Below, in pieces: positions 1 to 35,065 of a DNA stretch of 35,065 nucleotides. Each line of letters begins with the position of its first letter. Positions within the stretch are counted from its first letter, which is position 1. Below the pieces are notes generated by a model. The model did no database searches. It saw nothing but the letters and a program-made list of their open reading frames with translations, and was not told the origin of the DNA. The translations under genes were made by a program, and so were the position numbers. Source of the DNA: Bacteroidales bacterium. GTDB lineage: Bacteria; Bacteroidota; Bacteroidia; Bacteroidales; Dysgonomonadaceae. The stretch spans positions 1-35,065 of the forward strand of contig DUPB01000001.1 of assembly GCA_012838585.1 (NCBI GenBank). The letters are read 5' to 3'.

Positions 1-862
1 AATACTGCAACGGGATGGTGTGCATACCGTGCTCGTGCATGTTTTCTTGCGTGAGAACGATGGTCATCTCCTTCGCGCGGTCGTTGCGGAAGTTAAAGAA
101 GATCACCACATCGTTCTCTTCGATGGTAGCCACGGGATTGCCATCGGTATCCACGTGAACGATCGGCTTGATGAATTCATCGGTAACGCCATCGTCGTAG
201 GAGTCTTGCATTGCCTGAACCATATCGGTTACAGGAGTTCCCACACCGCTGACCAACAGGTCGTACGCCTCTTTTATACGCTCCCAGCGCTTGTCGCGGT
301 CCATCGCGTAGTAACGGCCGACGATGGAAGCGATTTTTCCCGTTGTTTTATCCAAGTGGTTTTGAAGTTGTTCGATAAAGCCTTTCCCGCTTTTTGGGTC
401 GGTGTCACGTCCGTCCATAAAGGCATGAACGTAGGTCTCTTCAACGCCGTACTCTTTCGCGATATCAATCAGCTTGAACAGATGTTCCAACGAGCTGTGT
501 ACGCCACCGTCGGAAACCAGCCCGAGCAGGTGGATTTTTTTCTTATGATCACGTGCATATGAATAGGCTTTAATGATTTTGGGATTGTCAAGGATGCTGT
601 TATCGCGACAAGCACGGTTTATTTTCACCAAATCCTGGTAAACCACCCGTCCCGCGCCGATATTCAAGTGTCCGACTTCGGAGTTACCCATTTGACCATC
701 AGGCAAACCCACGTTCTCGCCGGATGCCAGCAAGTACGCGTTCGGGTAAGTAGACAAGAGCTCATCCCAGTATGGGGTAGGAGTGTTGTAGATTAAATCT
801 GCCTCGGATTGGTCGCCAATGCCCCAACCGTCCAAAATCATCAGTAATGCTTTTTTCCTCAT
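1..862 (-). CDS. gpmI: 2,3-bisphosphoglycerate-independent phosphoglycerate mutase, 3' part missing
   Basis: Interconverts 3- and 2-phosphoglycerate in cytosolic glycolysis and gluconeogenesis; a Mn-dependent member of the alkaline-phosphatase superfamily. The frame is open from 862 to the window edge (about 287 residues of the usual 500 or so). It starts with [14 protein letters not shown], in which Asp11 is the expected metal ligand, and carries [17 protein letters not shown], whose Ser61 is the phosphoserine nucleophile. SDGGVHS and [11 protein letters not shown], also hallmarks of the family, follow. An in-frame ATG at 889 would add nine residues (MENKKRYIK). I prefer 862 because a possible -7 box (TAAATTTG, 900-907 on the minus strand) would leave almost no leader ahead of 889. 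The gene is cut by the window, not visibly broken. Confidence 0.95.
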
Positions 863-899
863 TTTTATATAGCGTTTTTTGTTTTCCATTATTGGAGTG

Positions 900-907
900 C
901 AAATTTA
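900..907 (-). promoter_or_regulatory. possible -7 box for gpmI
   Basis: On the minus strand this reads TAAATTTG, a full match to the Bacteroides -7 consensus TAnnTTTG. I see no good TTTG -33 element 19-21 bp upstream, where the end of the GH26-like gene lies. It is therefore half a promoter at best. Confidence 0.3.
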
Positions 908-932
908 CCCATTTTTCGCCACTTATCCTTGA

Positions 933-1934
933 TTATTTTTTCAATAATTGCATCCAGCTTTTGTAGGCCGCAGATGCTTCAGGGTTATACCCGGTAAACA
1001 GGTCGGAGCGGATATAGGCATCCGCTTCATGGAAATAGCACTCCATGGCAACCCATTTCCTGTTCTCTTTTAGCCAGGAATATACAAAGTTGATATACGC
1101 GGGATTATCTCCACCGCTATTATTATTGGCAGTGGCTACTCCCCATTCAGGCAGGCAGAACTTTTTGTTACGCGATTTCGCGAACTCCAACCACCAGTCC
1201 CAACCATATTTCCTTTCGCAGTGGTAGGCGATGTTTTCCTCCGTCGTGTAGGGAGGCCACCAATCGTAAGCGTCAACGCCGATTAAATCCACGTACGCAT
1301 CGCCGGGATAAAAGTCCGTGGCATCTTCCGTTCCTGTCTGACCGGGACCGATGTTGGGATTAAATATAAAACGAAATGTGGATGACCCTTTCTTCAGCGA
1401 AGTAACGGCATGCCGGTACGCTGCAATCCATCGCGCCGCGTTGTGGGGAGTGGCTTTGTAATACCAGTCGTTCAGGTTCATTTCCCACCCCACCCGGATA
1501 TACGCGGTGGGGTACTTGGCTGCCACCATTCTCCCGAACTTTTCCCATTCGGCATTATAACTGCCCTTGGAGGCCTCTTCTAAATTTCCGTCTCGCGGGT
1601 ATAGAGGCATACCGATATTGAGCGTTCCTTGAAAGCCGGCGGGAATCCTCTTGTCATCCATGAACCAGCTGCTTAACAGGCTTGTCCATGATTCACGACT
1701 TGGAAAAACCGATATGACGTCCACTTCTGCACCTCTGGCTTTTTCCCATTTTGTTACCTCTTCGGCCCTATGCATGGGGAAGACTCCTGAGTCGAATATC
1801 AAACTACCTATAGGAAGGATCTCCTCTTTAAGTGCTTCTCCTTTCTCCTTATTGCCCACATGCTTTCGTGCAGAACAGGGCAAATGAAAAAGCATTAGAA
1901 AGGCTACGAGAAAAATATTTGTCAGTTTTTTCAT
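933..1934 (-). CDS. secreted GH26-like glycoside hydrolase
   Basis: Probable exported beta-glycanase of clan GH-A, best matched to family GH26 (mannanases and related enzymes). The 333-residue protein starts with a signal peptide (MKKLTNIFLVAF, then a hydrophobic run ending near Cys20-Ser-Ala22). HLPC is a weak lipobox, so signal peptidase I cleavage is as likely as lipidation. The strand motif RVGWEMN places the probable acid/base at Glu151, and LPEWG places the probable nucleophile at Glu263. The tryptophan/tyrosine-rich stretch at about 220-250 (DAYDWWPPYT) suits a sugar-binding cleft. The size fits a single catalytic domain with no carbohydrate-binding module. There are no sus genes beside it. 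It lies 54 bp after the VOC gene on the same strand and may be read through from it. The substrate cannot be read from sequence. Confidence 0.7.
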   Translation of the reverse strand: MKKLTNIFLVAFLMLFHLPCSARKHVGNKEKGEALKEEILPIGSLIFDSGVFPMHRAEEVTKWEKARGAEVDVISVFPSRESWTSLLSSWFMDDKRIPAGFQGTLNIGMPLYPRDGNLEEASKGSYNAEWEKFGRMVAAKYPTAYIRVGWEMNLNDWYYKATPHNAARWIAAYRHAVTSLKKGSSTFRFIFNPNIGPGQTGTEDATDFYPGDAYVDLIGVDAYDWWPPYTTEENIAYHCERKYGWDWWLEFAKSRNKKFCLPEWGVATANNNSGGDNPAYINFVYSWLKENRKWVAMECYFHEADAYIRSDLFTGYNPEASAAYKSWMQLLKK

Positions 1935-1988
1935 AATTTATTGTTTATTAGCCGATATCATTAGGTTTGTTGGCCGAGGTTGCTAGCG

Positions 1989-3098
1989 CTACTTGTTGAG
2001 CAGATCCTCCGACTTCACCCGCATCAAGCTAATCGCCTTGAGCATCCACTTGGGCAAGGGTTTCTCGGGGTGCCTGTTTTTGAGGTTGAGGCTCAGCCCC
2101 AGCTTCTTGGCGATAGGAACCTTGTGGGTCTCCACGAACTCTATTAGCGTGCCGTCGGGATCCTCGATATAGGCAAACTGGCCGGCGGCATCGCCCATGT
2201 CGAACGAGTCGCCCTCTTTGAACCGTTGGCTGCTATCGACAGTGAAGGGGTGGCCTTTCTCCGCGCAGAATTTCCCCAGTGCCTCCATGTTGCGAATATC
2301 GAAACAGACCTGGATGAAGCCCGGGTCGCCCCAGAAGCGTCCTTCGTACAGTTTCTTAGGGGTTCGATCCAGTGCCTGTACCAGTTCGATGGAGGAGGAG
2401 CCGAAGAGTTGGCTGAAGCTCCCTTTCCTCGGTTGCGAATGGGTAAGCAGTCGCCGGCGGTAGGCACGCGTTCCCGCGGGGAGGGCCTTGAAGTCGGCGA
2501 AGATACCGGTCTCATCGGCCACGATGGTGTCGTAGCCCAGGATATCGCGGTAAACGGTCATTGCCCGGTCGATTTCGGTGACACCTATGGTAGCACCCGC
2601 AACGCCGGCGGTCAGCTTTTTCTCATCCTTGAAGATATAATCGTCCTGAACTACTTGAAACAGGTTGCCGTATGGATCCTTCATGTAGAAGGTGGAGTGC
2701 CCGTCGATGCCTTGATTCACCTCTCCAATGAGGTTAGCCTTGGGGTTTTTCGAGAACTGCTCGTAGGCGGCCATCACGTCGCGGCTTTTGATCTTGCAGA
2801 CCAACACCCCCAGGTCGCCCATGTTCAACTCGAAGCCGATGGGCTGGGGCTTACGTTCAGCGTATTGCCACACCTCGAAGCCGCCGCCGCCCTGCATGTT
2901 CACGGTGATGCAGGCGTGACGCCGCTGCGGCTTGCCCCCGGTGTAGGGGAGCATCAGTTCCGCCGTCTTGTCGTCCTCCAGGATGCGGATGTCCATGTTG
3001 AACAGGTCGATGTAGTAGCTCCACGCCTCGTAGAGGTTTTCCACGCCAATACCTACTTGTTGAATTCCCGAAATAATAAATCCCTTATCGCTACTCAT
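1989..3098 (-). CDS. double VOC-domain (glyoxalase/dioxygenase fold) protein of the sulfonolipid cassette
   Basis: A 369-residue protein with two vicinal-oxygen-chelate regions at about residues 8-150 and 160-325, the layout of extradiol dioxygenases and hydroxyphenylpyruvate dioxygenase. Typical strand ends are visible: GIQQVGIGV, DPYGNLFQVV, PGFIQVCFDI and DPDGTLIEFVE. The usual first metal-ligand histidine is Gln or Ala at these places, while Glu remains in SIELVQ and LIEFVE, so any metal site is not canonical. A basic tail of about 40 residues (ending KWMLKAISLMRVKSEDLLNK) could lie on the membrane. I chose the ATG at 3098 because homology to VOC proteins begins just after it. An upstream in-frame ATG at 3194 would add 32 low-complexity polar residues. 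The gene follows the reductase gene in the same direction. The reaction is unknown. Confidence 0.8.
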   Translation of the reverse strand: MSSDKGFIISGIQQVGIGVENLYEAWSYYIDLFNMDIRILEDDKTAELMLPYTGGKPQRRHACITVNMQGGGGFEVWQYAERKPQPIGFELNMGDLGVLVCKIKSRDVMAAYEQFSKNPKANLIGEVNQGIDGHSTFYMKDPYGNLFQVVQDDYIFKDEKKLTAGVAGATIGVTEIDRAMTVYRDILGYDTIVADETGIFADFKALPAGTRAYRRRLLTHSQPRKGSFSQLFGSSSIELVQALDRTPKKLYEGRFWGDPGFIQVCFDIRNMEALGKFCAEKGHPFTVDSSQRFKEGDSFDMGDAAGQFAYIEDPDGTLIEFVETHKVPIAKKLGLSLNLKNRHPEKPLPKWMLKAISLMRVKSEDLLNK

Positions 3099-3198
3099 GG
3101 TTGCTTGTTTGTTTATTCGTTGATTGACTTGGTCGTTTTTCGTTGGGCGTGGATTGGTTGTTGATTTGCATTTTGCCTTTTCCGTGAAAGGCATTCAA

Positions 3199-3990
3199 TC
3201 ACGTCGCCTTGATTTTTCTCACTATTTTCCTTGCCACTCCCGGCAGGAACCGCTTGATGTACACCATCAGCAGCTCTTTACCGCCTACCAGCACCTCCGG
3301 CTTTTGGCGGTGGATGGCCTGCACGATTTTTCGTGCTGCCTTTTCAGATGAGATGCCACCGGCCTGTCCCTCGTCCATCCGGCCATGCTTTTGTCCATCG
3401 CCTTTCAGCGAGTTGTAGGAGATGTGGGTCTTTACCCGGCCGGGGCAAACCATTACCACCCGGATGTTCTGGTCGTAATATTCAGCGTGAACGGTTTCAA
3501 AAAAGCCGTACAACGCGAACTTTGACGATGCGTAGGCCGAGCGCAGCGGGAAGCCAAACCTACCCGAGATACTGGTGGTGACCGCTACCGTGCCGCCCCC
3601 GTTGGCGATCATCGCGGGCAGGAGCCGCTTCGCGATCTTTACCGGGGCGAAGAAGTTGACGTCCATGATCTTCTTGTCCACGCTGTACGAGGTATCCAGG
3701 GCGCGGGCACGCTGGCTGATGCCGGCGTTGAGGAACACGATGTCGATGCTTCCAAAGAGAGCGATCGCTTGGTTGGTCAACCCGTCGATGCCCGTTAAGT
3801 CGGAGAGGTCATAGGGTAACACCTCGCACCGGGCCCCCAGCCGGGTGCATGCTTCTTGCACCTCTATCAGCCGCTCCACGCGGGTTGCGGTGAGGATGAG
3901 GTTGGCCTTCTCCTTGGCCCACAGGTAAGCACACGCCTCGCCAATGCCTGATGACGCCCCCGTGATCCATATCGTTTTACCGTTCTTCAT
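3199..3990 (-). CDS. capC: short-chain dehydrogenase/reductase, probable 3-ketocapnine (dehydrocapnine) reductase
   Basis: Classical SDR of 263 residues: nucleotide-binding TGASSGIG at 10-17, NAGIS at 88-92, the serine region at about 140, and the catalytic Tyr153/Lys157 in YASSK. The C-terminus (VYIKRFLPGVARKIVRKIKAT) is amphipathic and very basic, as in SDRs that act on membrane lipids such as 3-ketosphinganine reductases. Its ATG overlaps the stop of the upstream PLP-enzyme gene by 4 bp, a sign of coupled translation. From this context, and from the characterised capnine route, I infer that it reduces the 3-keto group of the condensed cysteate-acyl product with NAD(P)H. The family assignment is sure; the substrate is inferred. 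The cap name follows published usage as I recall it. Confidence 0.8.
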   Translation of the reverse strand: MKNGKTIWITGASSGIGEACAYLWAKEKANLILTATRVERLIEVQEACTRLGARCEVLPYDLSDLTGIDGLTNQAIALFGSIDIVFLNAGISQRARALDTSYSVDKKIMDVNFFAPVKIAKRLLPAMIANGGGTVAVTTSISGRFGFPLRSAYASSKFALYGFFETVHAEYYDQNIRVVMVCPGRVKTHISYNSLKGDGQKHGRMDEGQAGGISSEKAARKIVQAIHRQKPEVLVGGKELLMVYIKRFLPGVARKIVRKIKAT

Positions 3991-5321
3991 TCATCTTCCT
4001 CCAGCACTTCCTTCCAGAGCTGTTCGCGGAAGTCGTCGATGACGTGCGGTGAACATTCTTCTACTTTTTTCACTTTACGCGTGGTGTAGATCATCTGCTC
4101 CAAGAAGTAGGGTGCGCGGTTGGCTCCCTCACCGATATTCACGAGCACCGTCTCCCCATCTTTAATCAGGTTTTTCCTAAGGGCGATAAAGAAGCCGGCC
4201 ATACAGACCGCCGAGGCGGGGCCCGGAATCACCTTCTTCTCGTAGGCCATCAGCTTGCCGACGGGTAGGAGTTTCTCCTCCCGCATCCTCAGGAAGCTGC
4301 CACCCGACTCTTTCACCAGCTTCGCCACGATGGGGTAGGTACCCGGGTTGCCGGTAGCCAGGGTGGGAACCTCGGTCTGGGGGTTGTCGATGATGGGGTA
4401 GTTCTTCTCGAACCCCTCGGGGAACCCGGCCGCTTCCGCCGCCTCCCACGCTTGAACCATGGGATCGCACTTGTCGGTCTGTACCAGCAGGAAGCGGGGG
4501 TTCTTCAACTCGGGGTAGATGGGCTTGATCTCACGAATCCCCTTATCGACGGCGATGGGACCCGTACCGCCGCTCACCGCCTGAATATAGACATCGGGTA
4601 TCCGGTCTATCTGGCGGAGCCACTCGAAGACCATCGTCTTTTTGGCTTCCACCCGTATCGGGTCGATGTTACCTGCCGAAATAGGTATGTTGTGGGCGGC
4701 GGCGTATCCCGCGGCGATCTCCTTTGCCTTGGCGTAGTCGCCCATCACCCGGAAGACCTGCTGCCCGTAGGAGCTGATGGTGGCTTCAGAGGCTTTGAGG
4801 GCGTCTTCCGGCATGAAGACGGAACAGTTGACACCGGCCATGGAGAGGTACATGGCGTAAGCTGTCGCCGAGTTACCGGTGGAGGCGATGCAGTACTGAT
4901 CGATGCCGATCTCCTTGAAGAGGCTGGCAGCCAACGAGGCGGCGATGTCCTTGAAGGTCCCGGTGCCCCCGTTCAGGTCGTTTCGATAGACGTGCACCTG
5001 AATGTTTAGCCCGTGCTCCCTCTTCGCGAACTCTTCCAGGAAGGTCCACCTTTCCAAGGGGATGGCTCCTTCCCCCTTGCTCACGATGTGACGCCTGCGC
5101 AACAGCGGCAGGAAGGGGAAGTAGTGCCAGAAACTGTTGGGCGTGCGCTTGATGATGCGGGGCAACCGTTGATACCTACGGTTATACGAAACTTCGGAGT
5201 GTTTGCTCCCGCACTTGGGGCATTGCTGCCCCTGATCGAACCAGGTCCAGAAATTGGGGGTTTCCGTCCTGCATTGGGTACAGGTTAAGGTGTACTTGTT
5301 TTGAATTTTTACTCGAAGCAT
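3987..5321 (-). CDS. capA: threonine-synthase-like PLP enzyme, probable cysteate synthase
   Basis: Fold-type II PLP enzyme of 444 residues. It opens with a zinc-ribbon-like segment (Cys14, Cys17, Cys34, Cys37). The PLP lysine is Lys124 in GGTGTFKD, followed by STGNSA (147-152) and the glycine loop SGGTGP (250-255) that would hold the cofactor phosphate. True threonine synthases share this fold, but methanogen cysteate synthase, which makes L-cysteate from O-phosphoserine and sulfite, evolved from the same family, and a homologue supplies cysteate for capnine. The gene sits between an alpha-oxoamine synthase (76 bp upstream) and an SDR (4-bp overlap), which favours cysteate synthase over housekeeping threonine synthesis. 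There are no thrA or thrB genes nearby. Phosphoserine as the substrate here is inference. Confidence 0.8.
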   Translation of the reverse strand: MLRVKIQNKYTLTCTQCRTETPNFWTWFDQGQQCPKCGSKHSEVSYNRRYQRLPRIIKRTPNSFWHYFPFLPLLRRRHIVSKGEGAIPLERWTFLEEFAKREHGLNIQVHVYRNDLNGGTGTFKDIAASLAASLFKEIGIDQYCIASTGNSATAYAMYLSMAGVNCSVFMPEDALKASEATISSYGQQVFRVMGDYAKAKEIAAGYAAAHNIPISAGNIDPIRVEAKKTMVFEWLRQIDRIPDVYIQAVSGGTGPIAVDKGIREIKPIYPELKNPRFLLVQTDKCDPMVQAWEAAEAAGFPEGFEKNYPIIDNPQTEVPTLATGNPGTYPIVAKLVKESGGSFLRMREEKLLPVGKLMAYEKKVIPGPASAVCMAGFFIALRKNLIKDGETVLVNIGEGANRAPYFLEQMIYTTRKVKKVEECSPHVIDDFREQLWKEVLEEDE

Positions 5322-5397
5322 GGTGTTAGGTTTTAAAATTGATAGGCGCGAGTTGAGTTAGTCATTCGTGCTTTTGATGCTTTTTGGGGGTGACAAA

Positions 5398-6660
5398 TCA
5401 CGAGACCGCCATCGACTGCACCTCGTCTGCTTTATACTTTCCGGCATCCAGGTTTGCCTTGATCTTCTTGAATACTTCAATGGTCTCCTCCACCTCCCTC
5501 TTGGTGTGTGACGCGGTGGGTATCAGCCGGAGCATGATCACATCCCTGGGAACCACCGGGTAGACCACGATGGAGCAGAACACGTGGTGGTTCTCGCGTA
5601 GGTCGATCACCACGTTGGTGCCTTCCGCCACGGTGCCGCTCAGGTAGACCGGCGTGACAGGCGATTGGGTGTTGCCGATGTTAAACCCTTCGGCGACCAG
5701 TCCCTCTTGCAGCACCTTGGCCACCTTCCAGAGGTTCTCTCTGTGCTGGGGTTGCGTTTGGAGCATCTCCAGCCGCTTGAGTGCGCCCACGACCATCGGC
5801 ATGGGTAGGGATTTCGCGAAGATTTGCGACCGCATGTTGTACTTGAGCGAGTCCACGATCGCTTTATCAGACGCGACGAACGCCCCGATACCGGCCATTG
5901 ACTTAGCAAAGGTCGCGAAGTAGATGTCCACCTCGTCCATCACCCCGAAATGCTCGCTGACACCCGCCCCGGTTGCTCCCATGGTGCCAAAGCCGTGGGC
6001 GTCATCGATCATCAGCCTGAAATCGTACTTCTCCCTCAGTTTGAGAATCCCCGGGAGGTCGCCCAAGTCGCCCGACATGCCAAATACCCCTTCGGTGATG
6101 AGCAGGATGCCGCCGTTGTTCTCTTTGGCTTGGCGGGTGGCGAAGCCCAGCATCCTGTCGCACCGCTCCATGTCGTTATGCGGGTAGACGTAGCTTTTGC
6201 CTCCCTTGGCCTTGTGGAGGAAGATACCGTCCATGATGCAGGCATGTGACTCGGAATCGTACACGATTACATCGTTCCGTGTGGCCAGGGAGTCGATGAT
6301 GGAGACCATGCCCTGGTAGCCGTAGTTGAGGAGGTAGGCCGACTCTTTCTTCTCGAACCGGGCGAGCTTCTCTTCAAGTTCCCGGTGCAGTTTGGTTTGG
6401 CCCGACATCATCCGGGCACCCATGGGGTAGGCCATACCCCAATCGGCCGCGGCCTTGGCGTCTGCCTCACGTACCTCCGGGTGGTTGGCCAGTCCCAGGT
6501 AATTATTTAAACTCCAGGTGATTACTTCCCTGCCGAGGAATTTCATCCTAGGGGCGATCTCCCCCTCCAACTCAGGGAACATGAAGTACCCCTCCGCCTT
6601 CTTGCGATACTGCTCAAGCGGACCTTCGGCACTTTTTAGCCGATCAAAAATGTCTGTCAT
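5398..6660 (-). CDS. capB: alpha-oxoamine synthase, probable cysteate fatty-acyltransferase
   Basis: Fold-type I PLP enzyme of 420 residues from the family of serine palmitoyltransferase, KBL and BioF. His139 (DSESHACIMDG) should stack on the cofactor, Asp220 and His222 lie in IDDAHGFG, and the internal-aldimine lysine is Lys253 in ATFAKSMAGIGAF. The family condenses an amino acid with an acyl thioester and releases CO2. The expected reaction here is cysteate plus acyl-CoA or acyl-ACP giving 3-ketocapnine. As I recall them, Bacteroides serine palmitoyltransferases have a different N-terminus and lack a threonine-synthase-like neighbour, so I favour the sulfonolipid enzyme over sphingolipid synthesis. 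It is the first gene of the cassette, behind a possible promoter. The family is certain; the amino-acid substrate is inferred from neighbours. Confidence 0.82.
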   Translation of the reverse strand: MTDIFDRLKSAEGPLEQYRKKAEGYFMFPELEGEIAPRMKFLGREVITWSLNNYLGLANHPEVREADAKAAADWGMAYPMGARMMSGQTKLHRELEEKLARFEKKESAYLLNYGYQGMVSIIDSLATRNDVIVYDSESHACIMDGIFLHKAKGGKSYVYPHNDMERCDRMLGFATRQAKENNGGILLITEGVFGMSGDLGDLPGILKLREKYDFRLMIDDAHGFGTMGATGAGVSEHFGVMDEVDIYFATFAKSMAGIGAFVASDKAIVDSLKYNMRSQIFAKSLPMPMVVGALKRLEMLQTQPQHRENLWKVAKVLQEGLVAEGFNIGNTQSPVTPVYLSGTVAEGTNVVIDLRENHHVFCSIVVYPVVPRDVIMLRLIPTASHTKREVEETIEVFKKIKANLDAGKYKADEVQSMAVS

Positions 6661-6705
6661 ACTGATTCTTATATGATGTAAATGATTTCCTCAATGATTA
6701 CCTTG

Positions 6706-6713
6706 CAAAAATA
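6706..6713 (-). promoter_or_regulatory. possible -7 box for the sulfonolipid cassette
   Basis: On the minus strand this reads TATTTTTG, matching TAnnTTTG, about 45 bp ahead of the capB start codon. Nineteen bases further upstream lies a T-run (TTTT) that could be a weak -33 element. The site is placed sensibly between the DUF4834 gene and capB. Confidence 0.4.
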
Positions 6714-6758
6714 ACCAAAAAAGGCTGATAATAAAATTTTTATCTTCTCCTGGAGAAT

Positions 6759-7022
6759 TTACTTCTCCTTGATCTCCACGAATTCGGCATCCTCCACCTC
6801 GGTCGATTCAAAGTTTTTCTTTTGATAGCCGATAATCCTGTCTTGTTGTGTTTCAGGCTGTTTGGGTGGTTCCCGACGGGGTTGTTTATCGCGGGGAGTC
6901 CCGTAGCGGCGGGTGTTCTGTTTGTAGCGTATACCAAACAGTAGCCTCCCTATCGACCTTAAAATAAGATAGGTAACGAGAAAAAACAGGAAAAACTTAA
7001 TGATGACCCCCATAAATGGCAA
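6759..7022 (-). CDS. DUF4834-type small membrane protein
   Basis: An 87-residue protein with one N-terminal membrane segment (about residues 5-24, GVIIKFFLFFLVTYLILRSI) and then a polar, Arg/Pro/Gln-rich cytoplasmic tail ending in an acidic stretch (EVEDAEFVEIKEK). This matches the DUF4834 family of Bacteroidota in length and shape; its function is not known. A second Met at residue 4 could be the real start. It lies between pssA and capB on the same strand, with 187 bp to the former and 98 bp to the latter. The imperfect palindrome TTCTCC-A-GGAGAA just after its stop is too small to call a terminator. Confidence 0.75.
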   Translation of the reverse strand: MPFMGVIIKFFLFFLVTYLILRSIGRLLFGIRYKQNTRRYGTPRDKQPRREPPKQPETQQDRIIGYQKKNFESTEVEDAEFVEIKEK

Positions 7023-7166
7023 CTAGTTTGTTTAGAAGGTAAAGATACAACCTTCCCGTTAGCTTCTCTAACCGGTTTGTATTATTTAACGATTTCGCGG
7101 CTGGAGGTAGACAGTGGGGAAGGATTGGAATGCGGTGTTGCAGTGCAGTGCGTGGGGGCAATGTTG

Positions 7167-7233
7167 GCCGTTAGGGTGCGGTATTACTGTTTGGCGTTGG
7201 GGTGCGGCATTACTGTATGGCGTTGGGGTGCGG
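7167..7233. repeat. 26-bp tandem repeat spanning the pssA stop codon
   Basis: Two full 26-bp units (7167-7192 and 7193-7218) and a 15-bp partial third (7219-7233). Unit core on the plus strand: GGCGTTGGGGTGCGG followed by (C/T)ATTACTGT. The pssA stop codon (7210-7212) is inside the second unit, so the last codons and the stop of pssA are copied once more downstream. The units differ at a few bases. Confidence 0.85.
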
Positions 7234-7998
7234 AATAAGCGAGAGTAGGATGTAGGCGAGTACCCCCATGGCGATGCCGACGAATCCCCACAGGGCGACG
7301 AAGGCGATAACCAGCACCGCGAGCAGCAGTTGTCGTTCGTTACCTTTTACCGCGAACCGATCCATCTTCAGGGAAAACATGGGCAACTCGGTGACCATCA
7401 GGGGGGTGAGCAGGATAAGGAATCCGAGGGTGATGTACAGCAGCGCTTGCCCCCCAATCGGTAGCAGGGTGTGGATACCTTGGCAATAGCCGACCCAGAA
7501 CAGGCCGTTGGCCGGCGTGGGCAGACCCAGGAACGAGCGGGTTTGCCGCTTGTCGATATTGAATTTGGCGAGTCGGTAGGCCGAGAAAAGCGGGATCAAG
7601 AATGCCAGGTAAGGGATAATGGTCAGAAGGGGTGTGGGGAGCAGTGTACTTTCAAGTAGTTGAGGGTTACCCTGGAGCAGTGAGTCACCTGGTAACAGCG
7701 TGCCATCCGTGGATAGCGCTCCACCGGGGCGCAAAAGACCATCCCTTAAGAAGACGAAAAGTGCCGAAGCGGGTGCTACCCCAAAACTTACCACGTCGGC
7801 CAGGGAGTCCAGCTCCTTGCCCAGGGGCGAGTAGGCGTTCAGGAGCCTGGCTACCATGCCATCCAGGAAGTCGAACAGGGCAGAGACCAGCACGGCGATG
7901 GCCATACCGGTAAAGCGACCTTGGAAAGCCAGCGTGATCGCGATGCAGCCCGACAGGAGGTTGAGGAGCGTGAGCAGGTTAGGTATATGTTTGCGCAT
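7210..7998 (-). CDS. pssA: CDP-diacylglycerol-serine O-phosphatidyltransferase
   Basis: Makes phosphatidylserine from CDP-diacylglycerol and L-serine at the inner membrane, the first step to phosphatidylethanolamine. The CDP-alcohol phosphatidyltransferase signature DGx2ARx8Gx3Dx3D is complete: Asp46, Gly47, Ala50, Arg51, Gly60, Asp64 and Asp68. The rest is a row of hydrophobic helices typical of this family. At about residues 88-125 there is a Gly/Leu-rich hydrophilic loop (with GGALSTDGTLLPGDSLLQG) that I do not expect in most family members and that makes the protein somewhat long at 262 residues. It follows psd by 6 bp and is surely co-transcribed with it. Its 3' end lies in a tandem repeat. 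Confidence 0.93.
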   Translation of the reverse strand: MRKHIPNLLTLLNLLSGCIAITLAFQGRFTGMAIAVLVSALFDFLDGMVARLLNAYSPLGKELDSLADVVSFGVAPASALFVFLRDGLLRPGGALSTDGTLLPGDSLLQGNPQLLESTLLPTPLLTIIPYLAFLIPLFSAYRLAKFNIDKRQTRSFLGLPTPANGLFWVGYCQGIHTLLPIGGQALLYITLGFLILLTPLMVTELPMFSLKMDRFAVKGNERQLLLAVLVIAFVALWGFVGIAMGVLAYILLSLIPHPNAIQ

Positions 7999-8004
7999 AC
8001 TGGT

Positions 8005-8712
8005 TTATTGTTTCATTTTAGGCGACTTGGTTTCGGGCGACTTCATTTCGGGTAATCGAGCCAGGATAGTGACGTTGGCCCAGACTTGTTCGCCCAGCTT
8101 CACCATTATTTCACTATCGACCGGCAGGAAGATATCCATTCGGGAGCCCAGCTTGATGAACCCCAGTGGGGAGCCGATAAGCACCTCGTCGTCCTCGTGC
8201 ACGTAGGTGACAATCCTACGGGCGACTGCCCCGGCAATCTGTTTCGTTAGGATGGTGCCGTGGTTGGGGGTCTCGATCACGATGTTGGTGTGCTCGTTCT
8301 CGTGGCTTGATTTGGGGAGGTAGGCCGCCCAAAAATTCCCCGACACGTGCGATAGGTGGGTAATCTTGCCGCTCACCGGCACCCAGTTGGCGTGCGCGTT
8401 GAAGAGCGACATGAAGATGGAGACCTGGATGCGCTCTTCGTTGAAGAACTGCCTCTCGAACACCTTTTCTATCACCACCACCTTGCCATCGGTGGGTACG
8501 TTCACCAGCCCGTGCAGCTTTCCCTTGTATACCCGACGCGGTTTCCGGTAGAAGCAGAGGGTAAACGCGAACAGCACGATTGATATAACGAGGACGGTAA
8601 TCGGGAACCAGTGGTTGGGCAGGCATAGGAACAGCACGCCGTTGAGTATCAACAGCACGACAAATACCTTCGCCAGAGCGGCTTTTCCCTCTTTGTGAAT
8701 GAATTGCAGCAT
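8005..8712 (-). CDS. psd: phosphatidylserine decarboxylase proenzyme, short form
   Basis: Pyruvoyl enzyme that decarboxylates phosphatidylserine to phosphatidylethanolamine. Of 235 residues, the first 55 or so hold two membrane segments, followed by FYRKPRR. PTDGKVV (Asp75), FNAHANWVPVSG (His107) and the self-cleavage motif LGS (188-190, in FIKLGSRMD) are present, so Ser190 should become the pyruvoyl group. This is the short type seen in many Bacteroidota and archaea rather than the longer LGST enzyme of E. coli. The C-terminus ends in a small lysine/proline repeat (EMKSPETKSPKMKQ). It pairs with pssA downstream; a heptamer array separates it from the cvpA-like gene upstream. Confidence 0.93.
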   Translation of the reverse strand: MLQFIHKEGKAALAKVFVVLLILNGVLFLCLPNHWFPITVLVISIVLFAFTLCFYRKPRRVYKGKLHGLVNVPTDGKVVVIEKVFERQFFNEERIQVSIFMSLFNAHANWVPVSGKITHLSHVSGNFWAAYLPKSSHENEHTNIVIETPNHGTILTKQIAGAVARRIVTYVHEDDEVLIGSPLGFIKLGSRMDIFLPVDSEIMVKLGEQVWANVTILARLPEMKSPETKSPKMKQ

Positions 8713-8740
8713 TAATTCTCGTTCATCTTTCGTTCACGAT

Positions 8741-8801
8741 CTCCCGTCTTCCGTCTTCCGTCTTCCGTCTTCTGTCTTCCGTCTTCTGTCTTCTGTCTTC
8801 C
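8741..8801. repeat. 7-bp tandem repeat array between cvpA-like gene and psd
   Basis: Eight full heptamers and part of a ninth on the plus strand: CTCCCGT, then CTTCCGT or CTTCTGT units, ending CTTCCTC. It fills most of the 95-bp gap between the stop of the cvpA-like gene and the start of psd. It belongs to the same family as the longer array at 34114-34225. Confidence 0.9.
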
Positions 8802-8807
8802 TCAGCA

Positions 8808-9419
8808 TCAATCCACGTTAAAGTGGCGTTGTTGAAAGAGCGAGTCAACAGTAATGGAGGTTGGTTTAGGATGGTGTAGTCCATCCGTTTTCGTTTCCAC
8901 CTCTTCCCGGTATTTTTCCGGCACGTGCTCTTTCCAGAACTCCCGGTTCAGGTAGGGCACGATCGCGGGTACCACCGCCTCTACCCGCTCGAAGAAGAAC
9001 GAATCCTCCTTCAGTTCGGGTTTGAAGAGAGTCTCGTTCCTGTCCAACATCAACACCAGGTTAAGAAGGACGCTCACAAGTACCATCAGTGTACCTATCG
9101 CCACCAGCGCACCCGCGAGGCGGTTGACGAAGCTCAGGAAAACCACGTCGAAAAACCGCTGCACGAGTCTACCTATCAGGGCGATCACGATTGCGATACC
9201 CGCGAAAGCGAGTATGTAGGAGATCACTTTCGCTACCTCGGGAGTGAGTTTGATCAGCCGCACGAGCTCCGGTAGGATTATCGCCGCCAGTTTACCGCCA
9301 AAGATGGCGGCCAGGATGATGGTGGCCAACCCTACCAGCTGCATGATTAACCCTTTCCGGTAACCATGTACGAAGGCGAGCAGCAGCAAGATTAATATAA
9401 GGATATCAAACGCGTTCAT
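8808..9419 (-). CDS. CvpA-family membrane protein
   Basis: A 203-residue protein that begins MNAFDILILILLLLAFVHGY and has four hydrophobic segments in its first 140 residues or so, with RKGLIMQLVG after the first, the usual look of the CvpA (colicin V production) family. The last 70 residues are polar. In other bacteria CvpA affects envelope homeostasis; the mechanism is not settled. I use the ATG at 9419, which overlaps the murI stop by 4 bp (ATGA), rather than a longer frame from 9542 that would lie inside murI. It belongs to the murI-psd-pssA run of envelope genes. Confidence 0.82.
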   Translation of the reverse strand: MNAFDILILILLLLAFVHGYRKGLIMQLVGLATIILAAIFGGKLAAIILPELVRLIKLTPEVAKVISYILAFAGIAIVIALIGRLVQRFFDVVFLSFVNRLAGALVAIGTLMVLVSVLLNLVLMLDRNETLFKPELKEDSFFFERVEAVVPAIVPYLNREFWKEHVPEKYREEVETKTDGLHHPKPTSITVDSLFQQRHFNVD

Positions 9420-10249
9420 TTCGTTATATCGAGTGATGTTTTTCGGGCATCGACTGGCTCGTTCATGAAGAGCGATGCCATCTGGTTGAATTTTTCGGGT
9501 GAATCGGTTGTGTAATACTGCACGGTTCCCCCTTTGGTACATTTAGCCTCCATTTCCGGGTGCCGGTGCAGGTAGTCTAGCAGGCTATCGGCCACCTCTT
9601 TCCCTTGCGGGATGACGGTTACCTTATCCGGCAAGAAATCCACTATCTTTTCGATGAGCAGCGGGTAGTGCGTACACCCCAGGATGATGGCATCGATGTC
9701 GGGATCTTGTTGGAGCAGTCGGTCGAGGTGTTGTTTCACGAAGTAGTCGGCACCCGGCTTGTCGTGCTCCCTGTTTTCCACCAGCGGCACCCACATGGGA
9801 CACGCCTCGCCGGTGACTGTCAGCCCGGGATGCAGTTTATCGATCTCCAGTTCGTAGGAGCGCGATAGGATGGTCCCGTCGGTTCCCAGGACGCCAACGT
9901 GCCCACTTCGCGTGAAGCGAGCCACCCGCTCTGCCGTCGGCCGAATCACCCCCAGCACCCTTCTGCCGGGATCCAGCTTGGGCAGGTCCACCTGCTGAAT
10001 AGTGCGGAGCGCCTTTGCCGACGCGGTGTTGCACGCCAGGATGACCAGGTGGCACCCCTTGTCGAAAAACCACTTCACCGCTTCGAGGGTGAACTGGTAC
10101 ACCCGCTCGTAGGAGCGGTTCCCGTACGGTGCCCGGGCATTGTCTCCGAGGTAGAGGTAGTCGTATCCGGACATCCGTGCCCGAATCTCCGACAAGACGG
10201 TTAGCCCGCCGTACCCGGAATCAAAAATCCCAATGGCACCCGTTTTCAT
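9416..10249 (-). CDS. murI: glutamate racemase
   Basis: Converts L- to D-glutamate for the peptidoglycan stem peptide, without cofactor, using two cysteines. In this 277-residue protein these are Cys73 (LACNTASAKA) and Cys192 (LGCTHYPLL). The substrate site IFDSGYGGLTV has Asp10-Ser11, and PYGNR lies at 41-45. The length is normal. It lies between the ompH-like gene (79 bp) and the cvpA-like gene (4-bp overlap). An inverted repeat precedes it. Confidence 0.95.
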   Translation of the reverse strand: MKTGAIGIFDSGYGGLTVLSEIRARMSGYDYLYLGDNARAPYGNRSYERVYQFTLEAVKWFFDKGCHLVILACNTASAKALRTIQQVDLPKLDPGRRVLGVIRPTAERVARFTRSGHVGVLGTDGTILSRSYELEIDKLHPGLTVTGEACPMWVPLVENREHDKPGADYFVKQHLDRLLQQDPDIDAIILGCTHYPLLIEKIVDFLPDKVTVIPQGKEVADSLLDYLHRHPEMEAKCTKGGTVQYYTTDSPEKFNQMASLFMNEPVDARKTSLDITK

Positions 10250-10267
10250 TTGTGAATCGTTACACCC

Positions 10268-10291
10268 GATATCGGCTATTCGTCCGATATC
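10268..10291. repeat. inverted repeat ahead of murI
   Basis: Perfect 8-bp arms, GATATCGG and CCGATATC, separated by 8 bases, in the 79-bp gap between the ompH-like gene and murI. No T-run follows on the minus strand, so it is not a standard terminator. It could be an mRNA-processing or stability hairpin, or a protein site. Confidence 0.55.
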
Positions 10292-10328
10292 CGGTTTTCC
10301 TTGTCATTTTTTCCTGGAATCCACCTGC

Positions 10329-10913
10329 TTACTGGATGCCCAGCTTTTCCTTCACGAAGGGGTTGGCATCCACGGCATCAGGTGTTACGAACGCGATTCC
10401 CGGGCAGTCCAGGTCGTAGATCACGGTGAATCCCTTTTCGATTCCCACCTGTCGGATGGCCTCGTTAATCTGCCCTTTTAGCGGTTCCAGCAGGCTGGCT
10501 TCTTGTGTTTCAATATCTTTTTGTGCCAGGTCCATAAACTGTTGCATCTTTTTTTCCAGTTCCGTGAGCTCTTGCATGCGGCGCAGCTTGATGTTTTCAG
10601 CGAGCGAGGATTGGTAGGTGATGTAATCGGAGTACTTCTTGTTGTATTCGCTCTGCATCAGCTCCAGTTCCTCTTTATAGTTTTGGCTTAAGGTGATCAG
10701 GTGCTGGGTAGCAGCCTCCCGTTCCGGGAACGCGTTTAGTAACTCCATCGTGTTCACGTACGCGACGGTCACCTTTTGTTGTGACGCCTGTTGGAATGCC
10801 TGTTGTGGTGTTTGTAACGGTTCCTGTGGTATTACCTGTTGCGCCAAAGCGGGTGCGCTTGCCAATAAAACAGTTACACTAAGACTTAATAACGCTTTTT
10901 TTACCATACTCAT
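10329..10913 (-). CDS. OmpH/Skp-family periplasmic chaperone
   Basis: A 194-residue exported protein: the signal peptide ends in SAPALA-QQ (about residue 24), a Gln-rich spacer follows (about 25-47), then VTVAYVNTMELLNAFPE, the start of the OmpH fold. A long charged helical stretch (about 70-150, with ELELMQSEYNKKYSDYITY) would form the coiled-coil arms. The C-terminal strand GFTVIYDLDCPGIAFVTPDAVD closes the core. Skp-type chaperones hold unfolded outer-membrane proteins in the periplasm. An alternative start two residues in (MVKKALL) is equally possible. The Gln-rich insert after the signal is unusual. It follows infB by 33 bp. Confidence 0.85.
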   Translation of the reverse strand: MSMVKKALLSLSVTVLLASAPALAQQVIPQEPLQTPQQAFQQASQQKVTVAYVNTMELLNAFPEREAATQHLITLSQNYKEELELMQSEYNKKYSDYITYQSSLAENIKLRRMQELTELEKKMQQFMDLAQKDIETQEASLLEPLKGQINEAIRQVGIEKGFTVIYDLDCPGIAFVTPDAVDANPFVKEKLGIQ

Positions 10914-10946
10914 CTTTTATTTTATAGCGTGAATAGCTTCTTGCTT

Positions 10947-13900
10947 TTAGAGGGTTTTCTTTACTTCTATCTCTTCGAACGATTCGATCACGTCGCCCAC
11001 TTTGATGTCGTTGAAGTTGCGTATCGAGATACCGCATTCGTACCCTGAGGTAACCTCTCTCACGTCGTCCTTGAATCGCTTTAGCGAGTCGATTTCGCCC
11101 GTGAAGATCACGATCCCGTCGCGGATGAGGCGCACGCGGCTTGAGCGTTTGATCTTCCCGTCGCGTACCATACAGCCCGCTACGGTACCCACTTTCGATA
11201 CCTTGAATACCTCGAGCACCTCCACGTTGCCGGTGATCTCCTCCTTGATATCGGGGGAGAGCATACCCTCCATCGCGGCGGTCACCTCTTCGATGGCGTC
11301 GTAAATGATGGAGTAGAGCCTGATTTCAACCCCCTCTTTCTCGGCCTCTTTTCGGGCGCCCAGGGAAGGACGTACCTGGAAGCCAATGATAATCGCGTCT
11401 GACGCGGCCGCCAAGGTGATGTCCGACTCTGAAATCTGTCCCACGGCCTTATGGATCACGTTCACCTCGATCTCTTGGGTAGAGAGTTGGATGAGCGAGT
11501 CGGATAGCGCTTCTACCGAACCGTCTACGTCGCCTTTCACGATGATATTCAGTTGTTGGAAGTTGCCTATCGCGATGCGGCGACCGATATCATCGAGCGT
11601 GAGCATTTTTTGCGTACGTATCGATTGCTCTCGTTGCAGTTGCTCGCGGCGGTTGGCGATGGAGCGTGCCTCCTGCTCGGTCTCCATCACGTTGAACGTG
11701 TCGCCCGCCTGTGGAGCGCCGTTAAGTCCAAGGATCACGACCGGCTCAGCGGGTCGTGCCTCTTCGATCCGTTGGTTTCGCTCGTTGAACATGGCCTTTA
11801 TACGGCCAAAGTAGGAACCGGCCAGCACGATGTCCCCTTGGCGCAACGTGCCGTTCTCGATCAGGACAGTTGCGACGTAGCCACGGCCTCTATCGAGTGA
11901 TGACTCGATGATGGAGCCGGATGCCCGTCGGTTCGGGTTGGCTTTCAGCTCGAGCAAATCTGCCTCCAGCAACACCTTCTCGAGCAGCTCCCGAACGCCC
12001 GTGCCCTTCTTGGCGGAGATATCTTGCGATTGGTACTTTCCTCCCCAATCCTCCACCAGGTAGTTCATCTCGGCCAGCTTCTCTTTTATCTTTTCGGGGT
12101 TGGCGCCCGGCTTGTCGATCTTGTTGATGGCGAACACGATGGGGACTCCCGCCGCACCCGCGTGGTTAATTGCCTCCACGGTTTGGGGCATCACGTTGTC
12201 GTCTGCCGCTACGATGATGATAGCCACGTCGGTCACCTTGGCACCGCGGGCACGCATGGCGGTAAACGCCTCGTGCCCAGGTGTGTCCAGGAAGGTGATC
12301 TTGCGCCCGCTGGGGAGCGTGACGTTATAGGCACCAATATGTTGGGTAATGCCGCCGGCTTCGCCCGCGATCACGTTGGTACTTCGTATGCTGTCGAGCA
12401 GCGACGTTTTCCCGTGGTCCACGTGCCCCATCACGGTCACGATGGGCGGTCGCGGCAGCAGGTCTTCTGGCTTGTCCTCCTCTTCGGCGATCGCCTCGAT
12501 CACGTCGGTACTCACGAACTCGGTTTGGAAGCCATACTCGTCGGCCACGATATTGATCGTCTCCGCGTCCAGTCGCTGGTTGATGGCCACCATCACCCCA
12601 ATGCTCATGAGGGTAGAGATGACGTCGGTGACTGGTACGTCCATCATGTTGGCCAGGTCGTTGACCGTTACGAACTCGGTCAACTGCAACACCTTGCTTT
12701 CTCTTTCTTGTTGCTTGAGTTCCTCCCTTTGCCTGTTGGCGGTTGCCTCCCTCTTTTCGCGTCGGTACCTGGCACCCGCCCTCTTGCTTCTTCGTTCGGT
12801 GAGGCGTGCCAGCGTCTCCTTAATCTGTTTTTGCACGTCCTCGTCACTCACCTCCGTCTTCAGTGGTCTCCTGAGCGAACCCCTTCGGTCGCCCCTCGTC
12901 GACTGTGTGTAACTACCCGGTTTATCGATATTCACCTTGCTGGAGCGTATACGGCGACGTTTTTTCTTCCTGCTGTCAGAATCCGCGTCTGACCTTCTGT
13001 CATCGTCAATGGACTCTTTCTTCAACTGTTTAACGCTTTCGTCTCTGCCCTTCTTGCCGGCCGCTCGTTGTTCTCTTTCGAGGCGTTCTTTGCGGCGTTG
13101 TGACCTGGATTTACGGGCCGGCCGCGTGCGGTCGTTGATCGCGCTGAGGTCGATGGTGCCTTTCACCACGATGTTGGGTTCCGGGAGGCTGGAACGCAGG
13201 CGGAATACTTCGTCTTCTGCTTCCTCGGTTGTCGGTTGTTCGCCCGCCGCATCGGCCTTCGGTTTCTTTACTTTTGGTTTCTCGGCTTTTTTCTTCTCGG
13301 CTTTTTTCTTTTCCACTTTTACCGGGGACTCCCGTTTCGGCGTGGGTTCGGCCGTTTTATCTGCTTTCTCTGCTTTCTCTACCTTCTCTACCTTCTCCGC
13401 CTTCTCCGCCTTCTTGTCAGACGGAGCTTTCACTTCTACCGGTTCATGCGCTTCGGCGGTTTTCGGGGGCTGCTCGGTTGTTACCGGCTTCTGTCCCTGT
13501 TTGACCGTCTCCACGGTAATGCTTTCCTTTTTTTCTTTCGTCGGGATCTTTTCTTCCTTGATCACGTGCACTTCTGCCTTGCTTGCCGGTTTCGCGGCTT
13601 CGGGTTCCGGCTTCGCGGGCTCCTCTTTTTTAGGAGCACTTTTCTTTTCCGTCAAGGCGTCCAGGTCGATGCTGCCCACCACGTTAAACTGAGGCTTCAT
13701 CTCTTCCGGCACCCTCGTCTCGATGGTGGTTTCCCGCTTCGCCCGTTTCTTGGCAGGTTGATCTTCGGGTAGCTCGTACCCCTCTATAGCAACGATCTCG
13801 CGCTTGTCATCGCGCCGCTGCAACTTCTCCCTTGTCTCGATCGCCTCTTGGCGAATATCTTTGTGCTTACCGAACTCCTTAAGAAGTATATCGTAATGTT

Positions 13901-14021
13901 CATCCTCGATTTTGGCGTTGGGATTTGCTTCTACTTCAATACCCTTCTTATGCAGGAATTCAACGAGGCTGCTGATTCCCACATTCAAATTTTTCGATAC
14001 TTTGATTAGTCTTATAGACAT
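10947..14021 (-). CDS. infB: translation initiation factor IF-2
   Basis: GTPase that places initiator tRNA on the 30S subunit and joins the subunits. The 1,024-residue protein has an N-terminal IF2_N-like segment ([20 protein letters not shown]), a long low-complexity Lys/Glu/Ala/Pro linker (about 60-400, with [20 protein letters not shown]), a second IF2_N region (about 440-490), then the G domain with GHVDHGKT (near residue 531-538), DTPGHEAF and NKID, and the C-terminal domains. The linker makes it longer than the 890-residue E. coli protein, as is common in Bacteroidota. It lies 48 bp after nusA in the classical rimP-nusA-infB order. Confidence 0.97.
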
Positions 14022-14069
14022 ATATCTTTATTTATCCTTTACTCCTTGATGTTATTTGCCCACGTTCAA

Positions 14070-15434
14070 TCAGGCGTTCTCTTCTACTTCCTCGTTCTCT
14101 TCAACCTCTTCCGTTTTTTCACCGGTCGCATCAATCTCGTCCTCTTCAACGTACCCTCCATCATACGCTTCGTCGTCATCATCATCCTCGAACTCGTAGC
14201 GCAGGATAGCCAGCACTTCGTCCACGGTGCTCTCTTCGAGGTCCGCCTCCCGTATGATTCGTTCCCTGTTCATGTTCAGCACGTTTTTGGCGGTTGAACA
14301 CCCAATTTTCTTGAGTTGGTCGATTACCCAGCCATCAATTTCATCGCGGAACTCATCCAGGTAGATGTCCTCCTCGTCCACCTCGTCGATATCGCGGAAC
14401 ACCTCGATGTTGTACCCGGTAAGCATGGAGGCCAGTTTGATGTTGGCTCCTCCTTTACCGATGGCCAGCGATACCTCCTCGGGGTTGAGGAACACCTCTG
14501 CCCGCATCTCCTCCTCTTTCACCGTGATGGAGTTGATCCGAGCGGGGTTCAACGCGCGCTGGATAAAGAGCGTGGTATTGTTGGTGTAATTGATAACGTC
14601 GATATTCTCGTTGCGCAGCTCCCGCACGATCCCGTGGATGCGGAACCCCTTCATCCCCACGCATGCCCCCACCGGGTCGATTCGATCATCGTACGCTTCT
14701 ACCGCTACCTTTGCCCGTTCGCCGGGGATGCGGGCGATCGCTTTGATGGTGATGAGGCCATCGGCGATCTCCGGTATCTCGTGCTCGAACAGTCGCTCCA
14801 GGAAGACGGGCGACGTGCGCGAGAGGATGATCCTCGGGTTGTTGTTCTTGTTCTCCACTCGTGCCACCACCGCGCGCACGTGCTCTCCCTTGCGGAAGAA
14901 GTCGCTGGGTATCTGTTCCGTTTTGGGCAAAATGAGCTCGTTGTGCTCGTCGTCCAGTAAGAGGATCTCCTTTTTCCATACCTGGTACACCTCTCCCGAC
15001 ACGATCTCGCCCACCTTCTCCTTGTACTTGTTAAAGAGGTTGTCTTTCTCCAGCTCCAGTATTTTCGAGGCCAGCGTTTGTCGGAGGTTCAGGATGGTGC
15101 GTCGGCCGAAGCGGTCCAGTGACACCGCGTCCGTCACCTCTTCCCCTATCTCAAAATCATCGTCGATTGTCAGTGCTTCCGAGAGGGTGATTTGCAAGTT
15201 GGGATCTTCCAGTTCATCATCCTCCACGATCACCCGGTTACGCCATATCTCCAGGTCGCCCCTGTCGGGGTTAATGATGATGTCGTAATTCTCGTCGGTC
15301 CCGTTGGCTTTCGCGATCACGTTTCGGAAGGCCTCTTCGAGCACGCTGATGAGGGTGGCCTTATCGATGTTTTTCAACTCGTTAAATTCCGAAAACGTGT
15401 CTATGAGACTGATGGTTTCTTTTTTCTTGCCCAT
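14070..15434 (-). CDS. nusA: transcription termination/antitermination factor NusA
   Basis: RNA-polymerase and RNA-binding factor acting in pausing, termination and antitermination. The 454-residue protein has an N-terminal domain starting near LIDTFSEFNELKNIDK, an S1 region (GEIVSGEVYQVWKKEILL), and KH domains with GACVGMKGFRIHGIVREL and AIGKGGANIKLASML. The C-terminus is a short helical segment then a strongly acidic tail of Asp and Glu runs; the two acidic repeats of the E. coli protein are absent or reduced. It follows rimP by 3 bp. Confidence 0.96.
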   Translation of the reverse strand: MGKKKETISLIDTFSEFNELKNIDKATLISVLEEAFRNVIAKANGTDENYDIIINPDRGDLEIWRNRVIVEDDELEDPNLQITLSEALTIDDDFEIGEEVTDAVSLDRFGRRTILNLRQTLASKILELEKDNLFNKYKEKVGEIVSGEVYQVWKKEILLLDDEHNELILPKTEQIPSDFFRKGEHVRAVVARVENKNNNPRIILSRTSPVFLERLFEHEIPEIADGLITIKAIARIPGERAKVAVEAYDDRIDPVGACVGMKGFRIHGIVRELRNENIDVINYTNNTTLFIQRALNPARINSITVKEEEMRAEVFLNPEEVSLAIGKGGANIKLASMLTGYNIEVFRDIDEVDEEDIYLDEFRDEIDGWVIDQLKKIGCSTAKNVLNMNRERIIREADLEESTVDEVLAILRYEFEDDDDDEAYDGGYVEEDEIDATGEKTEEVEENEEVEENA

Positions 15435-15437
15435 ATG

Positions 15438-15905
15438 TTATTTGAATCTGATTAGATATTTTGTATGCTTGACTTCGTTGAACGCGAAGCGAATATTCTC
15501 GAGCACCTCCACTTTCCGTTTCGCGCCTTCGGGTTTCACCTTCTTCGTCACGGCGATCGTGAACCCTTCCGGGTCCGACGATTCTAGTGTTCCGGTGAGC
15601 TTTTCCCCCTTTTTGGTGAGCACCTCCACCTCTTCACCCTCGAACTTCTTGTACTGCCGTAATGTTTTGAAGGGTGAGGTGAGTCCCACCGAGGTGACGG
15701 TTAGTTCAAAATCTTCCACGTTTCGGTCCAGGCTCGACTCCAGGTGACGGCTCAACGCCGCGCACTGGTCGATATCCACCCCCTCGTCGTTATCGATCTC
15801 CACTGTGATCATGTTGCCCACACCCATTAGCACGTCCACCAGGTAGCTGGACGAACCTTGCAGGTACGTTTCCGTCAGGTTGATGATCGTCTCTTTATCT
15901 ATCAT
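15438..15905 (-). CDS. rimP: ribosome maturation factor RimP
   Basis: A 155-residue protein needed for 30S subunit maturation. The N-terminal half has the family pattern VDVLMGVGNMITVEIDNDEGVDIDQC followed by LSRHLESSLD, and the second half a small SH3-like barrel (FEGEEVEVLTKKGEKLTGTLESSD). It is the first gene of the rimP-nusA-infB operon. Its ATG lies 30 nt after the T-run of a terminator-shaped hairpin, with a good promoter just upstream of that, so the operon may be attenuated. Confidence 0.94.
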   Translation of the reverse strand: MIDKETIINLTETYLQGSSSYLVDVLMGVGNMITVEIDNDEGVDIDQCAALSRHLESSLDRNVEDFELTVTSVGLTSPFKTLRQYKKFEGEEVEVLTKKGEKLTGTLESSDPEGFTIAVTKKVKPEGAKRKVEVLENIRFAFNEVKHTKYLIRFK

Positions 15906-15928
15906 AAAAGTGGCGATTAGCTACTGTT

Positions 15929-15971
15929 ATGAACAAAAAGGGAAGCGGTCTTTCCTGCTTCCCTCGTTCAT
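15929..15971 (-). promoter_or_regulatory. nested hairpin with T-run in the rimP leader (attenuator-like)
   Basis: On the minus strand the leader contains ATGAAC, GA, then GGGAAGC, a 10-base loop, GCTTCCC, TTTTT and GTTCAT. The inner arms (15957-15963 and 15940-15946) followed by five T residues (15939-15935) look like an intrinsic terminator. The outer ATGAAC/GTTCAT arms (15966-15971 and 15929-15934) would extend the stem around it. It lies between the predicted start of transcription and the rimP ATG. A plain terminator for an upstream transcript is the alternative. Confidence 0.6.
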
Positions 15972-15978
15972 TCAGCCA

Positions 15979-16010
15979 CAAAGATATTGTTTTCAAACGG
16001 ATTCTCAAAA
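15979..16010 (-). promoter_or_regulatory. Bacteroides-type promoter for rimP-nusA-infB
   Basis: On the minus strand there is TTTTG (-33 element, 16010-16006), a 19-bp spacer, and TATCTTTG (-7 element, 15986-15979). Both boxes match the Bacteroidota housekeeping consensus (TTTG and TAnnTTTG) and the spacing is ideal. Transcription should start near 15970-15976, giving a leader of about 65-70 nt. Confidence 0.7.
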
Positions 16011-16138
16011 TGTTTGCTCATTAAATGTAGCGTGGGCGGTTGAAAGTTGTGTGCCGGCTTCAAAAATTAGACAAGAAATTTTAGTTATTAAAGAGGTATT
16101 GTTTCATCCATAGCATCATTACCGGATCAGCAATAATG

Positions 16139-16198
16139 GTCTTAGTAAGAGCTCTCTTAATAAAACCTCTCTTAGTAATACCCCTCTTAGTAATACCC
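16139..16198. repeat. 15-bp tandem repeat spanning the MNT stop codon
   Basis: Four 15-bp units. The two nearest the gene (16169-16183 and 16184-16198) are identical on the plus strand: CTCTTAGTAATACCC. The other two (16154-16168 and 16139-16153) are degenerate. The stop codon of the nucleotidyltransferase gene (16187-16189) is in the first unit, so the final Gly-Tyr-Tyr-stop is copied downstream. Confidence 0.9.
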
Positions 16199-16495
16199 TT
16201 TCCGGTAAAACAGCTTACCTGTCGCATCTATCTGTTGACCAACGGGAGTCTCTTTTTCTTGCGCGTAAAGAAGCAGGTCTACTTTATATAGCAATCCTAA
16301 ATCATCTATATCGCAAGAAATATCCATAAGATCGCCGAAGGTTGTATTATCACCCTTTATAGCCAAATCGATATCCGAACCGTTTCGATAATCCCCTTTC
16401 GCCCTCGAACCAAAAATAAGCACTTCCTGAACGTTGGGATATTGTCTAAAAACGGCACACAAATCGGCTATAACTTCGTCGCTTAACCCAAACAT
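16187..16495 (-). CDS. MNT-type minimal nucleotidyltransferase (antitoxin)
   Basis: A 102-residue nucleotidyltransferase with the signature GSx10DxD visible as GSRAKGDYRNGSDID, where the two Asp residues bind metal. Proteins of this MntA type are antitoxins that add AMP to a tyrosine of the partner HEPN toxin and so silence it. I start at the ATG at 16495 (MFGLSDEVIADL), one base after the HEPN stop codon. A start at 16540 would add 15 residues inside the HEPN gene and is less likely. Base composition is AT-richer than in the rimP operon. Its 3' end is a tandem repeat. Confidence 0.85.
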   Translation of the reverse strand: MFGLSDEVIADLCAVFRQYPNVQEVLIFGSRAKGDYRNGSDIDLAIKGDNTTFGDLMDISCDIDDLGLLYKVDLLLYAQEKETPVGQQIDATGKLFYRKGYY

Positions 16496-16496
16496 G

Positions 16497-16937
16497 CTAT
16501 CCAGGTAATTTAAAGTCCTCCTGCTTTCGAAACACGACATCCAAATCTTTCAACAAACCGGCATAATCTGTGTAGATGCTTTCCGCGATTCTTAGTGAAT
16601 CTTTTTCGTTATAGGTATGCGCTGTAATATTTCGAGCCTTTGCCATTTTTCTCCAGCCATCGTGATTGGTAATTAAACCTATTTCAAACGACTTTCTCAA
16701 AACGGAATTGGGTCCAGGGGTAATATTATACCCCATGTAAATTAATAGATCCTGCAAAGTTTTCCAGGCAAGCTCAAACGTGTATTCGAATCGCTGAATT
16801 AATCCCTCCTTTTCTAAGTCGGATAAGTCAGCAAAGCTCCTCTCCGATTCAACTACCTCGAGTATCTTATTCAGCGCCTTGGCATAACTGCTATAGCGTT
16901 GCAACCACCTTATGTCTTGATGTTTAATCATGATCAA
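16497..16937 (-). CDS. HEPN-domain toxin (HI0074-like substrate-binding family)
   Basis: A 146-residue all-helical protein of the family once called nucleotidyltransferase substrate-binding protein. Near residue 103-110 it has RNITAHTY, an exact Rx4HxY motif: Arg and His form the RNase centre of active HEPN toxins, and the Tyr is the residue AMPylated by the partner in the characterised HEPN/MNT pair. Helical family features such as FEYTFELAWKTLQDLL are present. It is translated just ahead of the MNT antitoxin. Two closely spaced starts (16937 and 16931) are possible. Whether it is active as a toxin cannot be seen from sequence. Confidence 0.83.
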   Translation of the reverse strand: MIMIKHQDIRWLQRYSSYAKALNKILEVVESERSFADLSDLEKEGLIQRFEYTFELAWKTLQDLLIYMGYNITPGPNSVLRKSFEIGLITNHDGWRKMAKARNITAHTYNEKDSLRIAESIYTDYAGLLKDLDVVFRKQEDFKLPG

Positions 16938-16985
16938 TCGCTCTTACGTGGCTAAAGTACGAAATATAACCTTAATGACCAATAA

Positions 16986-17153
16986 TTATTCGCAGATTAA
17001 GCTGTCAAACAATGTATCGGCTCCAAAGGTTATTTTAGGGCTAATCCGTGCCAGGAACTCTTGAGCATTCTTCACCCACTCTTCCCACTTCGATGAAGTT
17101 TGTTTGAGCGCATCAATAAAGCATTTTGCAGCACGTAGGTTTTCATCAGGCAT
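16986..17153 (-). CDS. small hypothetical protein, possibly a gene remnant
   Basis: A 55-residue open frame (MPDENLRAAKCFIDALKQ to LFDSLICE) in the gap between the giant gene and the HEPN gene. The composition is protein-like, with Trp in SSKWEEWVKNAQEF, but I recognise no family. A 13-codon frame just upstream (MLTDNKLREHLHQ) ends right before it, so both could be parts of one decayed or frameshifted gene. No clear promoter. Confidence 0.35.
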   Translation of the reverse strand: MPDENLRAAKCFIDALKQTSSKWEEWVKNAQEFLARISPKITFGADTLFDSLICE

Positions 17154-17296
17154 AGCGTCTATTTATTGATGCAGATGTTCACGTAATTTATTGTCAGTAA
17201 GCATAATGACATAGCATTTGTGGGTTCATTTAATACAAAATTACAGAAAAAATACTTTTGACACGTTTAGAGGTTAAAAAATAGTGTGGCGCAACC

Positions 17297-20200
17297 CTAA
17301 TGTATCAATACCCGTTTCACCTCTCGTTGGGTAGGCCCGTGCACTTTCACGATGTAAATGCCCCGGTGGAGTGACCCCGAGTTAAGTACCGTTTCCATGC
17401 TGTTGTATTTGATTTTTGTTTTCAACACCTGTTTGCCAGTCACGTCATACACCTCTATCATACAATCCTCACCCGATTGGTTGATTACCTTCACCCCTTC
17501 GTAACGATGGCTGTATATTTTTATAAAATGTTCATTTTCGATAGGCTCCTTGTCGATTACCGAGGAGATGTTCGTCTCCGAGGTCACGATCTTGAATCGT
17601 TGTCCGTTATCTCCCTCTTTCGCGGTAAAGGAGTATTCCGCCCCGCTCTTTAGCGTTACGCGTGCACCTGTTTGGGTATCCACGAGCGATAGGTTGCGGG
17701 CCGCGATATCCGGTGAAACCGAAAATTCAAGTGTGTACTTCCCGTCCATTTCGGCGGTAAAGCCAAAGTACGTATCTATCAAGTCCCCCACGGTGGCTAC
17801 CTGGTAGCTGTTACCGTCTGAGCCGGCAACGTAGATTTGTGCCAGCCCGGTCTCGAAGATTTTCTCACCGTCCCAACCGTTGTCGAACCCTTGCGTGGTG
17901 CCCGGTTGTTGGAATAGCCATACCCTATCCGCCGATTCCGTGCCCAGCACATCGATAACCACGTTGGGGAGCGGCGTTGCTTCGGGGGGAGAGTCTTTCT
18001 CTCCCTCTGGGGAAGTGGTTGAGCGCCAAGCAACCTGTTGGTTATCAGTGCCAATTACCTTTGCATTCCTCCCTAGTTTGGCATAATCAATGGTAAGCGA
18101 TGGGGTGGGGGTTGTTCCGGTAACCTTCACGAAAAACGCGTGCATAGAGGGAATAATAGCCGGCAAGAGAATGTCAGTGCCATCTTCAGCTGTTTGTCCC
18201 GCCAAGTTTTGAGGAACAGACAGGTATTGTCCCGAGCTCAATCCCGATGCAGCGGAGCCGTTGAGTTTACGCCATTCATCGCGCGTACCGGTATTGAACA
18301 GGTAAACCGTCGCCTCTATTGTTCCGTCGTCCTTTCCCGTGAAGGTAAGTCCATGCTTAATATCAATAGCCGCCGTGTAGCTGTTGCCCACCAGGTTCAT
18401 TCCCGGGTAATTCACGTTACTGGTGAATGTTAACGTTCTGGGAGTGGATGGTGCTGTATTGGTGCCAAAATCAATGGTGGTATTACTCGTAACCAGTTCG
18501 CCTTCAAAATTGTAAAGGTTGGGATCTAAACTTCCGGGAGCATCCGTGCCTTCACGGGTGATCTCGTACCCCTCGAACGCTTTCAACGGGTTGGCGGCGG
18601 TAACCCATTTGTTCCCATTCACGAATTCATCCCACCTGTTCACGATTTCGTTGCCCGCGACATCGTTATAAGGAAAGTCGGCCGATTTTACCGGGATACC
18701 GAAGTATTGCCAGCTTTTTTTGTACATGCCGCAATCTTTGCACTCGTAACCTTTATTGAAGAATTGCACGGTGGCACTTACGTTTTGGTTTTGAGTAGGA
18801 TTGGTGAATTTCAACGTGCCGGTGGGTACATCGGGGGCCGATTGTACAACAATGGTACCGGCGGTAGCGTTTTCGTCTTGCACGGTGCCCCCGATGGTAA
18901 GCTGACTTCCGGTGGTGACCACCAAATCTTTGTCGGAATGATTAATCAGGTCGCCGATAGTTCTCTCTTTACTCTCCCCGGGTTGTGCCAAATAGAGGTG
19001 GTTTACCGCGGGGGAGCCAAGGTTGTTGGTTGTCGTGGCAAACTCCACATCTTCACCTGAGTCAGGAATGACATGTTGCGTCCAGTTTGTAGGGGTGTCC
19101 CAATTGGTTGGGTTTGTAGCGGTGGTATTGCCCATCCAATAGTTATTGCATTGGCTGTGGATAGTCGCGTCTTTCGATTCTCCCACACCTTGACCGATGT
19201 CGCTACTGCTATCGGCGTCGGTTGCATCGGCTGTACCCGCTATGCCTGAAGTGTTTGCAGCCGCGGGGTTTACCAGTTCCGGTACACCGTAAGCTTCTGT
19301 ATGCTTACTAACAATCTCCGCGGGTGTACCTTCTGTTGTGCCGTCTGCTTTTACCTTTATCTGTCCGGGATAATCCGGGTGTGTTAATGGATGTACCTGT
19401 TTCAGAAGAACCCTTTCACTGCCTTCCACGGCATCGGGGCATCCGTCACCATCGCTGTCAACATTTAAATAATCTGGTGTGCCGTCGCTATTGGAGCTGC
19501 AAAGTGTGCGTACGGCAAAGCCGAATGCACCGCCACCGGCGCGTGCTTTTATTCTTACCTCTATTTTGTGTTCGCTCAAGGTGTGGTCTATGGTTTCAAA
19601 CAGAGCATTTACATTGCTTGGTGTACCCGACACGTTATTATCGGTGTAATAATAAGTAATGTTACGCTTGTCGGTACTAAGTCTGATTTTCGGAACCGTA
19701 ATGCTGTAGCCTCCATCAGCTGTTGCAGTAACCTGTTGGGTGTAATCGCCGGTGCCGGTTTTTTCAAGCAGTTGGAAACCTTTACCGAAATCTATAAAGT
19801 TTATATCTTCCGTAAAGTTATTAGTTATCTTTAAACTGGTTGCCTCGGCATCAAATACCACCAATTTAAATGGTACGGGCTTATTCGGGTCTCCTTCTTT
19901 ATGGGCTTTAACTTTTATCCAAAATTTAGCTTCTCCTACTAGTGATTTATTATGAATACTTATTGCTTCTTTAAATCCTTCACCATTAACATTGTAATAG
20001 CGATGTATCATCTGAGCAGGACCCGCACTCCATGTATCTATATCGTGTCCAACAAAAGATGGTACAGTTGAACTTACAGGTGCCGTTATAAAATCGGCAG
20101 TACCTCCAATATTCGTTCTATTATCCACATCGTAATAGGTAATTTCTGCGGTATATGTAACTCCGTTGTATGTGGCTGTGACAGGATGTGTTTGTCCTAT

Positions 20201-23200
20201 CTGATCCCAAGTAAGACCCGATAAATTGAAGAAGCCGAGTTGGTTTTTAAATTCACCGTCTCCAGTGGTTGTTGCAACCGGCAAATCGGGGTTGCCACAA
20301 TGAAGCTCATCAACATCGAGTATTCCATCGTTATCGTTATCCAGGTCGTAAATATCGGGAACTCCATCGCCATCGCTGTCGGTACAAGCATTTACAAGGG
20401 GGTTTTTTGAATAGCCGGCGCCTTGTCCAACGTCACCGCCCACATCGGCAGCACCGCCGGCGTTTACTAAGTTAGGAACTCCGTCGGCATTTACACCGCC
20501 ACTTATACTTCCGTTAGCATTCAGATGTGTGGCAGTTACATTTTCGTCGCCTTCAATAGCATCGTAGCAGCCGTCTCCATCAGACTCTAAATCTAAGAAG
20601 TTAGGAATTCCGTCTGAGTCGGCATCGCAGAGCGTACGCACAGCAAAACCGAATCCTTGACAGCCACTACGAGCTTTTACATCAACTCTAACTATGTGAT
20701 TTGATGAGGTAAAGTCGATGGTTTCAAACAGACCGTTCACGTTACTTGGCAAATTCGTTAAGTTGGCAGTATGGTTGAAGTCAAGGATACGATTATCGGG
20801 ACTTAATTCAACTTTTTTTGCAGTACGCGTAAAATCCCCGTGAGTCACGGTTACCACATCGTCGTAATTGGCTGTTCCTGTTTTTTCAAGCGATTGGAAA
20901 CCTTTTCCTTGCAAGTCGGTAAATTTTACTTGTCCGTACCAATTGTTTAAAGCCTCTACTCCTGAACCTTCCGCGTCAAATACTACCAATTGGAAGGGTA
21001 CAGGATTATCCGGTTGTCCTTCTATATGAGCTTTTACATCAATTTTAAAACTTGCCTCGCCGTGCAGTGGTTTTGCTCCTGTGGCATTTTTATCATAATA
21101 TATTGCTTCTTTAAAGTTAGTGCCGTTTACATTGTAGTAATTTTTTATCATTTGCGGTTGGGTATCGACATTCCAAGTATTCATATCCCATCCTTCAAAC
21201 TTAGGTACCAAACCACTGTCGTTTAAATCTCTGAGGTCAGTTGTAGTGTTGCCGCTTGGAATAGACTTGTTATATATATCTATATAGGTAACTTCGGCGG
21301 TGTAAGTAACTCCGTTGTAGGTGGCAGTACGGGTAACTTTATCACCTATCGCATTCCACTCGGCATCGGTAAAGTCGAAGAAACCGAGTTGTGTTTTGTA
21401 CTGACCTCTACCTACAGTTGCTGCAATCGGCAGGTCGGGATTGTTGCAATAAAGCTCGTCTATATCTAATATTCCGTCATTATCGTTATCAAGGTCGTAA
21501 ATATCGGGAACTCCGTCGCCGTCTGTGTCGGTACAAGCATTTACAAGGGGATTTTTTGAATAGCCGGCACCTTGTCCAACATCTCCGCCAATATCGGCAG
21601 CACCGCCGGCGTTTACTAAGTTAGGAACTCCGTCGGCATTAACACCGCCATTAGCGGTTATATTGATACTTCCATCATTATTTAGATGATCAGATGTTAC
21701 ATTTTCATCGCCTTCAATGGCATCGTGGCAACCATCGCCATCGGAGTCTAAATCGAGGAAGTTAGGAATGCCGTCGCTATCGCTATCGCATAGCGTACGT
21801 ACTGCAAAACCAAATGCTTGAGCACCACTACGTGCTTTCAAATCAACTCTAACAGAGTGGCTTGACATTGTATAATCGATAGTTTCAAACAGACCGTTCA
21901 CGTTACTTGCCAGCTCAGGTATATTGGCAGTATGGTTATAGTAGAGGATTCGATTATCAGGACTTAAATCAACTTTTTTTACAGTACGAGTAAAAGTGTG
22001 ATGAGTTGCGGTTACAATATCGTCGTAGTTAGCTGTTCCTGTTTTTTCAAGCGATTGGAAACCTTGTCCTTGCAGGTCGGTAAATGTTACTTGCCCGGGC
22101 CAATTGTTAAAAAGTTTCAACCCCGAGCCTTCCGCGTCGAATACTACCAATTGGAAGGGTACAGGTTCCTCAGGATGATTTTCTTTATAAGCTTTCACAT
22201 CTATCTGAAAGCTTGCTTCGCCGTACAGTTGTCTATTTCCTCCCGCGGTATTATCGTAAAATATTGCCTCTTTAAAGTTAGTGCCGTTTACATTGTAGTA
22301 GTTTTTTATCATTTGTGGTTGGTTGTCAACATTCCACGTATTCATATCGTAACCGATAAATATAGGCACATTGGGATTGTCGGGCAGCAATGTAAGGTCG
22401 GTTGTAGTGTTATTTGGAATTTGCTTGTTGTATATATCTATATAGGTAACTTTGGCTTCATATGTAACACCGTTGTAGGTAGCTGTTACAGTATGTTCAT
22501 GTCCTATATGATCCCAAGTGAGACCGGTAAAATCGAAGAACCCGAGTTGTGTTTTGTATTTACCTTTTCCAGTAGTTGTAGCTATCGGCAAATTTGGGTT
22601 GTCGCAATAAAGTTCGTCAATGTCAAGTATCCCGTCGTTATCGCAGTCAAGGTCGTAAATATCGTAAACACCGTCACCATCTGTATCGGTACAGAGATTT
22701 ATATTTTGGTTGTTGGAATAACCTACACCTTGTCCTACGTCTCCGCCAATATCGGCAGCACCACCGGAGTTAACCAAGTTGGGAACGCCGTCGGCATTTA
22801 CATCGCCATAATTAACTATATCGATACTACCGTCACTATTTAGATGTTCGGGAGTTACATTTTCATCGCCTTCAAAAGCGTCAGGGCAACCGTCTCCATC
22901 GCTATCAAGGTCTAATCGATTGGGAATACCGTCGTTATCGGTATCTATATCTGTGCATGAAGTATATCTGATTTCATATACACGCAAAGGAGAAGAATAG
23001 CTTTGGTTAGTTACTTTAAAGTAACGTGCATCTTCCGGCAACATACATGTTGCTTTTCTTCCGGCTTCACCTATTGTAGCTGAGTAAAAATAAGGATCTA
23101 AAGATTTAAAACCGGTAGTTGGAGATGAAGAATATTCAAATTTTGGAGCAGGGTCTTCTTTGTAATAGTAGACATCAATATAGGTACCTTCGGGTTTTAC

Positions 23201-26200
23201 AGCATTATCTAAATCAACAGTTATATATGAGTAACTATTGTTAGTGTAGTAAGACTGCAATGTTGCATAGGTGTTAAAAGAGCCGTCTATAGCATTGTTG
23301 TAAGTGTTACCTGTATATCCGCTTGCTTCATAAAGGGGTGACTTGTCTAAAGCAATGCAATCCATTTCGTCTGTATCCAATATGCCATCGTTATCATCAT
23401 CCAGGTCTAATATATCAGGAATTCCATCGTTATCTGAATCTAATGGAGTAAGCGAAGTTTCACATAACTCTACAAAATAACCATAGCCATTATTCGAGCT
23501 ACTACCAACATTGGTTTTCGGGTTGGTAATGGTTAACGAAGTGAAAGGGGTAGCGGTGGATGTTACCACAATAGCGGCATCGGTTACTGTTTGATTCAAA
23601 TCGTTTACTTGAACCGAATGACCGTAAATATGTACCTTGCCTTTACAGTCTATACCGGTAGGATTCTTCTGTAAAGTAAAGTTAGTAATCGGGTTGTCGT
23701 TTTCATCTTTAATTGAAAAGTTAGCCCAATCATCAGCGCTTGTTGCTCCTATGTTTCCCATGAGTAGTAGGAAAACTTGTACAGAGGTTTGCGGGTTACT
23801 AAAAGTATAGGTAACGGAGTGCTGTGTGTAATTGCCAGTGTCTTCCGATCTTAACCAGGCATATCCTGCTGAATAGTAGGATTGACAACCGTTGACGCTC
23901 TGTCCCTGTGAATATAAATCGCGAGTCAATGTCCGTTGTACTTTTACCCCGTTAAGTATGCTGAATGTGTTAGTGCTTTTGTCGAACAGAGGCTGTGGTG
24001 GCACATTATCGCAAAGTTCAGTAACTAAGTTGCCTTCCGGAAGTACATTGATAATAAGTAGAGCGGTGCTTGTTGCACCGTAAACAGTATGGGAAATTGT
24101 ATATTTCAGCACTACCCGCCCGGTAAAGTCGGTTTGGGAATTGAAAGTGTACTCACCGTTATTCTTGAGAGTGATTGTACCGGCTAACGTACCACTTACA
24201 GTATAAACAGGGGTAGGAGTGGTCGCATCAATCGTTAAGGGCGTAAAAACTCCTGCGCTGTTATGATATTCTGCACCGGTAACTTTGATATTGGTGTCGG
24301 TTTTATCATAAACATCATTTTCCATTACATTGTCTGTAACATTGGTATTCACAGGAATTTTAATGTTGTCGTTTACGGCATTAATGTCACAAACATCGGG
24401 AATGCCGTCGCCGTCTGAATCGACAAACTGTATATTCACGGTTTTACTAGTGCTACATCCGTTGTTGTCGGTGATGGTAACCGTATAATCGCCATAGTCA
24501 GAACCGGAAAAATTCGTAATGGTCGGGTTTTGCTCGTTTGAACTGTAACCGTTTGGTCCCTCCCACAGCCAAGATGTAACGCTAGAGGAGTTGCTCCACC
24601 TTGCGCCAAGATTTACCATATCCTGTGTTGCCGTTTCGGTTGGTGTAAAACTTGCATTAAGTGTAGCAGTTGGACCGAGGCAAGTAAATGATATATTTGC
24701 ATCCAGTTTCGGCTTTGGATCAACGTTTACCGTAATAAAATGTGTTCCGCCACAAGGATTATAATCTTTCACTCTACCCGCGGCATCGGTTATTTTTAAG
24801 CCTACAAAGCGATAGGTTACGCCCTCAAGGTCGTTATTGTTTGGTACGTCAACATGTATGGCAATAGAGCCGGCTTCGGAAGTTTTAGTTCGTACATCAC
24901 CTTCCTGCCAAGCCGTCATTCCGGGAGCCAGTTTATCTATACGATACTCAAAAGTAAAAGGCGCTACTCCCGTATCGGAAAAGGCACTTACTTTTGTTGT
25001 AGCAATTTCACTAATACAGATATTAGTTTCGGTAATTAGTGGTGTTATGGATATATCGGTTCCAATGGTTGCTTCTATATGGGGGTTAAAAGTTGTTGCC
25101 GCTTCAGGACATGGAAAATTTGATGCGTCCGGTATGGTTTGAGGAGGTACCGGGATATTGGGATTAACGCCGAACTGGTTTCCGGCGCTAGCGAAGTAAA
25201 ATCTTCTAATGGTACCTGTTTGCGGGTAAGTTGCTTGCGCATGTTGCATATAGCAGTTCGTTATTGGAGTTGCACTAGTACCTATATTGACTCTGCCATC
25301 AAAAGAAATATCCTTGGTGTTATCGTACGCGGCTGTATTGCCCCAAAACTTACAATTATCCAATATATTCAACACACTACTACCAGTGATAGGACCGTCA
25401 ACCTTTATGGCTCCACCGTTACGTCCTGTTTGGTTATCAAGGAAATTGCAGTTATAAAAAGCTATATTTTGGTCTGAGTTATTTATAAAAAGGACAGCAC
25501 CACCGCCTTGTGCAGATAATGCACCATTCATTCCGGCTTTGTTGCTATAAAATATATCATTGGTTGAACTAAAAGTGAAATTTCCATCGTGTGCAATAGC
25601 TCCCCCCGAATGCCTCGCTTCGTTGTTTATATACATACAGTTGCTACTTGTAAAACTACCGTCTTCAACGCAAATTGCACCTCCTCTAACAAGATTATTT
25701 ACAGTTGATCCTACAGTTTTATTCCCTAAAAAAATACAATTTTGAACCGTCAAAGGAGCATCTTTAGCACGAATTGCACCGCCATGTGCTCTTCCTAAGC
25801 CGCTAAGAGCTGTATTGCCATAAAACTTATCGCCTTCAACAACGTAAGCCTTAGTGAAGCCGGCACCAAGGTCATGAGTCAAGTTGAAGGAATAGGCAGC
25901 ACCGTCTCTGCCATCAGAAGTATTATTGTAAAACACATTGTTTTTGATGGATTTGGCATAGCATTTATCTAGATGTACTGTTGCACGTCCAACATTGTCC
26001 GAAAAAGTGTTGTTTTCGAGGGTTACTTCGCCACCCTCTACAAATATACACGTACCTACACCTGTACCAATATGGTCGTTTGTACAAAACACATTGTTTT
26101 TGAAAACAGCTTTTGTGCCGTTACTTGCCACGTTGGTTTGTATTTTGAATAAGGAACCGGCATCTACCTCACGCGTTGTATTATTAGTAAAGGTACAGTT

Positions 26201-26998
26201 TTCGACATTAAGCTTAATGTTTTTGTTAGCACCGCCAAGTGCGATATTCCTGTATACTCTAAGAAAACCTCCCCCCGTTGTTACTCCAGCGCCATCGCCC
26301 ATTTGTCCACCGGAAACATACACGTTCTTGAACCTAAGAGCGTGGTTGTCAGACCCATATATATAAATGAATGACCCTGCATTTGACCTGTAGTTTTTCA
26401 CGTAGCAGTACTCCATTGTTATCGTTGCATTGTTTGAGTACATGGTACAGGTTAAAAGTGTGCCATCGGCGGCACCACCCGCGGTAGTCGTGTTGTCGTA
26501 GGTTAAGCCTCTAAAATATACATTTGTGGATTGAGTTTCAACTGGACTTCCTACGGCACTTGGGCCAATTCTGATAACGCTGGCATTAGCAGTTGGCTCA
26601 ATATCTATTATGGTAGGATATGCTTCTACACATATATTACAAGTATCGGTAGCACTTGTAAATTCGTTGGGTACAGGGAAACCACCAATAAAACGGATTG
26701 TTTTGTTTCCTGTAAGTTCAATAGATTGACTTGCGGTATATCTGCCTTCTGCCATGTATATGGTATAGGTTCTACCGTCGTTAGTACCTAAGCCTATAGT
26801 TTGACAAGCTTTACCAACTGTCTTAAAAGCCGTTTGCCAGGTTAAGCCGTCATTCGCATCGTTACCTGTATTCCATGAAACGAAATAGGGTGCTGGATCT
26901 TGGGCTTGTGCTGTTAAACTACTTGCAAATAGCGCTAACAGTAGCAAAAGCACTGTTATTAAATATAATCTATATGAAATGACTTTTTTCATTATCAT
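17297..26998 (-). CDS. giant type IX-secreted surface protein with beta-helix, TSP3 and three large repeats
   Basis: A 3,233-residue protein. A signal peptide (to about residue 32) is followed by a right-handed beta-helix (about 38-600) with many GGAI/NN-turns as in polymorphic outer-membrane proteins, Ig/PKD-like regions (about 640-860), a cadherin- or VCBS-like region (about 875-985), an unassigned domain (about 1000-1180), a discoidin-like region (about 1212-1340), and then three copies of a 385-residue unit starting at Cys1436, Cys1822 and Cys2205. Thrombospondin type-3-like Ca-binding segments (DTDGDGVPDIYDLD and variants) join the modules. Past 2620 come further beta-rich domains. The last 75 residues or so (VYDVTGKQVLK, GIYIVKVHG, KRVLIH) form a type A type IX sorting domain, so it should cross the outer membrane and be anchored or released. 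The start may be Met3 (26992). It follows the fimbrial lipoprotein genes by 77 bp and is AT-rich. Ligand unknown; adhesion is a guess. Confidence 0.88.
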   Translation of the reverse strand: MIMKKVISYRLYLITVLLLLLALFASSLTAQAQDPAPYFVSWNTGNDANDGLTWQTAFKTVGKACQTIGLGTNDGRTYTIYMAEGRYTASQSIELTGNKTIRFIGGFPVPNEFTSATDTCNICVEAYPTIIDIEPTANASVIRIGPSAVGSPVETQSTNVYFRGLTYDNTTTAGGAADGTLLTCTMYSNNATITMEYCYVKNYRSNAGSFIYIYGSDNHALRFKNVYVSGGQMGDGAGVTTGGGFLRVYRNIALGGANKNIKLNVENCTFTNNTTREVDAGSLFKIQTNVASNGTKAVFKNNVFCTNDHIGTGVGTCIFVEGGEVTLENNTFSDNVGRATVHLDKCYAKSIKNNVFYNNTSDGRDGAAYSFNLTHDLGAGFTKAYVVEGDKFYGNTALSGLGRAHGGAIRAKDAPLTVQNCIFLGNKTVGSTVNNLVRGGAICVEDGSFTSSNCMYINNEARHSGGAIAHDGNFTFSSTNDIFYSNKAGMNGALSAQGGGAVLFINNSDQNIAFYNCNFLDNQTGRNGGAIKVDGPITGSSVLNILDNCKFWGNTAAYDNTKDISFDGRVNIGTSATPITNCYMQHAQATYPQTGTIRRFYFASAGNQFGVNPNIPVPPQTIPDASNFPCPEAATTFNPHIEATIGTDISITPLITETNICISEIATTKVSAFSDTGVAPFTFEYRIDKLAPGMTAWQEGDVRTKTSEAGSIAIHVDVPNNNDLEGVTYRFVGLKITDAAGRVKDYNPCGGTHFITVNVDPKPKLDANISFTCLGPTATLNASFTPTETATQDMVNLGARWSNSSSVTSWLWEGPNGYSSNEQNPTITNFSGSDYGDYTVTITDNNGCSTSKTVNIQFVDSDGDGIPDVCDINAVNDNIKIPVNTNVTDNVMENDVYDKTDTNIKVTGAEYHNSAGVFTPLTIDATTPTPVYTVSGTLAGTITLKNNGEYTFNSQTDFTGRVVLKYTISHTVYGATSTALLIINVLPEGNLVTELCDNVPPQPLFDKSTNTFSILNGVKVQRTLTRDLYSQGQSVNGCQSYYSAGYAWLRSEDTGNYTQHSVTYTFSNPQTSVQVFLLLMGNIGATSADDWANFSIKDENDNPITNFTLQKNPTGIDCKGKVHIYGHSVQVNDLNQTVTDAAIVVTSTATPFTSLTITNPKTNVGSSSNNGYGYFVELCETSLTPLDSDNDGIPDILDLDDDNDGILDTDEMDCIALDKSPLYEASGYTGNTYNNAIDGSFNTYATLQSYYTNNSYSYITVDLDNAVKPEGTYIDVYYYKEDPAPKFEYSSSPTTGFKSLDPYFYSATIGEAGRKATCMLPEDARYFKVTNQSYSSPLRVYEIRYTSCTDIDTDNDGIPNRLDLDSDGDGCPDAFEGDENVTPEHLNSDGSIDIVNYGDVNADGVPNLVNSGGAADIGGDVGQGVGYSNNQNINLCTDTDGDGVYDIYDLDCDNDGILDIDELYCDNPNLPIATTTGKGKYKTQLGFFDFTGLTWDHIGHEHTVTATYNGVTYEAKVTYIDIYNKQIPNNTTTDLTLLPDNPNVPIFIGYDMNTWNVDNQPQMIKNYYNVNGTNFKEAIFYDNTAGGNRQLYGEASFQIDVKAYKENHPEEPVPFQLVVFDAEGSGLKLFNNWPGQVTFTDLQGQGFQSLEKTGTANYDDIVTATHHTFTRTVKKVDLSPDNRILYYNHTANIPELASNVNGLFETIDYTMSSHSVRVDLKARSGAQAFGFAVRTLCDSDSDGIPNFLDLDSDGDGCHDAIEGDENVTSDHLNNDGSINITANGGVNADGVPNLVNAGGAADIGGDVGQGAGYSKNPLVNACTDTDGDGVPDIYDLDNDNDGILDIDELYCNNPDLPIAATVGRGQYKTQLGFFDFTDAEWNAIGDKVTRTATYNGVTYTAEVTYIDIYNKSIPSGNTTTDLRDLNDSGLVPKFEGWDMNTWNVDTQPQMIKNYYNVNGTNFKEAIYYDKNATGAKPLHGEASFKIDVKAHIEGQPDNPVPFQLVVFDAEGSGVEALNNWYGQVKFTDLQGKGFQSLEKTGTANYDDVVTVTHGDFTRTAKKVELSPDNRILDFNHTANLTNLPSNVNGLFETIDFTSSNHIVRVDVKARSGCQGFGFAVRTLCDADSDGIPNFLDLESDGDGCYDAIEGDENVTATHLNANGSISGGVNADGVPNLVNAGGAADVGGDVGQGAGYSKNPLVNACTDSDGDGVPDIYDLDNDNDGILDVDELHCGNPDLPVATTTGDGEFKNQLGFFNLSGLTWDQIGQTHPVTATYNGVTYTAEITYYDVDNRTNIGGTADFITAPVSSTVPSFVGHDIDTWSAGPAQMIHRYYNVNGEGFKEAISIHNKSLVGEAKFWIKVKAHKEGDPNKPVPFKLVVFDAEATSLKITNNFTEDINFIDFGKGFQLLEKTGTGDYTQQVTATADGGYSITVPKIRLSTDKRNITYYYTDNNVSGTPSNVNALFETIDHTLSEHKIEVRIKARAGGGAFGFAVRTLCSSNSDGTPDYLNVDSDGDGCPDAVEGSERVLLKQVHPLTHPDYPGQIKVKADGTTEGTPAEIVSKHTEAYGVPELVNPAAANTSGIAGTADATDADSSSDIGQGVGESKDATIHSQCNNYWMGNTTATNPTNWDTPTNWTQHVIPDSGEDVEFATTTNNLGSPAVNHLYLAQPGESKERTIGDLINHSDKDLVVTTGSQLTIGGTVQDENATAGTIVVQSAPDVPTGTLKFTNPTQNQNVSATVQFFNKGYECKDCGMYKKSWQYFGIPVKSADFPYNDVAGNEIVNRWDEFVNGNKWVTAANPLKAFEGYEITREGTDAPGSLDPNLYNFEGELVTSNTTIDFGTNTAPSTPRTLTFTSNVNYPGMNLVGNSYTAAIDIKHGLTFTGKDDGTIEATVYLFNTGTRDEWRKLNGSAASGLSSGQYLSVPQNLAGQTAEDGTDILLPAIIPSMHAFFVKVTGTTPTPSLTIDYAKLGRNAKVIGTDNQQVAWRSTTSPEGEKDSPPEATPLPNVVIDVLGTESADRVWLFQQPGTTQGFDNGWDGEKIFETGLAQIYVAGSDGNSYQVATVGDLIDTYFGFTAEMDGKYTLEFSVSPDIAARNLSLVDTQTGARVTLKSGAEYSFTAKEGDNGQRFKIVTSETNISSVIDKEPIENEHFIKIYSHRYEGVKVINQSGEDCMIEVYDVTGKQVLKTKIKYNSMETVLNSGSLHRGIYIVKVHGPTQREVKRVLIH
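19420..22693 (-). repeat. three in-frame copies of a ~1.15-kb coding repeat
   Basis: The copies begin at matching Cys-Thr-Asp codons: 22693-21536 (1,158 bp), 21535-20387 (1,149 bp) and 20386 to about 19420 (3' part diverged). Copies 1 and 2 share long identical peptides such as QPQMIKNYYNVNGTNFKEAI and QSLEKTGTANYDD; copy 3 keeps the frame but is more diverged. The TSP3-rich linker (GDENVT, VPNLVN, GGDVGQG) also occurs once before copy 1. Confidence 0.92.
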
Positions 26999-27038
26999 CC
27001 TTCTATTTTTTATTATAATCTTTCTATACTCAATTCCC

Positions 27039-27076
27039 AGCCCCCCATTTTTCCCCTACGGGGGGATTAAGGGGCT
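27039..27076. repeat. C/G-rich nested palindrome between fimbrial lipoprotein and giant gene
   Basis: Outer arms AGCCCC (27039-27044) and GGGGCT (27071-27076), with an inner CCCC-TAC-GGGG. It begins at the stop codon of the upstream lipoprotein gene. It resembles the element at 30746-30788 (shared CCCC, AATCCC and A-run pattern on the minus strand). It may act as a partial terminator or be a REP-like repeat. The rest of this short gap is AT-rich and shows nothing else. Confidence 0.55.
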
Positions 27077-28041
27077 TATTGTACGCTCACATTATAATAA
27101 AACAACATATTTCGCTCCACACCAGCAGGTAACTGAATGGTGTATATATCGTCGCCGAACTCGGGTGGCGGCATACCGTCAGGGTTATACGGAAACTTAA
27201 ATTGGACCTTAGCCGCCAGAATTTCTGGAGTTTGCCCTTCAGCATACTCGTTGATATAGGTTGTAAGCGTAAATGAATTTACCTTGTCACCCGCACCTAA
27301 ATTTTCGGGAATGAAAGTGAAAGTTTGCCAATCGGAATGCCCTGCCGTGTTAGTTTGCTCACTCGGTTTAGGTAAAACATACGTTTTTGTACCGAAGTTC
27401 AAGTATTTATAGCCGTAATCGGAATGCGTGGCACTTTGGTGTGCCGCGCCCAACGTTACCTCTATTTGCAATTTAGCAACTGCACGGGTAAGCGTTACTT
27501 TATTCAACGTGGGAGTTGTTGCAAAATCATGTGCTAAGCTTTTTCCAGACATTAAAAGAGGAGTGGTCATTGTCCATGGGGCTGTAGTGTTTTCCCGCAT
27601 AACGGCTTTTAGTGCCTCAACGGTTTCAACCGCGTCAAGTGCTGTTTTCAAATCGGCATCACAGTTGGCAACCAAATATACATCGCGCACTCCAGCTGTA
27701 GCGGGCGAAAGAGAGAGCGTAATGTTTCCCTCAAGATTTTCAAAAGTACCCACAAACCCTACTCCGGACAAGGTGGGAGAACTTAAGAAATATTTTTTAA
27801 CGGTTTGTCCCATCGTTGTCGGGAAAAGAAACAGGTATAAATACTCGACGACGTTTTCTTCGGTAGTGGCATAAGGAGGTGTTGGAGCTGCTCTCAACGA
27901 AAATCCGTCTTTGGGCGTAAACTCCGATAGATGATACGCTATAGTGATTTCGGTAGGACAGTGCGAAAAATCTTCTTTCACGCAGGAGGAGAGAAGAATC
28001 AAGGCAATGCCCGTTATGGTAAATAGATATTTATGTAGCAT
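27076..28041 (-). CDS. fimbrial lipoprotein, FimB/Mfa2-like
   Basis: A 321-residue lipoprotein with lipobox LLSSC (Cys20). The start of the mature chain, CVKEDFSHCP followed by beta-strand residues, is very like that of the FimB/Mfa2-like gene upstream (two cysteines, acidic residues, Ser, CP), so I place it in that wider family of type V pilus anchors and accessory subunits. VTLTRAVAKLQIEV and the final hydrophobic strand RNMLFYYNVSVQ match the two-domain fimbrillin fold. It lies between the broken fimbrillin gene and the giant gene. It may be a second anchor, an accessory subunit, or part of a secretion partner for the giant protein. Confidence 0.68.
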   Translation of the reverse strand: MLHKYLFTITGIALILLSSCVKEDFSHCPTEITIAYHLSEFTPKDGFSLRAAPTPPYATTEENVVEYLYLFLFPTTMGQTVKKYFLSSPTLSGVGFVGTFENLEGNITLSLSPATAGVRDVYLVANCDADLKTALDAVETVEALKAVMRENTTAPWTMTTPLLMSGKSLAHDFATTPTLNKVTLTRAVAKLQIEVTLGAAHQSATHSDYGYKYLNFGTKTYVLPKPSEQTNTAGHSDWQTFTFIPENLGAGDKVNSFTLTTYINEYAEGQTPEILAAKVQFKFPYNPDGMPPPEFGDDIYTIQLPAGVERNMLFYYNVSVQ

Positions 28042-28111
28042 ACAGGGTTGTTTTAACTAATGGGGACTGTTGCAGTTGACCTGTGGTTAGCAATAGGTGT
28101 AACCCGGTCGT

Positions 28112-29647
28112 TTATTTTGTAAATGTTTTAATTGGTTCAACGTTGTCGTTATAATATACTTTTAAATAGTCTCCACTCGCGGGAATATTCGCAAGCGTGT
28201 ATGTGTCGGTAGCCCCGTTTTCAGTTTTGTTGAAAACGGCATATTTATTAGTAGGATCTGTTTCTTTATATGTTACCCCGCCTATAGTTAAAGTTGTTTC
28301 TCCAAGCGGTTGTAATTTAATCGTATGCGGGTCGCACGCTTGCATGGTGTTGGTAATGTTCAACTGATTGCCGTCCAACACCAGTTGAAAGCCGTAGCCT
28401 AACACGGTTTCTAAATTCTTAAATTCCCAGTCGCCCACGGCGTATTTTACCTGAATAACTCCCGAACCCTGTAAAGTACAATATATCCGGTAGAGGTGAT
28501 TGCGCCTAATGGTGTAATCTTTCTCAGAGTTTACGTATTGATAAATAGGTATTTCATATGAAATTGTTTCGCCCTACTTTTCTGCATGCACTAAGAAGTT
28601 CAGTGGATATTGATATTCAGCCAGATAGGAATAAAAGGCTCTATTTGCTAACTTTGAATCACCTGCCTTGTGATAAGGCTCACCTACCTGATGATAGGTA
28701 TAATCACCGGTGCCCTCATCATACGTATGTACGGGAATGGATATGGATAAATTGCTTGAACCGATAGGCATTGTCGCGCTTGGATTGTATCCGTAAAAGA
28801 CATTATATGCCCTGTTAAATCCACTCAACTCCACATCTTTGAATTGATAACGTGCAGCGTTGGGATGAAGGTCGCCATTGTTATCGGTATTTTTAAGAAA
28901 CACTTCCAATTTCGCCAACGTGCGTTTTAACTCAATAGATGGATAGATGGGCGTGGGATTATCATAGGTAGCACCGGGTACTATATTTAAATTTTCCGCG
29001 ACACCCACCATAGGGATACCTTTTGGTTCTACGGTAGGAACTGGTAAGCCCGCATCGATAAAATATTGTTCGGGCAAATACCTGTACCAATATGCGGTAA
29101 AAATATTATTGTCGGTTGATTGCATGGATGGAATGGCAAACATGTCATTTAGGGTAGCGGTTTCAAGTTGTAATGCACTTAACCCCGATGTCCAAGCATT
29201 ATTTTCATTCGCTATTAAATACAATTGGTATTGCCCCGGCATAAGCTCTATATCCATATAGTAGGTAGTATCCGTTCCCACTGTTTCTTTGCCAAACTGA
29301 TCTTCATAGTAGGTGCTACCCTCATTGTAATTCACGCCACTACTATATAATTTATTTATCTTCAACACACCTTCGCTAAATGCCAATACGCGCATAGAGG
29401 CTATTTTGCTGTCGAAAGGATCGCCTTTATCGGTGGTTTCAGTGTAGCTTCCTGCTACCTCTTCCACGTCTCCCGACGCACGTGTAGCCGGTTGTACAAA
29501 CCCGATTTTCACGGTTGTTTGTACCCTCACGTGCGCGGGTTGTAGGTCATCCTCCATAACGGCGTCTCTGATGCAGGCGGTGAGCCACACCAGAAGCAGC
29601 GCTAAGAAAACAATACCATATGTGCGCACTTTGCTCATCTGAAACAA
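28112..29647 (-). pseudogene. fimbrillin-like lipoprotein gene interrupted by one in-frame TAG
   Basis: The frame starting at 29647 codes for 357 residues: a signal peptide with lipobox WLTAC (Cys25), ATRASG, and a FimA/Mfa1-type fold with LKRTLAKLEVFLKN. It stops at TAG (28574-28576) after NFLVHAEK. The same frame then stays open for a further 153 codons (from GETISYEIPIYQYVNSEKDY through RNHLYRIYCTLQG) to a TAA at 28112. The second part is the normal end of a fimbrillin: strands, RNHLYRI and a C-terminal strand. So one base change split a gene of about 510 codons. A start at Met4 (29638) is possible. Read as a point nonsense mutation; a sequencing error or read-through are the other options. 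Confidence 0.85.
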
Positions 29648-29674
29648 AAACCTATTATCAGCCCTCCATAAGCA

Positions 29675-30643
29675 TTAATTTCCCAGTATAACATTCCGAT
29701 AAACGAGGTTCCAATTGTTGATGATGGCTCTAACAATCATCCAAGTGGTTTCGGGATCGATAGCGTGTTCTAAAAAAATATCGATGTGAAAGTCTCTTTC
29801 GCACTCCAAGTTGTATGGTGGGGGAGTAGCCTGCTCGCGATTCAAAATCAAATCGTTCACCAAATCTGCCTCGTAAATTGGTTGATTCGTCTTATTGTCG
29901 ATAACGGTAAGTTTTGTGCCGCGATTTTCCACCAACTTCAAGAGCGTTAATATATCCGCTTTAAACAGATTGCCCTCGTTCTTGAGTGGCAACTGATATA
30001 CCCACCCCGTGCTTTTGGCGTAATCGCCGTTAAACAGGAATGCGCCATTGTTTTCTACCACCGAAAGGGAGAACGAGCCATCGCCAGGTAACCCGTGAAC
30101 GGTCAAATAAACCCGGTTGGTGAACTCTATCATATTGATGTCCACACGATCGAATATAGTACCCAAACGCGAGCGGTCGGTAATGGTAAGCGGAGCCGAA
30201 ACACCGTAGTAGAGCGATGTGGTGTGAGGCTTCCCGCCTTGTTGTGCTAGCAAGAGCTCCATCTCTTGTTTGGTGGTTTCACCTACTTTGAAATCGGAAA
30301 TCTCGTAAGCCGACAAATTGTCGCTACCCCAAGCTACAAACGTAAACGTGCCAATTTTGTAAAAGAGCGTGCGTTGCAGGTTCTCGGCAGATAGGGTTAG
30401 GTCGTTGAATGGGTACTCTCCCACTAACACCTCGTTTTCATCGAATGCGAACAGACGTATTTGTTTGAGTTGCGCCGGGTAGTTGCGGGTTATTTCGCAC
30501 GGTGTTTGGCTGTAGAAATGAAAATCTACCCCTTGCGGACACTCGCTCAGGTCATCGTAAATCATCGTGTCACACCCCTGCTGCCCCACTACCAGTAGCA
30601 GCACGGCGATAAATAACGTATGTAACTTTTTAAACACTTTCAT
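29675..30643 (-). CDS. FimB/Mfa2-family fimbrial anchor lipoprotein
   Basis: A 322-residue lipoprotein with lipidated Cys24 (GQQGCDTMIYDDLSECP) and the two-cysteine start typical of the FimB/Mfa2 family, which caps and anchors type V pili in the outer membrane and controls their length. Two beta-rich domains follow, with IRLFAFDENEVLVGEYPF in the first and a last strand ending NLVYRNVILGN. In the known fim and mfa clusters the anchor gene directly follows the major subunit gene; here too it follows the Mfa1-like gene, with a hairpin-bearing gap of 225 bp. Confidence 0.85.
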   Translation of the reverse strand: MKVFKKLHTLFIAVLLLVVGQQGCDTMIYDDLSECPQGVDFHFYSQTPCEITRNYPAQLKQIRLFAFDENEVLVGEYPFNDLTLSAENLQRTLFYKIGTFTFVAWGSDNLSAYEISDFKVGETTKQEMELLLAQQGGKPHTTSLYYGVSAPLTITDRSRLGTIFDRVDINMIEFTNRVYLTVHGLPGDGSFSLSVVENNGAFLFNGDYAKSTGWVYQLPLKNEGNLFKADILTLLKLVENRGTKLTVIDNKTNQPIYEADLVNDLILNREQATPPPYNLECERDFHIDIFLEHAIDPETTWMIVRAIINNWNLVYRNVILGN

Positions 30644-30745
30644 TTTTTCAGCAACAAATCGGCTGTTGGTTGTCCCGCTATAGCAGGATTTCCGCTTCGC
30701 TTTAATAAGCTGTTGGCAACTGTCAATTATACATTGCTTCGCCTT

Positions 30746-30788
30746 CTCCCCCAGGCTTTTTTGCCCCCTTTTCGGGATTGATGGGGAG
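30746..30788. repeat. C/G-rich imperfect palindrome downstream of the major fimbrillin
   Basis: Arms CTCCCC (30746-30751) and GGGGAG (30783-30788) with a smaller CCC/GGG pair inside. On the minus strand it shares CCCC, AATCCC, GGGG and an A-run with the element at 27039-27076, which suggests one degenerate repeat family. Confidence 0.45.
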
Positions 30789-30797
30789 CTTTTGTGA

Positions 30798-30823
30798 GCG
30801 GTAGCCCAACAAAGGACTACCGC
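30798..30823 (-). terminator. hairpin after the major fimbrillin gene
   Basis: Arms GCGGTAG (30798-30804) and CTACCGC (30817-30823), extended by an inner CC/GG pair, with loop AACAAA. It lies 46 bp after the stop of the Mfa1-like gene. On the minus strand no clean T-run follows, so it may protect the mRNA end or attenuate rather than fully terminate. Confidence 0.5.
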
Positions 30824-30868
30824 CCTGTTTTAATTGCTTTCCCTGCAGAGGAAAGACTTTAACGATGC

Positions 30869-32512
30869 TTATTTAAGAACAACGTCGCGACTAACTTTAT
30901 TCCATTTCAAGATTGTAGCTTCTACACGCATGTAGGTGTCTTGCTCATCTACTGTCGGGTCTGCTCCTTGTGGTGTAGCAGGCTCGTATATATTGACAGG
31001 TTTTATGATATTCGGGTCCTCCGGATCATTGGGGTCATAATTCATTCCTACTTTTTCAAATGCTGTAACATTAAGGACATAGATGTTGTTACGGCGTGTA
31101 TTACCGTTTTTTGTTTTCACTGGGTCTGAACTGTCAGTTACCCTATTCCAGAGTGAACGATAAACACATTTACCATCTTCATACTTGTACGATTTTTGCC
31201 CGGGAGCGTTTACACTTGAAAAAGCAGCTTCAGGAGTCAGGTAGAAGCGTCCATCAATCTCTCCTTTATAAAAAGTAGTACCTGCACTAAATGAGCCATC
31301 TGTCACTAATGGTTTATTAGATATTACATAACCTTCTGACCATGGCGGTGTCGATGGATCAGTTGTTTGAGGAGATACCGACAAATCACTGGTGTTATAC
31401 CAAAGACCGGTGCCAGCTTTTGCAACAAAAACAAGCGCGTCACCAGCGTCTCTCTTCAAAACTTCACTTGGGGTATATACTCCATAAATTTTCGCGTAAG
31501 CACTCCTGCTATATTTCCAATCTTTATTATCAGCTGGTATAGGCATGGAGTTTTCCAAGAAATAAAAACCGGCTGCTGTTGGAGTTCCGGTAAGCTTGGC
31601 AATAGTAGCTAAAGAAGTGGATGCGGCTTTAGCGAAATGTAAACCATAAGTCTCACCAAAATTTGTCGGTTGGTTATCTTCAACTGCTACAGAATGAATG
31701 GCTGAGGTGTAATTTTTATAGATCAGATTTGGTGAAGTTCCCGTCATTGTACGTTCTCCCGCGTGATTGGCGTATAGGTATGTTTTGGAAGCACCCATGG
31801 CTCCTCCATATTTTAAGCCGGTAAGCTGACCTTTAGAGTCAGTCGTGTTAGCAGTAGTATAGCTCCCAGCAGTAGCTGCATCAAGGGTAACGATTCCTTG
31901 ACAAACTACGCGCTCAACATTCTCGGAAAATACGTTTTGTGTATTTGATGCGTCTTGTATTTGCGTCAAAGTAATATTCGGTAAAACATTTACAGCAAAT
32001 GTTTTAGAAGACATTACGAAACTGCCGTCCGTAGAGAAGTCAGCAATTGGTTCGTCTGTAAGGGATACAACATGATCAGGGGCGTTTGCAATAGTGCCCT
32101 TCCTTTCACTACTCAATGAGCCACCATTGAGCAATAGTGCCAAGTTTTGAGGTCCTACAGTTGTTTTCCAAGGAGAAACCGTGTAAACTCCACCTGTTAA
32201 ATCAAAGAAATTTTGAGTTCCTTGCGGATATTCAGCACCACCTGCTCCTACAGAACCGAGAGCATTCCATGTTTTAATACCTGTACTCTCCACGTCAGAA
32301 AGTAGATCAATTAATGCCACAGTGGACTCGGCATCTCTACCGGCTTCATCTGCTTGAGTAGTCCTAGTAAATAACTCTTTTGCGGTAGAAATCTGCAATG
32401 TTACATGAGTGGTCTCTTGTGAAGGGTCAACATTAGGACCATCCTCGCTGTTACACGCCGCGAAGCCGAAGGCTATGGCGGCGACCATTAAAAGACTAGT
32501 TACTTTTTTCAT
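30869..32512 (-). CDS. Mfa1-like major fimbrial subunit
   Basis: A 547-residue lipoprotein precursor with lipobox GFAAC (Cys20) followed by acidic residues (CNSEDGPN), which fits surface export. Mature fimbrillins of this kind are trimmed after an Arg by a trypsin-like protease; Arg50 in KELFTRTT is the best candidate. The long middle is low in Cys and rich in Thr, Ser and Ala; near the end come RRNNIYVLNVTAFEKVG and a C-terminal strand YMRVEATILKWNKVSRDVVLK, expected to complete the neighbouring subunit by strand exchange. Size and layout match Mfa1 of Porphyromonas rather than FimA. It follows the DUF3868/OmpA gene by 124 bp and precedes the anchor gene. Confidence 0.85.
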   Translation of the reverse strand: MKKVTSLLMVAAIAFGFAACNSEDGPNVDPSQETTHVTLQISTAKELFTRTTQADEAGRDAESTVALIDLLSDVESTGIKTWNALGSVGAGGAEYPQGTQNFFDLTGGVYTVSPWKTTVGPQNLALLLNGGSLSSERKGTIANAPDHVVSLTDEPIADFSTDGSFVMSSKTFAVNVLPNITLTQIQDASNTQNVFSENVERVVCQGIVTLDAATAGSYTTANTTDSKGQLTGLKYGGAMGASKTYLYANHAGERTMTGTSPNLIYKNYTSAIHSVAVEDNQPTNFGETYGLHFAKAASTSLATIAKLTGTPTAAGFYFLENSMPIPADNKDWKYSRSAYAKIYGVYTPSEVLKRDAGDALVFVAKAGTGLWYNTSDLSVSPQTTDPSTPPWSEGYVISNKPLVTDGSFSAGTTFYKGEIDGRFYLTPEAAFSSVNAPGQKSYKYEDGKCVYRSLWNRVTDSSDPVKTKNGNTRRNNIYVLNVTAFEKVGMNYDPNDPEDPNIIKPVNIYEPATPQGADPTVDEQDTYMRVEATILKWNKVSRDVVLK

Positions 32513-32636
32513 TTTCTTGCTTTTTTAAATGATTAGTAAATAAGTGAATTTGTTATTGTTTATATATGTTGTTTGCTTTGTTTCGAGTTGCAGTTCTTGG
32601 TTTTTGAAAACTTATGACTCTACTATTGTGCCATTT

Positions 32637-34085
32637 TTAATTCTCCATTGTTTTCCCTAACTCTTCCAAGTTGTGTTTTGCATCCTCATCGCCGCGTAAG
32701 GCCGCTCTCTGGAAGTACTCCTTAGCCTTGGCGGTATCGCCCAGGCGAACGTATGCTACACCCAGGTTGTTCCATGCGCGGGGGTCGCTTTCTATCCGGT
32801 TCAGCCTATCAATGGCCGCCCGATTGTTGCCCCCCTCGATATCGGCCGCCGCGCTGTTCAAGATGGCGATTGGCTCATCGGGGTAGAGGCGGGTGGCGAT
32901 ATCGAACACCTCCTTAAATTCGCTACTGGCCGGGGCGTAGGTCTGCGCTACCAGGAACATCTCGTTTAAACTCAATAGTTTGGGATTGGTCTTGATGACT
33001 CCTTTAGCCTCCTCCACGCTGAAAGCGCGCACGGTGTAGGCGATGGTGTAGTCCGTCCTACGCAGTGGCGGGTAATAGATGTCCAAAAGCGAGCGGTAGG
33101 TCTGCCCGCCGGAGAGCTTCTTCAGTTCCGCGTCGCGGGCGTCGGGGTTCGACACGTTATTGATTACACGGATAATTTCGTTCTTGTCTGCCAGTGATGA
33201 CTTCTCCACCGCCTCTTTCAAACCGTTCCAATCCTCGCCGAGACCGGATACCCTGAAACGGTCGCGGGCAACCCCGTGGGTGCTGCTTAGGTAGTCGGCG
33301 AAAGAGTTGGCACGACGGTCGGAGAGGGCGCGGTTGGACTCGAAGTTCCCCTCGGGCGAGGCGTAACCGGTCACGGTGAACTCGGTTATCTCCAGGTCCT
33401 TGTTGCTTTTCACCTCGTTGATCACCCGATCCACGCGGTTGAGCTCCGCGGCGTTGTTTTGGAAGTCACGCAGCAACTCATGCCTGCCCACCCGGTAGTT
33501 GAACGAAGCCGAGTGACGGTCGGAACGGGCCTTTACCGGTTCTGCATCGGGAACGATGTAGGTGAGCTTGTAGATCGGCTGGGAGGGTTCCTTGATCACG
33601 CGCTCCGAAAGCAACAGGTCTCCCACTCCTTGGGAGCAATCAGCACAACCGTTTACTACGCCCTTCACGCTCAAGCGGGCGTTGCTCATCCATGGGAGAA
33701 ACGGAACCCTTTGGCTGTAGCGAATCGCTTGTGGCGATTTTTTATCGTACACGACTACCGTCGCCGCATTGGAGGGAAGCGGGGTGGGGTTGTTTAACCT
33801 CTTGCCGCGCTCGATTACCTTGCCGCGGGTTTTCCCCAATACCACCACCGGGGCAAGTTCAATATGGTCGTCACTCGTGTTGGAGTACAACACGGGAGTA
33901 AGCACGAGCATGTCGTTCTTACGAATATCAAATCCTTCAGTAATGATTTGCGCATCCACCAATACCTCGTTACCGGACTTTTGGTGGGTGAGGTTGTTGA
34001 ATGCCACACTCTGGATATAAGAAGTTTGCGCGCTCGCCATAAAGGTGAGGAGCGACAAGGCAACTATAAACTGTATCTTTTTCAT
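32637..34085 (-). CDS. DUF3868 / OmpA-like / TPR periplasmic protein
   Basis: A 482-residue exported protein with a signal peptide cleaved after FMASA. The first part (about 20-180) is a DUF3868-type domain; about 205-300 is an OmpA-like peptidoglycan-binding region (FTVTGYASPEGNFESNRALSDRRANSFADYL); the last 60 residues or so hold TPR helices (DPRAWNNLGVAYVRLGDTAKAKEYF). DUF3868 and DUF3575 genes commonly stand at the head of Bacteroides fimbrial clusters, as they do here, so a role in pilus assembly or cell-wall attachment is likely. A heptamer repeat array lies directly upstream. Confidence 0.82.
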   Translation of the reverse strand: MKKIQFIVALSLLTFMASAQTSYIQSVAFNNLTHQKSGNEVLVDAQIITEGFDIRKNDMLVLTPVLYSNTSDDHIELAPVVVLGKTRGKVIERGKRLNNPTPLPSNAATVVVYDKKSPQAIRYSQRVPFLPWMSNARLSVKGVVNGCADCSQGVGDLLLSERVIKEPSQPIYKLTYIVPDAEPVKARSDRHSASFNYRVGRHELLRDFQNNAAELNRVDRVINEVKSNKDLEITEFTVTGYASPEGNFESNRALSDRRANSFADYLSSTHGVARDRFRVSGLGEDWNGLKEAVEKSSLADKNEIIRVINNVSNPDARDAELKKLSGGQTYRSLLDIYYPPLRRTDYTIAYTVRAFSVEEAKGVIKTNPKLLSLNEMFLVAQTYAPASSEFKEVFDIATRLYPDEPIAILNSAAADIEGGNNRAAIDRLNRIESDPRAWNNLGVAYVRLGDTAKAKEYFQRAALRGDEDAKHNLEELGKTMEN

Positions 34086-34113
34086 GCTAAATTATTCTGA
34101 TTTCTATTTTTTA

Positions 34114-34225
34114 ACTTCCGACTTCCGACTTCTGTCTCCCGTCTTCCGACTTCCGACTTCCGACTTCTGTCTCCCGTCTTCCGACTTCTGTCTACTGTCT
34201 ACTGTCTTCTGACTTCCGACTTCTA
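34114..34225. repeat. 16-unit 7-bp tandem repeat array in the fimbrial locus
   Basis: Sixteen heptamers with plus-strand consensus (A/T)CTTC(C/T)G. Units 1-5 (34114-34148) and 6-10 (34149-34183) are exact copies, so a 35-bp block was duplicated. The array fills nearly all of the 137-bp gap between the DUF3575 and DUF3868 genes, and the DUF3575 stop codon is in its last unit. Confidence 0.92.
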
Positions 34226-34807
34226 TTTAATCATGTAAATAAGAGAAATGGCGGCTTTCGTAACGCCCAAGTAGTTGTGGTCACCCTCGTCAATCTTGGT
34301 ACCACAAGTAACGCAGGGGTACTTGTCGTAATGAATGCGGGCAAAACCGCCTCCCAAACTCAACTCGAAGTTCCAACGAGGAGAGAGCACCCACTGGTAG
34401 CCGTAGCTCAAACCGGCACCGTAGAGGTAACCCTCGTAGCGGTGCTCTTTGAAAATTTTGAGCCTTCCTAGTGGAATATCCCAGCCACCCACGTTGTATT
34501 GCGCACCATGCGCGTGAATACCGATGAAGTGACCGTTGAACGACTCGCAAAACCAATAGCGCAACTCGGGCTGCGCCAGCCAATGTTTCACCTTTTTGTT
34601 GTTCTCGAACGTCCACAAGTTAAAACCACCACCCAACTCGAGGGTGGTTTTCTTACCCAACGATAACTCGAGAGCGGCATTGGGGGAACCCCCCGCACCC
34701 CAATAGGGGATGTTACTCTTGAAAGCGACTTTTTGCGCGTTGGGGGTGAACGCGCACATCAGTAGCGTTACACAAGCAAATAATGTGTAGCGAATGTTTT
34801 TACTCAT
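34223..34807 (-). CDS. DUF3575 outer-membrane beta-barrel-like protein
   Basis: A 194-residue exported protein: signal peptide (LFACVTLLMCAFTPNAQ), then alternating strands such as NAALELSLGKKTTLELGGGFNLW, ELRYWFCESFNGHFIGIHAHGAQY and LSLGGGFARIHYDKYPC, as in small outer-membrane barrels. It matches DUF3575, the usual partner of DUF3868 proteins at the start of Bacteroidales fimbrial loci. Two cysteines in CVTCG near the end could form a disulfide. It is the first gene of the locus on its strand. I see no convincing promoter box ahead of it. Confidence 0.85.
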   Translation of the reverse strand: MSKNIRYTLFACVTLLMCAFTPNAQKVAFKSNIPYWGAGGSPNAALELSLGKKTTLELGGGFNLWTFENNKKVKHWLAQPELRYWFCESFNGHFIGIHAHGAQYNVGGWDIPLGRLKIFKEHRYEGYLYGAGLSYGYQWVLSPRWNFELSLGGGFARIHYDKYPCVTCGTKIDEGDHNYLGVTKAAISLIYMIK

Positions 34808-35015
34808 GCTGTTTATAAAATAATGATTTATTAATTGAGTCCACTCCGAAAAGTCGGCGCAGACGTTTTGTAATTTATTAATTCTCTATTTACAGTTTTC
34901 GTCATCGTTCATTTCGTTTTAAAAACGCTCGAAAAGTTGTTGTGACAAACATCCCGTTTTGCTTGCTCATATCGTTTATTTTCAGTACCTTAGTGGTGTA
35001 AAAAAAGACACGAAC
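34808..35015. other. gene-free stretch upstream of the fimbrial locus
   Basis: No open frame or clear promoter seen on either strand. TTTATTAATT-like words occur twice (near 34830 and 34870). The text around 34840-34865 (GAGTCCACTCCGAAAAGTCG) could be the end of an insertion sequence whose transposase starts at 35016, but the other end is outside the window. Confidence 0.4.
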
Positions 35016-35065
35016 ATGTTCAAGGAATCAGAGAAAAACAAGCAGATGAACCTTTTCTCCTCGCC
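35016..35065 (+). mobile_element. possible start of a transposase gene
   Basis: The only likely plus-strand gene. An ATG at 35016 opens a frame MFKESEKNKQMNLFSS that runs off the window. This resembles, from memory, the N-terminus of transposases common in Bacteroidales (IS1182-like). Only 16 codons are visible, so the call is weak. Confidence 0.35.

Follow-up and report, generated by a model that had tools for sequence, protein, structure and literature searches.

The window, that is, the whole 35,065-nucleotide stretch of a Bacteroidales contig that we analysed, carries four genes on its minus strand in the order alpha-oxoamine synthase (AOS), threonine-synthase-like PLP enzyme (PALP), SDR and VOC protein. 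The reading frames of all four were confirmed. The genes, together with two neighbours outside the set, are as follows.

5398..6660, minus strand: SulA/CapB, cysteate acyl-ACP transferase (alpha-oxoamine synthase); gene 1 of the set, assigned by homology and aligned lysines
3987..5321, minus strand: threonine-synthase-like PLP enzyme (Pfam PALP), candidate third-type cysteate synthase
3199..3990, minus strand: SDR, presumed 3-ketocapnine reductase (CapC/KCR role), adh_short E 7e-45
1989..3098, minus strand: two-domain VOC metalloprotein (putative metal binding), likely start at 3098, open frame to 3194
7210-7998, minus strand: pssA-type phospholipid gene, outside the set and just upstream of it
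8005-8712, minus strand: psd-type phospholipid gene, outside the set and just upstream of it

Pfam families scoring above cut-off on the four genes were Aminotran_1_2, PALP, adh_short, and two glyoxalase families, and the SDR and PALP genes overlap by 4 bp. An earlier note on this DNA had described a tight same-strand set with a double VOC-domain protein as the fourth gene, after the SDR. Both descriptions were confirmed: the frames lie where it had placed them, and the two glyoxalase families on the VOC protein (PF00903 and PF13669) are over cut-off. Of the 80 named loci, 18 (L070, L072-L086, L088, and L093) contain all four genes in identical order, and this recurrence indicates a set beyond chance. 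The pair of pssA-type and psd-type genes is also present in 10 of the 80 named loci. A GH26-like gene at 933-1934 was considered as a fifth member and rejected, as tblastn of the 80 named loci gave no match to it above 60 bits. Neither promoters (3 versus 4.1 in shuffles) nor terminators (8 versus 8.2) were predicted in excess over shuffled sequence.

On sequence grounds, we confidently assign the AOS as SulA/CapB. It matched SulA (7u7h) over residues 1-410 with an E-value of 5e-166 and a cysteate-C-fatty acyltransferase (28eh) with an E-value of 3e-163; the next-best match was a serine palmitoyltransferase (3a2b, E 3e-71). In the 7u7h alignment, with chain residue 21 taken as SulA residue 1, Lys253 and Lys283 of the window protein align with SulA Lys251 and Lys281. 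Passages of PMC9304779 describe Lys251 as the PLP lysine and report Ala at the Lys281 position in serine palmitoyltransferase.

The four genes are best explained as a sulfonolipid (capnine) cassette, a pathway of familiar type in which two parts, VOC and PALP, are new variants. The capnine pathway (CapA, CapB/SulA, and CapC; Capnocytophaga, Ornithobacterium, Alistipes, and Chryseobacterium) shares with the window a SulA orthologue with both lysines, and the window likewise has an SDR in the reductase position and a PLP enzyme in the cysteate position. It differs by the extra VOC gene and by a PALP that departs from CapA2 and stands closer to threonine synthases. According to sections of PMC11211663, the tested reductases of C. 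gleum and A. finegoldii lie apart from the other two genes, whereas the window genes are clustered. The same sections describe the sulfobacin B route as four steps and tie sulfonolipids of gut and environmental Bacteroidota to inflammation, gliding, and choanoflagellate development.

The match to the characterised capnine route that the earlier note had drawn therefore stands in part: the SulA match with both marker lysines fits a sulfonolipid-type cassette, but the PALP departs from the archaeal-type cysteate synthase. The latter identity was ruled out by score and sequence identity, with 100 bits against TIGR03844 (CapA2, archaeal-type cysteate synthase; cut-off 324.9) and 18-20% identity to the CapA2-type proteins of related loci. 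There was no TIGR03844 match over cut-off in the window's own genome. The two proteins nevertheless share a fold, and in relatives the corresponding gene groups contain CapA2-type genes. In the fold comparison of the PALP model, the top nine rows were threonine synthases (Z 32.8-36.7), followed by CapA2 (9k3c from A. finegoldii; Z 31.6, 363 aligned residues, rmsd 2.6). CapA1 (9k2p; Z 27.9, 303 aligned, rmsd 3.0) was level with many PLP enzymes and absent from the six phmmer hits at 1e-5.

The distribution of the PALP was assessed in an order sample of 114 genomes, almost all of which bear different family labels. The window type was found in 25 genomes, the CapA2 (TIGR03844) type in 33, and both in none; within SulA genomes, the mutual exclusion had a p-value of 8e-6, uncorrected for relatedness. 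On the basis of this exclusion and of a fold nearest to threonine synthases, we regard the PALP as a candidate third, threonine-synthase-derived cysteate synthase. Alternatively, it could serve its host as threonine synthase or as some other enzyme of amino acid metabolism, with cysteate coming from an unlinked CapA1-type gene. The threonine synthase folds would agree with that, as would the fact that its best model matches are to threonine synthase models, although these were below cut-off for the window protein (NF006050, 158 versus 303 bits; TIGR00260, 85 versus 167). All 18 members of the PALP alignment A3 (18 of 28 PALP sequences) matched both models at 1e-10 or better, the curated cut-offs having been applied to the window protein alone. 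In addition, neither PALP type occurs in 35 of the order's 89 SulA genomes. However, presence in only 25 of 114 genomes is too patchy for threonine synthase, many loci have the gene flanked by SulA and SDR, and its overlap with the CapA2 type is zero, all of which leaves this alternative an unlikely reading. If a third cysteate synthase does exist, surveys with the two known kinds alone would misjudge the cysteate source of sulfonolipid makers.

We next describe the VOC protein. Its frame is open to 3194, but the probable start is window position 3098 (MSSDKG..., 369 aa), as model residues 1-14, 24-26, and 28-32 fall below pLDDT 50, of the other long matches 36 out of 39 start at query residue 32-40, and L070, an 89%-identical relative, has a stop within the upstream extension. 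The start codons of VOC relatives were placed near the expected site by a script and carry no evidence on this point. The model (pLDDT 90.5) consists of four modules, paired beta-alpha-beta-beta-beta units, in agreement with the definition of the VOC superfamily.

Conservation was measured over 110 VOC rows, 80 of them named and 30 others. Residues Q46, E107, R247, E270, and E352 were kept in every row. Position 295 was Q in 63 rows, including the window protein, and H in 47; E79 was retained as E in 58 of the 63 Q-type rows and 17 of the 47 H-type rows. The residue-295 label required two changes on a quick tree, compared to about 36 in shuffles. Seven rows with a stop character were retained in this count (six stops near the C-terminus, and one, in L080, at residue index 126), while the VOC alignment A2 (63 of 81 sequences, the window plus 80) excluded stop-bearing rows, near-copies, and cut rows. 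In the model, module 1 carries Q46 on its strand 1 and E107 on its strand 4, and E352 sits on strand 4 of module 4. Ligand geometry, here and below, was derived from strand positions and aligned ranges rather than from model coordinates.

The earlier note would have been refuted by VOC homologues lying mostly apart from capB homologues; at the genome level the two instead go together, and the physical link is mixed. In a phylum sample of 296 genomes, only three of them from the window's order, all 41 VOC genomes, which span 11 family labels, carried SulA, compared to 108 of 296 overall (Fisher p-value 3e-21, relatedness uncorrected). In the order sample, the proportion was 40 of 42 (p-value 7e-4), with SulA undetected in the other two. 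Fifty of the 80 named genomes were searched for SulA, namely 33 of the 39 whose locus lacks it and 17 whose locus has it; 44 of the 50 gave a SulA-type match of at least 56% identity, five of them partial, and in six no SulA was detected. VOC was missing from 67 of the 108 SulA genomes of the phylum sample (present in 41), so it is accessory, and its step must be dispensable or done otherwise in the genomes without it.

At the level of loci, a same-strand partner within 400 bp of VOC was an SDR in 40, SulA in 18, and either of them in 58 of the 80 named loci. In the order and phylum loci, whose flanks reach only 1.5 kb, one or the other lay within 400 bp in 14 of 29 and two of 29, respectively. 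SulA was near VOC in separate family labels (G064, G158, G254, G219, and G179), with gaps of 2 to 996 bp. In f24, the examined loci had neither SulA nor SDR less than 1.5 kb from VOC, and neither gene was seen in the eight f24 stretches of 17 kb. Co-occurrence and gene proximity together make it very probable that VOC belongs to the sulfonolipid pathway. The low count in the phylum loci is what one might expect of a chance or operon-inherited neighbour unrelated to sulfonolipids, but the co-occurrence in both samples and the repeated proximity to SulA in separate family labels render that reading highly improbable. As a family almost wholly nested in SulA genomes, VOC is a concrete candidate for a further pathway component.

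In the pathway we propose, the PALP would make cysteate from phosphoserine and sulfite. SulA would condense cysteate with acyl-ACP to 3-ketocapnine, a step strongly supported by homology to the characterised enzyme, and the SDR, judging by its position and family, would reduce 3-ketocapnine to capnine. Beside the SDR, VOC may act on this alpha-amino ketone. A putative site in VOC, built from module 1 (Q46 and E107) and module 4 (H/Q295 and E352), would hold a divalent metal coordinated by the ketone oxygen and an adjacent group, in chemistry of the glyoxalase I or methylmalonyl-CoA-epimerase type. The acidic C2 proton would then be shifted via an enediolate; C2 epimerisation, letting a stereospecific SDR use all of the ketone, would be the likeliest net reaction. 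The characterised ketocapnine reductases gave two products that were taken by the authors for epimers, as sections of PMC11211663 report, which makes stereochemistry at the ketone-reduction step a live matter. We estimate a probability of roughly 0.4 that, as sequence and model suggest, VOC combines this proton-transfer chemistry with 3-ketocapnine as its substrate. The narrower assignment as a 3-ketocapnine C2 epimerase is more tentative.

Comparisons with epimerases bear on both. A single-sequence search for a VOC relative of solved structure yielded none (one chance match, E 0.59). A profile search among solved-structure sequences gave five weak matches, and the sole whole-module one was the M. 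tuberculosis methylmalonyl-CoA epimerase 6bu2 (E 5e-4), whose Glu aligns opposite E79. Epimerase model TIGR03081 was matched by 13 of 63 VOC members (best E about 4e-8, model cut-off not applied), the window protein being absent from the listed members. The single barrel of methylmalonyl-CoA epimerase 1jc5 (145 residues) superposes on VOC over residues 33-373 with 133 residues aligned (Z 11.5, rmsd 2.7), and modules 1 and 4 thus form one barrel. The window protein differs in having four modules per chain and Gln for His at strand 1. Passages of PMC6525113 give the metal ligands of hMCEE as His on strand 1, His on strand 5, and Glu on strand 8. The VOC family departs from this set, with Gln46 and Glu352 in 110 of 110 rows and His or Gln at 295. 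Gln46 and Gln295 of the window protein, on strands matching those where hMCEE has His, would count against an epimerase.

Alternatively, VOC might be an isomerase or lyase with the same type of proton transfer that acts later or elsewhere, on the headgroup, the acyl chain, or a side product; it could, for example, remove reactive dicarbonyls arising from the amino ketone, much as a glyoxalase does. The larger part of the chain superposes on maize glyoxalase I (6bnx, Z 22.0, 268 aligned, rmsd 3.9; the single-chain 5d7z, Z 21.8, 268 aligned, rmsd 3.4), GLOD4 was among the fold likenesses, and glyoxalase I model TIGR00068 was weakly matched by 52 of 63 VOC members (best E about 4e-8; window protein again absent from the listed members). 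The ligand letters of H-type rows, Q/E/H/E, presumably equal those of human glyoxalase I, and the accessory distribution (41 of 108 SulA genomes) would suit such a role too. Yet the substrate of glyoxalase I is a thiol hemithioacetal, and there is no thiol-supplying gene in the four-gene set and no thiol partner evident; identity to the single-chain maize enzyme is 15%, and the window's clade has Gln295. The pairing with an SDR in 40 of 80 loci argues for action on the ketone or the alcohol. We hold action at another point to be possible but doubtful.

Hydroxylated sulfonolipids exist, and the earlier note had suggested a dioxygenase or hydroxylase. An Fe(II), O2-dependent enzyme modifying the acyl chain or headgroup would have precedent in the VOC superfamily, and the best whole-chain match by Z was 4huz, a 2,6-dichloro-p-hydroquinone 1,2-dioxygenase (Z 24.5, 277 aligned, rmsd 3.0). 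This is, however, an O2-dependent ring-cleaving enzyme with a ligand set that we take to be two His and one Glu, a set absent from VOC. Assuming that the His positions on strands 1 and 5 are the sites of the 2-His-1-carboxylate triad in VOC dioxygenases, neither His is a family feature: module 1 has a conserved Gln (strand 1) and Glu (strand 4), with Gln46 in 110 of 110 rows, and 63 of the 110 have Gln instead of His at 295, by the geometry inferred above. The names of many VOC carriers refer to the rumen, omasum, reticulum, caecum, or faeces, and these carriers were taken to be anaerobes. Ligand letters, the pairing of modules 1 and 4, and these apparently anaerobic hosts lead us to favour a metal-dependent proton-transfer enzyme working with the SDR, and oxygenation is improbable.

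As VOC folds can be non-catalytic, the protein may instead bind the lipid ketone or partner the SDR as a carrier or regulator. Replacement of a metal-ligand His by Gln in the window's clade would be in keeping with this; the five residues identical in 110 of 110 rows resemble a working site instead, and we think a non-catalytic role rather improbable.

A heterodisulfide-reductase-like (Hdr-like) complex is encoded in related operons. It is unlikely, though conceivable, that three proposals hold jointly: that a metal-dependent VOC epimerase corrects 3-ketocapnine stereochemistry for its partner reductase in many Bacteroidota, that an independently derived third cysteate synthase serves part of the Bacteroidales, and that the Hdr-like complex in the same operon of gut relatives may supply sulfite without oxygen. 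The Hdr-like membrane subunit was found in none of the 296 phylum-sample genomes, a sample without a positive control and so uninformative on spread. Literature searches, with most subscription papers beyond their reach, returned nothing joining sulfonolipid with heterodisulfide reductase and Bacteroid, or sulfonolipid with vicinal oxygen chelate. Literature on sulfonolipid with glyoxalase includes, in its accessible portion, a roseobacter gene table.

The four-gene, same-strand set that the earlier note had placed at 1989-6660 is present in the window on the minus strand, running from 6660 to 1989 in the order AOS (acyltransferase), PALP (PLP enzyme in the cysteate position), SDR (presumed 3-ketocapnine reductase) and VOC (two-domain metalloprotein). 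It is preceded by pssA- and psd-type genes, in a host genome of 3.24 Mb that is 99.7% complete. For VOC, a start at 3098 is likelier than the frame start at 3194. The closest named locus among the best 80 of at least 569 relatives was L070, a Petrimonas MAG (99% for SulA, 97% for PALP, 95% for SDR and 89% for VOC), so the host is probably a bacterium of the Dysgonomonadaceae type. We regard the cassette as a familiar type of pathway in which two parts are unassigned or replaced. Elsewhere in the window, a 3233-aa open frame with repeated blocks, as judged by eye, lies at 17297-26998 on the minus strand.

The reading of AOS as a cysteate acyltransferase was upheld. It matched Alistipes finegoldii SulA (7u7h, E 5e-166) and the cysteate-C-fatty acyltransferase 28eh (E 3e-163), with a far weaker match to serine palmitoyltransferase 3a2b (E 3e-71). 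According to PMC9304779, Lys281 separates SulA from serine palmitoyltransferase and Lys251 holds the PLP; Lys283 and Lys253 of AOS align with these two lysines. In genome G254 SulA follows an AMP-ligase and a carrier-protein domain in a single fused frame; such a fusion, with VOC adjoining, lies at L207:2145-5573, and the SulA frames of G179 and G219 are similar in length to the G254 fusion.

An assignment of PALP to the archaeal-type cysteate synthases (CapA2) did not hold. It reached 100 bits on the CapA2-type model TIGR03844, whose cut-off is 324.9, and 158 bits on a model for threonine synthase, whose cut-off is 303. Its structural model (pLDDT 88) was nearest to threonine synthases, which filled the top nine rows of the fold ranking (Z 32.8-36.7); CapA2 came after those nine (Z 31.6), with two further threonine synthase rows beneath it. 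The cysteate routes reviewed in PMC10191378 are CapA and a distant archaeal cysteate synthase homologue in Alistipes and Odoribacter; solved structures exist for C. ochracea CapA1 (9k2p) and A. finegoldii CapA2 (9k3c). A genuine TIGR03844 gene is present in some relatives of the window (427 bits; E 5e-148 to 9k3c). The window-type PALP and the CapA2 type were found in 27 and 10 of the 80 named loci (best 80 of at least 569), in 25 and 33 of the 114 genomes sampled from the order, and in 23 and 31 of the 89 SulA genomes among these, never together in any of the three sets (Fisher p 8e-6 for the SulA genomes, ignoring kinship). Neither type was detected in 35 of those 89, and two genomes of the order (G363 and G377) had PALP and VOC with no SulA detected. 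In the phylum sample, which has just three genomes of the window's order, the window genome alone carried this PALP (1/296). We read the window PALP as a candidate, unproven, for a third cysteate synthase. TIGR03844 exceeded its cut-off in five of the 296 phylum genomes (G085, G183, G239, G242 and G293; label f30), and SulA at E 1e-100 was absent from all five; perhaps cysteate is used there for another purpose?

VOC is tied to the sulfonolipid pathway through its co-occurrence with SulA and often also through where it lies, but it is not universal there. SulA was present in all 41 VOC genomes of the phylum sample (11 family labels) and in 40 of the 42 in the order sample (89 SulA genomes among 114), so at genome level VOC homologues do not occur mostly apart from capB homologues. 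Of the 108 SulA genomes of the phylum sample, 41 carry VOC and 67 are without it, with label-wise fractions of, for example, 2/29 (f6), 26/35 (f24) and 0/10 (f4). On the same strand and within 400 bp of VOC, SDR was found in 40, SulA in 18 and either in 58 of the 80 named loci, which are the best 80 of at least 569 relatives and skewed to the window's kin; either was found in 14 of 29 order loci and two of 29 phylum loci. VOC-SulA gaps were 2 to 996 bp in G064, G158, G254, G219 and G179, and no SulA or SDR lay near VOC in eight 17-kb stretches from f24 genomes.

The VOC model (pLDDT 90.5, pTM 0.88) gave the following matches.

Whole-chain structural matches of VOC
4huz: Z 24.5, 277 aligned, rmsd 3.0
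1zsw: Z 23.8, 288 aligned, rmsd 4.6
3oaj: Z 23.1, 271 aligned, rmsd 3.1
Maize glyoxalase I: Z about 22, 266-268 aligned, rmsd 3.3-3.9
GLOD4: Z 19.6-20.4

Single-barrel epimerases span residues 33-373 with about 130 aligned, which implies a pairing of modules 1 and 4. Some single-barrel chains of other kinds, few in number, fit modules 1+2 (42-183) or 3+4 (193-355) at lower Z. Q46, E107, E270 and E352 are kept in 110 of 110 VOC rows. Position 295 holds Gln in 63 rows and His in the remaining 47; the Gln rows, many from MAGs titled rumen, omasum, reticulum, caecum or faeces, form one group on a quick tree, with one His row (L102) inside. A short loop insert at residues 322-328 (window 2211-2231) varies in letters and length in the near relatives L070-L085; in a 30-row set, at least 28 of the 29 rows besides the window's lack it. 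The VOC frame of a Marinilabiliales MAG (L080:9992-11083) has a stop near residue 126, a pseudogene or an assembly error.

The site resembles the superfamily's proton-transfer branch rather than its oxygenase branch, which disfavours the hydroxylation that the earlier note gave as an example. Closeness to SDR suggests that VOC acts when the lipid is a ketone or an alcohol. In 3-ketocapnine, the alpha proton is acidic. According to PMC11211663, characterised ketocapnine reductases yielded two products that were interpreted as epimers, though two of those from A. finegoldii yielded only one each. VOC may be a C2 epimerase of 3-ketocapnine, a candidate role that fits the site, the SDR closeness, the acidic proton and the two reductase products. 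The strongest facts to the contrary are that the top fold match, 4huz, is a dioxygenase and that VOC is missing from those 67 SulA genomes.

Of the 80 named loci (best 80 of at least 569), 25 carry the membrane component of a heterodisulfide-reductase-like set close to the cassette genes. In L117 the set is part of an unbroken gene run, with SDR on one side of it and cysteate synthase on the other:

L117:13129-18035: HdrC, HdrB, HdrA, a second HdrC and a membrane HdrD/E-like subunit

It also lies inside or beside sulfonolipid genes in L083, L084, L085, L088, L111 and L142. Since sHdr systems produce sulfite (PMC10332631), our guess is that this set, for which we claim no sHdr membership, may supply sulfite. 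A PlsC-like acyltransferase, a candidate for an acylation step, stands beside SDR-VOC or VOC in six of the 80 loci (L121:7755-9119, L130, L133, L143, L146 and L149; best 80 of at least 569). Genes for a SiaB-family kinase and SiaC lie shortly ahead of SDR-VOC in L106, L110, L113, L115, L118 and L136.
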